Shown here one piece after another: positions 1 through 64,000 of a DNA stretch of 64,000 bases; positions within the stretch are counted from its first letter, which is position 1; the number at the start of each line of letters is the position of its first letter. Both the position numbers and the translations under genes were made by a program. Origin of the DNA: Magnetococcales bacterium (GTDB lineage Bacteria; Pseudomonadota; Magnetococcia; Magnetococcales; JADFYX01); contig PEAM01000001.1 of the NCBI GenBank assembly GCA_002753565.1, positions 1 to 64,000 of the forward strand. The letters run 5' to 3'. The notes beneath the pieces were generated by a model that worked only from the letters and a program-made list of their open reading frames with translations, was not told the origin of the DNA and ran no database searches.

Positions 1-68
1 TTGGGTGGGGGAAGCTATGGATGCCTGCCCGGCGGGTTTGGGCAGCGCCCAAGGTCCTAAGCCTTTGA
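1..68 (+). repeat. MITE-like interspersed repeat, copy A (cut by window edge)
   Basis: This is the tail of the family seen at 4505, 6667, 15978, 37705, 48845 and 51378. It shares the GCCTGCCCGGCGGGTTTGGG core and the GGGCAGCGCCCAAGGTCCTAAG segment with them. The left part lies outside the window. It stops just before the stop codon of the sensor kinase gene. Confidence 0.75.
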
Positions 69-73
69 CAGGT

Positions 74-2431
74 TTAAGCCCTTGGGGGTGAGGGGGGGGG
101 GTAGTGAAGGTGTTGGGCAATCACATCCTGTAACCGTTTTTTGCGAACCGGCTTTGTCAGGTGGAGATTACAGCCGGCCTCCTTGATTTTTTGGGCATCT
201 TCCAGCATGGCATGGGCAGTCAGGGCGATAATCGGCTTAGGGGTGCGCTTGGTTCTCATCTCCCATTGACGAATTTTACGGGTGGCTGTCAAACCATCCA
301 TAATCGGCATCTGCATATCCATCAAGACAAGATCAGGCTCTCTTTTTTTAAACTGTTCAAGCGCCTCAAAGCCATTTTCGGCAATGCTGATGGTGTAGGG
401 CATTGTTTTTAAAAAAGTTTGGATAACCATCCGGTTATCTTCGGCATCGTCCGCCAGTAGAATGTGGTAGTTGGCCGGAACCTCTCCCTCAAAATTGTCT
501 TGGTCCCCATTTGCCTCACCCTTGTCTGAAGGCTGTTTTATCCCGATAGGCAGAGGAATGAAACAGGAAAAGGTGCTTCCCACACCTGGTTTGCTCTCAA
601 GTTTCAGCTTGCCATTCATCAGATGAATCAGACGATTACAGATGGTCAACCCCAATCCGGTTCCACCATGACGCCGGGTAACAGAGGTGTCGGCCTGGAT
701 GAAAGGTTGAAAGATTTCCAGCTGTTTTTCTCGGGGGATACCAGGGCCGGTATCTTCGATTGTAAATTGACCGACCCCATCCTCATGATAGTGGGCGGTC
801 ACCCTTATGGACCCCTTATCAGTAAATTTAACCCCATTGCTGATCAGGTTCATGAGGATCTGCCGCAACCTGTCCGGGTCGCCCAGTACATAAACAGGCA
901 GGGATGGGTCCAGTTGATAGGTGAGAGTAACCCCTTTTTCATGAGCCTGATGGGTAAAGGTTTGGACGGTCTCGGAGATCAGACGGGGCAGGTCAAACTC
1001 AAAATGTTCCAAAACCAGATGGCCCGCTTCAATTTTGGAGAGATCGAGAATATCGTTGATCAGGGATAAGAGAGCCTCACCGGAACGGTTTAATGTGGTG
1101 ATATAGTGGGCTTGCATCTTGTTTGGCTGGGTGTCGGCAAGCAGTTCGCTCATACCCAGAATGACATTCATCGGTGTGCGGATTTCATGGCTCATGGTAG
1201 CCAGAAAATCGCTCTTGGCTTGATTGGCCCGTTCCGCCTCCTGTTTGGCAAGCCGAAGACTGTTTTCACTTTGGGTTCGTTCTGTCACATCACTGAAACA
1301 CCAGACCCTGCCTGTCTGTTTCTGCTCATGGATGAGCGGAAGAGAGCTGCGTTCAAAGACCCGGCCATCTTTGAAGTAGAGTAGATCGAAACTCTCCTGG
1401 TCGGACTCGTAGAGTGACTGAACGGTGGAGAGAAAGGCTTCCGGGTCTTGCAACTGCTCCAGGACCATATGGATGAGACCAGAGTCATCTTTGCTGTCCA
1501 TCATCTCTTTGGGAATGTGCCACAACTCCAAAAAGCGATGGTTATAATGGCTGATCCGCCCCTGTTCATCAACGGTGAGGATAGCATCTCGGGTGGACTC
1601 CAGGATGGCTCGAAGCAGGCTACGACTGCCGGCCATCTCTGATTCGGCCTGATGTTTGGCCTCAATCTCTCCGATCAGCTCTCGGGTTCTCTCCTCTACG
1701 GTCTCTTCCAGACGGCTTTGAACGCCCTTTTGGAAAACCACCATCTGAGACCGCTGTTTTTCAATGGTTTCCAGCATGGTGTTAAAGGTAGACTCCATTT
1801 TCTTCAGTTCATTATTGTGCTTGATGCCCAGGTCGATGCGTTGATTGCCGATAGAGTCCAACTCCACCTCCTCCATCTGGGTCATGAAGGTTGAAAAGGG
1901 GCGGATCAGATAGCGGCGAAAGGCCCAGAGAAAGAGCAGCCAGAGAGCCAGGCTTTTAATGATGGCGTTGAACAGGATGATCATAAAGCCCATCTTGACC
2001 CGGTTGATGATCACCAATTGGTCGCTATAGAGGCGAACATCAGCCAGATGAACCTGTCTATCACCAAATGAATGGTGGATGGAGAAGGGGTGAAAAAAGC
2101 TCTTTTGGGTATCGAATGAGCTGGCTTTCCCCATCCTGATGACTTGCTGACCATCGGCCTGAATAATCTCCAGCCCAGAGACGATAGAGAGATTGAGCAT
2201 GCCGGAGGTTAAAGAGCGGAGCTGCTCATCGTTGATCTGCCAAAGGGCGGTCTCCAGGGATTTGGAGAAGGTCTGCTCAACCTCTGCCAACTCCCCTCGA
2301 ACACTCTCTTTGGTGTGGCGATATTCGATGACCACATGGATAGCGGTGACCAACAGAGTCAGGATAAAATAGAGGGTAAAGACCACTCGAAGCAGATGGA
2401 TGGCGATGGCTTGGTTTTTGGCGGTTTTCAT
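74..2431 (-). CDS. Hybrid sensor histidine kinase with receiver domain
   Basis: Inner-membrane hybrid histidine kinase of 785 residues. TM1 lies at about residues 12-34 and TM2 at about 147-170, enclosing a periplasmic sensor of about 110 residues. A HAMP-like linker (about 171-225), a coiled coil and a PAS domain (about 268-385) follow. The HisKA motif SHEIRTPMN puts the phospho-acceptor at His415, and the HATPase domain shows DTGPGIP (about 560) and GGTGLGL (about 589). The receiver domain has the acidic pair near 661, phospho-acceptor Asp705 in VLMDMQMPIMDG and Lys760. No Hpt domain or output regulator is nearby. The solute-binding protein gene lies 5 bp upstream on the same strand, so the two are probably co-transcribed, and that protein may present the ligand (inference). 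Confidence 0.93.
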   Translation of the reverse strand: MKTAKNQAIAIHLLRVVFTLYFILTLLVTAIHVVIEYRHTKESVRGELAEVEQTFSKSLETALWQINDEQLRSLTSGMLNLSIVSGLEIIQADGQQVIRMGKASSFDTQKSFFHPFSIHHSFGDRQVHLADVRLYSDQLVIINRVKMGFMIILFNAIIKSLALWLLFLWAFRRYLIRPFSTFMTQMEEVELDSIGNQRIDLGIKHNNELKKMESTFNTMLETIEKQRSQMVVFQKGVQSRLEETVEERTRELIGEIEAKHQAESEMAGSRSLLRAILESTRDAILTVDEQGRISHYNHRFLELWHIPKEMMDSKDDSGLIHMVLEQLQDPEAFLSTVQSLYESDQESFDLLYFKDGRVFERSSLPLIHEQKQTGRVWCFSDVTERTQSENSLRLAKQEAERANQAKSDFLATMSHEIRTPMNVILGMSELLADTQPNKMQAHYITTLNRSGEALLSLINDILDLSKIEAGHLVLEHFEFDLPRLISETVQTFTHQAHEKGVTLTYQLDPSLPVYVLGDPDRLRQILMNLISNGVKFTDKGSIRVTAHYHEDGVGQFTIEDTGPGIPREKQLEIFQPFIQADTSVTRRHGGTGLGLTICNRLIHLMNGKLKLESKPGVGSTFSCFIPLPIGIKQPSDKGEANGDQDNFEGEVPANYHILLADDAEDNRMVIQTFLKTMPYTISIAENGFEALEQFKKREPDLVLMDMQMPIMDGLTATRKIRQWEMRTKRTPKPIIALTAHAMLEDAQKIKEAGCNLHLTKPVRKKRLQDVIAQHLHYPPPSPPRA

Positions 2432-2436
2432 GGAAC

Positions 2437-3228
2437 CTACTCTTTTATCTCAAAGTAGGATTGAGTATATTTGTGGTAGATTTCCGAGTAACGACCGCTG
2501 GTTTTCAGGTTGGCCAGACCCCGATTAAAGGCATCCCGAACCTTGGCGCTGGTAAAGGCGGTATGGTATTGCGTGGGAGAGAAGAGGGGGTGAAAGGTGA
2601 CGTCGACATCGGGGGAGACCTTCCCTTCGTTGATGAGTTTGATCCGGTAGAAACGGAAAATACTCTCATCCATCACCACCACCTCGGCCCGTCCGGCCAG
2701 CAGCATGTGAACCTGTCTCTCCTGATTGCCCATCTCCACATAGTTGGGATTTTTTTTGGCCATGATGCCAAAATCCCTGCCTAAATACTTGTTGGCCTTT
2801 TGAAAGGCGATCAGGTCGAGGTTTTGCAGATCGTTCAGGGTCTGGATGTGGAGGTTGCGGTCGGTACGGGTGATGGCTGCATTATGATATTGCATGAAAA
2901 TATCGGAATAGTGGGCATCAAGCCCCGAACTCTTTTGGATGATGGTGGTGGCGTCGAGCTGACCCTCGGCAAACATTTTATACCCTCTACCCATCGGAAG
3001 AAAAACCGGCTTGATGGTATACCCCTCCCCTTCCAAGGCCTCTCGAACAATCTCCATGACAATTCCGCCGCCTTTTTCTCCCCCTTGCCGAAAAACATAG
3101 GGGGGTGTGTAGGAGCTAAACAGTACGCTCAAGGTTTGTGCCAGACCAGAAGAGGGTAGGGCCAGCAGAAGGGAGAAAGTGAGCAGAACAGAGCGCAACG
3201 AAAGAAAAGAGAGGAGATTCATAGCCAA
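2437..3228 (-). CDS. Periplasmic solute-binding protein, family 3 type
   Basis: Exported 263-residue protein. Residues 1-30 form a signal peptide (hydrophobic core LLTFSLLLALPSSGLA). The mature part has the two-lobed SBP_bac_3 layout, with PPYVF and GGIVMEIVREAL near the N-terminus and a C-terminal GRYSEIYHKY segment. The family binds amino acids or similar small ligands, either for ABC import or as the sensing module of a kinase. No ABC permease or ATPase gene is adjacent. The only partner, 5 bp downstream, is a hybrid sensor kinase, so a sensory role is more likely than transport. The ligand cannot be read from the sequence. Confidence 0.88.
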   Translation of the reverse strand: MAMNLLSFLSLRSVLLTFSLLLALPSSGLAQTLSVLFSSYTPPYVFRQGGEKGGGIVMEIVREALEGEGYTIKPVFLPMGRGYKMFAEGQLDATTIIQKSSGLDAHYSDIFMQYHNAAITRTDRNLHIQTLNDLQNLDLIAFQKANKYLGRDFGIMAKKNPNYVEMGNQERQVHMLLAGRAEVVVMDESIFRFYRIKLINEGKVSPDVDVTFHPLFSPTQYHTAFTSAKVRDAFNRGLANLKTSGRYSEIYHKYTQSYFEIKE

Positions 3229-3444
3229 TTTACTACCTAAACCAGAGAAGGGCTATCGGTTCTGTTGAACCTGGATTCGACAGTTGGGAGAGCATGAAGC
3301 AACCCCATGTGCCAACTTTTTAATGCCAATGTACAAAGTTAACAGATAAAAGGAGATCATTCTAGAAAAAACCACCCTTTTTGCATGGGATTGTCTCAGG
3401 CTTACTGAGGGGGCTGCCCACCGTACCCTGCTCTACAGTTTGAG

Positions 3445-4455
3445 CTATTTCCCTCCCTTGGGACACCCTTTGGCTGGGATCCGCTGGCTGAGCAGGGTCT
3501 GGGCAGAAAAGCGCTGTTTTTCTGGGTCGAAGGAGACAATCGTCGCATCAACCAGATAGGCCCTGTCAGGGGGGTCTGTGAGGGAGACGTCGCCGGCGGC
3601 ATTGAGTCGCCACAGGCTCTTCCCCTGACCATACTGTTCGAGGCAATAGGGGCCGGTGTCGCCATGGATGAGCAGGGTTGGTTTACCAAGCGCTTCGGCC
3701 TTTTTCATCAGTTGGCTGCGGAACAGCTGGTAGGGATCACACTTTTTCCTGACCTTTTCGCTGCAGGCTCTGGCTCCCTTGTGGGCTTTTTTCACCGCCT
3801 CCAGATCGGCATGGATGACAAAAACCAACCCCTTGGCTCTCTCCTTTTTAGCCCGATCAAAGGCTGACTCCAGCCAGATGAGGTTATCTCTGTCCCGTTG
3901 GTCGACCTGAAGGAGGGCTTGGCGTTTTTTATCCTTTTTTATTTTAGCCCGACCATTTTTTGTCCCGACAATGTGCAGGGTCGAAAAGAGCAGATCACCA
4001 TAGAGCCACTGCCCGTTTTCTGGCAATTTCGGCCCCTGACTGCGAAATCCCCAGTTAGCTGGTATGGGGTAGGGTTGGGGAAAAAAGAGGCTGCGTAACC
4101 AGGCTAAGCTCTCCAGTTCTGATTGGGAGCTGCCGGAGTGGCTGCTATCGCAGTCGGTCCAGTCGTTGTCCCCCGGCGTATAGAAGACCGGCCCCTTATG
4201 GAGGGCGTAAATTTGCTCTCGGCGTTGTTGCATGAGTGGCTGCTGACACCCCTCCCGTTTTTTAAAATCTCCGTAGTGGATGACAAAGGGGAGGCCCTGT
4301 TGGGAGAGGGAGTCGGCTATTCCCCCTTTTCGGGTCAACTTGTCGGCTTGTTCCGGGGTGTAAGGGAGGTCGCCAATAACGGCAAACCGGGTGGTTGTTC
4401 CACTGATTCCCTGGCTGGGAATCAAAAGGACCAGCAGAGAGAGAAAAAGTACCAT
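3445..4455 (-). CDS. Exported metallophosphatase-like protein
   Basis: The annotated start is the ATG at 4455, giving 336 residues that begin with a signal peptide (VLFLSLLVLLIPSQGIS). Calcineurin-like motifs appear in order: GDLPY, HYGDF, GDNDWTD, VIHAD and HGDTGP. The first motif lacks the usual D-x-H, so the metal site may be atypical. The reading frame stays open 111 codons further upstream to 4788, but that part is a translated interspersed repeat and hides the signal peptide, so I reject the longer start. The substrate is unknown. Extracellular phosphoesters are possible. Confidence 0.72.
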   Translation of the reverse strand: MVLFLSLLVLLIPSQGISGTTTRFAVIGDLPYTPEQADKLTRKGGIADSLSQQGLPFVIHYGDFKKREGCQQPLMQQRREQIYALHKGPVFYTPGDNDWTDCDSSHSGSSQSELESLAWLRSLFFPQPYPIPANWGFRSQGPKLPENGQWLYGDLLFSTLHIVGTKNGRAKIKKDKKRQALLQVDQRDRDNLIWLESAFDRAKKERAKGLVFVIHADLEAVKKAHKGARACSEKVRKKCDPYQLFRSQLMKKAEALGKPTLLIHGDTGPYCLEQYGQGKSLWRLNAAGDVSLTDPPDRAYLVDATIVSFDPEKQRFSAQTLLSQRIPAKGCPKGGK

Positions 4456-4504
4456 CCCGAGGGTAAGCTGACTGTCTGGGCAACAGAGATTCCGAATCCC
4501 ATCA

Positions 4505-4770
4505 GTACCAAAACGTGGCGGATGGGTCTGGGAAGGCATGGGTGCCTTCCCAGCGGGTTTGGGCAGAGCCCAAGGTTTTAATCCTTTGACTTTGCTTTTA
4601 TTTTTATCTTTTAAAAGCGTGGGGGTTTGGGGGCCTGCAAGGCCTCCCAAGGTGTTGACTTTGCTTTTATTTTTATCTTTTAAAAGCGTGGGGGTTTGGG
4701 GGCCTGCAAGGCCTCCCAAGGTGTTGACTTGGCCTTCACTGTTTGTCCAAATCCGCTTTTGACTGTCGAT
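4505..4770 (+). repeat. MITE-like repeat, copy B, with internal 69-bp duplication
   Basis: A copy of the interspersed family lying just upstream of the metallophosphatase start, in the opposite orientation. It contains the hairpin GGGAAGGCA/TGCCTTCCC and the GGGGGCCTGCAAGGCCTCCC palindrome. Unlike the other copies, the segment from TTGACTTTGC to AAGGTG is present twice in tandem (4586-4654 and 4655-4723, period 69 bp). Because 69 is a multiple of 3, the complementary strand reads as a duplicated 23-residue peptide. Confidence 0.88.
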
Positions 4771-4788
4771 GGGAAGCATGGTCGTCAC

Positions 4789-5001
4789 CTATTTTGAAGG
4801 GGTTTTAGGTTGAAAGTGGGGACAGCTCTGATGAACGGTGTAGAATTGATCGTGCCATCGGCAGAGGCCGGTCTCACCCCGCACCGAACCCAGTGCAGAG
4901 GAGAGGATGTTCAAACCGGGAATTTCCCGCTCCAGGGCGAGAGGCTCCGAGACAAAGTGCCGGCAATAGCCACAATGGGGCGTGGTCACATTGTGGCCCA
5001 A
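4789..5001 (-). CDS. Four-cysteine small hypothetical protein
   Basis: A 70-residue protein of unrecognised family. Its four cysteines are spaced as C10-x2-C13, C47 and C60, each followed by an aromatic or basic residue (CGYCRHF, CRWHD, CPHFQP). This suggests a small metal- or Fe-S-binding fold, which is inference. Its start overlaps the end of the YeiH-type transporter gene by 16 bp, so it is probably translationally coupled to it. It could be an accessory to that transporter. Confidence 0.6.
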   Translation of the reverse strand: MGHNVTTPHCGYCRHFVSEPLALEREIPGLNILSSALGSVRGETGLCRWHDQFYTVHQSCPHFQPKTPSK

Positions 5002-6599
5002 TAGTCGCCAAACAGATGCACCGAGAGCAGATATCCGGCAATGACATTGACAACAACCCCAATGGTAAAGGCTGAAAAGGAGCGAACATTGACCGATTTC
5101 AGTTCGTGAATCCGGGTGGTAAGGCCGATGGAGAGAAAACAGAAAATAAAGGCCCAGCCCCGGAAGGCCCCGATGGGTTCCAGCAGGTTGGGTTTGATGG
5201 ATGCTTCGAACTGTTCAGCAGAGACGCTGCTGCTAACCAGGGTGACAAGAAGGGAGGCGGCAAAAAAACCGATGATAAATTTGGGAAACCGTCTCCAGAT
5301 CTCTCTTGCATCCAGCTTGGCTCCTCCTGTAGGGTTTTGCCAGACGGTTGTGGCGATAAAGGCCCAGACCAACGACCAGATACCGATCCACAAATCCCGT
5401 CCAATCACTTTCATCAGGGTGAAGGATTTGATGGCGGCCTCTTCATTGCCAGCCATTTTTCCGTAGGAGCTGGCGGCGGCAAACCCGGCTGCATCGGCAA
5501 ACTCCGAGGTACCGATCCAGGCGCCGGCCACGCCGGGTGCCAGCCCCATGGATTGAGAGACAAACGGCAGCACGAGAATCATCACCAAGGCCCAGAATAC
5601 GACCAGGGTGACCGAGGTGTAAATATGCTCTTTTTTGGCGCCAACCGCCGCCGCAATAGCCATGGAGGCCGACACGCCACAGACCGACCCACCAACACTG
5701 ATCACCGCAGCCAGACGCCGATCCAGATGAAAGAGTCGGGTGGCGGAAAAATAGATGGTGATACAGCTAAGCAGGGAGATAAAGGTGGCCTGGATGATGG
5801 CAACCGGCCCGGCGGTTAAAATCAGGGTGATGGGAAAGGTGGCTCCCAGGAGGACAATGCCAAACTTGACATAGTACTCCACCCGGCAGGCGGCCTCCAT
5901 CCACTCGGGTAGTTTCAGGGTGTTAGCCAGCACCAGTCCAACAATCAGGGCCACCAGGGGCGGCTCCAGGTTAAAGTTGGCGGCGTTCTCCCAACCGCTG
6001 ACTGAAAAAATAGCCATGGAGAGGAGATAAAGAAAAAGAAAGCTTGGGAAAAAACGCCCGAAGCCGATCCCCATCACCCGGCAGGAGACACCGAATAAGA
6101 TCAGCCACACAACCAGTTGGCGTAGATAGAGAGGACCATTTTGGCTGAAGTGGTCGAACAGCTCCCCCACCGTCTGCCATTTCAGCCCACCAGGATTGAT
6201 GGCCAAAGCACCCAACAGGGAGCTCTCTCCATCGAAGGTGACCAGATCCAGCACCACCAACCCCAATCCCAGCCAGATAGCCCACCAGTCCTCTTTTAAA
6301 AAAAGTTCACTGACACGCAGGGGAGGGGTGGCGAGAGAGAGGGGTACCTCTCCCCCTTGAAGAGGGATACGGGAGAGGCCACTGGCCAGGGATAATCCAC
6401 CCAGTATCATGATGGCTAGAGGCACTATTCCCCTGAGGAGTTCAACGGTAGGCCACCACCAGACCACCAAACCCCACACGCCAAACCCGAGAGAAAACAG
6501 CCCGAATAGAATGCCAAACACAGCCACAAACCAGAAGAAAGTGAAAAAGAGGGAGAGAAAAACGTGCTGAAGAGCGTTATTGTGCAATGAAACAGCCAA
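4986..6599 (-). CDS. YeiH/UPF0324-type putative anion (sulfate) exporter, long form
   Basis: Polytopic membrane protein of 537 residues. The C-terminal two thirds match the YeiH (UPF0324) family, which is annotated as putative sulfate exporter: EPPLVALIVGLVLAN, YYVKFGIVLLG, VGGSVCGVSASMAIAAAVGA and FADAAGFAAASSYG. Typical members have about 330-350 residues. This one carries about 190 extra N-terminal residues with several additional hydrophobic segments, including a possible ancillary membrane bundle. The family function is poorly proven. In a sulfur oxidiser, export of sulfate or a related anion would fit (inference). The small cysteine protein gene overlaps its 3' end. Confidence 0.85.
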   Translation of the reverse strand: MAVSLHNNALQHVFLSLFFTFFWFVAVFGILFGLFSLGFGVWGLVVWWWPTVELLRGIVPLAIMILGGLSLASGLSRIPLQGGEVPLSLATPPLRVSELFLKEDWWAIWLGLGLVVLDLVTFDGESSLLGALAINPGGLKWQTVGELFDHFSQNGPLYLRQLVVWLILFGVSCRVMGIGFGRFFPSFLFLYLLSMAIFSVSGWENAANFNLEPPLVALIVGLVLANTLKLPEWMEAACRVEYYVKFGIVLLGATFPITLILTAGPVAIIQATFISLLSCITIYFSATRLFHLDRRLAAVISVGGSVCGVSASMAIAAAVGAKKEHIYTSVTLVVFWALVMILVLPFVSQSMGLAPGVAGAWIGTSEFADAAGFAAASSYGKMAGNEEAAIKSFTLMKVIGRDLWIGIWSLVWAFIATTVWQNPTGGAKLDAREIWRRFPKFIIGFFAASLLVTLVSSSVSAEQFEASIKPNLLEPIGAFRGWAFIFCFLSIGLTTRIHELKSVNVRSFSAFTIGVVVNVIAGYLLSVHLFGDYWATM

Positions 6600-6925
6600 A
6601 CATGCCAGGAAAAGATATCACCCCCAACGTCTCATGGTGTCACCCTGGGCTGGAACCCTTGCCGACTACAGAGATTTCAAACCAGGTTTGTACAAAACGA
6701 TTGCGGATGGGTCTGGGAAGGCGTGGGTGCCTTCCCAGCGGGTTTGGGCAGCGCCAAAGGTTTTAAGTCTTTGTTTTTTAAACTTAAAAAGCGTGTGGTT
6801 TGGGGGCCTGCAAGGCCTCCCAAGGTGTTGACTTTGCCTTTAACCATTGTCCCAATTTGGTTTTAACTGTCTATAACAAGGAGAGCCCCTCCCTGAACCC
6901 CCGCAACCCATGTTGGATACATCAA
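6600..6925. other. Intergenic region, mostly repeat copy C
   Basis: This 326-bp gap separates the start of the YeiH-type gene from the end of the collagen-like gene. About two thirds is repeat copy C. I see no gene or clear promoter in the rest. Confidence 0.7.
6667..6878 (+). repeat. MITE-like repeat, copy C (near full length)
   Basis: One of the most complete copies. The left end, TACAGAGATTTCAAACCAGG, and the right end, TTTGGTTTTAACTGTCTATA, form an imperfect terminal inverted repeat of about 24 bp when compared across copies. Inside are the GGGAAGGC/GCCTTCCC hairpin, TTTGGGCAGCGCC and the CCTGCAAGG palindrome. There is no coding capacity for a transposase. If mobile, it would have depended on an enzyme encoded elsewhere. 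Confidence 0.85.
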
Positions 6926-9037
6926 CTAGACAACCAATTTGACACCCAGCTGTTTGGGGTCCGGTTTTTTCTTCTCCTGAACCCCTCTTGGGGCCGGAAC
7001 ACGGCGCCTGATGGTGTTGAGAGACCGGGTTGAAACCGGTGAAAAGCCTGTTTTTTCGGAAGCTTTTCCGCTCTCTCCAACCTCCCCTTTTTCCCCTTGC
7101 TCCCCCTTTTCGCCTTTGTCCCCTTTTTCCCCTTGCTCCCCTTTGGGTCCGGGGACTCCTTTGTCTCCTTTTGGGCCTGGCATACCCTGGCGCCCTCTGG
7201 GACCATGGAGACCGTCCGCCCCACGAGGTCCCGGCTTTCCTTCCCGACCCGGTGTGCCAGGATCTCCCTGCATGCCGCGCTCGCCTTTTTCGCCGCTTGG
7301 ACCTTGAATACCCTGAATACCCGATTCACCCTGGGGTCCAGCCTCCCCTTGAAGCCCCTGAGGGCCTGCGGGACCAATCTCCCCCTGAATACCCTGGATT
7401 CCCTGATCCCCTTTTTCCCCCTGAGGCCCGGTCTCGCCCTGTTTGCCTTCTGGTCCTGTGGGTCCCGGGTCACCTTTCGTCCCATGCAGACCCTGTTCCC
7501 CTTGAGGACCGGTCTCACCGGCTGGGCCAACATCCCCTTTGTCACCCTTTTCTCCCATAGGCCCTGGCACCCCTTGAGGTCCGGTTTCTCCCATGGGACC
7601 TGGCATACCCTGGGGTCCGGTTTCACCGGTTGGTCCCGCCTCGCCCGTCTCCCCTTTTTCACCGGGGAGCCCCTCTTTTCCCTGGGGGCCGATCTCTCCG
7701 CTCTCCCCCTGCGGTCCCATCAAACCCATGGGGCCAGGAGGACCCATCAGGCCTGGCTCTCCTTGGAAACCCTGGGGGCCGATCACTCCGCTCTCCCCCT
7801 GCGGTCCCATCAAACCCATGGGGCCAGGAGGACCCATCAGGCCCAGCTCACCCGGCTGGCCCTGGATGCCGGCCTGCCCACGCTCCCCACACTCCCCCTG
7901 CGGCCCCATCAGACCCATGGGGCCAGGAGGACCGACCAATCCGTCCTCTCCCCGCAAGCCGCGCTCCCCATCCCGACCATCTTGTCCGGGGTCACCTTTT
8001 TCCCCTTTATCTCCCTTCTCGCCCTGCGGCCCCATCGGACCGGTGAGGCTCTCTCGGTCCAGGGTAAGGATCTCCTGCTCTATTCGAGAGACCTTGCTAT
8101 CCACCTCTTGGATGGGGGCACGGACATTGGTGGCAAAAAGCTGGTAGAGCATCTCTTGGATTCCATCCAGCGTTTCGCCCCCTTCCAAAGGGGCTGCCTT
8201 GCTCGCTTGTTGGTGGACAACGTGTTGCAACTGCTTGGTTTGGTCATCTTGTTGGGAGGCTTGGCAGAAGAGGGTATAACTCATGCTGTTATACCCCTCA
8301 AAGGCCCTGTCCAAAAAGCGGCTGCTTCCGTGGAGCTGGTGTCCCAACTTGCCGGATTCCACCAGGGTCATGCCGTCCACCAACAGATCCAGCTCTTCTC
8401 TAAACCAGCTTTTGCTGAGAAAATAGAGGAGCAGGTTGGTCAGCAGCAGAAGGGAACAGTAGAGGATGATCTCCTCCCGGTTGGAAAGGGTCGTCATGTT
8501 CTGTAGGGTGGTGGCCGGAACAGAGATGCGGATAACACCCTGAAAACCCTCTGTTGAGGTGCTGACCGGTTGGGATATGAGTGGCTGAACCGGTCGAAAA
8601 TAGTGGTAGGCATCGACTGTATCGGTCAGATCGGCTGGCTCACGGAGGAGGGTTGCCTGGGGATTTTGTTGAAAAAAACGCAGAGCCTCACCATCCAGAT
8701 CGGTGGGGACGGTCTCTGTTTGGCTTGGGCTGTTTTGGATGTAGTTGAAGGTGAGTCCTTGGATATTTTCCCCTTGGAAAAGAGAGGAGATTTTGCCCAC
8801 AACCAGAGGGAAAGGCAGGCTGGTCAAGGGTTGATTGGCCCCTTGACCCAAAGCCAGGTGCAGATTGCTGAACAGCTCCGAGGAGGCGGTCAACAGGCGG
8901 TGGATTTGACCGGTCTGCTGCTCCAGTTGGTTCAAAGCCTCCTGCTGCGCCCGATTTGAGATGAAATACTCAAATAGCGTTAGGTTCAGGACAACAAAAA
9001 AAGCCACGACGGTAGCGGTTCTAAAGTGTGTTTTCAT
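6926..9037 (-). CDS. Membrane receptor-like protein with long collagen-like tail
   Basis: A 703-residue protein. TM1 is at about 7-26. A predicted periplasmic domain of about 160 residues follows, then TM2 at about 189-209 and a HAMP-like/helical stretch with a coiled coil (about 211-330). Residues 333-659 are an unbroken collagen-like run: glycine falls on every third position for about 109 triplets, rich in GEK, GDK, GPQ, GPM and GET. A basic tail ends at LGVKLVV. The first half looks like a chemoreceptor or sensor kinase without its output domain. If the topology is conventional, the collagen domain is cytoplasmic, whereas most bacterial collagen-like proteins are surface-exposed. A reversed topology would place it outside. 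Function unknown. Confidence 0.85.
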   Translation of the reverse strand: MKTHFRTATVVAFFVVLNLTLFEYFISNRAQQEALNQLEQQTGQIHRLLTASSELFSNLHLALGQGANQPLTSLPFPLVVGKISSLFQGENIQGLTFNYIQNSPSQTETVPTDLDGEALRFFQQNPQATLLREPADLTDTVDAYHYFRPVQPLISQPVSTSTEGFQGVIRISVPATTLQNMTTLSNREEIILYCSLLLLTNLLLYFLSKSWFREELDLLVDGMTLVESGKLGHQLHGSSRFLDRAFEGYNSMSYTLFCQASQQDDQTKQLQHVVHQQASKAAPLEGGETLDGIQEMLYQLFATNVRAPIQEVDSKVSRIEQEILTLDRESLTGPMGPQGEKGDKGEKGDPGQDGRDGERGLRGEDGLVGPPGPMGLMGPQGECGERGQAGIQGQPGELGLMGPPGPMGLMGPQGESGVIGPQGFQGEPGLMGPPGPMGLMGPQGESGEIGPQGKEGLPGEKGETGEAGPTGETGPQGMPGPMGETGPQGVPGPMGEKGDKGDVGPAGETGPQGEQGLHGTKGDPGPTGPEGKQGETGPQGEKGDQGIQGIQGEIGPAGPQGLQGEAGPQGESGIQGIQGPSGEKGERGMQGDPGTPGREGKPGPRGADGLHGPRGRQGMPGPKGDKGVPGPKGEQGEKGDKGEKGEQGEKGEVGESGKASEKTGFSPVSTRSLNTIRRRVPAPRGVQEKKKPDPKQLGVKLVV
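7061..8041 (-). repeat. Coding repeat: collagen Gly-X-Y run with nested approx. 90-bp units
   Basis: This is the DNA encoding the 109 collagen triplets. Within it a longer unit carrying GPPGPMGLMGPQGE recurs three times (near 7690-7755, 7780-7845 and 7885-7940) with almost identical nucleotides. That indicates recent expansion by slippage or recombination. The 9-bp periodicity also keeps several antisense frames open, and those are artefacts. Confidence 0.9.
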
Positions 9038-9714
9038 TGTGATCTCATGGCACCATCTGTGAAACGGTTGCAGTCGGATGGACTCTTGTTTCTATCGGCA
9101 TGTTTCCATCAAATACGCCTCGGTCATCCAGAGTGCTGACGGGTATCATATCGCAAGGAGCGAACCAGATTGTTGGGTTCTCTGTCAGTTTGCCGGCAAC
9201 CAGTTGAAAACAGGCTGAAAGTTTAACTTTTTTCCATCCTGTCAAGCCCGTGGAAAAGGCTGTTTTTCTCTGGGCGGAAAAGTGAGGGAGGAAAAAAAAT
9301 CCAGGAACCAACTAACCTGTTGATAAGACGTGATAAAGAACAGTAAATACCGAAGATATGGTAGGTAGGGTGGGGTTGGGGTTTTCGTTAATCCATTTAT
9401 TGAAGGGGATAATCTTGCCCACAGGTAAAAATAGGCTTGTTTGGCCGCTATTACCGAGAAAAAGCGAGAAAAAATTGCTACTGAAATAAAATAGAATTAC
9501 TCTTTAATCAGGGAAAATGGGGTGAAAAAAACCCAGATCACAGCACGGCTCCCTTCCCTCTGTTCTCAGGAGGAGGCCCCCTGGGAAAATGGGGGGTGAT
9601 AGTGGTTTTGGCTAGCATGCAAGATATTGATGTAAATATAAAATTTAGATTATCGGTGTTCTGTTTTTCCATCTTTGCAGTGGGGCACCTGAAGAGGTAA
9701 GGCATTTTCAGACT
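9038..9714. other. Divergent intergenic region between collagen-like and 1235-residue genes
   Basis: This 677-bp region presumably holds the promoters of both divergent genes. A minus-strand TTG-initiated frame of 88 codons (9045-9311) ends just before the collagen-like start, but it has no recognisable domain and I do not call it. The stretch around 9330-9530 is AT-rich. I cannot identify a specific operator or a convincing -35/-10 pair. Confidence 0.5.
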
Positions 9715-12700
9715 ATGGACAACTCCTTTTTCATGCATTACGGACGTCTTTGCGAAAGATGTTTTAGCGAAACCCTGTCGGCAGATGCCCCCTTCTCCTT
9801 TTTTCCCCAGACCATCTCTGGGGTACAAACAACGGATCAGCAGGTCAAGCAGCTCTCTGACTATGCCGACCCGGTCCAGTTGGCCAAGGCGACCAAAGCC
9901 GCAGAGCGATTGCGGCAGGCTCTTTTGTCGGAGTCCAACGACAAAGGCTCTCTGATCACCCCCCAAACCACCCAAAAGTTTAATGAGTTTCTTAAAGGGT
10001 TGGCCCAGGGTAGCGAGGCCATGCTCTCGGAGAACCCCTTTTATGAGTTGACGGTGTTAATCTATCAACTCAATTTAAAGGCCATCGAGAACGCCTTTGT
10101 CGAGAGCCAGAAGGGTGCGGACCACAATCTACCCCAGGCCATGAAAGTCTCCCGTTCCCTGAAATATATCTGGGGTCGGGAAGGCTCCATGATCCCCCTG
10201 GGGGTGAAGATTCAGGAGACCCTTGGCAAGACCCTTTCGTTGGGTAAAATTCTTTTGGGCTTGATTCTCTTCATCGGCTCGACCCTGACCACCGCCAAGG
10301 GGGTGAACGATCTGGTGCAACTGGATGGATTTGTCCGGGTGTTTGGGGATTTTTTCTTGGGGGAGAAGCACGAGAACATCCGTCTACTGCTCACCTTGAC
10401 GGTGGGGGTGGTGCTCTCCTCTATTATTCTCGACTTTAAAGACCGTCTTTTTCAGGGGGTGGCGGAGACCGGCAAGGTGTTTCAGGGGTTTGTCGATGCC
10501 TTCAAACGGTTTCCCCGTTGGATGTTCCTCTCCATGTTTTTCTCCATGGCCTCTATCTGGACCAACTATGACGGCATCGTTCTGCTCTTTTCCAAAACCC
10601 AAGATCTCTCCTATCAGAGCGAGGTGATTCAAGATCGGGTCGGGCGGGCCTTGGGAGACCCTGAGGAGGTAGACCCGGACAACCCCGACTCTCTAACCGA
10701 CCTCAAGGGGCTGTTGGAGACCAAGGTTGCCACCAGCATTGAGCAGTTCAACCAGGTGGTTGAGGATGAGATGTTGGGGGTGGCCTCCAGCGGCATTGCC
10801 AGCAAGGGACCACGCTATTGGTCCAAATATTATATTATCCACGGTGGTTACAAACCGGGTAGCCAGGATGTGGTCAGCGAGATTGGACGGTCCAAATTCA
10901 ATCGAAAACTCGATGTGATGTTACAGCGCTCCAAGTTGGATTTTTCTCGCTCTCTGGAGCAAAAGCTGGAGGATATTCTCCAGCGGTATAACGGCCAGTT
11001 TGAGCAGATGAGTGTCACGGTCAAAGAGCAGATGGACGATCTGACCGACAAAATGACCCTCTCCACCTACTCCATCGACGAGTTGACCGCCCTGTTCAAT
11101 CTGGAGGCCTACCACGTCAACCGCAGTGTCCAGGAGGTGGTTGGACTGCTGGAGAAAAACAAGGGGGCATTTGGTCAGGCCGCCGAAGAGATCAACCGGT
11201 TGGCTGAGGACCACATCAACTTTCTGCGAGAGGTGGACCGGGTCGGGATTCCGACCAACACTCAGTACACCATTAATGTCCGCATCGATATTCCCCCCGT
11301 CGAGGCCATCGACCAACTGAATCAGAGCCAGATCCCCATGGCCAAACGGCGCAGTGTGATGGAGCTTAAGGCGCTTCTCCATGAGCGCTATGGCTCCTTT
11401 GTTGGTGCCTCCATCCTCTTTGGTATCCTTTTTATCGCTGTCTTCATGGATCTTTCCGACCCCATTTTCTACAGTACCATGGTGGCCCGTTGGGGCCGTC
11501 GGGATCGACACTTTCTCCAGGAGAATATTAAACGGTTTCAGGTGTGGGAGGAGGAGTACATTCAAAATATTCGTACCTTCCTGGCCCGCCCTGATGTTCG
11601 GGCCATTCTACCGCAACTCTCCTGCCCCCGAACCCCGGTTCTGCACTGGATCTACCACCAATATCTGGAGAGCCTCGCCCCTTTTGTCAAGGATTATGCC
11701 CGACTGAACGCCCGGGAGAGATTTCGCTTCTGGTTTCTGGGTCTCTTCTCCACCACCCGGATACGTTACGCCGAGGTCTATAACGCCCGCCAATCGGTTA
11801 CCCGGAGAATTTTAAAAGACTCCGGCACCCTATTGCCCCCTCTGCTCAACCATCTTTATGGCAACCTGTTTCACCCTTTCTCCATCGGTAATGACCATTT
11901 TGATACCCTCTATGAGCGGGTTAATCAGAAGATGATTGGTAATGAGGATCGGTTTACCCAGGAGATTGCACGGATTTCAACGATCATCGACGAGCAGATG
12001 GCCCTCAGCCCAGAGCAATCCAGCCTCACCCGTAGCCGGAAACTGCACCATAAAGTGCTGGCCAAGCTCCACACCGGTCATGGTGTGATTAATCTGCTCT
12101 CTAAAAAGGGCCGCTTTTATGAGCTGCTCTACCTGATCTTCTCCCGGCCTATTGGTCGCTCCGAGTTTGACTTTTCTCTGACTCGAAACAACTGGATGGT
12201 GGATCAGGCGCTGTTCCAAAAAATTTCGCACTCCTACATCAGCTCCCTGCTACCCTTTGTACCGGTACTGACCAAGCTCCTCGGTGAGACCATCCCACAG
12301 GTGAAAAGAACGTTGCTCTACCCGGTGATGGAGTCGTTGGAGAATATTCCCCACCACGTGGAGCTGAAACGGATTTTAAAAATTCAGGAGGCCCATGACG
12401 AGTGTCTCGATTTTGAAAGGGAGCTGCTCTGTGTCTTGGGCATGTCCCATGGTCAGGGGCTGCAGGTGGATAACGCCCTGTTTAGAAGTATTATGGAGAA
12501 CGCTGTTTGCGAGGAGATTCCTGCCGTCTTTCTTACCAAAGAGAAAGAGGCCGATGTGCTGGCGTTGAAAATGGCTCGGTTGGAGAGTGGGCTGAGTAAA
12601 ACTCTGGCCATTATTACCCGACTTCTGGCCGAACGAAAACAGACCATCTCTACCCTGACCAAAATTCGCATCGACTCCCTGCGCCCCATCTCCTCTATTT

Positions 12701-13422
12701 TGGACAAATTCAACAACCGGGATCTTATCGAGGGGGCGGTGGGCCTCTACACGCTTCACCGGGAATTAGCCGCATTGGACGGTTTTATCATGCGCCTTTG
12801 GGGCGGGGGTAGAGTCTCTGGGAATGTCATGAGCCCCGACGGAGCGGAGGAGGAGCGGGCTGATCTGGGGGGAGGGGTCGATCTGGTGCTGGCCAAGTTC
12901 AACTTGGAGGGCCAGGGGGAGGATTTCTCTCTGTTGACCATGGCGCTGGAGCTTGAAAAAAAGTTGGCCACCATGAAAAAAGAGGTAGAGTCCAAGGTGT
13001 TCCTTCTGACCTTTCTGGATAAGACCATAGATAAAACCAAGGCGATGATATCCGATGCTTTTCAACTGATTGCCACGATATTCATCCATGAGGCCCGCCT
13101 GACAAAAAGCGGTGAAACCCTGGATAAGGCTGATAGAGAGCGGCTGGAGTTTCTTGAAGACCACTACCTGTTCCTGCAGTCGGTGCCGCTCTTTTTAGAT
13201 GCCAACCGTACCCAACTGATGGCCTCGGCCAAGGTGACCGATTTTGTCCGTTCCGGGGAGGTGGAGTCGTTGCGCGTGCTGGAGGGTCAGATATTCAAGA
13301 TCCACACCTTTTTGGAGAATACCGAATCCTTCCTGGATGGCAAGCGGGGTAGGGCCGGTATTGTGGCGCCGTTGGATCTGATGGAGGATCTTCCTCTACT
13401 TCCTGCCAAGGATAAGAGGTAA
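9715..13422 (+). CDS. Giant four-TM membrane protein of unknown family
   Basis: A 1235-residue protein I do not recognise. Hydrophobic segments lie at about 177-193, 222-240, 268-291 and 560-579. With the N-terminus inside, residues about 292-558 would be a periplasmic domain that is helical and charged, with alternating Q/E/K heptad-like stretches. The C-terminal 650 residues would be cytoplasmic, largely helical and free of obvious catalytic motifs. The start is uncertain: purine-rich GAGGTAAGG lies 11-16 bp before the ATG at 9715, but the first 40 codons look atypical. It is divergent from the collagen-like gene. Its 3' end carries a 21-bp tandem duplication and faces the haemerythrin gene. 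Confidence 0.8.
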   Translation: MDNSFFMHYGRLCERCFSETLSADAPFSFFPQTISGVQTTDQQVKQLSDYADPVQLAKATKAAERLRQALLSESNDKGSLITPQTTQKFNEFLKGLAQGSEAMLSENPFYELTVLIYQLNLKAIENAFVESQKGADHNLPQAMKVSRSLKYIWGREGSMIPLGVKIQETLGKTLSLGKILLGLILFIGSTLTTAKGVNDLVQLDGFVRVFGDFFLGEKHENIRLLLTLTVGVVLSSIILDFKDRLFQGVAETGKVFQGFVDAFKRFPRWMFLSMFFSMASIWTNYDGIVLLFSKTQDLSYQSEVIQDRVGRALGDPEEVDPDNPDSLTDLKGLLETKVATSIEQFNQVVEDEMLGVASSGIASKGPRYWSKYYIIHGGYKPGSQDVVSEIGRSKFNRKLDVMLQRSKLDFSRSLEQKLEDILQRYNGQFEQMSVTVKEQMDDLTDKMTLSTYSIDELTALFNLEAYHVNRSVQEVVGLLEKNKGAFGQAAEEINRLAEDHINFLREVDRVGIPTNTQYTINVRIDIPPVEAIDQLNQSQIPMAKRRSVMELKALLHERYGSFVGASILFGILFIAVFMDLSDPIFYSTMVARWGRRDRHFLQENIKRFQVWEEEYIQNIRTFLARPDVRAILPQLSCPRTPVLHWIYHQYLESLAPFVKDYARLNARERFRFWFLGLFSTTRIRYAEVYNARQSVTRRILKDSGTLLPPLLNHLYGNLFHPFSIGNDHFDTLYERVNQKMIGNEDRFTQEIARISTIIDEQMALSPEQSSLTRSRKLHHKVLAKLHTGHGVINLLSKKGRFYELLYLIFSRPIGRSEFDFSLTRNNWMVDQALFQKISHSYISSLLPFVPVLTKLLGETIPQVKRTLLYPVMESLENIPHHVELKRILKIQEAHDECLDFERELLCVLGMSHGQGLQVDNALFRSIMENAVCEEIPAVFLTKEKEADVLALKMARLESGLSKTLAIITRLLAERKQTISTLTKIRIDSLRPISSILDKFNNRDLIEGAVGLYTLHRELAALDGFIMRLWGGGRVSGNVMSPDGAEEERADLGGGVDLVLAKFNLEGQGEDFSLLTMALELEKKLATMKKEVESKVFLLTFLDKTIDKTKAMISDAFQLIATIFIHEARLTKSGETLDKADRERLEFLEDHYLFLQSVPLFLDANRTQLMASAKVTDFVRSGEVESLRVLEGQIFKIHTFLENTESFLDGKRGRAGIVAPLDLMEDLPLLPAKDKR

Positions 13423-13443
13423 CCTGCCAAGGATAAGAGGTAA
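13402..13443 (+). repeat. Perfect 21-bp tandem duplication across a stop codon
   Basis: The sequence CCTGCCAAGGATAAGAGGTAA occurs twice back to back (13402-13422 and 13423-13443). The first copy encodes the last residues and stop of the 1235-residue protein. The second repeats the same codons and stop in the same frame, immediately before the convergent gene's stop codon. Confidence 0.95.
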
Positions 13444-13446
13444 GAT

Positions 13447-14331
13447 TTAGCTCTGGGGTTGCCGAGACTCCTGCTCCTTGAAATAGACCCCGAAGCTGAG
13501 GTCCTCCTGGAGAATATGCTCAATGAGCCAGTTGCCCATGAACTTGTGAACCTGCTGCATGATGTGCAACTGTTCGTCTTTATGGGAGAGAAGAACAATT
13601 TTTTCTCTGAAGCTGACAACATTGGCCAGCAGAGCCTGATGGACCTGTTTGTGCTCTGCAAGCCAGGGAGCTTCGGTCTTCTCCATCAGACGCTCTTCGT
13701 CGCGGAAATGTTTTTCTGTGTAGTTGGTAATTTCGATCAAAAAATTTTGTATCTTGATGTGTTGATCCTCTTCATCGGTACTGTTTTCCAAAAAAGTCCC
13801 CAATTCGTTGATGGCATCGAAAAGCCTTTTGTGTTGATCATCTACCTCTGGGACACCAATTTTATATTTATCGGACCACTTATATTTGGTCACCTCCAGT
13901 TTGGAGGTTCTTTCGATGATCCGCTGACCGATGAGTATAAAAAAGGCTTTGGTAAACCGGGCATCCCGCATCATAATCTGTTGAAAGGTGTCGATATCCA
14001 GTGTCAGGCAGATGGTGGGGGCGCCGGCGACGATGGTGCTGTTTCGGCGTTGGTTGGAGACCAGGGCAAACTCGCCGAACACATTGCCTTCATGGATGAA
14101 GAAGTGGTGCTCTTTGCCATCTTGGGTGATGGCCAGGCCATGAACCCGCCCCTGATAGATGATAAAGAGGGTGTGGGGGGTATCGCCATGCTTGATGATG
14201 GTTTGGCCCGGTTCGAATTGTGAGATGCCGACAATGGGGAGGATCTTCTGTTTGACATCGGTTTCGGGTAGATCTTTAAAGCCGGGGACCTTTCCCAGGA
14301 AGGCGACCAGATCGGTGGTGGTGATCTCCAT
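13447..14331 (-). CDS. Cyclic-nucleotide-binding domain fused to haemerythrin
   Basis: A soluble 294-residue fusion. Residues about 10-135 are a cNMP-binding beta-roll (FEPGQTIIKHGD, GNVFGEFALVSNQRRNSTI). Residues about 155-285 are a bacteriohaemerythrin with the di-iron ligand motifs in order: IGVPEVDDQHKRLF, HFRDEERLME, WLAEHKQVHQ and WLIEHILQEDLSFG. Haemerythrins bind O2 at a non-haem di-iron centre. The beta-roll resembles CRP-type sensors but has no DNA-binding domain. A role as an oxygen- or redox-responsive signalling or buffering protein is likely (inference). It converges on the 1235-residue gene with a gap of only 24 bp. Confidence 0.9.
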   Translation of the reverse strand: MEITTTDLVAFLGKVPGFKDLPETDVKQKILPIVGISQFEPGQTIIKHGDTPHTLFIIYQGRVHGLAITQDGKEHHFFIHEGNVFGEFALVSNQRRNSTIVAGAPTICLTLDIDTFQQIMMRDARFTKAFFILIGQRIIERTSKLEVTKYKWSDKYKIGVPEVDDQHKRLFDAINELGTFLENSTDEEDQHIKIQNFLIEITNYTEKHFRDEERLMEKTEAPWLAEHKQVHQALLANVVSFREKIVLLSHKDEQLHIMQQVHKFMGNWLIEHILQEDLSFGVYFKEQESRQPQS

Positions 14332-14503
14332 TGATAAGCTCCTTGACCGTTTTGGTCATCCGCTTGAGCAGGCGGGTTTGGCGGTGTGGGTGTCTGTCTC
14401 TCAGTGTGCCCGGATTCCCCTTCTCCCGCAAGGCTCAACAGAGAGTTTGTCCCGGTTGCCCCCGAAGCTGAAAAGAGGGTGTCAGGGGTGCCATCGGGCG
14501 GGT

Positions 14504-14920
14504 TTAATCCTTGATGGTCAGGCTCTCTTCGTGGGCTACGCCTTCTTTGATCTGGTAGCCATTCATCTCCAGGCACCCTTGGGTGTTCAGAGAGACGATC
14601 AGGTAGAGAGCATCAGGGTAGTGGGATTGGGCGAGATCCCGTTGAGAGGGGATGGCTGGGGTGGTGGGGTGGCTGTGGTAGATGGCCACCACCTCTTTTC
14701 CCTCCTGACGCAGCTGTTTGAAGAGCTGAATCTGCTGGGTGGGATCGGCTAGAAAGCGGGTGGTCTCGTCGGCGTTATTCTTGAGAGGGTGCCAGCCGGT
14801 GAAGGTTTTGGCCTGACCAGAAAGAATGCCGACACACTCTTGAGGGGCGCTGCGTTGAGCGTGTCCGAGTATTTTATTGACGATGACACGGGGAATCACC
14901 CACATGGTTCGTAACTCCAT
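14504..14920 (-). CDS. JAMM/MPN-type metalloprotease
   Basis: A 138-residue Mov34/MPN/PAD-1 family protein. The zinc motif is readable: Glu in EVVAIYHSHP, the His pair of HSHP, then S-x7-D in SQRDLAQSHYPDA. Bacterial members of this size cleave C-terminal extensions of small ubiquitin-like sulfur carriers, or isopeptide or cysteine-adduct bonds. No ubiquitin-like or E1 gene is adjacent, so the substrate is open. The gene is divergent from the WGR protein and about 170 bp upstream of the cNMP-haemerythrin gene on the same strand. Confidence 0.85.
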   Translation of the reverse strand: MELRTMWVIPRVIVNKILGHAQRSAPQECVGILSGQAKTFTGWHPLKNNADETTRFLADPTQQIQLFKQLRQEGKEVVAIYHSHPTTPAIPSQRDLAQSHYPDALYLIVSLNTQGCLEMNGYQIKEGVAHEESLTIKD

Positions 14921-15001
14921 TGGCTGTCGGTTAGTGTTGCTTTAAGTAAAACCATTCAATACTATTATGAGATTGCTTGCCATACCTTGGTAACCATAGC
15001 G

Positions 15002-15007
15002 TATAAT
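15002..15007 (+). promoter_or_regulatory. Putative -10 box for the WGR/MBL pair
   Basis: A perfect TATAAT lies in the divergent gap. The best upstream match, TTGCCA, is 19 bp away, which is long. If this is the promoter, transcription starts near 15014, downstream of the first possible ATG (15006). That supports the later start used for the WGR protein. Confidence 0.4.
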
Positions 15008-15050
15008 GGAGCAGTCTAACAACGTCTCAAGAGTATATTGTTATATCGGT

Positions 15051-15347
15051 ATGAAGGCCTATCTGCAACGGCTCAACCCAAACTCGGGTGATGTCTGGTT
15101 CTACAGCATCCAGATCCAACGTGATCTTATGGGGCGTTGGCAGGTTATTCGCGAGTGGGGGCGTAGCGGCTCTCCCGGCACGGTTCGTCACATGCCATAC
15201 GACGCCTATTACGATGCTCAGGAGTCCATGGAGACCCTGATCGAGGAGTTATCCCAAAGAGGATACCAGGTTGTCCATAGCGAAGGGCCCAACCCGAAGG
15301 ATGCCGCCTACTACAACGAGGAACACCCCGATGACCGTGATTCATGA
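15051..15347 (+). CDS. WGR-domain protein
   Basis: A stand-alone WGR domain of 98 residues. It starts AYLQRLNP and contains [25 protein letters not shown], in which W-G-R is the signature, and then an amphipathic helix. WGR domains bind nucleic acid in PARP-like proteins and in diverse bacterial proteins. Nothing else is attached here. An ATG at 15006 in the same frame would add 15 residues but coincides with the putative -10 box, so I use 15051. The 3' end overlaps the MBL-hydrolase start by 17 bp, indicating an operon. Confidence 0.8.
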
Positions 15348-15972
15348 AGTCATACCCACAGGCCCCCTGGAGGTCAACTGCCAGCTGTTAGGTAGCAAGG
15401 AGCAAGGTGAGGCCCTTTTAATCGATCCGGGTGGAGATGAGGATCGGCTGCTCAAGCGGCTGGATAAATTGGGGTTGAAGCTGACCCACATCATCAATAC
15501 CCATGGCCATTTCGACCATATCGGCGCGGTATCCGCCCTCAAGGAGCGTACCGGTTGTCAATTCTGGATCCACCAGGGGGACGAGGGGTTGGTCAAGGAG
15601 GCCGGTCGCCACGCTTCTGCCTGGGGGCTGCCTTTTGGGCCGGTACCCTCCATCGACCGATTTCTGGTCGCCGACGAAAAACTGCAGGTAGCCGGTATCA
15701 CCCTAGAGGTGGTCCACACCCCGGGACATACACCAGGAGGGGTCTGTTTGCGCTGGTTGGATCAGGTGGCGGTGGGGGATACCCTGTTTGCCGGCTCTGT
15801 AGGGCGGACCGATCTGCCCGGCGGTAATATGGAGCAGTTGATCGACTCCATCATGAATCGCCTTTTGCCTCTGGGGGACAATCTTCAGTGCCACCCCGGT
15901 CACGGCCCCTCCAGCAGCTTGGGCCGGGAAAAACGCAGCAACCCCTTTTTGACCGGCGGTGGTCTGTATTAA
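15331..15972 (+). CDS. MBL-fold hydrolase, glyoxalase II-like
   Basis: A 213-residue metallo-beta-lactamase-fold hydrolase. It shows the HGHFDH dinuclear metal motif (about residues 59-64), [26 protein letters not shown] and the terminal CHPGHGPSS...REKRSNPFL of the YcbL-like branch of glyoxalase II proteins. It probably hydrolyses a thioester such as S-lactoylglutathione, or a related thiol ester. An upstream in-frame start at 15271 would overlap most of the WGR C-terminus and is rejected. gloA lies about 40 kb away at 55966. Confidence 0.92.
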
Positions 15973-15977
15973 ACCTG

Positions 15978-16198
15978 TATAGAGATTTCAAACCAAATTT
16001 GTACAAAACGATTGCGGATGGGTCTGGGAAGGCATGAATGCCTTCCCAGCGGGTTTGGGCAGTGCCCAAGGTTCCAAGTGTTTGTTTTAAGTTGTTTTTT
16101 ACCTTTAAAAGCGTGGGGGTTTGGGGGCCTGCAAGGCCTCCCAAGGTGTTGACTTTGCCTTTAACCAGTGTCCCCATTTGGTTTTAACTGACCATATA
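15978..16198 (+). repeat. MITE-like repeat, copy D (near full length)
   Basis: It begins TATAGAGATTTCAAACCAAA and ends TTGGTTTTAACTGACCATAT, so it has both imperfect terminal inverted repeats. It carries the GGGAAGGCA/TGCCTTCCC hairpin and the CCTGCAAGG palindrome. It follows the MBL gene stop by 5 bp. Confidence 0.87.
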
Positions 16199-16215
16199 TG
16201 ACTATAAATGGCAGT

Positions 16216-16275
16216 GATAGAGATTCCAAACCACTCTGGTACCAAACATCTGGGGGTGGCTCTGGGAAGCCCTGT
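16216..16275 (+). repeat. Degenerate left-end fragment of the same repeat
   Basis: TAGAGATTCCAAACCACTCT, then GTACCAAACATCTGGGGGTGG and CTCTGGGAAGCC, follow the left end of the family with many substitutions. This remnant lies directly behind copy D, in the 3' flank of the next gene. Confidence 0.6.
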
Positions 16276-16920
16276 TCAGGGGGCTGGTTTTTCTGCTGTA
16301 TCGGCCTTGAGGGTTGCCAATAGCTGTTGGATCTCCTCTTTTATGGCCTGACCCTCCGAAGAGGAGAGCCCCTCTGTAGGCGCCTCCACCGGCTGTTCGG
16401 CCTGTTCGATCAACTGATTCAAGGCCTCTTCGGGGGTTGAGAAGGCGTTGCGTTTTTGAAAAACGGTCAGCCGTTGGAAGCTCTCCAAGGGCAAGGCCCT
16501 CTCCGCTCCGATTAAAAGTTGCCGGATGGCCATCTCCATCGACCCTTTTCCCTCACCAAACACCTGACTGCGATAATGGAGGAGTTTGTCGCGGGTTTTT
16601 TCGGAGAGAAAAATTTCGGTAGCCCCCTTTTTAGACTCAAACACACTTTGACGATCAATATCCTCGTACATGGTGTTCTGTGTGTCCTGTTTCAGGTGTC
16701 GGTCGATCCACTCGTTGAGGTCGTTGAAGGCCCGACCTTCCGGGTCGGGGGTCAGGGGGATCTCCTGCAGGCTCTCCAGGGGCCAGTCGGCAAAGGTCCA
16801 GCGTTCCGACTCAATCTCACCCAGAATATAGGTCCAGACCCGTTCGTAGTTCTCTGGGGTAACCCGCCTTGACTCAGAGGGCTGGTTGGGGGGGCTGGGT
16901 TGGGTTTGATTATCTGTCAT
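16276..16920 (-). CDS. Hypothetical protein, 214 residues
   Basis: I do not recognise a family. The protein is soluble and acidic. It has a Ser/Pro/Gln-rich N-terminal 20 residues, a middle part with paired tryptophans (YERVWTYILGEIESERWTFADWP), a helical central region and a C-terminal low-complexity helix rich in E/Q/A. No signal peptide or membrane segment is seen. It lies 42 bp before the 3' end of thiD on the same strand, so it would be co-transcribed behind thiD only if transcription reads through. I found no good ribosome-binding site at the ATG. Confidence 0.65.
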   Translation of the reverse strand: MTDNQTQPSPPNQPSESRRVTPENYERVWTYILGEIESERWTFADWPLESLQEIPLTPDPEGRAFNDLNEWIDRHLKQDTQNTMYEDIDRQSVFESKKGATEIFLSEKTRDKLLHYRSQVFGEGKGSMEMAIRQLLIGAERALPLESFQRLTVFQKRNAFSTPEEALNQLIEQAEQPVEAPTEGLSSSEGQAIKEEIQQLLATLKADTAEKPAP

Positions 16921-16962
16921 GTTGGCACCATTTAACGCAGATCATTGTTCGACAGGTTCTGT

Positions 16963-17787
16963 TCACGCTCTACTATACAACAACTGTTGCCCCGCTCCCA
17001 AGGTAAGGGCACCTTTCATGGCTCGGTGCAGATAGGCCAGAGCCGATTCTACCGCTTTGGGGTGGGGGATGCCATGGGCTATGCCCACCGAAAGGGCAGA
17101 GGTCAGGGTACAGCCGGTTCCATGAAAGCCTCTGCCGGTTAATCGACGGCTAACAAAGGGGGCGACCGAGCCGGAGGGGTCAACCAGCAGGTCGATGATG
17201 GGATCGCCGGGCAGGTGGCCGCCGGTCAAAAGAACGCTGCAGCCGGATTGGGTCAGCTTGTGGGCGGCTGCCTCCTGCTCTTGTCGGTTGCCAACAGAGA
17301 GGCCGGTTAAAATCTGGGCTTCGGGTCCGTTGGGGGTGAGCAGCGTGATTCGGGGCAGCAGAAGATCCATAAACGCCCTGCGACCGGGACCATCCAGCAG
17401 TGTACCCCCGCCGGTTCCCGCTAAAACCGGGTCGGCAATGACCGGAATATCGGGGTAGTTTGCCAGCTGCTCCGCCACCACCTGGACAATCTCTGCGGTT
17501 GCCAACATGCCCAACTTGATGGCATCGGCGCCCATATCGGCCAGGCAGACGGCAATCTGCTGGGCGACCAGATCGGCGGAGAGGGGGGTTACCTTTTTAA
17601 CCTGTCTGGTATCTTGAACCGTAACAGCCGTTACGGCGGTCATGCCATAGCCCCCCAGGGCTGTGATGGTCTTCAGATCGGCTTGAAGTCCAGCTCCGGC
17701 GGTTGGATCGGAGCCGGCAATGATGAGTATTTTTTTTCTACCTTTTATCGCCGTTGTTGAGTGGGTATCCTTGACCACGGTTGTCAA
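16963..17787 (-). CDS. thiD: Hydroxymethylpyrimidine (phosphate) kinase
   Basis: Thiamine biosynthesis kinase that phosphorylates HMP and HMP-P to HMP-PP. Family signatures: ILIIAGSDPTAGAGLQADLKTI at the N-terminus, QDTRQV, IKLGMLATAEIV, VIADPVL and the GRGFHGTGCTLTSAL anion-hole motif near the C-terminus. The frame extends upstream to 17865, but a GGGAGG sequence just before 17787 favours a TTG start there (274 residues, the normal length). That also leaves about 70 bp for a divergent promoter with serA. No TPP riboswitch is visible upstream. Confidence 0.93.
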   Translation of the reverse strand: MTTVVKDTHSTTAIKGRKKILIIAGSDPTAGAGLQADLKTITALGGYGMTAVTAVTVQDTRQVKKVTPLSADLVAQQIAVCLADMGADAIKLGMLATAEIVQVVAEQLANYPDIPVIADPVLAGTGGGTLLDGPGRRAFMDLLLPRITLLTPNGPEAQILTGLSVGNRQEQEAAAHKLTQSGCSVLLTGGHLPGDPIIDLLVDPSGSVAPFVSRRLTGRGFHGTGCTLTSALSVGIAHGIPHPKAVESALAYLHRAMKGALTLGAGQQLLYSRA

Positions 17788-17858
17788 CAATCCTCCCTTG
17801 TGATAGTTGTTTCTCTTTTTATTTAGACTCTGCTGCCTTGAACAAAAGGAACGTCCCA

Positions 17859-19445
17859 ATGCCAAAAGTACTGATTTCCGATAAAATGTCCCCCAAAGCC
17901 GAAGAGGTTTTCCGTCAACGGGGTCTCGATGTTGATGTGCGCCCCGGTCTCACGGTGGAAGAGTTGAAAGCCATTCTACCCGATTATGACGGAATCGCCA
18001 TCCGCTCCGCCACCAAACTGACCGAGGAGTTGATCAGTGTCGCCTCCAACCTGAAAGTAATCGGTCGGGCCGGTATTGGCGTGGACAATGTGGATATTCC
18101 TACCGCTTCCAAACAGGGGGTCATTGTCATGAACGCCCCCTTCGGCAATACGGCGACCACGGCAGAACATACCGTAGCCCTGATGCTGGCGGCTGCCCGG
18201 CACATTCCCTCTGCTACGGCATCGACCCGCGCTGGCAAGTGGGAAAAGAGCCGGTTCATGGGTCGGGAGCTGTTTAACAAGACCCTGGGCATTATCGGAA
18301 CCGGTAACATTGGGGGTCTGGTGGTTGAGCGGTTTCAGGGCCTGAAGATGCATGTTCTGGCCTATGATCCTTTCATCTCCAAGGATAAAGCCAAGGAGAT
18401 GGGCATTGAACTGGCGGACTCTTTGGATGAGTTTTGGCCCAAAATTGATTTTCTTACCGTTCACACACCCCTGACGCCCAAGACCAAACATATCGTCAAT
18501 GCCGATGCCTTCTCCAAGATGAAAGATGGCGTCATTGTCGTCAACTGCGCCCGTGGAGGTATCTTTGACGAGGCGGCCCTATACGATGCGCTGAAATCAG
18601 GCAAGGTCTACTCGGCCGGGCTGGATGTCTATGAAGAGGAGCCGGCCAAGGAGAACAGACTGTTCGAGTTTGACAACGTGGTTTTTACCCCCCATCTGGG
18701 CGCCTCCACCACCGAGGCCCAGGTTAACGTGGCGGTACAGATTGCCGAGCAGATCTCCGACTTTCTCCTCAACGGCACGGTACAAAATGCTCTGAACATT
18801 CCAGCGGTTTCCGAAAACGAACTGCCGGCCCTGCGTCCTTTCCTCAATTTGGCCGATAAGCTGGGCACCACCTTGGGTCAGTTGACCGAGGCGGGTGTGA
18901 AGCGGGTTGAGGTGCTTTATGAGGGTGATGTGGCGGATCTGAACCTAAAACCGATTACCAACACCATTCTCAACAGCATGTTGACCCCCATGTTGGAGAT
19001 CGGCGTCAATCTGGTCAACGCCCCCCTGATTGCCGAGGAGCGGGGTATCGAGGTGGTGGAGTCGACCAAGAGCCGAACCAGAAAAGGGTTTACCTCCCTG
19101 ATTACCGTCACCATCACCACCGAAAAGCGTGAACGCTGCATCTCGGGTGCGGTGGTCAACCAAGATCTGCCTCGGATTGTGGCCATGAATGAGATTCCCA
19201 TCGAGGCCAACCCAGAGGGGAGCCTGATCTTTATCGCCAACCAGGACACCCCCGGCCTGATCGGTAAAGTGGGGACGATTTTGGGTGAGTCCGGCATTAA
19301 TGTCGCCAACTTCCATCTGGGCCGCACCGAGATGGGGGGGCGGGCTATCGCTTTTGTCAATGTGGACCAGGATGTCCCCGATAGCGTCATGAAGCAGCTC
19401 TCTACCTTGGAGAATGTGCTGGAAGCTAAACTGGTTCGCTACTAG
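17859..19445 (+). CDS. serA: D-3-phosphoglycerate dehydrogenase
   Basis: First enzyme of serine synthesis: 3-phosphoglycerate + NAD+ to 3-phosphohydroxypyruvate. The long form has 528 residues. The catalytic and NAD-binding parts show GRAGIGVDNVDI, LGIIGTGNIGG (Rossmann), NCARGGIFDE and PHLGASTTEAQ. An intervening ASB domain follows, then a C-terminal ACT domain (IANQDTPGLIGKVGTIL) that in other members binds serine. The start at 17859 has AAAAGGAACG upstream. The 26 extra upstream codons in frame lie in the divergent promoter region and are rejected. Confidence 0.96.
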   Translation: MPKVLISDKMSPKAEEVFRQRGLDVDVRPGLTVEELKAILPDYDGIAIRSATKLTEELISVASNLKVIGRAGIGVDNVDIPTASKQGVIVMNAPFGNTATTAEHTVALMLAAARHIPSATASTRAGKWEKSRFMGRELFNKTLGIIGTGNIGGLVVERFQGLKMHVLAYDPFISKDKAKEMGIELADSLDEFWPKIDFLTVHTPLTPKTKHIVNADAFSKMKDGVIVVNCARGGIFDEAALYDALKSGKVYSAGLDVYEEEPAKENRLFEFDNVVFTPHLGASTTEAQVNVAVQIAEQISDFLLNGTVQNALNIPAVSENELPALRPFLNLADKLGTTLGQLTEAGVKRVEVLYEGDVADLNLKPITNTILNSMLTPMLEIGVNLVNAPLIAEERGIEVVESTKSRTRKGFTSLITVTITTEKRERCISGAVVNQDLPRIVAMNEIPIEANPEGSLIFIANQDTPGLIGKVGTILGESGINVANFHLGRTEMGGRAIAFVNVDQDVPDSVMKQLSTLENVLEAKLVRY

Positions 19446-19461
19446 GGCCTATGCATGGCCT

Positions 19462-19500
19462 GGGTCTGGAAGGAGGGGTGTTCTCTCTCTTTCCAGACCC
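19462..19500 (+). other. Strong hairpin between serA and glycosyltransferase
   Basis: GGGTCTGGAA (19462-19471) pairs perfectly with TTCCAGACCC (19491-19500) around a 19-nt loop. There is no following T-tract, so it may be a Rho-dependent or weak terminator, or an mRNA-stabilising stem. It sits 15 bp before the next start codon. Confidence 0.6.
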
Positions 19501-19514
19501 AACCCCAATGACCC

Positions 19515-20756
19515 TTGGTCAACCTGAAACAGAGCGTGAAATCACTAACCGCTAAACCAGAGCCCCCCCCCGGCCTTATCCTTGTGATTCCCTGTCACGA
19601 TGAGCCGGATCTGCTGACCACCCTGGCCTCTCTGGTTGCTTGCGAGAAGCCCGGCTGCCTGGTTCAGGTGCGGGTGGTGATCAACGCCTCCCTCAAGGCC
19701 TCTGAAGAGGTCAAGGCGCGAAACCAGCAGACCCTTCTGGCAGCCCAACAGTGGGTTGATGCCCACCCCCGAGAGGATCTTCGCTTTTTATTCGAGAACC
19801 ATGACGACCTGCCGCCCAAACATGCCGGGGTGGGGCTGGCCCGTAAGATCGGCATGGATGCCGCAGCCCACCACTACCAGGATGTCGGCTATCCCCAAGG
19901 CCCCATCCTCTGTCTGGATGCCGACTGTACTGTGGCCACAAACTATTTGCGATGCCTGAAAGACCATTTTCATCACCACCCCAAAACCCCCGGCTGTTCC
20001 ATCCACTACGAACACCCCCTGAAGGGGCTGGCGCCGGCCCATCGCCTGGGGATTGCCGCCTATGAGCTCTATCTGCGCTACTATCGGCAAGGTCTGGTGT
20101 TGGCGGGCCATCCGTCAGCTTTTCATACGGTAGGCTCTTCCATGGCGGTTCGGGCTGATGTCTATCTGCGTCAGGGGGGGATGAATCGGCGCAAGGCGGG
20201 AGAGGATTTTTATTTTCTGCAAAAAATCATGGCGTTGGGCGGCTTTACCCAGGTGACCAATACCACGGTGTTTCCCTCTCCCCGCCGCTCTCTCAGGGTC
20301 CCTTTTGGTACCGGGCGGGCCATGGAGGAGTGGTTGGCTGCGGAGGCGACAACCCGGATGAGCTATGATCCACAGGTTTTCAGGGATTTGAGGGATTTTT
20401 TCAGACTCTCCCCCCGGCTCTATCGAGACTCTATCGAGCCAGACTCTCTGGCTTTGCGGCAGTTTCTTGCTCAGGCTGGCTTGGAGCCGGCGTTACAAAG
20501 AATCCGCGCCAATACAACCTCTCAGGAGAGCTTTCAAAAAAAGTTTTTCCACTGGTTCAATCTTTTCCTGATTTTAAAATATATCCACTGGGCTACCGAC
20601 CACCACTACCCCAAAATTCCCCTGGAGGAGGGTGTCTCCTCTCTCTGGGGCTGGATGGGACAGCCACAGCCAGAAGAGCCGGGGGGGGATGTGGAGGGGT
20701 GGCTTGCAACCTTCCGACGTTTTGAGGTGGGGCAGGGGGTTAACGTTTCTCGTTGA
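19515..20756 (+). CDS. Family-2-like glycosyltransferase
   Basis: A 413-residue protein with a GT-A-like N-terminus: ILVIPCHDEPDLLTTLASL (nucleotide-binding strand and helix), then a DxD-type metal motif in LCLDADCTV (about residue 136). HTVGSSMAVRADVYLRQGG and RKAGEDFYFLQK follow, where ED is the typical acceptor-side acidic motif. The C-terminal 130 residues are family-specific. No export signal is seen. The sugar donor and acceptor are unknown, and no polysaccharide cluster surrounds it. The start is a TTG. Its 3' end overlaps the convergent gene by 17 bp. Confidence 0.8.
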   Translation: MVNLKQSVKSLTAKPEPPPGLILVIPCHDEPDLLTTLASLVACEKPGCLVQVRVVINASLKASEEVKARNQQTLLAAQQWVDAHPREDLRFLFENHDDLPPKHAGVGLARKIGMDAAAHHYQDVGYPQGPILCLDADCTVATNYLRCLKDHFHHHPKTPGCSIHYEHPLKGLAPAHRLGIAAYELYLRYYRQGLVLAGHPSAFHTVGSSMAVRADVYLRQGGMNRRKAGEDFYFLQKIMALGGFTQVTNTTVFPSPRRSLRVPFGTGRAMEEWLAAEATTRMSYDPQVFRDLRDFFRLSPRLYRDSIEPDSLALRQFLAQAGLEPALQRIRANTTSQESFQKKFFHWFNLFLILKYIHWATDHHYPKIPLEEGVSSLWGWMGQPQPEEPGGDVEGWLATFRRFEVGQGVNVSR

Positions 20757-21630
20757 TGATCGGCTTTTGGGTGATGACCGGAAGCCAGGTGGTCCAACTG
20801 TTTGGTGACGAATCCCCCACAAGCAGCTCCTCCCAGCCCCCCTTGCCGTCATCCCGATACTGTCTGGGCTGTGGGTTGCGGTGGGTGGCAGCCCTGCGGG
20901 TGATGCGGACCCACTTTTGCTGAAAGGCTGGCGTGTCCAATCCCAGGGCGTTTAAGAGAGCGACAAATCGCTTACTGCGGGCCTCCGTCTGGGTGGGGGA
21001 GGTTTGAGGCAGTGACCCGGAAAAATGTTCAGCCAACACCACCCCAGACAGACCCAGATGGATCAGTACCTCGGCAAGCAGGCCGGGTTTTTCTTGGATA
21101 TGGGCAAAGAGATGGCTCTGCTTTTCGACCAGATCTTCCGTGAGCAGAGAGAGCAGAAGAGTCCGCAACTCCAGCGGTGTCAGCAACAGGGTGCTGGCGG
21201 CAGAGAGCAGGCAGCCCAGTTGCCGGGTACGGATGTCCAGGGTTGATTTCAGGGTGGCATAGTCCAAAGAGAGATCTTGGTTGCGCTGTTTAAAGGAGCG
21301 CTCCAGGGCGGTGGCAAACTCGTTGCTTTTATATCGGCGACCTCGTGAGGTTCCCTCGTAGGCCAGAATCGTGTCGAAGGTAATTTCGGCGGCATCGGCC
21401 AGGGTGGCAAAGTTGGCACCAAAGCCGTGTTCTGCATGGTTCAAGTTGGCTACTTGAGGCCGTTTTCCTCCCAATTGACAGATCCCTTCCAGCTCGTTGC
21501 GCAACCGTTGAGTGGCGTTGTGAATGGCCCCCGGCTCCAGGCCAGCCGGGCCGCGTAGCTTGGTGGAAAGATGGCCGAGACACTTCAGATAAGTCTCTGC
21601 TCTTTTTTCCAGAGATATTGAATAGATCAT
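20740..21630 (-). CDS. Hypothetical protein, 296 residues
   Basis: No family recognised. The protein is soluble and mainly helical, with an N-terminal basic helix (RAETYLKCLGHLSTKLRG), a middle LLLTPLELRTLLLSLLTEDLVEK helix and a basic segment WVRITRRAATHRNPQPRQYR near the C-terminus that could contact nucleic acid. It contains no catalytic motif I can name. It is transcribed towards the glycosyltransferase, and their 3' ends overlap by 17 bp. Codon use looks ordinary for the window. Confidence 0.65.
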   Translation of the reverse strand: MIYSISLEKRAETYLKCLGHLSTKLRGPAGLEPGAIHNATQRLRNELEGICQLGGKRPQVANLNHAEHGFGANFATLADAAEITFDTILAYEGTSRGRRYKSNEFATALERSFKQRNQDLSLDYATLKSTLDIRTRQLGCLLSAASTLLLTPLELRTLLLSLLTEDLVEKQSHLFAHIQEKPGLLAEVLIHLGLSGVVLAEHFSGSLPQTSPTQTEARSKRFVALLNALGLDTPAFQQKWVRITRRAATHRNPQPRQYRDDGKGGWEELLVGDSSPNSWTTWLPVITQKPIINEKR

Positions 21631-21870
21631 ATGCTATGAGACCCTTTCGAGCCTCCCCTCATTATAGTTGAAAGCCTATAATATCGTTTTCCTCTGCTGT
21701 TGTTGATGGTTCCATCACGGTACAAAACTACCGTTCCGTTAGACAGCATTTAGTGCAAATGGTTCCTATTCAGCCAAGTCGGTTGCCACTCTTCAAGGGG
21801 TGGATTTAAAAAGGGTCCGTTTTTTGCTTCTTACCAAAAAAGCCAACCATTTTAAGTTAGAGGATGCTTT

Positions 21871-22581
21871 GTGGGTACAGTTTCTGACAATTTACGCCAT
21901 ATTCACCAACAGATCGCTTTGGCGTGTGAAAAATCGGCACGAGACCCCGGTCAGGTCCGTTTGGTAGCGGTCTCCAAGACCAAACCGGCTTCAGCGGTTC
22001 TGGAGGCTCTGGCAGGGGGGCAGAGGCTTTTTGGCGAGAATCGGGTTCAAGAGGCACGGGATAAGATTCCTCTGGTTGCCGCTGGTCAGGGTGGAGAGGA
22101 TGCTCAGTGGCATCTGATCGGCCCCCTGCAGCGTAACAAGGTGAAGGAGGCGGTCCAACTGTTCTCCCTGGTACATAGTGTCGACTCGACTGCCCTGGCA
22201 GAGGCGTTGAGTAAAAGAGCGGTAAAGCCACGCCCCCTGCCGGTTTTGATTCAGGTTAATGTGGGGCGAGAGCCGCAAAAAAAGGGTTTTATGCCGGAGC
22301 AGGTACAGGAGGCCATCGAACAGATGGCCTCTCTGGATGGTATCCGGATTCGGGGTTTGATGACGGTTCCGCCGGTGGTGGCAGAGGCCGAGGAGGCCCG
22401 CCCCTACTTTAGAGCTTTGGCCCAACTGGCCCATACTCTTGAGGGGGTTGGCATACAAGGGGTTGAAATGGCGGAGCTATCCATGGGAATGAGCCACGAT
22501 TATCCCGTGGCGGTGGAGGAGGGGGCTACCTTGGTTCGGGTTGGTAGCGCCCTGTTTGGCGCAAGAACCAGCCCTTTGTAA
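21871..22581 (+). CDS. yggS: PLP homeostasis protein (YggS/PLPBP)
   Basis: A 236-residue pyridoxal-phosphate-binding protein that buffers PLP and affects amino-acid metabolism. The signatures are LVAVSKTKPA (PLP lysine), FGENRVQEA, WHLIGPLQRNK, HSVDS, QVNVGREPQKKGF and LSMGMSHDYPVAV. It starts with GTG, preceded by AGAGGA. The yggS-proC-yggT-yggU neighbourhood is conserved in many proteobacteria. Here a TPR/SPOR gene is inserted before proC. Confidence 0.95.
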   Translation: MGTVSDNLRHIHQQIALACEKSARDPGQVRLVAVSKTKPASAVLEALAGGQRLFGENRVQEARDKIPLVAAGQGGEDAQWHLIGPLQRNKVKEAVQLFSLVHSVDSTALAEALSKRAVKPRPLPVLIQVNVGREPQKKGFMPEQVQEAIEQMASLDGIRIRGLMTVPPVVAEAEEARPYFRALAQLAHTLEGVGIQGVEMAELSMGMSHDYPVAVEEGATLVRVGSALFGARTSPL

Positions 22582-22711
22582 TAAAAAACAAGGGGTTTTT
22601 GGGGAAAATTCTGCCAGAGTGGTGCTGTTTTAAAGAAGATTTGTCAATTGAATGACGATCATGGGATGTTGTGTGTTCAACACACTATTGGCTGTATAAA
22701 TGGGGCTCGTT

Positions 22712-24322
22712 ATGAGGCATAGTTTTAAAAGTGTGGCGGTTTTGACCGGTCTGTTACTCCTGGCAGTACCCGCCTGGGCCGATGAGGTGGAAGAGGCGTT
22801 GCGTGCCGGTTCCCAGGCGCTGCTTGGTAAAGATATGGACCGGGCCATCGACCATTTCCGTCGTGCCATGACGGTAGGCAGGCCCAACCGGGTACAGATG
22901 GTTACGGCCCACTCGGGGCTTTGTGCCAGCCGGTATAAAAAAAGCATGATCAACAAAGACTCCGCCCTGACCCAAAAGGCGGTCACCGACTGTGATGCCG
23001 CCATTCGTCTTAAGTCTGACTATCAATCGGTCTACCGGATGCGGGGTATCGCCTATCTTACCCTGGGCAATCTGGAGCGGGCCATCGAAGATCTTAATAT
23101 TGCCGTCGCCTTGGAGCCGGATGACTATCTGGCGGTACAAAACAGGGGGCTGGCCAAGGCTAAATTGGGCTACTCTCAATCGGCCATCTTCGATTTTGAC
23201 CGCTCCATCCAATTAAAACCCAACCACCCCTGGGGCTATTATAATCGGGGCCGTCTGCATGCCGCCTCTTCCCAGCATCAGAAGGCCCTGGATGATTTTG
23301 ACACCTTTATCCGCTTCAAACAGGGGTTTGAGCCGGTCTATCTGCATCGGGGCGTTAGCCAGATGAGTCTGGGCCAATATCAAGAGGCCGCTGAGAGCTT
23401 TAACGAGGCGATCCATCTTCGCAAGGGGAAAAACCCCCAAGGGTTGCTCCGTCGCGGCTCGGCGCTCTATCTGGCTGGGCGCTATGGTGAAGCGATCCAG
23501 GATATTGAGCGGGCTGTCGATCTGGACCCGGATACTCTGGAATACCGCTTCTGGCTCCATCTGGTCAGGGGTCGGTTGAACCAGTCGATACGCAATATCT
23601 TTCCAGAGGCAAGGGGGGAGAGCGATACCCAAACCTGGCCTGGGGTGATGGCAGCGCATCTGACCGGCAGGGTCGAGGCCCATACGGTCATGAATGTCAT
23701 CGACCGGATGCCAAAAAAACCTGGACAGGAGGAGACCAAGAGCCTGGCTACCTATTTGATCGGTGAGTGGGCCGATATCCAAGATCAGACCAGGGTGGCC
23801 AGAAAATGGATGAATATCCTGGCCAAGGATACCAAAAACAGCTCACCCTGGTCCCACTCTGCCCGAATGCAGGTCAAGCGGTTGGATCGACTGTTGGCCC
23901 TGCGACCCAAAGAGCCGAGAACAGCTCGTCCGGCAGAAGAGCCGTTCTCCATTGTCAGAAAATCGGCAGAGCCAAGAGAACAGAACCGGGAGAGAAGAAG
24001 GTCGTGGTATGACGAAAGAGAGCCCGCCCGCCCGGCCGAGAGAGCGAGAAGCGTGGAGCCGGCCAGATCTCGGCAGGCCAGCCATACCGGCATGTATGTT
24101 TTCAAGGTAGCCTCCTTCCAAGATATCGACAACGCCGATAAGGCTCTGGTTGAAGTCACAGATATGGGCTATGAGGTCTATCTGCAGGAGGTAATGGTCA
24201 AAGGAGACCGTTATTTGCGGGTTTGGGTCGGGCCGTTTAGCTCCATGAGAGAGGCCAATGCCGCTCGAAATCGAGTTAAAACCTTGCCAGGCTACCATCC
24301 TACCAAGGTTCTGCGTCGCTAG
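22712..24322 (+). CDS. Exported TPR protein with C-terminal SPOR domain
   Basis: Envelope protein of 536 residues. The signal peptide is VAVLTGLLLLAVPAWA. About eight tetratricopeptide-type repeats follow (for example AYLTLGNLERAIEDLNIAV, GYYNRGRLHAASSQHQKAL and VYLHRGVSQMSLGQYQEAA) to about residue 285. An Arg/Glu-rich low-complexity linker comes next, and then a SPOR domain (YVFKVASFQDIDNADKAL...LRVWVGPFSSMREANAA) at the end. SPOR domains bind denuded septal peptidoglycan glycans. TPRs recruit protein partners. A role at the division site or cell wall is likely (inference). A strong terminator follows. Confidence 0.85.
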   Translation: MRHSFKSVAVLTGLLLLAVPAWADEVEEALRAGSQALLGKDMDRAIDHFRRAMTVGRPNRVQMVTAHSGLCASRYKKSMINKDSALTQKAVTDCDAAIRLKSDYQSVYRMRGIAYLTLGNLERAIEDLNIAVALEPDDYLAVQNRGLAKAKLGYSQSAIFDFDRSIQLKPNHPWGYYNRGRLHAASSQHQKALDDFDTFIRFKQGFEPVYLHRGVSQMSLGQYQEAAESFNEAIHLRKGKNPQGLLRRGSALYLAGRYGEAIQDIERAVDLDPDTLEYRFWLHLVRGRLNQSIRNIFPEARGESDTQTWPGVMAAHLTGRVEAHTVMNVIDRMPKKPGQEETKSLATYLIGEWADIQDQTRVARKWMNILAKDTKNSSPWSHSARMQVKRLDRLLALRPKEPRTARPAEEPFSIVRKSAEPREQNRERRRSWYDEREPARPAERARSVEPARSRQASHTGMYVFKVASFQDIDNADKALVEVTDMGYEVYLQEVMVKGDRYLRVWVGPFSSMREANAARNRVKTLPGYHPTKVLRR

Positions 24323-24365
24323 GGGCCCATCTGCCAAGAGGCATATCAATGGATTTTGCTGGAAA

Positions 24366-24400
24366 AGATGGGCATACAAGAGGGTATGCCCATCTTTTTT
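24366..24400 (+). terminator. Rho-independent terminator after TPR/SPOR gene
   Basis: AGATGGGCATAC (24366-24377) pairs with GTATGCCCATCT (24384-24395) around a 6-nt loop, followed by a run of T. This separates the TPR/SPOR gene from proC, although the two are collinear. Confidence 0.92.
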
Positions 24401-24479
24401 ACGTTACGGGTCAAGGAAAATATGGCAGAGTCAGAGGGGTCTGCTTAGGCTGTTCTTCTCTGTTTGAGGGAGTGTTGTG

Positions 24480-25298
24480 ATGTTGACGAACAAGATTATC
24501 ACCTTTATCGGTGGTGGCAATATGACAAAGGCCCTGCTAAAAGGGTTGGTGGATTCAGGGGTTTCGGTAGAAAAAATACGAATCTGTGAGCCAGATAAGG
24601 AGAAGCAAGCGCTGCTCTCAGCCCAGTTTGGTGTTACCGTAGGTGCCGCCGGTACCGGCAAGTTGGTTAAAGGGGCTGATGTGGTTATCCTGGCAGTTAA
24701 ACCGGGGGTTATCCCTTTTGCCCTGCAGCAGATAAGCAAGAGGTTGGCTCCCAAGAGCTTGATTCTCTCCATTGCAGCCGGGGTCTCCTTGAAAACACTG
24801 TCCGAACTGCTTCCTGAAGGTCAACCGCTGGTTCGGGTCATGCCCAACACGCCGGCTCTGATTGGTGCCGGTATCTCCGTCATCTGTGGGGCGCAAAGCT
24901 CCGCAGGAGAGGGGGTGGCATTGGCTCGACAGATCATGGCTGCGGTGGGCGATGTGGAAGAGATTGCCGACGAGTCTTTGATGGATGGTGTGACGGCTGT
25001 TTCTGGCTCTGGCCCGGCTTATGTTTATCTGATTGCCGAGGCCCTTTCGGATGGTGGGGTGCACTGTGGACTGCCCCGACCTCTGGCAGATAAGCTGGCG
25101 GTGAAAACCTTGATTGGTGCCGCCCGCCTGATTGATGAGAGCGGGGAGCATCCAGGGGTTTTGAAAAATCAGGTGACCTCTCCGGGGGGAACCACCATTG
25201 CGGCCATGGCACAACTGGAGCGCTCCGCCGTCAGAGGGGCGTTGATCGATGCTGTCATTGCCGCGTGTGATCGCTCCAAGGCATTGAGTAATACATGA
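24480..25298 (+). CDS. proC: Pyrroline-5-carboxylate reductase
   Basis: Last step of proline synthesis: reduction of P5C to proline with NAD(P)H. The protein has 272 residues. ITFIGGGNMTKALLKGL is the dinucleotide-binding start. Others are VILAVKPGVIP, VRVMPNTPALIGAG, VSGSGPAYVYLIAEAL and the C-terminal QVTSPGGTTIAAMAQLE that forms the active site. GAGGGAG lies 7 bp before the ATG at 24480. A GTG one codon earlier is also possible. Confidence 0.95.
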   Translation: MLTNKIITFIGGGNMTKALLKGLVDSGVSVEKIRICEPDKEKQALLSAQFGVTVGAAGTGKLVKGADVVILAVKPGVIPFALQQISKRLAPKSLILSIAAGVSLKTLSELLPEGQPLVRVMPNTPALIGAGISVICGAQSSAGEGVALARQIMAAVGDVEEIADESLMDGVTAVSGSGPAYVYLIAEALSDGGVHCGLPRPLADKLAVKTLIGAARLIDESGEHPGVLKNQVTSPGGTTIAAMAQLERSAVRGALIDAVIAACDRSKALSNT

Positions 25299-25414
25299 AT
25301 AGGGGGTTTGGCAGTGGCTTGGTGCCATCTTGAAGACCCGCCAATAACGTCAATTAACCCGGCCATTTTGAGGTGATCAACGTGGCACGGGTACAATAGG
25401 AGTAGGAAAACCCT

Positions 25415-26032
25415 ATGGGTATTGCAGGCTCAACCGCCACTTTGGTGGAGTTTATATTAGGACTTTATGTCTGGATGATTGTCTTGCGGGTGCTGCTCTC
25501 CTGGGTCAATCCAGATCCCAACAACCCCATCATTCAGATGTTGGTGCGGGCAACCGACCCGGTTCTTGTGCCGATGCAGCGGGTGATTCCACCCATAGCC
25601 GGCCTGGATCTCTCTCCCATTATCGCCCTGTTTGCCATCCAGATGGTCGAGCGGTTGCTGGTGACTCTTTTGCGTGGCGGTATGAGCGGTGGTGGCCTTT
25701 CAGGCATTCTGACCGAGCTGTTGGGGGCTGTCCATCTGTTGGGGACCCTCTATCTGCTGTTGCTGTTTGTTCGGGGTGGTTTTCATGTTCACTCCTGGTA
25801 CACCTTCCGCCAAGGCAAGCGCTCGGCTTTGAATCTCAACCACCCGCTGACCCTCTTTGTTTTCAGGGTAACGGAACCGGCGGTTCGTCCGTTGCGCCAG
25901 TGGGTTCCAACCATCTCCCGTTTGGATGTCTCTCCTTTGGTGGCAGCTTTTATCTGTATGTTTCTTCTCTCTATTTTGCAGGATCTTCTCTTTGGTCTTG
26001 CCATGCCCGGTATGGGCGCTGTCATGCGCTGA
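25415..26032 (+). CDS. yggT: YggT family membrane protein
   Basis: A 205-residue integral membrane protein with two YGGT repeats of about 90 residues. Each starts with a hydrophobic segment and has a conserved W-V/NP...P..RP-type loop: VLLSWVNPDPNNPIIQML and, in repeat two, PAVRPLRQWVPTISRLDVSPL. In E. coli the family has been linked to osmotic tolerance, but no mechanism is settled. Its TGA stop overlaps the ATG of yggU by one base, so the two are translationally coupled. Confidence 0.92.
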   Translation: MGIAGSTATLVEFILGLYVWMIVLRVLLSWVNPDPNNPIIQMLVRATDPVLVPMQRVIPPIAGLDLSPIIALFAIQMVERLLVTLLRGGMSGGGLSGILTELLGAVHLLGTLYLLLLFVRGGFHVHSWYTFRQGKRSALNLNHPLTLFVFRVTEPAVRPLRQWVPTISRLDVSPLVAAFICMFLLSILQDLLFGLAMPGMGAVMR

Positions 26033-26358
26033 TGACCACAGGCTGTTGGCGAGGAGAGGATTGGCTGCTGGATGTGCGGGTGCAGCCTCGGTCCTCACGG
26101 GAAAAGATTATCGGTATTCAGGGCGGCCGGGTAAAAATCGCCTTGACTTCCCCACCCGTAGAGGGGGCCGCCAACAGAGCCTTGTGTCAACTGATCGCCA
26201 AGGCGCTGGGGGTTGCCAAAGGACGGGTTACCATCGTAAAGGGAGAAAAATCCCGAGAGAAACGGGTCTGCGTGCAGGGGGTCGACAGGGAGATGGTCAG
26301 GCAGTTTGGCCTGAACCATGGTCTGGAGAACAAAGCCGGAACCGGAACCGATTGTTGA
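26032..26358 (+). CDS. yggU: DUF167/YggU family protein
   Basis: A 108-residue small soluble protein. The family core is WLLDVRVQPRSSREKI, then VKIALTSPPVEGAANRALCQLIAKALGV and VTIVKGEKSREKRV, which matches DUF167 (YggU) along its whole length. Function is unproven. The start at 26032 is fixed by the one-base overlap with yggT. A longer frame from 25900 lies inside yggT and is rejected. Confidence 0.92.
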   Translation: MTTGCWRGEDWLLDVRVQPRSSREKIIGIQGGRVKIALTSPPVEGAANRALCQLIAKALGVAKGRVTIVKGEKSREKRVCVQGVDREMVRQFGLNHGLENKAGTGTDC

Positions 26359-26387
26359 GTCCGGCCCGGCTTTGGAAGAAAAGGGGG

Positions 26388-26714
26388 TTAAACGGAACCT
26401 TCCACCCAGCTAAAGAGCTGAGACTTGGGTAGTGCCCCGATCTTGGTGGCCTCAATGTTGCCATTCTTGAAAATCATCAGGGTGGGGATGCCACGTACAC
26501 CATAGCGGCCTGGTGTATTGGGGTTTTGGTCGATATTCAGTTTGCAGACTTTGATTTTACCCTGTAGCTTTTCGGCCAGCTCATCAAGAAAAGGGCCGAT
26601 CTGTTTACAGGGACCACACCACTCTGCCCAAAAGTCGACGAGAACCGGTAGTTCCGCCTGTAACACATCCTGATCAAAGTCATTATCTGAAGTTTGGTTG
26701 ATAAATTCACTCAT
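26388..26714 (-). CDS. trxA: Thioredoxin
   Basis: A 108-residue thioredoxin that reduces protein disulfides in the cytoplasm. The redox motif is FWAEWCGPCKQIGP. The cis-proline loop is GIPTLMIFKNG. The C-terminal helix is normal. The start is the ATG at 26714. The frame runs 48 codons further upstream through what should be the promoter, and those residues do not resemble thioredoxin. It converges on yggU with 29 bp between stops. Confidence 0.95.
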   Translation of the reverse strand: MSEFINQTSDNDFDQDVLQAELPVLVDFWAEWCGPCKQIGPFLDELAEKLQGKIKVCKLNIDQNPNTPGRYGVRGIPTLMIFKNGNIEATKIGALPKSQLFSWVEGSV

Positions 26715-26768
26715 GGTGGAAAACAATCCCCTCGCCTGATTAAAAGTCATTCTATTGTGAGGCTCACA

Positions 26769-26797
26769 ACCTAAAGTGCCCAAGCCGGTTTTGTCAA
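26769..26797 (-). promoter_or_regulatory. Putative sigma-70 promoter of trxA
   Basis: Read on the minus strand, TTGACA (26797-26792) is followed after 17 bp by TTAGGT (26774-26769). The -35 is perfect and the -10 is weak. Confidence 0.45.
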
Positions 26798-27005
26798 GAT
26801 CTGCTTTGTAAGATTCTTCAAGCCCAAAACAGCGCTTGGCACTCACCCAATGGTGCAATCTGTTGGTTTATCAGCGGTAAAGACAGCAATAGTCGCCCCC
26901 TTTTGATGAACAGCCCTTTTTTTTGCGGTACCAGGGGAGTCAAGTGGTTGCGCTCACAACAGGCCGATGACCGCTGTTTGTTGGGTGAAGAGATGTACAA
27001 TAGGT

Positions 27006-27034
27006 TTGACAAGAGGGGATACACCTCCTATAGT
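27006..27034 (+). promoter_or_regulatory. Sigma-70 promoter of tRNA-Arg
   Basis: TTGACA (27006-27011) and TATAGT (27029-27034) are separated by exactly 17 bp. The tRNA begins 26 bp after the -10 box, which leaves a short 5' leader. Confidence 0.85.
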
Positions 27035-27060
27035 TCGCTTCCTCAAGCAACAAACTCCTC

Positions 27061-27137
<77 letters not shown>

Positions 27138-27219
27138 TATTTTTTTCCATTCTATCAACCATTCATTCCATGGCCTTCCCCCTCCATATCGATCACCCCT
27201 TCCAGAGAAGATCACCATC

Positions 27220-28239
27220 ATGGATATTGTGACCCAAGGTATCATAGGGGCCTGGGCTGCTCAGGCTTTGGCTAAACCGGGAGAAATCCGTCGTGCGACC
27301 ATGATCGGGTTGGTGGCCGGTCTGCCGGCTGATGCGGATATATTCATCCGATCCAGTACGGACCCGCTTCTGACACTGGATTTTCATCGCCAATTTACCC
27401 ATGCCCTTGTTTTTATCCCAATAGGGGCTTTGATCGTCGCTGGCCTGCTGTGGGTATTCTTTAAAAGCGCTATTCCCTTTGGGCAACTCTACCGATATGC
27501 CTTCGCCGGATATGCCACCAGTGGCCTGTTGGATGCTTTTACCAGCTATGGAACCCAATTGCTCTGGCCCTTTTCTGACGCACGCATCTCCTGGAGCCTT
27601 ATTTCTGTCGTCGATCCGCTCTTTTCACTCACCCTGATTCTCCTGTTATGGTTTGGTTTGCGACGGCACACCGCCGGTTTTGCCAAACTAGGGACTCTTT
27701 TCATTGGAGGCTATTTTCTTGTGGGTTTAAGTCAGCAAGCCCAAGCCGCTTCCGTGGTGGTAGCCTTGGCTAAAGAGCGAGGACATCCCATAGAACGGAT
27801 GGTGGTTAAGCCGACCATGGGCAATTTATTGGTCTGGAGAACCATCTATCAGAGTGGTGGTCTTTATCATATTACTGCCGTTCGGGTGACCCCGTTTGGA
27901 AGATCTCAATACCATGCCGGAGAGCCCCTGCCTCTTTTCCGTTTTGATACCGATTTGGATCGCTGGCCAAAAGATTCTACGCTGGTTTCGGATGTCCATC
28001 GATTCAAGCACTTTAGTAATGGATATGTCGCCCTCCATCCGGATAACCCCCGTATTTTGGGAGATGTTCGTTATTCACTCCTCCCCTTTGATGCCAGACC
28101 TCTGTGGGGGATCACCCTGCGACCGGATCAGCCAGACCAGCATGTCCCCTTTGAAAATGACCGCTCTCAAATAGCAGAAGCCATGGAAATCTTTCCCAAA
28201 CTCCTCACCGGAAGTTGGGAGAAATGGCACGATTTATAG
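27220..28239 (+). CDS. Membrane-bound metal-dependent hydrolase, YdjM/DUF457-like
   Basis: A 339-residue protein with an integral membrane N-terminal half. The hallmark of the family is MDIVTQGIIGAWAAQAL, then a conserved D-x-D/H pattern (GLPADADIF) and HRQFTHALVF, which supplies the histidines of a predicted metal site. GLLDAFTSYGTQLLWPF follows in the membrane. The C-terminal 150 residues are hydrophilic and less conserved. The reaction is unknown. An ATG-less longer frame starting inside the tRNA (27088) is an artefact. The gene begins 82 bp after tRNA-Arg. Confidence 0.85.
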   Translation: MDIVTQGIIGAWAAQALAKPGEIRRATMIGLVAGLPADADIFIRSSTDPLLTLDFHRQFTHALVFIPIGALIVAGLLWVFFKSAIPFGQLYRYAFAGYATSGLLDAFTSYGTQLLWPFSDARISWSLISVVDPLFSLTLILLLWFGLRRHTAGFAKLGTLFIGGYFLVGLSQQAQAASVVVALAKERGHPIERMVVKPTMGNLLVWRTIYQSGGLYHITAVRVTPFGRSQYHAGEPLPLFRFDTDLDRWPKDSTLVSDVHRFKHFSNGYVALHPDNPRILGDVRYSLLPFDARPLWGITLRPDQPDQHVPFENDRSQIAEAMEIFPKLLTGSWEKWHDL

Positions 28240-28415
28240 CCTCTTTTCTGGAAGGTTTGTTAGGAGTACTTGGTGGGTCTCCGGAGGTCGTCACGGTTCA
28301 CGGAGCCGGTGAGATGCTGTTATCAGCCGTTGAGCGGTTGACATGGATTAGGTGGTGGGGTATTGACGAAGAGATATTGGTGTTGAATGAAACGGTTCAA
28401 CTTTTTCCTGTTTAA
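28224..28415 (+). CDS. Possible small protein, 63 residues
   Basis: An ATG preceded by GTTGGGAGAA overlaps the end of the YdjM-like gene by 16 bp and opens a 63-codon frame. The N-terminal 25 residues are hydrophobic (FIASFLEGLLGVLGG). The rest is mixed and ends LNETVQLFPV. The overlap and purine-rich leader argue for translational coupling. The lack of any recognisable family argues for caution. Confidence 0.35.
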   Translation: MARFIASFLEGLLGVLGGSPEVVTVHGAGEMLLSAVERLTWIRWWGIDEEILVLNETVQLFPV

Positions 28416-28429
28416 TACGAGAAAATATA

Positions 28430-28828
28430 ATGTGTGCTGATTTTAATAATCCCTGTCTGTTTTGTCGTCCAGAAGTTATTGACAGGTGGCGGGTGGCTGA
28501 AAATGAGCTGGCCATGACCTGGGAAGACTCAAACCCCGTTAGTGAAGGCCATTCACTGGTGATTCCTCACCGGCATGTGGGTGATTATTTCGATCTCACC
28601 AACGAAGAGAGGCAAGGGATTGAGACGTTGCTGCATCAGCGACGCAACACCCTGCTGGAGAATGACCCCAGCATCGATGGCTTCAATATTGGTGTTAACT
28701 GTGGTAAAGCGGCTGGCCAGAGCATTTTTCATGTCCATGTTCACCTTATTCCACGCCGTTTTGGTGACCACCCCAATCCTCAGGGTGGTGTTCGCCACGT
28801 GATTGGAAAAAAAGCCCACTATCGTTAA
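28430..28828 (+). CDS. HIT family nucleotide hydrolase
   Basis: A 132-residue histidine-triad protein. The catalytic motif QSIFHVHVHLIPRR is intact, and the N-terminal CLFCRPE resembles the zinc-type CxxC of many HIT proteins. The family hydrolyses nucleotide phosphoramidates or dinucleoside polyphosphates. The layout (SEGHSLVIPHRHVGDYFDL, then NIGVNCGKAAGQSI) is typical of the bacterial Hint/Fhit-like group. No ribosome-binding site stands out. Confidence 0.92.
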   Translation: MCADFNNPCLFCRPEVIDRWRVAENELAMTWEDSNPVSEGHSLVIPHRHVGDYFDLTNEERQGIETLLHQRRNTLLENDPSIDGFNIGVNCGKAAGQSIFHVHVHLIPRRFGDHPNPQGGVRHVIGKKAHYR

Positions 28829-28941
28829 CCTCCCCACCAGGTCTTATTCCCTGCAGTATATTTCGGGGAGATTGATTGCCGGGGTTTGGGGCAGAAACCC
28901 CTCCCAGGAGGTGCTGTCCCCTTATCAATAGAAGGTTACGA

Positions 28942-29280
28942 TCACCTGCTCTTTGACAAAAGTTCGTAGCCTTTCGTGCCGTCCGGCAGATCTTTCTTGA
29001 CCGCCAACCCCTTCTCCACCATCTCTTTTAACCGCTGGTCGAGGTACTGTTTGGTGTACGTTTCCGGTTGCAGAAAACCCACCGTTGTGATGTGGAGAAC
29101 ATAATTTTCCGCTATATCCTTTTTCAGCTCCCCAGGCATGCCGGGAGGCAGGCTGCTGGTTACCCACTCTTTCGTCTCTTCAACGCTGGCGGCGTCTGGA
29201 AAAGTAATGAGGGTCTTCTCTTCCTCCATTCGTCGTATTTTTTCTTGGTCACTCATCGCAGATTGTTCTTCATTGCCCAT
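28942..29280 (-). CDS. Hypothetical protein, 112 residues
   Basis: An acidic, soluble protein of unrecognised family with a good ribosome-binding site (TAGGAGAAAAGGGTT before the ATG). The N-terminal half is helical (SDQEKIRRMEEEKTLI), and the C-terminal half, with LDQRLKEMVEKGLAVKKDL, looks like a small winged-helix fold. DNA or protein binding is possible but unproven. It is convergent with the HIT gene and lies upstream of, but not oriented with, the tRNA-Pro terminator. Confidence 0.7.
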   Translation of the reverse strand: MGNEEQSAMSDQEKIRRMEEEKTLITFPDAASVEETKEWVTSSLPPGMPGELKKDIAENYVLHITTVGFLQPETYTKQYLDQRLKEMVEKGLAVKKDLPDGTKGYELLSKSR

Positions 29281-29344
29281 AACCCTTTTCTCCTATCTAG
29301 CAGGACAGAGGAAATCCCACGGAGGTTAACAGTATTGGTATCCT

Positions 29345-29391
29345 AACAAAACAAAAATGGCGACTTTCGTAAATAAACCGAAAGTCGCCAT
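29345..29391 (-). terminator. Terminator of tRNA-Pro
   Basis: A perfect 13-bp stem (29357-29369 with 29379-29391) with a 9-nt loop. On the minus strand it is followed by TTTTTGTTTTG. It lies 25 bp after the CCA end of tRNA-Pro. Confidence 0.92.
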
Positions 29392-29416
29392 AGTATTGAT
29401 GCTTCTGATAAATAAA

Positions 29417-29493
29417 TGGTCGGGGCGAAAGGATTCGAACCTTCGACCCCTAGCACCCCATGCTAGTGCGCTACCAGACTGCGCCACGCCCCG
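29417..29493 (-). tRNA. tRNA-Pro (anticodon GGG)
   Basis: A 77-nt cloverleaf read on the minus strand: acceptor CGGGGCG/CGCCCCG, D-arm GCGCAGTCTGGTAGCGC, anticodon arm CTAGC-ATGGGGT-GCTAG with anticodon GGG, and T-arm AAGGTTCGAATCCTT. The CCA is encoded. A strong terminator follows. Confidence 0.97.
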
Positions 29494-29709
29494 AGACCAA
29501 TGGCTGAGTACACTACCCGACTCTTGGCTCCTTGTCTAGAAATAGAATGCAGCAAATCGGCTCTGGAGGGTATTATTTTTTATAGCACATCCCTCAAAAA
29601 ATGTATTTCTGGCATCTTTGTTGCATATTATTTCATCAAGATACAACGTGTTTTAAACACTACCGATAACGTTATCGGAATCATATATCTTGAAGATGAG
29701 GAGATTGTT

Positions 29710-29946
29710 ATGAATATTCCAAGTGCTGCAGGTTTTTTGATCAACCGAGCTGTTAAAATGGCCGCCGATTTAGGTAGAGAAGGCAAGGGTAGTGCCAATC
29801 GGGCTGCTGTACCCACGATTCGTTCCAAAGCAGCGGCTCCGACAGCCGAAATCGGCCAAAGGTCCCGTCAAAATTCATCAGCCTACCGGGTCAGCCTGTC
29901 AAGTTCTGCCTTGCGTAAAGGGGCTATGGAGTCGCTTTCAGTCTGA
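29710..29946 (+). CDS. Small basic hypothetical protein, 78 residues
   Basis: The start is set by GAGGAGATTGTT directly before the ATG. The N-terminus (NIPSAAGFLINRAVKMAADLG) is an amphipathic helix. The rest is rich in Ser, Ala and Arg and probably disordered. Family unknown. The open frame extends upstream to 29500, but that part reads into the tRNA flank and is rejected. Confidence 0.45.
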   Translation: MNIPSAAGFLINRAVKMAADLGREGKGSANRAAVPTIRSKAAAPTAEIGQRSRQNSSAYRVSLSSSALRKGAMESLSV

Positions 29947-30274
29947 TTGGCATCACAGGCTCTCTTCTCTATTATCGAAGAGAAGCTTTTAACCTATTGA
30001 AAAAATGACTGGAATGGCGCTTGGATCTGTTTTGCAAAGAGCTGGTAGTGGTTTTTGCTGCAATCTGAGGGGTAGGTAAAATTTTCCGTATCAGAATTTT
30101 TTTTCCCCAGCGAAGCACTCTGTTTGACCCCCCTCCAGGCTCACTTTTTACCCTAAAGATAGGTGGTTTGTTCCCGTTCCTTGTTGGGAGTCGGAAGCCC
30201 CCTGTTGGCAGTTGGTATTGCGTCAAGTTTGAATTCATGGCAAAAAGGGTTCTTTTGTGAGGAAACCAACCGCC
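29947..30274. other. Intergenic region upstream of nnrS
   Basis: This 328-bp gap precedes the NnrS gene. I looked for FNR/NNR-type TTGAT-N4-ATCAA dyads and saw none. A polypyrimidine stretch occurs near 30090. No gene is supported. Confidence 0.5.
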
Positions 30275-31471
30275 ATGACACGGCAGACAACCGACTACTC
30301 CCCCTCTTTATATGCCCGTTTATCCGCCATGGGCTTTCGTCCCCTGTTTCTTCTGGCCGGTTTGTGGTCGGCTTTGGCCATTGGGCTGTGGCTCTCTTTT
30401 TGGTCCGGGAGCTTGGATGGAGATACGTTCTTGACACCCTTCTGGTGGCATGGACACGAGATGCTTTTTGGCTTTGTTGGTGCGGCGGCCGCTGGGTTCA
30501 TGTTTACCGCTGCCCCCATCTGGTCCAAATCTCCTCCCCTGACCGGCCCACCTCTCATGCGTGTTGTTGTCGCCTGGATTCTGGGTCGGTTGGCCATCTG
30601 GGCGGCCCCCGCTCTTCCGGCTCTGTTGGTTGCCCTGGTTGATCTCTCCTTTTGGGTGCTGTTTTTAATGGCTTCCGCCCCCTCTCTTTGGCATACCGGC
30701 AACCGAATTCACCGTATCTTTCCGACCCTTTTGGGGTTGGTGCTGGTGGGGAATCTGCTGATGCATCTGGAGGCGGTCGGCTGGAGTGACCATACGGCCC
30801 ATCGGGGGCTTTTTCTGGGTATTGACGCCATTATCTTCTTTTTGATTGTGGTGGGTGGGCATATTATGCCGATGTTCACCCGCGAAACCCTGAACGATGG
30901 CGGGGATAATCTGCAGTTTCCTCTCTCTCCTCCCCTGGAGATTGCTGGCTCTGTCACCATGCTGGCGGTTTTGATTGGAAACTTTTTGGCGTATCAACAC
31001 GCTGTGACCGGTGGGCTGTATATTCTGGCTGCTGCTGTTCAGACCATCCGCTTTTCTCGCTGGCATATATTTAAAACCTTTGCCAATCCAATGCTTTGGA
31101 GCTTGCATATCGGCTTTTCCTGGCTGATTCTTGGCCTGTTCCTCTCTGGGTTGGCTCGCTTGACTGACTGGTTGGAGATCTCGACGGCGCTGCACGCCTT
31201 GACCGTCGGTGCCATGGGTTTTTTCACCCTGGGTATCATGAGCCGGATCTCCCTGATTCACACCGGGCGACCGGTTCGGGCGGAGGGCTCCCTGACCCTC
31301 GCCTTTTTTACTCTGCTGGCTGCTGCCACCATTCGCCTGTTTCCGGAGCTTCCCCTTCCGGGCGGGGCGATTCTGATTTCCGGCTCTCTTTGGATTATCT
31401 CTTATGTTCTGTTTTTAAGGGTTTTTTGGTTTAAATTGCTTCAGCCTCGCCTGGATGGTGAGCCGGGATGA
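30275..31471 (+). CDS. NnrS family haem/copper membrane protein
   Basis: A 398-residue protein with about 12 membrane segments. Family signatures include MGFRPLFLLAGLWSALAI, the metal-binding WHGHEMLFGF motif, VGGHIMPMFTRETL, ALHALTVGAMGFFTLGIMSRISL and HTGR. NnrS proteins bind haem and copper and are linked to nitric oxide tolerance in denitrifiers and pathogens. No NO or nitrite reductase gene is in the window. A GTG at 30257 would add six residues and has AAAAAGGG in front, so the start is uncertain. The 3' end overlaps the permease start by 4 bp. Confidence 0.92.
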   Translation: MTRQTTDYSPSLYARLSAMGFRPLFLLAGLWSALAIGLWLSFWSGSLDGDTFLTPFWWHGHEMLFGFVGAAAAGFMFTAAPIWSKSPPLTGPPLMRVVVAWILGRLAIWAAPALPALLVALVDLSFWVLFLMASAPSLWHTGNRIHRIFPTLLGLVLVGNLLMHLEAVGWSDHTAHRGLFLGIDAIIFFLIVVGGHIMPMFTRETLNDGGDNLQFPLSPPLEIAGSVTMLAVLIGNFLAYQHAVTGGLYILAAAVQTIRFSRWHIFKTFANPMLWSLHIGFSWLILGLFLSGLARLTDWLEISTALHALTVGAMGFFTLGIMSRISLIHTGRPVRAEGSLTLAFFTLLAAATIRLFPELPLPGGAILISGSLWIISYVLFLRVFWFKLLQPRLDGEPG

Positions 31472-32862
31472 TGGCAAAACGTGTTTTCGCTTTTACCCCC
31501 CATCTCTTTGCCCTGCTTCTCTCTCTCCTCTCTCTGTTGATCTTTTTCATGGAGTATGCCTGGCCCAAGCCGGGTATGGGGCTGGTTGCCGCCTTGGTTG
31601 TCTTCACCATCGGCTGCTGGGCGACGGGGGCCTATCCGGCCCATCTGACGGCTATCCTGTTCTTTTGTCTGGCGATGATCTTCAAGGTGGCCCCTCCGGC
31701 CACGGTTTTTTCCGGTTTCCACTCACCGGCCTTTTGGTTGGTCTTCTCTGGCCTGGTTATTGGGACGGCTATTGTTAAAACTGGGCTGGGTGATCGGTTG
31801 GCGGCTCTTTTGGCATATCGACTGACGGGAAGCTATGCTGGTTTGATCAGTGGCGTTACCTTGGCGGGCATGGTGATGGGGTTTGTTATTCCGACCTCTA
31901 TGGGGCGAATGGCGTTTTTGATTCCGGTTGTCCTGCTTTTAACCAGACATTTTGGTTTCAAGCCAGGTTCCAACGGCTATTATGGTCTGGTTTTAGCGGC
32001 TGCTTTTGGCAGCCATGTGACCAACTTTGCTGTTTTGACGGCTAATGTGGTCAACGTTATCTTGGCAGGCTTTGGCGAAGCGCTCTACGGAACCACCTTC
32101 TTTTTTGGCCCCTTTTTGCTTCTGCACTATCCAGTTCTGGGTTTGGCCAAGGCGGTTGCCATCATCCTGTTGGTGTTGTGGCTGTTTCCTGACCTGCCCA
32201 GCAGGGGCGGTCCGCATGAAAAAAGTGTGCAGAAACGCCTCTCTGCGGCGGAAATTGGCCTGGCCATTGGGCTCTCCTGTGCGCTATTGTTGTGGATGAC
32301 GGACCGTTTTCACCATATCTCCCCGGCTTGGGTTGGGTTGTTGGTTGGGGTGTATCTTCTTTTTCCTGGGGTGGGGCCGCTCTCCAAAGCAGAGGATTTT
32401 GCCTTGCTGGACTTAAAGCCCCTGTTTTTTGTAGCTGGTGTCATAGGGGTTGGCGCTCTGGTTGCTGACTCGGGACTGGGGACGCTGCTCTCGGAGCGGT
32501 TGCGAGAGCTTTTACCTCTCCGAGCAGGGGCGGATTTTCAAAACTTCATGACCTTGGCCTCCACCGCCATCCTGACCAGTCTGGTCACCACACTCCCCGG
32601 CGCGCCAGCGGTTTTAACCCCTTTTGCCAAAGAGATGGCCGATTTAACGGGGTTTTCTATTGAAGCGGTGCTGATGTCCCAGATGGTCGGGTTTGCCATG
32701 GCCCCTTTTCCCTATCAGGCGCCACCCCTCATGGCGGCCTTGGCTTTGGGGCAGGTTCCTCTACTGGTTGCCATACGGTTTTCCCTGATATTGGCAGCCA
32801 TCCATTTTTTTCTGCTCATGCCTCTGGATTATCTCTGGTGGAAGGGGCTGGGCTGGATCTAG
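31468..32862 (+). CDS. SLC13/DASS family permease
   Basis: A 464-residue membrane protein with 11-12 predicted segments and the divalent-anion:Na+ symporter architecture: an N-terminal WPKPGMGLVAALVVFTIGCWATGAYPAHLTA segment, hairpin SGVTLAGMVMGFVIPTSMGRMA and a pseudo-symmetric second half with PLFFVAGVIGVGALV and TSLVTTLPGAPAVL. The substrate may be a dicarboxylate, sulfate or a similar anion. The start overlaps the stop of nnrS (ATGA), so they form an operon. Confidence 0.85.
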   Translation: MMAKRVFAFTPHLFALLLSLLSLLIFFMEYAWPKPGMGLVAALVVFTIGCWATGAYPAHLTAILFFCLAMIFKVAPPATVFSGFHSPAFWLVFSGLVIGTAIVKTGLGDRLAALLAYRLTGSYAGLISGVTLAGMVMGFVIPTSMGRMAFLIPVVLLLTRHFGFKPGSNGYYGLVLAAAFGSHVTNFAVLTANVVNVILAGFGEALYGTTFFFGPFLLLHYPVLGLAKAVAIILLVLWLFPDLPSRGGPHEKSVQKRLSAAEIGLAIGLSCALLLWMTDRFHHISPAWVGLLVGVYLLFPGVGPLSKAEDFALLDLKPLFFVAGVIGVGALVADSGLGTLLSERLRELLPLRAGADFQNFMTLASTAILTSLVTTLPGAPAVLTPFAKEMADLTGFSIEAVLMSQMVGFAMAPFPYQAPPLMAALALGQVPLLVAIRFSLILAAIHFFLLMPLDYLWWKGLGWI

Positions 32863-32883
32863 CAAAAAACAGTTATAGGGGGG

Positions 32884-33618
32884 TCAGCTACCAAAAATCT
32901 CTTCTCGACGTTTGATCTCTCGCCGTTGCAGGTCTGTGGTAATCTCCTCCATGGCTCGGGCATCTTTGTAGGTTTCGAAAAGAAATTTGGTTCTGAAAAA
33001 GATCTCTCCCTCTTTATCGTGGTGCTTGATCACAATGGCGTTGGCTTCCACTTCAATCTGTCTGGCTGGCCATTTGATGATGATTTTAAGGCGGGATTTT
33101 TCGTTGAGAGGAGGGGGGTTTCCGACACAGAAAAAACAGGTTCCTCCTATGTTGATGTCGACCGGGCGCCCCACAAAGGTGAGGCCAGAGGGGCGGACTG
33201 CGTGGACGATCAGCCCCCATTTTGGATCGATGGGAATACGTACCGACTCCCGTTTTTGTTTGCCCAAGACCACTTTATCGGGAAAACTCAACGCCAGGGT
33301 GCCGTATTCCAGCCGGGCAAGAAAGGTGACCTCGAACTCCAGGAGGTGGAGGGCTGTAAACAGCTCCAGGGTTACCTTTTTGCTGTTGATCAGCTTCAGG
33401 TTGCCGATGGGAGGGTCCAGGGGGGCGATAAGAATACGATTACCCTCCTGAATATCCTCTTCCAGATTCAGGTCGGGATCAAAGTGGGTGTAATAGATAA
33501 AAATCTGCTCATCAATCTGCAGCTGGAAAGGGTTGTTCTCCAAGACGGCCTGGGAGAGGATTTCACGGATTTCCAGGGGGATTGTGATGACCTTTCCAGG
33601 GTTTGAAGAGTCTGCCAT
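32884..33618 (-). CDS. PilZ-domain c-di-GMP-binding protein, YcgR-like
   Basis: A 244-residue protein with an N-terminal YcgR-like flagellar-brake/PilZN beta domain (about 1-110) and a C-terminal PilZ domain. The PilZ consensus is visible as KQKRESVRIPI (R-x3-R) followed by VDINIGGTCF (D/N-x-S-x2-G, here D-I-N-I-G-G). Thus Asn replaces the usual Ser. The start at 33618 has GGAGGGG 12 bp upstream. Longer in-frame starts at 33699 and 33822 overlap mshJ and look non-coding. It is downstream of mshI-pilN-mshJ on the same strand with a gap of about 110 bp, so it may regulate the pilus machinery (inference). Confidence 0.78.
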   Translation of the reverse strand: MADSSNPGKVITIPLEIREILSQAVLENNPFQLQIDEQIFIYYTHFDPDLNLEEDIQEGNRILIAPLDPPIGNLKLINSKKVTLELFTALHLLEFEVTFLARLEYGTLALSFPDKVVLGKQKRESVRIPIDPKWGLIVHAVRPSGLTFVGRPVDINIGGTCFFCVGNPPPLNEKSRLKIIIKWPARQIEVEANAIVIKHHDKEGEIFFRTKFLFETYKDARAMEEITTDLQRREIKRREEIFGS

Positions 33619-33727
33619 GCTGTTTACCAACCCCTCCCCATCCCACTCAAAACAAGCCTCCCTCTGTTTTCTGAATGCTAGCGTATCAATAGCCGTCATG
33701 CAACAAGAAGATTGCGGGGGTATAGGG

Positions 33728-34387
33728 TTACTCCTGCAACTGGATGGTGGATAGCTGCAGGGTAAACAGACCCTGGGGTGGTTGGTCGGTTTGATAGAGA
33801 AGTCTCTCCCAATTGACGGCAAGGTCGGCCTGTTCCAGCTCTTTTAAATGGCGCCAAGCATGAAGATAACTCCCTTGCCATGTGAACTGCAGGGGTTGGC
33901 GGAACAGAGGTGGGGGAGGTAGGGAGGTGTTTTTTTTGTTCTGTGGGCTGTCTGCCAGGGTTTGACGAGGAAGGCGCTGGATGTCGAGCAGGACCAAGGG
34001 ACCTTGCTGAGCTAGAATCTGCTTTTCTATCTGGATCTGCCTGCTAGGTGAGACCCACTGCTGACCTTGTTCCAGAAGTTGACGATCCAGTTGGCGATTC
34101 TCTTTTTTCAACCTCTCTATCTCCTGTTGGGCATGGAGGTTGGGGTCCAGAGTGGCCTTATGGTGGGCTTTTTGTGCCAACTCTCTTAGGGAATGAAGAG
34201 ATTTCTTCAGGGTGGTTAGTTGGGTGTCCAACAAGAGTATCTGCCTTTTTTGGGGTTCAAAAAAGGGGTAATACCAGCCAAGGGTGGTGATCAGGAGCAG
34301 GGTGAGGGTGAGGAGAGTCCGTTCACGCAGAGAGAGTCCATCGATGCGCGACATCCCCCGGTGGATTGTGTTGGCAAGGGTGGTCAT
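33728..34387 (-). CDS. mshJ: MshJ/PilO-like pilus assembly protein
   Basis: A 219-residue inner-membrane protein with one N-terminal TM (LLTLTLLLITTLGWYYPFF), a long periplasmic coiled coil (about 50-130) and a C-terminal ferredoxin-like fold (FTWQGSYLHAWRHLKELEQADLAVNWERLLY). The shape and gene order behind MshI and a PilN-like protein identify it as MshJ of the MSHA pseudopilus-type alignment complex. Its ATG overlaps the PilN-like stop by 4 bp. Confidence 0.82.
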   Translation of the reverse strand: MTTLANTIHRGMSRIDGLSLRERTLLTLTLLLITTLGWYYPFFEPQKRQILLLDTQLTTLKKSLHSLRELAQKAHHKATLDPNLHAQQEIERLKKENRQLDRQLLEQGQQWVSPSRQIQIEKQILAQQGPLVLLDIQRLPRQTLADSPQNKKNTSLPPPPLFRQPLQFTWQGSYLHAWRHLKELEQADLAVNWERLLYQTDQPPQGLFTLQLSTIQLQE

Positions 34388-35016
34388 GATGCCCCATCTT
34401 TTTTTTGGCCGAGAAGCCGAAAAAAAAGCCGCTGGGCCTCACGATTGGCCAGAGGTTCCTGGCTCTCCGGGGAGCCGACCCGGTCGATGATAAAGCCGGG
34501 CGGGTCGGGTTTGAGCCGGTTGGTAAGCTCTTCGATAAAATGGCTGATCCCTTCAGGCTGGTCAATGGGGGCTACCCCTTCGATAATCAGGCGTTGGGGG
34601 TGGCGGACGATCTCGACCCGGGTAACGGTGATCTCCATGGTTCGAGCCTGGGCAATGTGCCGCAGGGTTTCGGAAAAAGGGGTGGTTAAAGGGGGTTGCT
34701 TGGACAGGTTGGCGGTTAAAACCCGCTGTTTGGCTGCTCTTTGTCTGCTTAAGGTTGCCAGACTCTGCTGCCGGGAGGAGGACGGCATTTGGGGGTGAGG
34801 AAGAGCAGCCAGGCGTGCTGAAATCTCCCTCTGCTGTGTCTTGAGAGAGTCTAGAAGAGCCTGCTTTTGTTCCAGTTGTTGCCGCCCCTGAAAGAGAACG
34901 GCAAAGAGAATAATCCCCGCAAAACTGAGAATAAGGAGAATATGTCGAGCTGATAGGGGTTTGGGAGCCGGAAGAAAAGTGGGGCGGAAAAAGTTGACCT
35001 GTTGTCTCATCATCAC
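34384..35016 (-). CDS. PilN-like (MshI2/MshK position) pilus assembly protein
   Basis: A 210-residue bitopic inner-membrane protein. A short cytoplasmic N-terminus with the MshI-contacting FFRPTF-type segment (VNFFRPTFLPAP) precedes one TM (ILLILSFAGIILFAVLF) and a coiled coil of about 80 residues. A small periplasmic domain follows, with EITVTRVEIVRHPQRLIIEGVA. This is the PilN layout. It overlaps the gene on each side by 4 bp, giving a tight three-gene operon. Precise msh nomenclature is uncertain. Confidence 0.78.
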   Translation of the reverse strand: MMMRQQVNFFRPTFLPAPKPLSARHILLILSFAGIILFAVLFQGRQQLEQKQALLDSLKTQQREISARLAALPHPQMPSSSRQQSLATLSRQRAAKQRVLTANLSKQPPLTTPFSETLRHIAQARTMEITVTRVEIVRHPQRLIIEGVAPIDQPEGISHFIEELTNRLKPDPPGFIIDRVGSPESQEPLANREAQRLFFRLLGQKKDGAS

Positions 35017-35996
35017 CCCCGCTCACCAGAGGGGTGCTGCCAGCTGGAGACCCCTGAAAGAGCGGCCCCAATGAGGGGGAGGGCCGCGGTGAGGTCTTGA
35101 TTGGAGAGGCCTGGGGAGAGATGAATCTGCTGGCGGATATCCAGCAGCTTGACAGACAGCTTCAACTGTCCATCCATCAGCTCATGCAGGTTGGCATAGG
35201 GTTGGGTCATGGGCATCAGATAGAGAACACTGACGGCGGGCAGGTTGAAGTTTCCCTCAAAAAAATCCAACGTACGGCGGATCTCCAATAGAATCTCCTC
35301 CTGAGAAAAAGAGGAGTAACGATGCTTGGCAGCGCTTCTGGAGAGAGGCCGGTTGAAAAGGCGTCTGGCCAGATAGAGCATCTGTTGTCTGATGATCAGC
35401 AGCAGCCCCCCCTCTTCATCCAGTTGCAGCAGTGCAAAGCCGGTTGACTGCTCGGGTAGAGGGTTGGTGAGGGCGGTGAGGGCCATCTCGGGAATGGTGA
35501 TGGTGGTCAAATCCAGTCCGCACCGGTGGATGAGGAGGCTCTGTTTTCGCAGCATGGTTTCTCGGGCTGCTGCCACATAGAGGGAGCCTTGCTGATCATC
35601 TGTTTGAACAGGGGCGGCGGGAGGTGTCTCAAAAAACGCCACTACCATCTCTGAGGCGGGGTCGTCAATATGGTCTTGAATCTGCCACTGCATGGCCTCC
35701 TGCCACTCTTCACGGGGCAGGTCTGGGGCTGGAATAGAGAAGAGTTGGTAGGTTTGGGGGGTGAGCAGCAGGGTGGTTGGACATTGGTTGAGGCGATATT
35801 TTTTGACCGCATCCAGAAGCGCCTGTTTGGGGTGTTTGGTGCTGTTCAGGCGTTCATACCGCTCTAAACAAGGTTTTTGCTGACCGTGATAACGGAGGGA
35901 TACCATCTGGATATGGTCGGGCGAGAGCTGCAGCCCGACACGACTTGGCGGTCGTTTGTCAGCCAGGGGGTTGAGCAGTTTTGTCAGAAGGCCCAT
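35013..35996 (-). CDS. mshI: MshI/PilM-like actin-fold protein
   Basis: A 327-residue cytoplasmic actin-like ATPase-fold protein of the alignment subcomplex. Recognisable MshI segments are VGLQLSPDHIQMVSL, LLLTPQTYQLFSIPAPDLPREEWQEAMQWQIQDHID and DLTTITIPEMALTAL. The PilN N-terminal tail is the known partner in type IV pili. The frame is open upstream to 36146. I chose the ATG at 35996, where the MGLLTKLLNPL start typical of the family appears. The start is not certain. Confidence 0.82.
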   Translation of the reverse strand: MGLLTKLLNPLADKRPPSRVGLQLSPDHIQMVSLRYHGQQKPCLERYERLNSTKHPKQALLDAVKKYRLNQCPTTLLLTPQTYQLFSIPAPDLPREEWQEAMQWQIQDHIDDPASEMVVAFFETPPAAPVQTDDQQGSLYVAAARETMLRKQSLLIHRCGLDLTTITIPEMALTALTNPLPEQSTGFALLQLDEEGGLLLIIRQQMLYLARRLFNRPLSRSAAKHRYSSFSQEEILLEIRRTLDFFEGNFNLPAVSVLYLMPMTQPYANLHELMDGQLKLSVKLLDIRQQIHLSPGLSNQDLTAALPLIGAALSGVSSWQHPSGERG

Positions 35997-36312
35997 GGAG
36001 GACAGCCCTACCCTTGAGTGGTTGAAGTGGCCGAAAGAGATGGTAAAGGGGGTCTCCCTATCCATTATGCTGCTTAAACATATAGCCCGATCATGGCGGC
36101 ATGGCAATGGGGCTTGTGCCAGCAGAACCGTGGAAGAACCGCACAAATGGGGTGGCTGAAAATGGCTGGATTCATCCCATTGTCAGCCCTAAGGTGGGCG
36201 GTGTTTGCAATGGTGGTTGCAAAGCGTGATTAATAGTGGTAAAAATTGTGAGTTTTGCGCCGTGTCTTTGGGTGCTTTGTCCAAACCATTCAGTGACTAA
36301 AGAGAGAGATAA

Positions 36313-37608
<1,296 letters not shown>

Positions 37609-37647
37609 AGCCTCAAAAAGAAGAAGAGAGTGTTTCCAGGCAAAGAA

Positions 37648-37693
37648 AAAAGCCGGTCTTGCCAATGAGTTGGTGGGGCCGGTTTTTTTGTTT
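37648..37693 (+). terminator. Terminator of purA
   Basis: AAAAAGCCGG with an adjoining TTGCCAA stem pairs with TTGG and GGGGCCGG in an imperfect hairpin, followed by TTTTTTTG. It is located just after purA and before repeat copy E. Confidence 0.8.
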
Positions 37694-37704
37694 TGCTGTT
37701 CCTA

Positions 37705-37812
37705 GGTTAAAGGCAAAGTCAACACCTTGGGCGCTGCCCAAACCTGCTGGGAAGGCATTCATACCTTCCCAGACCCATCCGCACGCGTTTGTTTAGATTT
37801 GGTTTGGACTTT
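37705..37812 (-). repeat. MITE-like repeat, copy E (internally deleted)
   Basis: A minus-strand copy. Both sides of the family are present (GGCAAAGTCAACACCTTGGG and GGCATTCATACCTTCCCAGA), but the CCTGCAAGG palindrome block between them is missing, so the element is about half length. It lies between the purA terminator and the prfC stop. Confidence 0.8.
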
Positions 37813-37845
37813 TTATAAAAATATCGAGGCCGATTGGGAAGAGGT

Positions 37846-39432
37846 TTAGGTCTGCTCTTTGGTGGAGAGAAAGCGAATCTCTTTCCACTCTTTTTGTGCG
37901 TCATCCAGTCGCCAGCTGTTTCGGGCCAGAAAGACCAGCCCGCCATCATGATCTTCGGCAATTTCCGATTGATTGTTGTCGGCAAACTTTTTAAGAAGAC
38001 GAGGCTCCTCGGCATCCACCCAACGGGCAGTAACAAACGGGGCGGCCTCAAAGTGGACCGGAATACCATACTCGGTTCGAATTCGGTCTCCCAATACCTC
38101 GAATTGGAGCGCCCCCAGTACCCCAACAATCCAGTCGGAACCCATCCGGGTTTTAAAAACCCGAGCCGCCCCCTCTTCCCCCAGTTGGATCAGGGTGCGG
38201 CCTAAATGCTTGACCCGCAGAGGGTCGTCGGAACGGATGCGTTGCAACAACTCCGGGGCAAAGCTGGGGATGCCGGTGTAGTTAAGCTCTTCACTCTCTG
38301 AAAGGGTGTCACCGATTCTGAGAGCGCCATGGTTGGGTATGCCGATAATGTCTCCTGCCCAGGCCTCCTCTGCCACCTCTCGATCTTGGGCAAGAAAAAG
38401 CATGGGGTTGTGAATGGACATCACTTTGCCGGATCGGATATGTTTGAGCTTCATGCCCTTTTTGAAATGGCCGGAGCAGATACGAACAAAGGCGACTCGA
38501 TCCCGATGTTTGAGGTCCATATTGGCTTGGATTTTAAAGACGAAAGCGGTTACCTTGCGCTCATCTGGCTTGACGGTGCGCTGGGAGGCGGTTTGGGGCC
38601 GGGGAGAGGGGGCCAGCTGTGCCACCCCCTTCAGAAGCTCTTGCACACCAAAATTGTTGATGGCACTACCGAAAAAAACCGGGGTCAAATGGCCCTGCCG
38701 ATAGGAGTCCAGGTCAAAGTCGGGACAGAGGCCGCGGGCCATCTCGATGTTGTCGCGCAGAGTGGCGGCGGCCTGGGCCGGGAGTAGCTGGTCGATTTTT
38801 TTATCAATCAGACCATCACAGGCGACACTCTCCTGGGTTCGCCCGCCGTCACTGCGCTCCATGAACAGGAGCTGATCTTGGAAAAGATCGTAACACCCCA
38901 GGAAATCTCGACCCATGCCAATGGGCCAGGAGGCCGGGGTCACCTCCAGGGCCAGGGTCTGCTCAATGTCGTCCAGCAGTTCAAAGGGATCTCGCCCCTC
39001 TCGGTCCAGCTTGTTGATAAAGGTGATGATGGGAATGTTGCGCAGGCGGCAGACCTCAAACAGCTTCAGGGTCTGCCCCTCGATACCCTTGGCGGCGTCC
39101 AACACCATGATGGCGGAGTCGACAGCAGTCAGTGTGCGATAGGTGTCCTCGCTGAAATCGGCATGACCCGGTGTATCCAGCAGGTTGAAGATGATGTTGT
39201 CATATTCGAACGTCATCACCGAGGCGGTAACCGAAATGCCACGCTCTTTCTCCACCTTCATCCAGTCAGAACGGGCTCGCCGCTGGGCACCCCGTGCCTT
39301 GACACGACCGGCCATCTGGATGGCACCACCAAAAAGAAGTAATTTTTCTGTTAATGTGGTCTTTCCGGCATCGGGATGGGATATAATGGCAAATGTCCGC
39401 CGTTTGCTGATTGATTTGTTGGCGTTGTTCAT
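37846..39432 (-). CDS. prfC: Peptide chain release factor 3
   Basis: A 528-residue GTPase that recycles RF1/RF2 from the ribosome. The GTP-binding motifs are HPDAGKTTL (G1), GISVTAS (G2), DTPGHADF (G3) and NKLD (G4). The C-terminal part shows PSFAPELLQRIRSDDPLRVKHL and a terminal LARNSWRLDDAQKEW, as in RF3. Length and motifs are intact. It is divergent from the PhoB-like regulator gene. Confidence 0.97.
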   Translation of the reverse strand: MNNANKSISKRRTFAIISHPDAGKTTLTEKLLLFGGAIQMAGRVKARGAQRRARSDWMKVEKERGISVTASVMTFEYDNIIFNLLDTPGHADFSEDTYRTLTAVDSAIMVLDAAKGIEGQTLKLFEVCRLRNIPIITFINKLDREGRDPFELLDDIEQTLALEVTPASWPIGMGRDFLGCYDLFQDQLLFMERSDGGRTQESVACDGLIDKKIDQLLPAQAAATLRDNIEMARGLCPDFDLDSYRQGHLTPVFFGSAINNFGVQELLKGVAQLAPSPRPQTASQRTVKPDERKVTAFVFKIQANMDLKHRDRVAFVRICSGHFKKGMKLKHIRSGKVMSIHNPMLFLAQDREVAEEAWAGDIIGIPNHGALRIGDTLSESEELNYTGIPSFAPELLQRIRSDDPLRVKHLGRTLIQLGEEGAARVFKTRMGSDWIVGVLGALQFEVLGDRIRTEYGIPVHFEAAPFVTARWVDAEEPRLLKKFADNNQSEIAEDHDGGLVFLARNSWRLDDAQKEWKEIRFLSTKEQT

Positions 39433-39544
39433 AGATTTGCAATGGTCCGATTCTAAAAAAAAAAGATAAAGAATTGACTCCGGGGAGCCTCTACCCTACA
39501 AAAAATCAGGAACCTTTTTTGAGATAGAAGGTAAAAGAAGCCAA

Positions 39545-40252
39545 ATGACTAATCGAATCCTGATAGTAGAAGACGAAAAAGATCTCTCTCGTACCCTGGA
39601 ATATAGCCTGACAAAGGATGGTTACGATACCCTTTGTGCGGCTACAGGGGAAGAGGGGGTGGAGATGGCTTGTCGGCAGCCTGTTCCCGACCTGGTTATT
39701 CTGGACCTGATGTTGCCGGATATTTCTGGCCTGGAGGTGTGTCGACGCATACGGGGACATCCACCAACACACGATATTTCTATTCTGATCCTGACAGCCA
39801 AGGGTGAAGAGATTGATCGGGTGGTGGGTTTCGAGGTGGGGGCGGATGATTATGTGGTCAAACCCTTCTCCATCCGGGAACTGAAGCTGCGTATCGAGGC
39901 GATTCTTCGCCGCAGAAACTCCGAGACACCCGGCGAGAAGATGCTGGAGAAAAGAGGGGTGTTACCCCTGAACCGAACCACCCAGTCCATTCAGGTTGGG
40001 GGAGAGGAGATCTCTCTGACCTCCCTGGAGTTTCGCATTCTAGACGCGCTGGTAACCAACCCCGGACAATTTATGAGCCGGGATACCCTGCTTAAACGGG
40101 TGTGGGGCGAAAAGAGTGATGTACGCAGTCGGACGGTGGATGTTCATGTCAACCGTCTTCGAGAGAAGTTGGGCTCTGCCAATCAGTTGATCGAGACTCG
40201 GCGCAACGTCGGCTATCGCTACAATCCCCCCAAGACAGACTTTAGCGGGTGA
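39545..40252 (+). CDS. PhoB/OmpR-family response regulator
   Basis: A 235-residue regulator. The receiver domain has the acidic pocket (VEDEKD, residues 8-13), phospho-acceptor Asp54 in VILDLMLPD, a TAKG threonine and a Lys in VVKPF (about 107). The C-terminal winged helix is of OmpR type (SLTSLEFRILDALV, SRDTLLKRVWG, RSRTVDVHVNRLREKLG, RNVGYRY). The closest named type is PhoB, but no pst genes are nearby, so the phosphate link is not shown. Its stop overlaps the kinase GTG start by 4 bp. Confidence 0.93.
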   Translation: MTNRILIVEDEKDLSRTLEYSLTKDGYDTLCAATGEEGVEMACRQPVPDLVILDLMLPDISGLEVCRRIRGHPPTHDISILILTAKGEEIDRVVGFEVGADDYVVKPFSIRELKLRIEAILRRRNSETPGEKMLEKRGVLPLNRTTQSIQVGGEEISLTSLEFRILDALVTNPGQFMSRDTLLKRVWGEKSDVRSRTVDVHVNRLREKLGSANQLIETRRNVGYRYNPPKTDFSG

Positions 40253-41988
40253 GCATCAGCTTTCGTGGGCGACTTTTTCTTGCCACCATTCTGCTCTTGA
40301 TCGTCACGGATCTGGCGATTGGCCTCCATTTGGAACGGGGGCTGCGGACCTGGATTCAAGATAATGCCGAAGAGGAGTTGTACCGTAACGCCAAGGCGGC
40401 CCGAGAGCTGCTGATTTTGGCAGGAGAGCCCTACACTCTTGAGCGGATGGACCCCTTGGCAGACCGTTTTGCGTATGCTGTCGGACAGCGGATTACCGTT
40501 ATCGACCCGAAGGGTCGGGTTTTGGGAGACTCCAAGTTGGATGGCCCTCCCCTGCATCAGTTGGAAAATCATGGTGGCCGACCCGAGGTAAAAGCGGCTC
40601 TGTTGAATAAGCGTGGTGTCGCCCGTCGCTTCAGTCAAACCCTCGGGGCCTCGATGCTCTATGTGGCGACCCCTTTTCCCCACCCGGATGGCTTGGGGGT
40701 TGTGCGGGTGCAAATGTCCCTGGAGGCGGTGGATCAAATTATCCATCGCATCCGACTCTTTCTGCTGGTTGCAGCCTCCTGGGGGTTGGTTGTGCTGGTC
40801 GTCATCTCTGGGGTAGCTACCCACCTGCTGACCAGGACGTTGCGTAAACTGGCCCGACGGGTCAACCGTTCGATTGGTGGGGTGCTGAGTGAGGAAAAGG
40901 ATGAAATCAGCAACCTTTCCGGCTCCTTTGATCGGATTACCCAGAATTTGGGCGATACCCTTACCTCTCTTTCACTGGAGAGAAATCGGTTTGAGACCGT
41001 GTTGGAAGGGATGGTTGAGGCGGTTTTTGCTTTAGATGGTGGGGGTCGCATCATATTGGTCAATCAGGCTGTCAAAGAGTTGATTGATGAGCCGGAGGTG
41101 TTGATCGGTCAGCGGTTGACGGAGGTGATCGGGGGGCCGGAAATTGAGGCGTTGGTTGAAATTGCCATCCAGGGAGGTCAGGCCACCAAACAGTTTGATC
41201 TGGTCTCTTCTCCCCAGCAGAGACGGTTGCTGGCCAGAATCTCCGCTCTGAAGAGCGGCGGCTGTGTGGCTGTTTTTCATGATATCTCCGATATCCATCG
41301 TCTGGAAGAGATGCGACGGGAGTTTGTTGCCAATGTTTCCCACGAGTTGCGGACCCCGGTCAGTGTGATTCTTGCCAACGCCGAAACCCTGATCGAGGAG
41401 TTTGGCGAGGAGGGGGCGGAGCATCCCATGGTTGAGGCCTTGCACCGTCATGCCACCCGGCTGTCGGATACCATCTCGGAGCTGTTGGATCTCTCCCGTC
41501 TGGATGCCGGGGCTTATGTGACAGAGGTTCAGATGATCCATCTGGAGTCGGTTTTCAGCCACCACCTGGAGACGGTTCTTTTCACTTCGGAGCGGACAAA
41601 ACCCATTGAGATCGAGATCCCTTTAGGCCTGCAAATGGTGGGGGATGCCCATGCCCTGGCGCGTATTCTCTCCAACCTGATCGGTAACGCCGTCAAATAT
41701 TCACCGTTGGATGGTCGGATTGTGCTTCGGGCCTTTCGAGTGGGGGAGGAGATTCAGATCGAGGTGGAAGATGAGGGGCCGGGTATTGATCCACAGTACC
41801 AGGATCTGATCTTCAAACGGTTTCATCGTGCCGCCAATGGCCACTCTGTTTCAGTCGGAGGTACCGGTCTGGGGTTGGCCATTGTCCAGAGCTATCTGGC
41901 GGTGATGAATGGCCGAATCACCTACCGTTCGGCCCATCCTCGTGGCTCCATCTTCCAGATCACCCTGCCCACCATTCCCCTGGCTTGA
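40249..41988 (+). CDS. PhoR-like sensor histidine kinase
   Basis: A 579-residue inner-membrane kinase. TM1 is at about 8-26, a periplasmic domain at about 27-160, TM2 at about 168-188 and HAMP at about 190-240. A PAS domain (about 250-360) follows, then HisKA with NVSHELRTPVSV (phospho-His about 366) and HATPase with NAVKYSP (N box), EDEGPGID (G1) and GGTGLGLAIV (G2). It is translated from a GTG overlapping the response-regulator stop, so the two form a cognate pair. The signal is unknown. Confidence 0.93.
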   Translation: MSISFRGRLFLATILLLIVTDLAIGLHLERGLRTWIQDNAEEELYRNAKAARELLILAGEPYTLERMDPLADRFAYAVGQRITVIDPKGRVLGDSKLDGPPLHQLENHGGRPEVKAALLNKRGVARRFSQTLGASMLYVATPFPHPDGLGVVRVQMSLEAVDQIIHRIRLFLLVAASWGLVVLVVISGVATHLLTRTLRKLARRVNRSIGGVLSEEKDEISNLSGSFDRITQNLGDTLTSLSLERNRFETVLEGMVEAVFALDGGGRIILVNQAVKELIDEPEVLIGQRLTEVIGGPEIEALVEIAIQGGQATKQFDLVSSPQQRRLLARISALKSGGCVAVFHDISDIHRLEEMRREFVANVSHELRTPVSVILANAETLIEEFGEEGAEHPMVEALHRHATRLSDTISELLDLSRLDAGAYVTEVQMIHLESVFSHHLETVLFTSERTKPIEIEIPLGLQMVGDAHALARILSNLIGNAVKYSPLDGRIVLRAFRVGEEIQIEVEDEGPGIDPQYQDLIFKRFHRAANGHSVSVGGTGLGLAIVQSYLAVMNGRITYRSAHPRGSIFQITLPTIPLA

Positions 41989-42144
41989 GGGTTGTGTCTG
42001 CCGATGAAGCAGATGAAAATCTTAATATTAATCATTTTTTACTATTAAATTCAGGGAAAATTTGTATATAATATTTTCTTAATAAATGGGGAAAGATGGA
42101 TCTCTTTTCGCGGAGCATTCAATCAAAAGGTGGGGCCGGATTCC

Positions 42145-42834
42145 ATGGGAAGTAAACGACGTGAGTTGTCTCGACGCCTGCAAAAACTAAGAGCATGGCA
42201 CCAGCGTATTCATCGAAAATGGAATCCCAACGAAAACACGGAACTGCTTGAGTTTTTCATGGAGATTCTCGCCAAGGCCGTCGATGCCGAGCGCTGCAGT
42301 ATCTTCATCCACGACCCGACCACCGACGAAGTGTGGTTGAAGGCGGGGACCAACCTTCCAGAACGTTCCATCATCATTCCTCGCAGCGGCTCCAATGTCG
42401 GTCGGGTTATTGCGACCGGTCAGTTTGTCAGTATTGCCCGCCCGGAAGAGCAGTCCTCTTTTGCCAAAACCGTCGAAACGGTTACCGGATTCAAGTCGGA
42501 GAATATGCTCTGTGTTCCCATAAAGAGTCCGATCAACTCCGGTATTCCCGGCGCCATCCAGGTGTTGAACAAAAAAGGTCGCAATAAAGCTGAGGGATTT
42601 ACCGACAAAGATCGGATGACTCTAGAGAAGGCGGCGCACCATCTGGGTATGGTGATTGAAAACATCTATATGGGTCAGGAGATGTTGGATATCTCGGATA
42701 AACTCAGCGGTCGTGTGGATGTGGCCGAGTGGATTATCAAACTCTGGATCGGTTTCATGGCGGTGGTGGTGGCGGTGGCTTTTGGCATTATCGTCTATTT
42801 TACCCCCCACATCTTCAACATTCTCCAGCGCTGA
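42145..42834 (+). CDS. GAF-domain protein with C-terminal membrane anchor
   Basis: A 229-residue protein. A basic N-terminal helix (GSKRRELSRRLQKLRAWHQRIHRKW) precedes a GAF domain (about 30-175: RCSIFIHDPTTDEVWLKAG, NVGRVIATGQFVSI, NMLCVPIKSP, GAIQVLNKKG). A short coiled coil follows, then one hydrophobic helix at the very end (IGFMAVVVAVAFGIIVYFTP). The GAF would be cytoplasmic and tail-anchored, which is unusual since no output domain is fused. It might deliver a signal through dimerisation or a partner. A TATAAT box at 42067-42072 may serve it. A GTG at 42130 is an alternative start. Confidence 0.82.
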   Translation: MGSKRRELSRRLQKLRAWHQRIHRKWNPNENTELLEFFMEILAKAVDAERCSIFIHDPTTDEVWLKAGTNLPERSIIIPRSGSNVGRVIATGQFVSIARPEEQSSFAKTVETVTGFKSENMLCVPIKSPINSGIPGAIQVLNKKGRNKAEGFTDKDRMTLEKAAHHLGMVIENIYMGQEMLDISDKLSGRVDVAEWIIKLWIGFMAVVVAVAFGIIVYFTPHIFNILQR

Positions 42835-43020
42835 TTCCAATAGCGTTGGTGCAGTATTTTTGGGGTGGGGCCTGGCTCGTTCTGCGCTATTTTTCCGCTT
42901 TTTTATCAAAAAATACCGAACACCACTCCATGTCTTGACAGGAGCCTGTTTCCGCTGCAATATGGGAATATTAACAACATCTAATAAGCTGTAATTTTAA
43001 TTATAAGAAACCTGAAGCCA

Positions 43021-43629
43021 TTGAAAATCGTTCTCGCTACCCGGAACCAAAAGAAGGTTGAAGAGATCGGGCGTGTTTTGCAGGATGCCTCGATTGAACT
43101 CCTGAGCCTGACCGATTTTCCCGACTGCCCAGAGGTGGTGGAGGACGGGGAGACTTTCCAAGCCAATGCTGAGAAGAAGGCCCGGGAGGTCGCAGCCTTT
43201 ACCGGTTGCCATGCCTTGGCAGATGACTCAGGATTGGTGGTCGATAGTTTACAGGGGGCGCCGGGTGTCTATTCTGCCCGCTATGCGGGTGCGGATGCAA
43301 CGGATCAAGCCAACCTGGAAAAAGTTTTGGCAGCCCTGGGCAAAACCCCGGCTTCCCAACGGGGTGCCCGCTTTCAATGTGTCATCAGTTTCGCTTCTCC
43401 TGGGGGAGAGGTGGAGAGCTTTTTTGGCTGTGTGGAGGGGCGGATCAATCAAACTCCCCAAGGTAACAATGGTTTCGGTTACGATCCGGTCTTTGTGCCC
43501 CAAGGAGGCGAGGTCACCTTTGCCGAAATGACAGCCCAACAAAAAGATGCCCTTAGCCATAGAGGCCGGGCATTAGCTGCTTTTGCCGCAGGCTATTCAA
43601 AACCGGCGTTGCACATATCTTCATCGTAA
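43021..43629 (+). CDS. rdgB: XTP/dITP diphosphatase
   Basis: A 202-residue house-cleaning pyrophosphatase of the RdgB/HAM1 family that removes ITP, XTP and their deoxy forms. Signatures: VLATRNQKKVEEI, ADDSGLVVDSLQGAPGVYSARYAG and NGFGYDPVFVPQG, with LSHRGRALAAF near the end. It starts with TTG at the start of the family homology. A clear ribosome-binding site is not seen. In many bacteria it follows yggU. Here it stands 17 kb away beside sat. Confidence 0.94.
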   Translation: MKIVLATRNQKKVEEIGRVLQDASIELLSLTDFPDCPEVVEDGETFQANAEKKAREVAAFTGCHALADDSGLVVDSLQGAPGVYSARYAGADATDQANLEKVLAALGKTPASQRGARFQCVISFASPGGEVESFFGCVEGRINQTPQGNNGFGYDPVFVPQGGEVTFAEMTAQQKDALSHRGRALAAFAAGYSKPALHISSS

Positions 43630-43685
43630 ATGGATCGTCACACTTTTTTGTACAGCCCTAAACATTTGGAAGAGGAGAGTTCTTC

Positions 43686-44903
43686 ATGTCTAAACTGGTC
43701 CCCCCCCACGGCGGTGGTGAATTAAAGCCGTTATTGCTCACTGGCCAAGCTCTGACCGATGCGTTGGAAAAGGCTAAAACCCTGGAGCAGGTCACCATGA
43801 CCTCCCGTGAAGCGGGTGATCTGATCATGCTGGGTATCGGTGCCTTTACGCCCCTTGATGGCTTTATGCAGCAGGCGGATTGGGCCGGAGTTGTGGAAAA
43901 ATCCAAGTTGGCAAGCGGTGTTTTCTGGCCGTTACCGGTTACCCTTTCAGCCCCTCAAGCCAAAGCCGATGCACTGAAGGTGGGCCAAGAGGTCGCTTTG
44001 GTGGATGGCGAGTCCGGAGACATTTGTGGCACCATGGTGATCCGTGACAAGTATGTCATCGATAAGAAAAAAGAGTGTCTTTCCGCTTTTCAGACCGATG
44101 ATATGGACCACCCCGGTGTTGCAAAGGTCATGGCACAGGAGGCGGTCAATTTGGGTGGTGATGTGCAGGTCTTCTCGGAAGGGGGATTCCCGGAGAAATA
44201 TCAAGAGATCTACATGCGCCCCGCCGAGACCCGCGCACTGTTCAAAAAGAAAGGGTGGAGCAATATTGCCGCCTTCCAGACCCGCAACCCCATGCACCGC
44301 TCCCACGAATTTTTGGCCAAGATTGCCGTTGAAATTCTCGATGGCGTTCTGGTTCACTCGGTGTTGGGCAAACTGAAGCCGGGTGATATTCCTGCCGAGG
44401 TCCGTTCCGAAGCGATCAACACCCTGTTGGAAAACTATTTTGTCGATGGTACGGTGGTTCAGGCCGGCTACCCCATGGAGATGCGTTATGCCGGCCCCAA
44501 AGAGGCCCTGCTGCACGCTGTATTCCGGCAAAACTTTGGCTGCTCTCACCTGATTGTCGGGCGGGACCATGCCGGGGTGGGTGACTATTATGGCGCATTT
44601 GATGCACAGATGATCTTTGATCAGGTCTCCGAGGCAGAGCTACAGTGTCGCCCCTTGAAAATTGACTGGACCTTCTTCTGTTACAAGTGTGGTGGCATGG
44701 CCTCCATGAAGACCTGTCCACACGGTAAGGATGACCGACTCCTGCTCTCTGGCACGGCTCTGCGCAAGATGCTTTCGGAAGGAACCCAGCCCCCACCTGA
44801 ATTCAGCCGCCCGGAGGTGGTGACCATTTTGCAGAAGTATTATGCCAGCCTCAAAGAGTCGGACAAGGTGGAGGTCAAGCTTAATAAAGGGGCAACCGGC
44901 TGA
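43686..44903 (+). CDS. sat: Sulfate adenylyltransferase, dissimilatory type
   Basis: A single-chain ATP sulfurylase of 405 residues: sulfate + ATP with APS + PPi, reversible. Active-site motifs are [11 protein letters not shown] and [12 protein letters not shown]. The C-terminal segment [32 protein letters not shown] carries the Cys/His set of the dissimilatory Sat type. In sulfur oxidisers this enzyme runs towards ATP and sulfate from APS after sulfite oxidation. No aprAB, qmo, cysC or cysH is in the window, so the direction is inferred from the sulfur-oxidation genes nearby. AAGAGGAGAG precedes the ATG. Confidence 0.95.
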
Positions 44904-45007
44904 GATCGGTGACGTTTATCGAGTGATAAGCGCCCCTTTGATAGCCAAGATCCAACCCTTGAAACAGGGGGCGTTGAGGATATCCAGCAGGTTGGCTTGC
45001 TGGACGG

Positions 45008-45038
45008 AAAAAAGGGGCTCGCAAGGGCCCCTTTTTTT
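45008..45038 (+). terminator. Terminator downstream of sat
   Basis: AAAAAAGGGGC (45008-45018) pairs with GCCCCTTTTTTT (45027-45038) around an 8-nt loop. Confidence 0.9.
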
Positions 45039-45074
45039 GGGTGGAGTGGATGCGTGCTGACAACAGCCGATTCC

Positions 45075-45105
45075 AGGTTAAAAGTGCGGGGGCCTGCAAG
45101 GCCTC
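45075..45105 (+). repeat. Remnant of MITE-like repeat
   Basis: GTTAAAAGTGCGGGGGCCTG followed by CAAGGCCTC corresponds to the AAAAGCGTGG and CCTGCAAGGCCTCCC part of the family. The rest is lost. Confidence 0.55.
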
Positions 45106-45123
45106 TTTTCAGGGAGAGCGAGT

Positions 45124-45561
45124 ATGCTTATTCGTCCGTGTGGCCTCTGGGTGGAGGGGGGGAGGCTGCTAACCATGAGGTATCAGTATGGTGACCAGGA
45201 TCGTTTTAACCTGCCGGGGGGGAATCAGGAGTCGGGAGAGGAGATCCGGGCTGGCTTGGTGCGTGAATTTAGGGAGGAGCTAAGGGTTGTGGTGGAGCCT
45301 GGAGATCTGCTTTGGACCGCAGAGACCATGGCCGGGGGGCGGGAGGTGTTGCACCTGCTGTTTGAGATAAAATCTCTCTCCGGCCACCCACAGATCAACC
45401 CCCAGGAGACCACCGCAGAAGATCTGGTTTGGTTGGATGCCGATACCCTCCATTATGCTCCGCTCTATCCTGCCGTTGGCCCTCCATTGGCTGATTGGAT
45501 GGCAGGGAAGAAAAAGACCGAAACCTATTTAGGGCAGGTTTTCCAGGAGTGGATCGACTGA
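45124..45561 (+). CDS. Nudix hydrolase
   Basis: A 145-residue Nudix-fold hydrolase. The Nudix box reads GGNQESGEEIRAGLVREFREEL, which fits GX5EX7REUXEEXGU except that the last Gly position is Arg-Val (EELRV). The substrate cannot be inferred, but short members of this group act on nucleoside diphosphate derivatives. It lies after the sat terminator and the repeat remnant, so it is probably its own unit. Confidence 0.9.
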   Translation: MLIRPCGLWVEGGRLLTMRYQYGDQDRFNLPGGNQESGEEIRAGLVREFREELRVVVEPGDLLWTAETMAGGREVLHLLFEIKSLSGHPQINPQETTAEDLVWLDADTLHYAPLYPAVGPPLADWMAGKKKTETYLGQVFQEWID

Positions 45562-46090
45562 TTGACCGATTGGGAAGAGTTTGAGAATAAAAAAAGAGAT
45601 TTTTTTTCCACAATAAATCCAATGTAAAATGCCCTTTTTCCTCTCCCTTTACTCTTTTTCTACCTTCATATCCTCCCCTTTTCGGGCGTGTTTTCATCCG
45701 GATTTTTGTCCTCTTTTTAAAGTAAATATCAACGATAATATTTTGGATTCACAGGGAAAATTTTTTATTGCAACGCAAAATTAAATTTATCTGCCCACGA
45801 GCCTGTCTCATGCCGACAGACGGGATTATAATCATTTTAGAATATTAAGACCTTCTTAAATGCTTAAAATTATATCAAAAAATATAGGCTTGACATGAGG
45901 GTTCCAGGTCATTAATTCTCTATAGCCAATGGGAGATTGGATTGTTTGATTCCGAAGCAGTTTACTAACATAAAATAAATAGGTTGATCTGGTTCTGGCT
46001 CTACTTTGATTTTAACGAAAGTGGGTTGTTGGGCCGACTCTCTTTTTACATCTGGTTTAAGTTTTGTTTCCGTTTGGGGGATTGGTTGTC
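45562..46090. other. AT-rich intergenic region upstream of the sulfur-oxidation cluster
   Basis: This 529-bp region is markedly more AT-rich than its surroundings (about 45720-45880). It contains no supportable gene. It holds a plausible promoter at 45890-45918. The unusual size and composition suggest a regulatory upstream region. Confidence 0.6.
45890..45918 (+). promoter_or_regulatory. Putative sigma-70 promoter of the DUF302-fcc cluster
   Basis: A perfect TTGACA (45890-45895) is followed after 17 bp by TAATTC (45913-45918), about 170 bp before the DUF302 gene. The -10 match is moderate. Confidence 0.5.
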
Positions 46091-46672
46091 ATGGGTCTTC
46101 TTCGTACGTTCTTTGCATTAATAGGTTTGATTACTGTTATCGGTGGTGGTTATGGCTTCATCAAGCTTGCGCCGATTCTTTCCGAATTTGACCCCGGCTA
46201 TATGAAGATGTACACCGCCTTTGGTGAGCGTCTTTTGACCACCAAGGATCCAGGCGAAGCGATGATGTGGTCGGTTCCGGTTGAGGACCCAGACCTCTCT
46301 CCTGAAGATGTGATTGACTCGCTCAAAAGTCTGGCGGCAGCCAAGAACTTTCTTTTTGTTGGCGAGGCCCCTTTTTATAAGCAGGTTCAGGCCGTCACTG
46401 GTCAGCCCTATCGTTTTATCTCTTTCCTTTCGTTTTGTGATGCACGGGTAGGAAAAATGATGGCTGATTATCGGGATGCCTACACCGGCTTCATGCCCTG
46501 CCGGATCGCGGTAGTGGAAGATAAGCAGGGCAAGCTTTGGTTGCACTCCATGAACCTGGATATGATGATCTATGGCGGTAAAAGATTGCCGGAAGAGCTT
46601 CGCAAGGAGGCCTTGCGGGTCAGCGCCGTTATCCAGAGTTTGATGCAGGGTGCAGCAAAGGGTGAATTTTAG
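46091..46672 (+). CDS. Membrane-anchored DUF302 protein
   Basis: A 193-residue protein. The N-terminal TM/signal anchor (LRTFFALIGLITVIGGGYGFI) is followed by a periplasmic DUF302 domain with EDVIDSLKSLAAAKNFLFVGEAPFYKQV and CRIAVVEDKQGKLWLHSMNLD. DUF302 proteins are frequent next to periplasmic sulfur and cytochrome genes, but their role is not established. It precedes the dihaem cytochrome by 130 bp on the same strand. The start at 46091 has GGGGGATTG upstream. Confidence 0.82.
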   Translation: MGLLRTFFALIGLITVIGGGYGFIKLAPILSEFDPGYMKMYTAFGERLLTTKDPGEAMMWSVPVEDPDLSPEDVIDSLKSLAAAKNFLFVGEAPFYKQVQAVTGQPYRFISFLSFCDARVGKMMADYRDAYTGFMPCRIAVVEDKQGKLWLHSMNLDMMIYGGKRLPEELRKEALRVSAVIQSLMQGAAKGEF

Positions 46673-46802
46673 TCTTTATCTAGACAGATGAGAAATCTGT
46701 TTAGTGGATCGTGTGCAAAGTAAGCACGTGTGACCTGGGCGGCCAGCGTATGGATTGGAACGTACAACCGTCCTTAAATCAATGTTGTGATCGGAGGTAG
46801 AC

Positions 46803-47429
46803 ATGCAACGAAGAAAAATCCACATGTTGGTTCTGGCAAGTGGGTTTCTGGCCGGAGGGATGATGTTTGGCTCATCTAACGCCGAGGCAGGAGCAACCGC
46901 TGAAATGCTTGCAAATACATGCGCAGGCTGTCATGGCACCAACGGCCAGTCCGGTGGACCGGCCATGCCAACCATTTCTGGAATGCCAGCTGAGTATATG
47001 AACAGTATCATGGCCGCTTTCAAAAGTGGGGAGAGACCGTCAACGATTATGGGACGGATCGCCAAGGGGTACGATGCCAAGGAGACAGCTCTAATTGCCA
47101 AGTTTTTTGCCAAGCAGGCTTGGAAAAGCGCGGAGAGTGCCCCTCAATCCAAGAACCGTACCTTGATCAACCCCAAGTTGGCCAGTACAGGTGGTAAACT
47201 TGTTAAGAAGGCCAAGTGTGGCAAGTGCCATGAAGATGATGGCATGACCCAAGATGAAGATACACCACGTATGGCTGGTCAGTGGGTGGACTATCTGCTT
47301 TTTAAGATGCAAGATCTTAAAAACGAGCACCTAGCAATACCTCAGCCTAAGAAGATGGCCAAACGGATTAATAAACTGTCCGCGTTTGAGCTTGAGGCCA
47401 TCGCTCATTTTTACGCCAGCAAGAAGTAG
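46803..47429 (+). CDS. fccA: Dihaem cytochrome c, flavocytochrome c sulfide dehydrogenase haem subunit
   Basis: A periplasmic cytochrome of 208 residues. Signal peptide 1-29 ends at SNAEA. Two haem c sites are present: CAGCHG (about residues 40-45) and CGKCHED (about 139-145). The distal ligands are probably the Met of PTISGMPAEYM and of DTPRMAGQW, giving a c4-like two-domain layout. The FccB flavoprotein gene follows after 17 bp, so this should be the electron-accepting subunit for sulfide oxidation. GGAGGTAGAC precedes the ATG. Confidence 0.92.
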   Translation: MQRRKIHMLVLASGFLAGGMMFGSSNAEAGATAEMLANTCAGCHGTNGQSGGPAMPTISGMPAEYMNSIMAAFKSGERPSTIMGRIAKGYDAKETALIAKFFAKQAWKSAESAPQSKNRTLINPKLASTGGKLVKKAKCGKCHEDDGMTQDEDTPRMAGQWVDYLLFKMQDLKNEHLAIPQPKKMAKRINKLSAFELEAIAHFYASKK

Positions 47430-47446
47430 GTGGAGGAGGGAATATT

Positions 47447-48739
47447 ATGTCAAAGCTAACGCGTAGAAGTTTTGTTAAATTGGCTGGTGGTGCGGCGGCC
47501 GTTGGTCTGGCTGCAGGTGGTGCTCCGGCAATCGCCAATAGTCATAAACACCATGTCATCGTCATTGGTGGCGGTTATGGTGGAGCTATTGCTGCCAAGT
47601 ATATCCGTATGGCCGACTCTTCCATCATGGTAACCCTGATCGAACAGAATCAGTACTATTACTCTTGTCCCTTGAGTAACTGGGTGGTGGCTGGGTTCCG
47701 TAACCTGAATGTTCAAAAGTGGGGCTACGATGGTCTGAAGGGCCACGGTGTCAACGTTGTGCACGAGAAGGCGACCAAGATTGATCCGGTCTCCAAAACG
47801 GTGACGATTGCTTCCGGAAAAACCTTCAAATATAACCGTCTGGTTGTCTCTCCTGGCATATCCTTCCGCGGTATTGAAGGGTACGACGAATCAGCCACAC
47901 ACATGATGCCTCATGCCTGGAAAGCGGGTCCACAAACGACTCAACTGGCCAAGCAGCTCAAGGCGATGAAAAATGGTGATCCGTTCATCATGGTGGCACC
48001 ACCCAATCCGTTCCGTTGTCCTCCCGGACCATACGAGCGGGCCAGCCTGGTTGCTCACTATCTCAAGAAGCATAAGCCAAAATCCAAGGTTCTCATTCTG
48101 GACCCCAAGGATAAGTTCTCCAAGTTCGGTCTCTTTACCGGTGGCTGGAAGAAGCTCTATGGTTATGGAACCGATAACAGCATGATCGAGTGGGTTCCTG
48201 GTGGTGAGGGGGGTAAGGTTACCCGTGTTGATGCCAAGTCCATGAAGGTCTATACCGATCTGGATGAGTTCAGTAGCTCATGCATCAACGTAATCCCTGC
48301 TCAAAAAGCCAACATGATTGCCGAGTCGGCTGGGTTGACGGATGACTCCGGCTGGTGTCCGGTAAATCTGGAGACTTTTGAGTCCAAGCTACATGCTGGA
48401 GTTTATGTTATTGGTGACGCCAGTGCAGCCAATGGTCTGCCCAAGTCTGGCTATGCTGCCAACTCCGAAGGTAAGGTTTGTGCGGCCGCAGTGGTCGCTT
48501 CCTTGCGTGGCAAGCCGGTTCCGACACCCTCTTATGTCAACACCTGCTACTCCATGATCAGCCCGGATTACGGTATCTCCGTTGCTGCTGTGTACAAGTT
48601 TGACCCGGCAAAGCCAGAGAAAGTCCATTCGGTTAGTGGAGGCCTCTCTCCTTCTGACGCGCCTGACTTTATCCGTAAGCAGGAAGCGATGTATAACGAG
48701 AGCTGGTACCAGAGCATCATGTCGGACACCTTCGGCTGA
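47447..48739 (+). CDS. fccB: Sulfide dehydrogenase flavoprotein subunit, Tat-exported
   Basis: A 430-residue flavoprotein that oxidises sulfide to sulfur or polysulfide in the periplasm. The Tat signal is TRRSFVKLAGG. The FAD-binding start is HVIVIGGGYGGAIAAKYI. YYSCPLSN supplies the cysteine expected for covalent FAD attachment. RCPPGPYERASLV and SGWCPVNLETFES hold the two redox cysteines of the family. VIGDASAANGLPKSGYAANSEG binds FAD. FccA precedes it, and a terminator follows. Confidence 0.95.
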   Translation: MSKLTRRSFVKLAGGAAAVGLAAGGAPAIANSHKHHVIVIGGGYGGAIAAKYIRMADSSIMVTLIEQNQYYYSCPLSNWVVAGFRNLNVQKWGYDGLKGHGVNVVHEKATKIDPVSKTVTIASGKTFKYNRLVVSPGISFRGIEGYDESATHMMPHAWKAGPQTTQLAKQLKAMKNGDPFIMVAPPNPFRCPPGPYERASLVAHYLKKHKPKSKVLILDPKDKFSKFGLFTGGWKKLYGYGTDNSMIEWVPGGEGGKVTRVDAKSMKVYTDLDEFSSSCINVIPAQKANMIAESAGLTDDSGWCPVNLETFESKLHAGVYVIGDASAANGLPKSGYAANSEGKVCAAAVVASLRGKPVPTPSYVNTCYSMISPDYGISVAAVYKFDPAKPEKVHSVSGGLSPSDAPDFIRKQEAMYNESWYQSIMSDTFG

Positions 48740-48777
48740 TTGGTTGGTCAGGGATTTGTCTTTGGAAGGAATAAGAG

Positions 48778-48809
48778 CGGGGTGCGGTCAAGCACCCCGT
48801 TTTTTTTTC
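48778..48809 (+). terminator. Terminator of fccB
   Basis: CGGGGTGC (48778-48785) pairs with GCACCCCG (48792-48799) around a 6-nt loop, followed by ten T. Confidence 0.93.
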
Positions 48810-48844
48810 TCCCGACCGGTCGCTGTCGAAAGGCCTTGGGCTTT

Positions 48845-49014
48845 TATAGAGATTTCAAACCAAATGTGTACAAAACGATTGCGGATGGGTCTGGGAAGTC
48901 GTGCATGCCTTCCCAGCAGGTTTGGGCTGCGCCCCAAGGTCCTAAGCCTTTGACTTTGCTTTTTTTAAATTTTAAATGCGTGGAGGTTTGGGGGCCTGCA
49001 AGGCCTCCCAAGAT
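48845..49014 (+). repeat. MITE-like repeat, copy F (right end missing)
   Basis: It begins with the TATAGAGATTTCAAACCAAA terminal repeat and carries both internal palindromes. It stops after GCCTCCCAAG, where other copies continue with GTGTTGAC and the right terminal repeat. Confidence 0.85.
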
Positions 49015-49344
49015 GAAAAGGATGAAATCGGCTTTGAGCCTTTTTTATGTTTTGAGCACAGCTATTTTAAATCGGATTGCAACCGCACTGCCATAATGGG
49101 TAAGGCTATGGAAAACAAGGTAAATATTTCGTTTTCTTAAAGAATTCCTGAAAGCTTGTTTTGGTTGGTAAATCGTTGTTTATTGAGTGAAGCCTTGCAT
49201 TAGTGGAATTTTATTGTGTAAAATTTCGTTCACTTTTATCTGGGGGCTCTCCCTTTAGCATAGAAGGATTGGTATACTGGATCGAGAAAACGGAGGAGGC
49301 AGAATTCTACAACTCTATAATTCATGAAGGAGTCGGTGGAAAGA

Positions 49345-49953
49345 ATGAAACAGTTTATAAAAAAAATATGGGACACCCTGTCACGCCCTAGCCAGATCTC
49401 ATTGGGCGTTTTGTTGGGGGGTGGTTTTTTCGCCGGATTTGTCTTCTTTATCGTCTTCCATTTTGGAATGACCATGACAAACTCCATGGAGCTTTGTATT
49501 TCCTGTCACGAGATGGATGGTGTCTATGAGGAGTATAAGAAGACACCGCACTACAACAGTGCTTCTGGTGTACGGGCTACCTGCTCGGATTGTCATGTTC
49601 CCCATGGGAAGACCTTTGGGGATTGGATCGATAAATTTCTGGCTAAACTGACCATCGGTACCAAAGATATTTTTCACCACACCATCGGCACTTATGATAC
49701 CAAGGAGAAGTTCCAGGCCGCGCGCTATGAGATGGCCCAGCATGTGCTGGAGAATATGCGATCACGGGACTCAAAAGAGTGCCGTCATTGTCACTCTCTG
49801 GAAGCGATGAACTTGGCAGAGCAGGGTAAGTCGGCGGCAAGAAAACATAAGCGCATCATGGAGAGTGGAGGTAAAACCTGTATTGATTGTCACTCTGGTA
49901 TCGCTCACATAGAGCCGGATGAGCCCGAAGAAGATGAAGAGAACGAAGATTAA
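49345..49953 (+). CDS. NapC/NirT-family tetrahaem cytochrome c
   Basis: A membrane-anchored 202-residue quinol-type cytochrome. An N-terminal TM (LGVLLGGGFFAGFVFFIVF) precedes four haem sites: CISCHEM, CSDCHVPHG, CRHCHS and CIDCHSG. It ends in an acidic tail of Glu/Asp. The start at 49345 has GGTGGAAAGA in front. An ATG seven codons earlier has no such site. Family members move electrons between the quinone pool and periplasmic partners. It lies 39 bp before soxY, an uncommon pairing. The partner could be FccAB or the Sox carrier (inference). Confidence 0.9.
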   Translation: MKQFIKKIWDTLSRPSQISLGVLLGGGFFAGFVFFIVFHFGMTMTNSMELCISCHEMDGVYEEYKKTPHYNSASGVRATCSDCHVPHGKTFGDWIDKFLAKLTIGTKDIFHHTIGTYDTKEKFQAARYEMAQHVLENMRSRDSKECRHCHSLEAMNLAEQGKSAARKHKRIMESGGKTCIDCHSGIAHIEPDEPEEDEENED

Positions 49954-49992
49954 ATAGACACAACTTTCAAGCCGAACCTCGGAGGCATGAAC

Positions 49993-50475
49993 ATGGGAAT
50001 GAATAAAGAGCAGGAAATAAGCCGCAGAAGTTTTTTTCATAAGGTTGGAACCGCTGGTGTTGCCGTGGTAGCAGCGGGAACAACGTTGACCAGCGCACCC
50101 AGACAGGCTTCCGCCAGTGCGATTGATGCTTTGGTAGCAGAGAGGTTGGGTGCTGGGGATGTTGCCTACGAAAAGGTGTTGATTGATACGCCACCTAGTG
50201 CAGAAAATGGGGCGTTGGTTCGGATTCCGGTCAGTGTCGACCATCCGATGGAGTCGGATAACTATATTCAATCCATTGCTATCTTTGTGGATAACAATCC
50301 CAAGCCGTTTGTCGGACAGTTTGATTTTACGCCCGAATCTGGTAGGGCCGCGGTTGAGTGCCGTATTAAAATGGCCAAAACCTCCCAGGTACGGGCCATT
50401 GCCAAAACAAATGCTGGTAAACTCTATGGTTTCAAACAGGAGATCCAGGTTGCAGAGGGGGGGTGTGCCGGTTAA
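49993..50475 (+). CDS. soxY: SoxY sulfur-carrier subunit, Tat-exported
   Basis: A 160-residue periplasmic protein that carries sulfur intermediates on its C-terminal cysteine. The Tat signal is SRRSFFHKVG with cleavage near ASA. The thiosulfate-oxidation carrier domain has VRIPVSVDHPMESDNYIQSIAIFVDNNPKPF. The C-terminus is EGGCAG, where the canonical swinging arm ends GGCGG. The Cys itself is kept. GGAGG lies 7 bp before the ATG at 49993. An ATG at 49987 is also possible. It is followed by soxZ after 84 bp. Confidence 0.93.
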   Translation: MGMNKEQEISRRSFFHKVGTAGVAVVAAGTTLTSAPRQASASAIDALVAERLGAGDVAYEKVLIDTPPSAENGALVRIPVSVDHPMESDNYIQSIAIFVDNNPKPFVGQFDFTPESGRAAVECRIKMAKTSQVRAIAKTNAGKLYGFKQEIQVAEGGCAG

Positions 50476-50559
50476 GGTCTGGCCCCATCGGCATGGCATG
50501 CGCAAAGAGATCATTGGTCTATAGTCAATCATCTGAATAGATGGTAGGGAGAGATAATC

Positions 50560-50892
50560 ATGGCAATTGGAAAACCAAAAGTACGTGGCCCTCGTAAAGC
50601 GGTCGCCAAGGGTGAGGTGGTTCAGTTTAAGAGTCTTATTAAACACCCGATGGAGAGTGGTCTGCGGAAAAACCAAGAGACCGGGCAGGCTATTCCCGCT
50701 CACTATATTGAGAGTGTGACGGTCGTCTATGGTGGCAAGACTGTTCTGAGTGCCACCTGGACCGGCTCCATCTCCAAAAATCCCTTTTTCTCCTTTTATG
50801 TGAAAGCGGCTAAAACGGGAGATGTTACCGTTACCTGGAAGGATAATCAGGGGAAAGAGTTTACGGCGAACTCCTCACTGAAGGTGGCCTGA
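50560..50892 (+). CDS. soxZ: SoxZ, partner of SoxY
   Basis: A 110-residue immunoglobulin-like subunit that forms the SoxYZ heterodimer. KGEVVQFKSLIKHPMESGLRKN, AHYIESVTVVYGGKTVL, SKNPFFSFYVKAAKTGDVTVTWKDNQG and the typical length are all intact. There is no signal peptide, which is normal because SoxZ is exported with Tat-carried SoxY. The downstream terminator ends the unit. SoxA, SoxX, SoxB and SoxCD are absent here. Confidence 0.95.
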   Translation: MAIGKPKVRGPRKAVAKGEVVQFKSLIKHPMESGLRKNQETGQAIPAHYIESVTVVYGGKTVLSATWTGSISKNPFFSFYVKAAKTGDVTVTWKDNQGKEFTANSSLKVA

Positions 50893-50927
50893 TCCATTAC
50901 GACACTTTCTTGATGATGGTTTCATAC

Positions 50928-50970
50928 AAAAAAGGGGTTCAGGGGTGGTTTGCCTCTGAACCCTTTTTTT
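50928..50970 (+). terminator. Terminator of soxYZ
   Basis: AAAAAAGGGGTTCAGGGG (50928-50945) pairs with CCTCTGAACCCTTTTTTT (50953-50970) across a 7-nt loop, with one bulge. Confidence 0.92.
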
Positions 50971-51008
50971 GTGTCTATAGTGGTTCCAAAACCAAAGTAT
51001 GGTCCTAT

Positions 51009-51376
51009 ATGGTCCGCCCCACTGAGCAAAGAACACTTTTCATTGAGCAAAACAAAAGAGGAAAAGTTGCATCCCTATATCCGGCCTTTGGTTGAGAGTG
51101 TTTTTGCTCTCTGCCTTGATGGAAATTCGCGCATTCCTCTCCTCATCAATTAATCGCCATTCTGAATGCCTTTGACTATACCAGGTTTTCAGGAACGCAG
51201 GTCTTACCTTTTCCATCAGCTTGTGGCGTGTCAGTTTTTTCCAAAAACACTGTCTTGCCATCTCGGTTGACGCCATGCAGTTGAAAAGATTCATGGTTCG
51301 CTCCGACTCCGTTTGATGGTTATTAGAAATTCCATCTTGGCACATAGATGCCGTTATTGGGAGCGGGGCGGACCAT
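51009..51376. repeat. Segment bounded by a 12-bp perfect inverted repeat
   Basis: ATGGTCCGCCCC (51009-51020) reappears inverted as GGGGCGGACCAT (51365-51376), 344 bp apart. The right arm touches repeat copy G. The enclosed DNA may be a decayed insertion, but no transposase is visible. Confidence 0.5.
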
Positions 51377-51377
51377 T

Positions 51378-51566
51378 CTATTAGTTAAAACCAAATTGGG
51401 ACAATGGTTAAAGGCAAAGTCAACACCTTGGGAGGCCTTGCAGGCCCCCAAACCTCCACGCTTTTAAAAAGAAAAAACAACTTAAAATAAAACACTTGGA
51501 ACCTTGGGCGCTGCCCAGACCCATCCGCAATCCTTTTGTACAAATTTGGTTTGAAATCTCCATATA
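51378..51566 (-). repeat. MITE-like repeat, copy G
   Basis: A minus-strand copy with both ends: TTAAAACCAAATTGGGACAA at left and TTTGGTTTGAAATCTCCATA at right. The GGGAAGGC hairpin block is deleted between GGGCGCTGCCC and AGACCCATCCGC. The CCTGCAAGG palindrome is intact. It lies 10 bp from the carbonic anhydrase stop. Confidence 0.85.
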
Positions 51567-51576
51567 CAGAAGAGGT

Positions 51577-52188
51577 TTATGCTTTGGTTTTAGAGACCGA
51601 TACCTTGAGATCTTTGAGTAAGCCGTCGTGAATACTGTAGATTAAACCGTGTACAGAGATCTTGTTTTGGCGATCCCAAGCCTGTTGGAGGATAGAGGTT
51701 CTGCAGATACGGTTTACCTGGGTCATCACATTGAGTTCGCAGAGCCGTTCCTGACGGGCGGACTCGGTGGGTAGTTGGTCAAACTGCTTTCTGTTGTCCA
51801 GATAAATTTCTCGGACCGGTTGTACCCAGTAATCCACCAAGCTTTCGCCAACCCCTTCCATGGCCGCCATCACACCGCCACAGCCGTAGTGTCCGCAGAC
51901 GATGATATCGGTGACATTCAACCGTTCTACCGCATACTGAAGTACCGAAAGGGCGTTGATGTCGGTGGGTGGAACCTGGTTGGCCACGTTTCGATGCACG
52001 AACACCTCGCCGGGCATGACGCCGATAATTTCATTGGCTGGTACACGACTATCCGAGCAGCCAAACCAGAGAAAAGTTGGCTTCTGTTGGTGGGCAAGGG
52101 TGGAAAAAAATTGGGCATCCCGGTTTTTGATACTGTCTGACCACCGCCGGTTTTGGGCAATCAATCGTTGTAGCGCTTTTGTGGACAT
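51577..52188 (-). CDS. Beta-class carbonic anhydrase
   Basis: A 203-residue zinc enzyme for CO2/bicarbonate interconversion. The zinc ligands are in FGCSDSRVPANEI (Cys and the Asp-Arg dyad) and VCGHYGCGGV (His and Cys). NVANQVPPTDINALSVLQYAVE is the typical core. No signal peptide is seen, so it is cytoplasmic. In a chemolithoautotroph it could supply carbon fixation, but no Calvin or rTCA gene is in the window. Confidence 0.95.
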   Translation of the reverse strand: MSTKALQRLIAQNRRWSDSIKNRDAQFFSTLAHQQKPTFLWFGCSDSRVPANEIIGVMPGEVFVHRNVANQVPPTDINALSVLQYAVERLNVTDIIVCGHYGCGGVMAAMEGVGESLVDYWVQPVREIYLDNRKQFDQLPTESARQERLCELNVMTQVNRICRTSILQQAWDRQNKISVHGLIYSIHDGLLKDLKVSVSKTKA

Positions 52189-52300
52189 GAACTTTGTACC
52201 GCCTCATCATAAAAAAAAAGAGAATCGTCTGTTCCTGAGTTTTTTCTGCCCCTATGAGAGGAAAAAATATTCTCAGTAAAAGCTGTCTTTGTAAAAGGGT

Positions 52301-52328
52301 GGGGTGCAGGGAGTTGCCCCTGCACCCC
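52301..52328 (-). terminator. Terminator of the Spy-like gene
   Basis: GGGGTGCAGGG (52301-52311) pairs with CCCTGCACCCC (52318-52328). Read on the minus strand, CACCCTTTTAC follows. It lies 35 bp after the stop of the gene at 52363. Confidence 0.65.
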
Positions 52329-52362
52329 AAAAAGAGTGTTGCTGGGGGAGTATGATCTATTA

Positions 52363-53073
52363 TTATGGAGTACGATGATTGGGACTGCCCGACGAACCTC
52401 TTCCCTGACTGTTCTGCCCTGATCTTCTCTGCTGTTGATACTGCTGGGAGAGTAGATTGAAAATGACCTTCTGTTTTTCATCCAGGCTGGCGAGAAGGTT
52501 TTTATGGGCATTCAGTTGCATTTTGCGCTGGGCTACCCTTTTTTCCATCTGCTGAATCTGTCTCTCCATGCGAGTGACAGGGTCTCGCTGTAGTGGAGCC
52601 GCTGCTTGTTGGTCGTTTGGACCGGGTTGAGGCTGTTGCTGAGGGGTAAAAGATTGAGCATACGCCGCCCAGGCTGGTTCTTGTTCAGTGGTTAGATGGA
52701 GGCTGAATTTAAGGGTTTCCAACTGTTTGGCGGTGAGCATTCCCTTTTGACCATACCGGTTTGGACCCCTGTTTGGTCTGTTGCTCGATGGCCGGTTTTG
52801 ACCAGGATTTTGCCACTGGGGTGGTTGTTGGTTTGATGGGCCGTTATTCTGTTGCCATTGGGGAGGCGGGCCATTTCTTGGTGAATAGCCGTTGTTGTTC
52901 CAGTTGGCGGGGTTGGGTGGCAGCCAGTTGTTGGGGGAGGGCATCTGCATGTTGCCAAAATCCATTCCCTGGCTATGGGCGGCGTTAGGGATGAGCAGAT
53001 TAACAGAGAGAGTCAACAAGGCGCCTAACAGCAGGTTGGTCCGGTGTCTCGGTTTGTGAAAGAGGTGAGGCAT
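52363..53073 (-). CDS. Exported Spy/CpxP-like protein, Gln/Pro/Asn-rich
   Basis: A 236-residue protein. A signal peptide (LLLGALLTLSVNLLIPNAAHS) precedes a low-complexity region of about 85 residues rich in Asn, Pro, Gln and Gly (repeated QWQN and PPQWQ). A helical domain follows with LTAKQLETLKFSLHLTTEQEPAWAAYAQSF, resembling the LTxxQ helices of Spy/CpxP chaperones, and then a second helix pair ending NLLSQQYQQQRR. A periplasmic chaperone or stress protein is likely. The low-complexity N-terminus is extra. Moderate certainty. Confidence 0.65.
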   Translation of the reverse strand: MPHLFHKPRHRTNLLLGALLTLSVNLLIPNAAHSQGMDFGNMQMPSPNNWLPPNPANWNNNGYSPRNGPPPQWQQNNGPSNQQPPQWQNPGQNRPSSNRPNRGPNRYGQKGMLTAKQLETLKFSLHLTTEQEPAWAAYAQSFTPQQQPQPGPNDQQAAAPLQRDPVTRMERQIQQMEKRVAQRKMQLNAHKNLLASLDEKQKVIFNLLSQQYQQQRRSGQNSQGRGSSGSPNHRTP

Positions 53074-53118
53074 GGGGGAAAAATTCCTTATAGAACAGTA
53101 GTTTAAAAAAGTAAAAGA

Positions 53119-54516
53119 TTAGAGGATAAACCGAGAAAGATCTTCATTTTCGGAAAGATCTTTGAGTTGAGACCGGACATACTCTCCATCGATATTGACG
53201 GTCTCTCCGTGGCGATCCGGGGCGGTAAAGGAGAGATCATCCAGGAGTTTTTCCATGACGGTATGGAGTCGTCTGGCACCAATGTTCTCGGTTGTTTCGT
53301 TCACATGGGCCGCTATCTCTGCGATGGCTTGGATGGCATCCTCTTGAAAGGTTAGAGTGATATTTTCCGTCGCCAGTAACGCCTCATATTGACGGGTGAG
53401 GGCGTTTTCCGGTTCGGTGAGGATGCGTACAAACTCCTTAACCCCCAGGTTGTTCAGCTCGACCCGGATGGGGAGGCGACCTTGTAGTTCTGGCAGGAGA
53501 TCGGAGGGTTTGGAGAGCTGGAAGGCCCCCGAGGCGATAAAGAGAATGTGGTCGGTTTTGACCATGCCGTGTTTGGTTGAGACGGTCGTGCCCTCTACCA
53601 GTGGGAGAAGATCTCGCTGGACCCCTTCGCGGGAGACATCTCCTCCGCCACGCATCTCGGAGCCTCGGGCGCACACCTTGTCTAGCTCATCCAGAAAGAC
53701 GATGCCAAACTGCTCTACCCGCTCCAGGGCGGATCGTTTGGTTTTTTCCCGGTCCACCAGCTTGGCGGCCTCCTCATCGGTCAGTAGAACCATGGCCTCT
53801 TTGATGGTAACCCGGCGCTTGCTGGGCTGTCCGCCGCCCAGCATGCCACCGAGCATCTCTTGAATATTGATGCCTTCCATTCCCTGGGGGGTGAACACCT
53901 CCATGGTGGGAGCTGAGCGGGGTTCACGGATGTCGATCTCCACCTCTCGATCGTTGAGCCGACCCTCTCGGAGCATTTTTCTGAACTTTTGCCGAGTACC
54001 CGAGTTGTCCGGTTGAGGAGAGGGTTGGGAGGTACCTTCATGGGGCTGTCCGAAGAGGTTGCCCAATGGGTTGCCGCTGTTGGGGCTCTGTTGAGAGGGG
54101 GGGGGTGCCAACAGGACATCCAGAAGCCGCTCTTCGGCCAGATCTTCCGCTTGTCGGTGAACCGATTTTTTGGTCTGTTCGGTGGCCATTTTAATGGCCA
54201 TGTCCATGAGATCTCGAATAATGGATTCCACATCTCGACCGACGTAGCCAACCTCGGTAAATTTGGTGGCTTCTACTTTAATGAAGGGGGCGTTGGAGAG
54301 ACGGGCCAGGCGGCGGGCGATTTCGGTTTTGCCAACGCCTGTGGGGCCGATCATGAGAATATTTTTTGGGTAGACCTCCTCTCGCATGACCGGGTCGAGC
54401 AAGCGGCGACGCCAGCGGTTGCGCAGGGCGATGGCCACCGCCCGTTTGGCGCTATCCTGGCCGATAATGTAGCGATCTAATTCGGAGACGGTTTCACGGG
54501 GTGTATATTCGGACAT
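53119..54516 (-). CDS. hslU: ATP-dependent protease ATPase subunit HslU
   Basis: A 465-residue AAA+ unfoldase of the HslVU protease. The N-terminus [16 protein letters not shown], Walker [16 protein letters not shown], the pore motif [15 protein letters not shown], Walker [10 protein letters not shown] and sensor-2 [16 protein letters not shown] are intact. The I-domain contains a Ser/Pro/Asn/Gln-rich loop (about residues 150-185). The start follows the hslV stop without any gap. Confidence 0.97.
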
Positions 54517-55044
54517 TTATAGCTCTTCAATGACAAAGTTGGAATTGGTGTAGATACAGATGTCGGCGGTAATTTTCAGGGCCGCTTCGGTGATTTGGCG
54601 AGGGGTCATGTCGGTGTTTCTGAGTAGGGCGCTGGCGGCGGCCTGAGCGTAAGGAGCCCCGGAGCCGATAGCCAAAATACCCTCTTCGGGCTCCAGAACA
54701 TCGCCTGTTCCGGAGATGAGCAGGCTGGAGGTGGCGTCTACGACCGCCAGCATCGCCTCCAGTCGCCTGAGTGCCCGGTCGGTTCGCCAATCTTTGGCTA
54801 GCTCGACGGCGGCACGGGTCAGGTTGCCGCTATGCTTGGAGAGCTTGCCTTCGAATCGCTCAAAAAGAGTGAAGGCGTCGGCGGTTGAACCGGCAAATCC
54901 GGCCAAAACCTTGCCGTCCAGCATGGTGCGGACTTTGCGGGCATTGGCTTTGACGACAATATTTCCCAAGGTCACTTGACCATCGCCGCCCAGAACGACA
55001 GAGTTGCCGCGTCGTACTGATAATATGGTGGTTCCTTTGAACAT
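54517..55044 (-). CDS. hslV: ATP-dependent protease peptidase subunit HslV
   Basis: A 175-residue proteasome-like peptidase. Maturation should expose the catalytic Thr in [20 protein letters not shown] after a short MFKG-type propeptide. Other marks are [17 protein letters not shown] and [17 protein letters not shown]. The two genes abut (stop then ATG), as usual for hslVU. Confidence 0.97.
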
Positions 55045-55191
55045 GAATGTTTCACTTTCTCAGCTTGAATCTGTCAACAGAGTTGATTTAGAGTTATCCT
55101 GCTGCGCTATCCTGGCAATGGCTGCTGCGCCATTCATGCAGGCCCAACTGCCGTTTCTCAGGATCATACTCCAAAAATGAGGTGGTCGGCT

Positions 55192-55947
55192 ATGAATTTT
55201 GACCCGTCATCCCAAGCTGGCAAGCTTAGGTTGGCTCTCTTTTTAACACCTCCCCACCCCTGCGGGTATCTCAATGACCTGATGGCTTCGACCCTGTTTG
55301 TCGATCCTCACTACACGATGACGGTTGCTACCTATCGGTATTTATTGGAGCGGGGGTTTCGTCGTAGCGGCTCTCAGGTCTATCGGCCCTATTGCGGTTC
55401 GTGTCAGGCCTGTATTCCGGCACGCATTCCGGTAGACTCTTTCAAGCTGGGGCGGAGTTTTCGCCGGGTTTGGAAAAAAAACCAGGATCTACAGTCGAGC
55501 AACTGTGAGCCGGGCTATACCGAAGAGCGTTTTGCCCTCTATCAATCTTATCTGGGTACCCGCCATGACGAGGGACCCATGGCCAACCCGAGCCCGGACG
55601 ATTTTATCCGTTTTTTGGGCTGTGGTTGGGGAGAGACGCAATTTATCGAATTTCGCCTGCAGGGGAGATTGGTCATGGTCTCCGTTATCGACCAGCAGCC
55701 GGATAGTCTCTCGGCTGTGTACGCCTATTTTGACCCGGCCCTCTCCTATCGTAGTTTGGGGACATATAGCATTTTATGGGAGGTGGAGAGGGCGAAAAGG
55801 GAGGGTAAAAAGTGGCTCTATCTGGGGTATTGGGTCGAGGATTGCCAAAAAATGAGCTATAAGGCCCGGTTCCATCCATTGGAGCTGTATCGTCAACAAA
55901 AATGGGGCCTGATGACCAGAGAGGAATCCGCCTCCACATCATCCTGA
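55192..55947 (+). CDS. bpt: Bpt/Ate-like aminoacyl-tRNA-protein transferase
   Basis: A 251-residue transferase that adds an amino acid from aminoacyl-tRNA to protein N-termini (N-degron pathway). Marks: HPCGYLNDLMASTLFVDPH, RGFRRSGSQVYRPYCGSCQACIPARIPV (Cys-rich N-terminal motif), RRVWKKNQDL, SLGTYSILWEVERAK and YLGYWVEDCQKMSYKARFHPLEL. Bacterial members of this length usually transfer Leu to N-terminal Asp/Glu (Bpt). It lies 148 bp from hslV, divergently. An ATG at 55177 is an alternative start. Confidence 0.93.
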   Translation: MNFDPSSQAGKLRLALFLTPPHPCGYLNDLMASTLFVDPHYTMTVATYRYLLERGFRRSGSQVYRPYCGSCQACIPARIPVDSFKLGRSFRRVWKKNQDLQSSNCEPGYTEERFALYQSYLGTRHDEGPMANPSPDDFIRFLGCGWGETQFIEFRLQGRLVMVSVIDQQPDSLSAVYAYFDPALSYRSLGTYSILWEVERAKREGKKWLYLGYWVEDCQKMSYKARFHPLELYRQQKWGLMTREESASTSS

Positions 55948-55965
55948 TGGGGGCTGTTGTGTTTG

Positions 55966-56349
55966 TTATCTTTGGATTAATTCAATAGGGTAGCCGTCGG
56001 GATCGTGTACAAAGGCGATGTGGGTGGTGCCGTGTTTCATGGGGCCGGGTTCTCGAACAATTTTTCCACCTGCAGCCCGTATTTTTTCACAGAGACCATA
56101 GATATCCTCATTGCCAATGGCCAGATGACCAAACCCTTCACCCAGGGGATAATCGCCTTCTCTATCCCAGTTATGGGTTAGCTCTATTTGGGTCCCCTCT
56201 GGATCATAGCCCAGGAAACAGAGGGTAAAGCGTCCACCAGGATAGGCTTGGCGGCGAAATTCGGTCATTCCCAACACCTGGGTATAGAAGTGGACCGAAA
56301 CATCAAGATGACGAACTCGGATCATGGTGTGGAGCAGGCGACTGTTCAT
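55966..56349 (-). CDS. gloA: Lactoylglutathione lyase (glyoxalase I)
   Basis: A 127-residue glyoxalase I: methylglyoxal-glutathione hemithioacetal to S-lactoylglutathione. The family string LLHTMIRVRHLDVSVHFYTQVLGM is followed by LCFLGYD, IELTHNW, GFGHLAIGNEDIY and TTHIAFVHDPDGYPIELI. Metal ligands His, Glu, His and Glu are in the expected places. The start at 56349 has AAGGG 6 bp upstream. The longer frame to 56412 is rejected. It converges on bpt. Confidence 0.95.
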   Translation of the reverse strand: MNSRLLHTMIRVRHLDVSVHFYTQVLGMTEFRRQAYPGGRFTLCFLGYDPEGTQIELTHNWDREGDYPLGEGFGHLAIGNEDIYGLCEKIRAAGGKIVREPGPMKHGTTHIAFVHDPDGYPIELIQR

Positions 56350-56464
56350 GGTTAACCCTTGCGAATAGAGTGTTGAACCTGGAAAAGGCAGTAAAAAAAA
56401 ACAGGCTACCATAGCCAGATTCTTTCTGGTTAATCAACCTGTCGACGGGTGGGGCGTACTTTTT

Positions 56465-56493
56465 TTGATATTTATGTAGATAACGAGTATAGT
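56465..56493 (+). promoter_or_regulatory. Sigma-70 promoter of the STAS gene
   Basis: TTGATA (56465-56470) and TATAGT (56488-56493) are spaced by exactly 17 bp, about 100 bp before the STAS start. Confidence 0.7.
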
Positions 56494-56594
56494 ATGGTCT
56501 GGGTTGCCTTAATTTATATGAGCCGATTCAGGGATTGTACGTGAGTGTTTATACTATGGAAGAAAAGCGTTAAAAGGATCAGGGAGTCATGGGA

Positions 56595-56918
56595 ATGAGT
56601 GAACAGGGGATGGAGAGTGATGGTCAGATTGGTGTCATCCATACGGATACGGGGGTGACGCTGCGGATTAATACCGAGCGGTTTAACTTTTCATGCCATC
56701 GCTCGTTTCGAGAGGCCTACAAAAATCTTCCACCATCCACAAAGCTCCAGGTGGATTTTATGCAGGTCAACTATATGGATAGTTCTGCTCTGGGCATGTT
56801 GCTGCTACTGCGGGAACATCTTGGTTCAGAGAAAGAGAGTATCCGTTTTATCAATTGCAACAAGAGCATTCTCAATATTTTTTCCGTGGCTAATTTTCAA
56901 AAGATTTTCTCTTTTTAG
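56595..56918 (+). CDS. STAS-domain protein, anti-sigma antagonist type
   Basis: A 107-residue single STAS domain. The phosphorylatable serine is in VNYMDSSALGMLLLL (second Ser of DSS). VLRINTERFNFSCHRSF begins the fold. SpoIIAA-like proteins switch partner kinases or phosphatases. No RsbW-like kinase or phosphatase is adjacent. It resembles the polar STAS proteins that pair with response-regulator phosphatases in pilus or biofilm loci, and mshL lies next to it (inference). AGGGAG lies 8 bp before the ATG at 56595. Confidence 0.88.
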   Translation: MSEQGMESDGQIGVIHTDTGVTLRINTERFNFSCHRSFREAYKNLPPSTKLQVDFMQVNYMDSSALGMLLLLREHLGSEKESIRFINCNKSILNIFSVANFQKIFSF

Positions 56919-57232
56919 GATGAGCAGATAGTCAGAGCGGCCTGTGAGAGCGCCGACATTGTTGAACCAGGAAAGGGGCCAGAGATGGCCCTTTTTTTGT
57001 GCGACTCCCATCGCTAGGATGCCGTAGATCCTCTTGATCAAACGGGATCACAGCCAATAAATTACCATTCATTGAGCCGATTTCCTCCGGGTTGGAGCGA
57101 CATTTGCAACTCTTCTGTTGCGATCCTTCGTATCGTATGTGTCTAACGCATTGAATTGATTTGACTATGACTCTATTTTCTGCATCCTTTTTTATGTAAA
57201 AGTGTGCGGAAAAAAGGGGATTTGTCAGAGTT
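56919..57232. other. Intergenic region between STAS gene and mshL
   Basis: This 314-bp gap contains the STAS terminator and an otherwise unremarkable upstream region for mshL. I see no clear -35/-10 pair or sigma-54 site for the msh genes. Confidence 0.55.
56972..56998 (+). terminator. Terminator of the STAS gene
   Basis: AAAGGGGCC pairs with GGCCCTTTTTTT around AGAGAT. Confidence 0.88.
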
Positions 57233-59305
57233 TTGGCTGGAAAAACAGTGATTCCAACGTCTCTTACCTCTTTTGCTGCCTTGACGCTACTGGCCCTTAT
57301 GCCGGTGGTAGTGAGCGGCTGTGCGGGTGGAAAAGAGGCGGGTAACAGAGGGCCCCATGAGCCTTTTGCTGATTTAAGATCTCAACTGCTGGATGGGGCT
57401 GCCATCAATGCTTTGGTTGACAATCGGCGGGATGATGATCAAAAAGAGGCGTTTAAACAAGGTGTTGGTATCAGGCTAGACCCTGTTTCTTCCTCGGTTA
57501 AAGCGATCAAGGCGACCAGAGAAGAGGCCCGCTTTGATCTGTCGGTTCAGGCGGTGGAGGCCCAGGCATTTTTTCAGAACCTGGTGAAAGATGATCCCCT
57601 GGTGAGCATCGTTGTCCACCCCCAGGTCAAGGGGACCCTATCCCTGGAGCTTAAAGGGGTAACGGTGGCAGAGGTAGTGGATATCGCTTGTGAAATGTAC
57701 CACTTTGAGTGCCGTCCGTTTGGGCGAGGGGTCAAGGGGCGGCGGGGGTATAAAATTTTTCCCTGGCAGTTGGTTACCCAGACCTATCGGGTGGATTTTT
57801 TGCCGGTCTCTCGGGATGGATGGTCGCAAACCTCCATCAACTCGGGGGAGTTTGATGTCAGCCATGGTGCCTCGGACAACCCAAGCAGTGCCACCTCAAG
57901 CAGTAACATACGCACCCGCTACGACTCAGATTTTTGGACCGACCTGGAAGATACCCTGCGCTCTATCCTCAATCTGGATCTTATCACCACCTCCATCAAG
58001 GATACGGTAGACAGAATGGGGTTGCAAAAGCGGGAGATTGAAAAGAAACCGTTTAATAGTCAGTATGATACGGTTGTCTCTGCTGAGGAGGATGATCGGG
58101 TTCGTCAGGAGAGTGAAAAAAAGATTAAAGCTTGGAATATCGGTCTGGACCGGGTCAAATATACAAGCCCCGGTACGGCGGCGGATGTTCGGCTGGAGTT
58201 GGATGATCAGGGAGGGAACTCGGTCGAAAAGCTGGGGCGACGGCGAATTAGAAAGCAGTTAAAAAATTTGATGGTCAACCGCCAGTCCGGTCTGATAACC
58301 GTGCGGGCCTATCCAAAGGACCATAGCAATATCAAGGAGTTTTTGGGCCACCTCAGGAGCCGTAGTCAGCGACAGGTGATCCTGGAGGCAAAAATATTGG
58401 AGGTGACCCTCAATGATGCCACCCAGCTGGGGGTGGATTGGTTGTCGGTTCATCGGGGGTTGGGGGGCAGTGGTTCGTCGGCTTTGGGGAGTGAGCCCAA
58501 TGAGGGAGGCACCTTTGTCGACCGGGTCAGCCGTCCGGTTTATGACTCGACGGGTGATACCCTCATCCATAGCGAGACCACCTTTCAAAAAGGAATGGTC
58601 TTGAGTAAAGGGGCAGCGGGAACAGCGTTTAGTCTGGCGATTAGGAACCATGACTTTATCAGCTTTATCAGCCTGCTCAAACAGCAGGGCCAGGTGCAGA
58701 TTCTCTCCAGTCCACGGATAGCTACCCTCAACAACCAGAAGGCGGTTATCAAGGTGGGCCAGGATGAGGTGTTCATTACCGGCATGAAACAGGGCACGGT
58801 TGTCGCCAGCAGCAATGGTTTGAGCGGTAACGCTGTGGCTCTTTCGGTGCCGGTGTTTGAAAAAATGTTTACCGGTATTTCTCTGGATGTCACGCCACAG
58901 ATTGGCGACGGAGGGCAGGTTACCCTGCATGTGCATCCCCTGATTACCGAGGTGAGCGATAAGGTGAAAACCTTCAACATCAATAATCAAAGCCAGTCCA
59001 TCCCCTTGGCCTTAAGCCAGACCCGAGAGACCGACAGCATTATTCGGGTTGGCAATAGCGAGGTGGCGGTTATTGGTGGGTTAATGAAGAAAAACATCAA
59101 GGAGAACAAGGATAAGGTGCCGTTTTTGGGGGATATACCCGGTTTTGGCGGGCTGTTCAGACAGGAGAGCAAGAGCAGCTCGACCAGTGAACTGGTGATC
59201 TTGATTCGCCCCATCATTGTCGGAGGTGACCGTCAATGGTCGTCGGATATGCTCCAGACCGCCAGACGGATAGGGGAGATGGGGGGCGGGGCTAGCCATG
59301 AGTGA
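57233..59305 (+). CDS. mshL: MSHA outer-membrane secretin MshL
   Basis: A 690-residue secretin-family lipoprotein. The lipobox is in VVVSGCAGG (Cys about 30). The N-domains follow, with VSIVVHPQVKGTLSLELKGVTVAEVVDIAC, and a Ser/Asn-rich insert occurs at about 205-225. The C-terminal secretin pore has LSSPRIATLNNQKAVIKVG, ISLDVTPQIGDGGQVTLHVHPLITEV and VPFLGDIPGFGGLF then TSELVILIRPIIV. The start is a TTG at 57233. No better ATG precedes the lipobox. mshM, an mshN-like gene and mshE follow on the same strand. Confidence 0.93.
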   Translation: MAGKTVIPTSLTSFAALTLLALMPVVVSGCAGGKEAGNRGPHEPFADLRSQLLDGAAINALVDNRRDDDQKEAFKQGVGIRLDPVSSSVKAIKATREEARFDLSVQAVEAQAFFQNLVKDDPLVSIVVHPQVKGTLSLELKGVTVAEVVDIACEMYHFECRPFGRGVKGRRGYKIFPWQLVTQTYRVDFLPVSRDGWSQTSINSGEFDVSHGASDNPSSATSSSNIRTRYDSDFWTDLEDTLRSILNLDLITTSIKDTVDRMGLQKREIEKKPFNSQYDTVVSAEEDDRVRQESEKKIKAWNIGLDRVKYTSPGTAADVRLELDDQGGNSVEKLGRRRIRKQLKNLMVNRQSGLITVRAYPKDHSNIKEFLGHLRSRSQRQVILEAKILEVTLNDATQLGVDWLSVHRGLGGSGSSALGSEPNEGGTFVDRVSRPVYDSTGDTLIHSETTFQKGMVLSKGAAGTAFSLAIRNHDFISFISLLKQQGQVQILSSPRIATLNNQKAVIKVGQDEVFITGMKQGTVVASSNGLSGNAVALSVPVFEKMFTGISLDVTPQIGDGGQVTLHVHPLITEVSDKVKTFNINNQSQSIPLALSQTRETDSIIRVGNSEVAVIGGLMKKNIKENKDKVPFLGDIPGFGGLFRQESKSSSTSELVILIRPIIVGGDRQWSSDMLQTARRIGEMGGGASHE

Positions 59306-59334
59306 GTGGACCAGCAACCTGGAGGGTTGTAACC

Positions 59335-60267
59335 ATGTATGAAAGCCATTTTGGTCTCAATGAAAGACCGTTCTCTCTAACGCCAGATACCGGTTTTTTC
59401 TTCAATACGCCAAGTGTCAGAGAGGCGTTGACGGTGATTTTGACGGCACTTTCTGAAGGAGAGGGGGTCATCAAGGTGACCGGTGATCCGGGGACGGGTA
59501 AGACCCTGCTATGTCGCAACCTGCTGGATACCCTGGAGGATCACTATGCGGTGGCCCATATTCTCAACCCGCTGCTCTCTCTGCGGGATTTAAGCCAGAC
59601 TCTTGTGGATGAGTTTGGCATCAAGACCCAAGGGGAGATTGGTTTTCAGCCCTTGATGTGGGCCATTTTGGAGAAGCTCACCAACATAGGCAACCTGGGA
59701 CGCAAGGTGCTGATTTTGGTGGATGATGCCCAGGCCCTGCCAGACCACACCTTGGAAGCGTTGCGGTTGATGACCAACTTGGAGAGTAAACAAGAGAAGA
59801 TTGTGCAGTTGGTGCTGTTTGGGCAGCAGGGGTTGGATGATCGACTGGCCCTTCCCCAGGCCCATGGGTTGAGTCAACGGGTGATCACCTCGTGTCAGCT
59901 GCGCTCTTTTACCCGTATGGAGTTGAGTGACTATGTGGCCCATCGGATGGAGCGGGCAGGCTGTGGTTTGAAGTCGGTCTTTACTTTCGATGCGTTGAAT
60001 CTGATTTTCTCTGCCAGCAACGGTTCGCCTCGCTTGATCAACATTCTCTGCCACAAAGGGTTGAAACAGACCTTTTCTGAGGGAGAGAAAGTGGTGGGCC
60101 GGGAGCAGATGGAACAGGTTGTTGCCCAGAGTGAGCGGATGACCTCCCCCATGGCCGGGGGTCCAGCCAAGCCGGCAGGGTCGGTTTTTTCCTGGTTGAA
60201 AAGTATAGGATCTTCCAAAACGGTGTTGGAAGAGAGCCCTTTACCCAAAGATAATGTTTCTCGCTAA
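59335..60267 (+). CDS. mshM: MSHA ATPase MshM (ExeA-like AAA)
   Basis: A 310-residue cytoplasmic AAA ATPase. MYESHFGLNERPFSLTPD starts the family. Walker A is VTGDPGTGKTLLC, Walker B is LILVDDAQALP, and arginine-rich sensor segments are in SPRLINILCHKGL. ExeA-like proteins help assemble or localise secretins. A GGAGGG sits before the ATG at 59335. The upstream frame overlaps mshL and is rejected. Confidence 0.92.
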   Translation: MYESHFGLNERPFSLTPDTGFFFNTPSVREALTVILTALSEGEGVIKVTGDPGTGKTLLCRNLLDTLEDHYAVAHILNPLLSLRDLSQTLVDEFGIKTQGEIGFQPLMWAILEKLTNIGNLGRKVLILVDDAQALPDHTLEALRLMTNLESKQEKIVQLVLFGQQGLDDRLALPQAHGLSQRVITSCQLRSFTRMELSDYVAHRMERAGCGLKSVFTFDALNLIFSASNGSPRLINILCHKGLKQTFSEGEKVVGREQMEQVVAQSERMTSPMAGGPAKPAGSVFSWLKSIGSSKTVLEESPLPKDNVSR

Positions 60268-60304
60268 AAAGTCTACTAGAGCATAAGAGACGAGGATGAA
60301 GAGA

Positions 60305-62491
60305 ATGAGCCGAATAATCGACATGTTAAATAATATGGAAACCTTGCGCGAAGAGCAGGTTGCTCAGGAGCCGCTTTTGCCCTTATCAGAGGATAAGATC
60401 TTCTCGGATCTGGAGAAGGATCTTCCCCCCCAAAAAGCGAAGCGGTCCGTATTGGGTCGTGCCGCCGGATGGAGTCTGGTGGTCCTGTTATTAACCGGGA
60501 GCGGTGTGGCCATGGAGAGAGCCTGGCCAGGAAGGGATTATATCCCCTCGCTTTTTGGTGTCTCGACCGCTGGGGAGACTGTCTCCAACAAAGGGGTTAT
60601 CTCCATTCAAACCAGCCCCTCTTCGGTTGGGGTTTTGATTGGCGATCAGTTTGTCGGTGCAACCCCCCTCAAGTTTGATTGGCCTGCTGGTAACCATCGG
60701 TTGGCGTTGAAGCTGGTGGGATATCACGACCTGGTCACCTTTGTGAATGTGGTGGCGGGGCGTACGCAAGAGCTGGATCTCTCTCTCTTTCCCAAGACGG
60801 GGGAGAGTCAGCAGGTAACCTCCTCGGCTACGCCTGTCATTGAGCCTCCTCCGGCTGTTGCTTCACAAGCGGTTGCTCCACCCCCTGTTGTGGCAGAGGT
60901 GGTCAAGGCGCCAATGCCGGTGGTCAAAAAAGTCGTCCAGTCCAAAAAGCCCATCCAGGCCAAGCAAGAGAGCAGACCGGCGCCGGTATCGGCTGATCTT
61001 GCCTTTATTCGAGGAGAGAGCGCCCTCTCTGCTCTGCCGCCTGGTGTGAGTGATGTGGAGGTGGCCAAAGAGTTTAAATTTAACTATGCCATTCAGGTTG
61101 GTGCCTTTTTAGACCGAGACAGTGCGGTGGCTCAGGCGGTCTATTGGAAGAAAAAGGGGTACGATGCCTATATTCTGGAGTTATGGGGCATTAAAGATCC
61201 TACTCGACTCTGGCAGAGCGTTCGTATCGGACATTTTAATGATCTGGATCAGGCTCGGGCCACATCCGAAGCGTTTAAAGCCAAAGAGAAGGTGGATGGC
61301 TATGTGGCTCGGTGGGACTCCTTTGCTCCGCCGCAAGATAGCCAGGTGGCCGTAGCCAAGAGCGAGGCAGGCCCACCCGTGGCGGCCTCCAACCACAAGC
61401 AGATGGCTGCTATCCAGAAAAAACCAGTCGTTGCCAAGTCACCTGCCGCTCTTTCAGAGCCGACCCTTCAAGATGCCATAGAGCAAGAGGAGAAAGCGAT
61501 CTTGGCGGCGGCCGCCAAACAGCGTGCCGAGAGGGATCTGGCTGCCAAGGCAGAGGCGGAGAAGAGAGCCGAAATCTTTAACAAGGCTGCTAAAGAGGCA
61601 GCTGAAAAGAGAGCCGCAGCTCAGGCGAAAGCCGCCCAGGAGAGAGAGGCAAAGAGAGTAGCCGATCTGGCGAAAGCCGCCCAGGAGAGAGAGGCAAAGA
61701 GAGTAGCCGATCTGGCGAAAGCCGCCCAGGAGAGAGAGGCAAAGAGAGTGGCCGATCTGGCGAAAGCCGCCCAGGAGAGAGAGGTTGAAAGAGTCGTAGA
61801 TCTGGATCACTACGCCCAAGAGAACGGGGAGATTGAGGTGGTACCGGTAGAGCGGGAAGAGCCGCAGGTTGTGACCATGGATGCGATTGAAGAGCGGCCT
61901 GGCTCCATCGCTGTTACCGAGTCGAAATCCGATTTAAGATGGGATAAAAATTTAAAAACCAACCATGCCGATACACCGCAAAGTGCCTATCAGATGGTCC
62001 AAAAGATAGACCGGCAGGCTGATGATCTGTTTCAGCAGGCGGTTCGGCTTAAAGATCAATCAAAAATCCCTCAAGCCATCGACCTGTTAAAACAGGTGTT
62101 GAGTCTGGATGCCGGCCATGCTCGCGCCCGTCGTCGTCTGGCCCGGATCTATGTAGAGACTGGTAAGATCCGTGAAGCTCTGGAATTGCTTCGGGAGGCG
62201 GTTGCTGGTCGCAATGCCACACAGCTTAGTGAAGAAGATCCCAATCTTTCCGCTTTTCTGGCGGCCCTCTACCAACGGGAGGAGGACCACTGGCATGCGA
62301 TTGATCTCTATGAAAACCTGCTGTTACGCTATCCCAACAAAGGGGTTTGGCATATGGGTCTGGCTATCTCCCTGGAGCGGGTGAACGAGCCTTCGGATGC
62401 CCTGCGGGCCTATACGGTGGCGATTAATAGTGGCGATTTAAGCCAAAAATTACGGACCTTTGTTCAAAAGCGTATCCGAGAACTGAAATAG
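60305..62491 (+). CDS. mshN: Enlarged MshN-like protein with PEGA, SPOR, coiled coil and TPR
   Basis: A 728-residue protein. A cytoplasmic N-terminus of about 50 residues (SRIIDMLNNMETLREEQV) and one TM (about 52-70) come first. A PEGA-like domain follows (about 100-163: ISIQTSPSSVGVLIGDQFVG), then a Pro/Lys linker and a SPOR domain (about 258-340: YAIQVGAFLDRDSAVAQAV...VRIGHFNDLDQARA). A 15-residue repeat KAAQEREAKRVADLA occurs four times (about 440-500). C-terminal TPRs begin near 555. Classical MshN is mainly TM plus TPR, so the PEGA, SPOR and repeats are insertions. Confidence 0.85.
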   Translation: MSRIIDMLNNMETLREEQVAQEPLLPLSEDKIFSDLEKDLPPQKAKRSVLGRAAGWSLVVLLLTGSGVAMERAWPGRDYIPSLFGVSTAGETVSNKGVISIQTSPSSVGVLIGDQFVGATPLKFDWPAGNHRLALKLVGYHDLVTFVNVVAGRTQELDLSLFPKTGESQQVTSSATPVIEPPPAVASQAVAPPPVVAEVVKAPMPVVKKVVQSKKPIQAKQESRPAPVSADLAFIRGESALSALPPGVSDVEVAKEFKFNYAIQVGAFLDRDSAVAQAVYWKKKGYDAYILELWGIKDPTRLWQSVRIGHFNDLDQARATSEAFKAKEKVDGYVARWDSFAPPQDSQVAVAKSEAGPPVAASNHKQMAAIQKKPVVAKSPAALSEPTLQDAIEQEEKAILAAAAKQRAERDLAAKAEAEKRAEIFNKAAKEAAEKRAAAQAKAAQEREAKRVADLAKAAQEREAKRVADLAKAAQEREAKRVADLAKAAQEREVERVVDLDHYAQENGEIEVVPVEREEPQVVTMDAIEERPGSIAVTESKSDLRWDKNLKTNHADTPQSAYQMVQKIDRQADDLFQQAVRLKDQSKIPQAIDLLKQVLSLDAGHARARRRLARIYVETGKIREALELLREAVAGRNATQLSEEDPNLSAFLAALYQREEDHWHAIDLYENLLLRYPNKGVWHMGLAISLERVNEPSDALRAYTVAINSGDLSQKLRTFVQKRIRELK
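61625..61804 (+). repeat. 45-bp coding tandem repeat in mshN-like gene
   Basis: Four consecutive 45-bp units start GCGAAAGCCGCCCAGGAGAG (61625, 61670, 61715 and 61760). The first three are nearly identical. The fourth has diverged (EVERVVDLD). They encode an amphipathic Ala/Glu/Arg helix. Confidence 0.93.
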
Positions 62492-62504
62492 GCTGCCTGC
62501 CACC

Positions 62505-64000
62505 ATGGCTCCTCCCTGCCAGAAGCAGAACAGTACCCGCATGGGTGACCTGTTGGTCAAAAGCCGGGTTATCACCTCCGATCAACTTGATGAGGGGTTG
62601 AGTTATCAGGATGAGGAGGGGGTTCGGCTGGGAGAGGGGTTGATTCGACTTGGCTTTCTGACCGAAAGGGAGCTTGAGGAGCTACTGCAACGACAGGGTA
62701 GAAAAAGCCGGGTTGGGGAGCAGTTGGTCTTGGAGGGGCTGATCAGCTCGGCCCAACTTGCCGAGGCGTTGGCTGAGCAGAAGAGAAGTGGTGCCAAACT
62801 GGGGCAGACACTGGAGCGGCTGAATGTTCTGGCCGAAAAGCCCTTTCTGCTTTTTCTAGCCCAACAGCTTGGTGTCCCCTTTGTTGACCTGGGACAGTTT
62901 CCTCTGGATAGGGCTCTGGTTCAGCAGTTGCCCGAAGCCACCGCCAGGCGCTACCGGGCCATTGTGCTTTCGTCCCACCCCAACGACCTGTTGATCGGCA
63001 TGGCTGATCCTGCCGATCTTCCCGCCTATGACCAGCTGGTCAAAAGTTTGCGCACCCCCCTGCGCACCGCCCTGGTTTCTGAACGTTCCTTATTGAGGCT
63101 GTTTGACCTCTCCTATCGACGATCCGATGAGATGAGTCTGCATGTGGCCCGCCTGGAGGAGGAGGTGGGAGAGTATCGTGCCGAAAACCCCAGAGAACAA
63201 GAGGGAGAGGAGCTGGCTGACGCACCGGTGGTGCGTCTTATTGAGTCGCTTTTTGAGGATGCCGTAAGGCTTAATGCCTCGGACATTCATATCGAACCCG
63301 ATGCCAAGGTGCTGCGTATTCGCCAGCGGGTTGATGGGCTGCTGTTGGAGCAGGTGATCAAGGAGCGGCGGATTGCCCCGGCTCTGGTCTCCAAACTCAA
63401 GCTGATGGCGGGAATTGAGATTGCCGAAAAACGGCTGCCTCAAGATGGCCGTTTTCAGATGTCGGTCAAGGGGCGTCAGGTAGATGTCCGGCTCTCAACC
63501 CTGCCCATCCAAGATGGGGAGTCGGTGGTGTTGCGGCTGTTGGATCAATCTGGGGATCATCTCAACCTCGCCTTGGTGGGTATGGAGGCGGAGGTTCTGG
63601 CCCGTTTTCGGCAGCAGATCAGCCGCCCCAATGGCTTGATTTTAGTCACCGGCCCCACCGGCAGCGGAAAAACCACAACCCTCTATGGTGCGCTGAATGC
63701 CCTTAATGTGCCACAGACCAAAATCATTACGGTAGAGGAGCCGGTGGAGTATCGACTGCCCCGCATCAACCAGGTTCAGGTCCACAGCAAAATTGGCCTG
63801 ACCTACGCCACTATTTTGCGAACGGTTCTGCGTCAGGATCCGGATGTGGTGTTGGTGGGAGAGATGCGGGATCAGGAGACATCCCAGATGGCTGTTCGGG
63901 CTGCTCTGACCGGTCATCTGGTTTTTTCCAGCCTGCATACCATCAGTGCGGTCAGTACCACCATCCGACTGATTGAAATGGGGTTGGAGGGGTATGCTGT
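62505..64000 (+). CDS. mshE: MSHA assembly ATPase MshE (partial, runs off window)
   Basis: The open frame begins at the ATG at 62505 and is still open at the window end (about 498 codons seen). The N-terminus has repeated MshEN-like units (RLGEGLIRLGFLTERELEELL, then VGEQLVLEGLISSAQLAEAL and KLGQTL), which in MshE of Vibrio bind c-di-GMP. The GspE core follows: SDIHIEPD, RQRVDGLL, LPQDGRF, Walker A TGPTGSGKTTTLYGAL (about residue 382), Asp box EEPVEYRLP, Walker B DPDVVLVGEMRD and the His box SSLHT. It powers pilus extension. It lies 13 bp after the mshN-like gene. Confidence 0.93.
   Translation, partial: MAPPCQKQNSTRMGDLLVKSRVITSDQLDEGLSYQDEEGVRLGEGLIRLGFLTERELEELLQRQGRKSRVGEQLVLEGLISSAQLAEALAEQKRSGAKLGQTLERLNVLAEKPFLLFLAQQLGVPFVDLGQFPLDRALVQQLPEATARRYRAIVLSSHPNDLLIGMADPADLPAYDQLVKSLRTPLRTALVSERSLLRLFDLSYRRSDEMSLHVARLEEEVGEYRAENPREQEGEELADAPVVRLIESLFEDAVRLNASDIHIEPDAKVLRIRQRVDGLLLEQVIKERRIAPALVSKLKLMAGIEIAEKRLPQDGRFQMSVKGRQVDVRLSTLPIQDGESVVLRLLDQSGDHLNLALVGMEAEVLARFRQQISRPNGLILVTGPTGSGKTTTLYGALNALNVPQTKIITVEEPVEYRLPRINQVQVHSKIGLTYATILRTVLRQDPDVVLVGEMRDQETSQMAVRAALTGHLVFSSLHTISAVSTTIRLIEMGLEGYA

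Follow-up and report, generated by a model that had tools for sequence, protein, structure and literature searches.

The analyzed window, a 64,000-nt stretch of a Magnetococcales genome (G000), carries on its minus strand a single intact reading frame that starts with ATG and encodes a 703-aa protein with a membrane anchor and a long collagen-like part (Table 1). On one side it is flanked by a gene for a Cons_hypoth698 membrane protein (4986-6599), and on the other, by a divergent 1235-aa ORF (9715-13422, plus strand). The latter encodes a membrane/coiled-coil protein without a Pfam family. Of 48 genomes of the order, 27 carry it, frequently in more than one copy. Next to it, at 13447-14331 on the minus strand, a cyclic-nucleotide-binding domain is fused to a hemerythrin domain. 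In addition, the window contains five copies of a 34-bp part (GGGGGCCTGCAAGGCCTCCCAAGGTGTTGACTTT) of an interspersed repeat, at positions 4629-4662, 4698-4731, 6802-6835, 16123-16156 (all plus) and 51416-51449 (minus). There are 67 copies in the genome and 23 more diverged ones in G004, while no copy was found in G001 or G003 (G001, G003 and G004 are relatives from the same genus). One copy is just downstream of the collagen gene, and two fall within the start of an ORF at 3445-4788.

Table 1. Features of the collagen gene, in window coordinates.
Feature	Residues (aa)	Position	Strand	Basis
Whole ORF, membrane anchor and collagen		6926..9037	-	One-ORF layout also in G001
TM1	8-26	8960..9016	-	Hydropathy; F-E-Y and terminal R conserved in all four relatives
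Periplasmic sCache domain, Tll0287/DUF3365-derived (predicted)	32-185	8483..8944	-	Pfam below cut-off; hhalign; tree
Site of missing heme c (CXXCH) insertion	~150-165	8543..8590	-	Gap in alignment A3
TM2	190-208	8414..8470	-	Hydropathy; aligns with parent-kinase TM2
Putative degenerate HAMP remnant	~212-260	8258..8404	-	Lines up with the Pfam HAMP matches in kinases L065 and L012
Helical coiled-coil stretch (predicted)	290-332	8042..8170	-	Heptad a/d test; low-confidence model helix; VDxKVS motif
109 Gly-X-Y triplets, about 93.5 nm	333-659	7061..8041	-	Pfam Collagen and triplet count
Conserved basic C-terminal tail	660-703	6929..7060	-	Alignable in G000, G001, G003

The initial annotation described two transmembrane segments flanking a periplasmic domain. 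This agrees with the two hydropathy peaks (KD 1.99 over 19 residues for TM1 and 2.11 for TM2), the second of which contradicts the possibility that TM2 is missing. A frameshift joining two separate genes can be rejected, as the relative in G001 (L009:6951-9497, 848 aa, 146 triplets, about 125 nm) shares this layout within a single ORF. The contig end truncates the gene past TM2 in G004 and past ~aa 125 in G003; a second G003 contig starts within a collagen run, ends with the alignable tail, and probably carries the other half of the same gene. No such protein was found in the fifth genome of the genus, which is 65% complete. The AlphaFold model of residues 1-333, built with four relatives, was poor (pLDDT 46, 4 sequences), and a PDB profile search with alignment A2 yielded only chance matches.

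The count of 109 uninterrupted triplets followed by a basic tail, given in the initial annotation, proved exact, and the Pfam Collagen domain (PF01391) matches the ORF with E 1.6e-55. The four synonymous Gly codons of the triplets are used almost equally (30/30/27/22), and the sole recent DNA repeat block of the run is found at 7680-7958 (3 x 90 nt, 72-89%). Pairs of the (K/R)G(E/D) type, which stabilize triple helices between chains, occur 16 times versus 8.3 expected when the triplet order is shuffled (fraction 2e-4); in G001, the same shuffling gives 33 observed versus 16 expected. Given the even Gly codon use and the enrichment of these pairs, the run is more than a product of chance or of DNA repetition, and the sequences show a collagen-type pattern kept by selection.

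The run is preceded by a coiled-coil stretch, in which six of seven a/d positions are hydrophobic (0.8% of shuffles are equally good); in G001, all eight are, and none of 5000 shuffles is as good. The annotated coiled coil thus has heptad periodicity in both proteins, which also share the VDxKVS motif in this stretch. It is probably the trimerization nucleus, and we infer that the collagen part would form a triple helix, that is, a trimer. The tail comprises 44 residues with a net charge of ~+8 and a pattern of roughly P-[VL]-[ST]-x-[RK]...I-x-R-[KR]...P...L-x-V. It can be aligned among three species despite the differing rods (109, 146, and at least 82 triplets), and its sequence was not found in other proteins of these genomes. 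The run could instead stay unfolded, as a flexible hydrophilic spacer or a decaying fusion; Pro is rare at the Y positions, and bacteria generally lack prolyl hydroxylation. However, this explanation is highly improbable, as the triplets are unbroken in two diverged relatives, all Gly codons are in use, the stabilizing charge pairs are enriched, and a coiled coil stands in front.

We searched for the N-terminal half in 41 genomes, and this layout was seen in no other genome; the weaker matches were noise or belonged to sensor kinases. When 84,980 genomes of bacteria and archaea were scanned, only three loci emerged, all in Magnetococcales and located on the same contigs as the genes of G001, G003 and G004; as the scan relied on two short patterns from the most conserved stretches, distant relatives could be missed. 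No relative of the gene was found among viral contigs or plasmids, and a phage or plasmid origin was rejected for that reason. Most Magnetococcales genomes lack such a protein, including the 4.72-Mb single-contig genome G014, which we take to be the magnetotactic Magnetococcus marinus MC-1. Among 299 genomes drawn from the phylum, the Collagen domain (E<=1e-10) was found in three genomes outside the order, and none of their best loci had a receptor-like N-terminal half. Homologues with a known surface anchor in place of this half were not encountered in these searches either. The architecture was found in a single Magnetococcales genus only.

The only Pfam domains in the window protein are Collagen and a weak Tll0287-like match (PF11845; E 0.0032, 18.3 bits versus the gathering cut-off of 24.1), with no kinase, MCP, GGDEF or other signaling output; in the related protein L003, the PF11845 match (E 1e-4) is also under the cut-off. 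Profile comparison gave a much clearer result. Eleven Tll0287 sensor proteins from Magnetococcales were combined into a profile, and when the profile of the four relatives was aligned to it by hhalign, the match (99.2% probability, E 7.7e-20, 257 columns) ran from TM1 through the sCache domain and TM2 to the HAMP position. In the maximum-likelihood tree, the collagen proteins form one clade (100/100, stem 2.16) within a subgroup of the Tll0287-type hybrid histidine kinases of the same order (98/99 for the set of eight). The sister to this clade comprises kinase L069, from the window's own genome, and L065 (93/85), although the exact sister could be wrong because of the long stem. Overall, these comparisons show that the N-terminal half descends, at the sequence level, from the Tll0287-like/DUF3365 (sCache_heme) sensor family. 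As a reassignment has placed DUF3365/Tll0287 in the Cache superfamily (PMC12889525), the CACHE-like fold suggested earlier for the periplasmic part is supported as well.

In Tll0287-like/sCache_heme domains, the CXXCH heme c motif is 99% conserved (PMC12889525). It is present in all 20 sensor rows of alignment A3, while in the collagen proteins spanning the site (those of the window, G001 and G004) the motif and the following loop are gapped and the flanks align. With the heme site lost, a live link to a periplasmic sensor, as initially proposed, is doubtful. The stretch after TM2 had been called HAMP-like. Pfam finds no HAMP there at E<=10, but the stretch is colinear with the weak Pfam HAMP located right after TM2 in the parent kinases L065 and L012 (E 4.5e-5 and 1.5e-4), and a degenerate HAMP remnant is therefore its most apt name. 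The profile homology, the lost heme loop and the tree nesting suggest, as the simplest history, that a heme-sensing hybrid kinase was duplicated, and that one copy then lost the heme loop and gained a coiled coil and collagen where the PAS, kinase and receiver domains had been. In this evolutionary sense, the proposed replacement of an output domain by collagen holds: the N-terminal half nests among hybrid histidine kinases, and the kinase output is gone. The half itself is under purifying selection (dN 0.24 between G001 and G004, with dS 1.4-2.1, near saturation).

The gene neighborhood is not conserved among the relatives and therefore indicates no partner. Three candidates were rejected. 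The 1235-aa ORF and the CRP-hemerythrin gene are kept as a pair in the relatives, but on contigs other than those of the collagen gene. A REC-HPt gene adjoins the collagen gene, directly upstream, in G001 and G004 only (the two copies are 71% identical), and no close relative of it was found in G000 or G003. A small cyclic-nucleotide-binding gene, found next to the collagen gene in G001 and G003, is one member of a multicopy family.

The protein could still be a working transmembrane sensor. A small ligand would then bind to the sCache domain despite its lack of heme, and the signal would be relayed or gathered by the HAMP remnant, coiled coil and collagen towards a partner, for example the REC-HPt protein. 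The purifying selection on the sCache domain and the position of the REC-HPt gene in two genomes speak for this, and the Cache superfamily mostly binds ligands without a cofactor (PMC12889525). We nevertheless consider it rather unlikely: no closely related REC-HPt gene was found in the window genome or G003, HAMP is no longer seen by Pfam, no kinase, MCP or cyclase output is present, collagen rods are not known as signal relays, and the stem branch is long.

The genus has magnetosome genes, as seen from NCBIfam equivalog matches to MamC and MamD, with mamC in four of the five genomes. In G003, a flagellin gene and mamC-mamD are close to the collagen start, mamC beginning ~1.5 kb off. The row adjoining the collagen gene there (L011:832-5012) consists of flagellin, mamC, mamD, a second MamD/Mms6-like ORF and the small cyclic-nucleotide-binding gene. 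In G001, the kinase pair upstream of the collagen gene has its best counterparts beside mamC of the window genome (49% identity). These observations, and a reach of 94-125 nm that would be suitable, raise the idea that the rod ties magnetosomes, or the machinery placing them, to the inner membrane. However, mamC is on a different contig from the collagen gene in G000, G001 and G004, so that the proximity is limited to G003 and the link is possible but weak; moreover, the protein is missing from most Magnetococcales genomes, including G014. Such a role is thus quite unlikely.

On which side of the membrane is the collagen? In the parent kinases, the catalytic half is cytoplasmic. As their C-terminus is cytoplasmic by function, the collagen is predicted to be cytoplasmic as well. 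The counts of K/R residues beside the TM segments are near-balanced, so the positive-inside rule is undecisive and the topology is read from homology alone. On this ground, the collagen most likely points into the cell. Folding in the cytoplasm has a precedent, since a phage collagen with a similar residue pattern forms triple helices with Tm of 42 C when made in E. coli (PMC3368898).

Intracellular collagen is also plausible in these cells because soluble coiled-coil collagens are encoded in three other families of the order (L049:878-2473 in G009, L050:6597-8090 in G011, and L052:1930-4008 in G006). They consist of a charged N-terminal stretch, a coiled coil and 107-116 triplets, interrupted once, briefly and at comparable positions (e.g., PKVIVPEMEGP, PKVVVPDMQGP). 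They have no TM segments or signal peptide, and for the latter reason are probably intracellular. Their coiled coil ends with LENMVP(A/T)Q(I/L)Q(I/M)LSQR(M/L)(A/V)DLSRQPG; in a search of 48 genomes, it was found in these three and not in the window's genus. In most other collagen ORFs of the order, the runs are short and the N-ends tail-fibre-like. One more ORF (L051:3-1205, contig C22 of G006) has a run of at least 120 triplets and a tail that is first acidic and then basic (SAALKRWFKRP); the contig end removes the N-terminal part of this ORF.

If the topology were inverted, as the initial annotation had allowed, or TM2 were not inserted, the collagen would be a surface or periplasmic rod, exported as a fibril or adhesin in the manner of Scl, Lcl or Bcl. 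In support, phage tails and the cell surface are where most of the bacterial collagen-like proteins studied are located (PMC4565658, PMC3368898), and the positive-inside rule is not decisive. Against it is the descent from kinases with a cytoplasmic output; moreover, the protein has no signal peptide, LPXTG or outer-membrane part, while 327 collagen residues would have to pass two membranes of a Gram-negative cell; the SclA, SclB and Lcl models also score far under their cut-offs. Hence, we regard a surface rod as unlikely.

We favor, with a probability of about 50%, a role as tether or spacer, in which the collagen rod lies in the cytoplasm and is anchored in the inner membrane. A Tll0287-type sensor histidine kinase would have lost its heme-binding loop and exchanged its PAS, kinase and receiver output for a coiled coil, ~330 residues of collagen and a basic tail. 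The coiled coil would nucleate a trimer, and the collagen would form a triple helix of 94 nm here and 125 nm in G001. One end would be held in the inner membrane by both TM segments together with what remains of the periplasmic domain, the stiff rod would give a reach of ~0.1 micrometre, and the conserved basic tail may grip a putative cytoplasmic partner, such as an acidic protein, an organelle surface or nucleic acid. The constrained N-terminal half, the kept tail and the varying rod length fit a tether whose ends matter more than its exact length. Counting against it, besides the near-balanced K/R residues, the poor structure model and the unconserved neighborhood, is a puzzle of symmetry, as one signaling member of the Tll0287-like family is a dimer (PMC12889525), while collagen needs three chains. 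This mismatch would mean that the receptor half has become a trimer or pairs in a higher assembly.

A broader reading, tentative at present, is that Magnetococcales possess an intracellular collagen scaffold, with anchored rods in one genus and soluble rods in three families, that would space or tether organelles or the nucleoid ~0.1 micrometre from the inner membrane.

Known bacterial collagens are surface adhesins, spore hairs and phage fibres. In the literature searched, we found neither a sensor fused to collagen nor a bacterial collagen located within the cell; both halves are of known kinds, while their combination, and the collagen being probably inside the cell, were not found there. 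If true, a sensor-anchored cytoplasmic collagen would put the triple helix in a new location and give a receptor a new fate. The before-and-after case is clear, as a close relative of the parent kinase persists in the same genome. It would also provide cell biology with a simple protein ruler of ~100 nm and offers a testable idea on the interior arrangement of cells with magnetosome genes.

The protein combines features of several known systems. With Tll0287-like/DUF3365 kinases, it shares the order of TM1, sCache, TM2 and the segment at the HAMP position over ~257 homologous columns, as well as its place in the tree. Unlike them, it lacks CXXCH, scores below the Pfam cut-off, and carries collagen and the tail instead of a kinase, MCP or GGDEF output. 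Similar to the adhesins Scl1/Scl2 and Lcl (NF038330, NF038329, NF046116), it has a long charged Gly-X-Y run for which hydroxyproline is not needed. However, it scores 163/400, 212/325 and 208/500 bits, under the family cut-offs, has no export signal or wall anchor, and its N-terminal half, a two-TM receptor anchor, is unrelated to theirs. The EPclA-D proteins of EHEC prophages also combine a coiled coil with collagen, with Pro and Glu in X and Lys and Gln in Y, and fold in the E. coli cytoplasm (PMC3368898). They differ in having tail-fibre domains and no membrane anchor, while the window gene has no relative on viral contigs. Burkholderia Bucl4 (Bac_export_1 and collagen, PMC4565658) is likewise a predicted inner-membrane protein with a collagen part, but its type III export domain is unrelated and not derived from a sensor, and the side of its collagen is not established. 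Finally, the soluble collagens of G009, G011 and G006 come from the same order and also have a coiled coil followed by collagen (107-116 triplets), but they lack TM segments and sCache and start with a charged stretch, and their coiled coils were not matched to the window protein.
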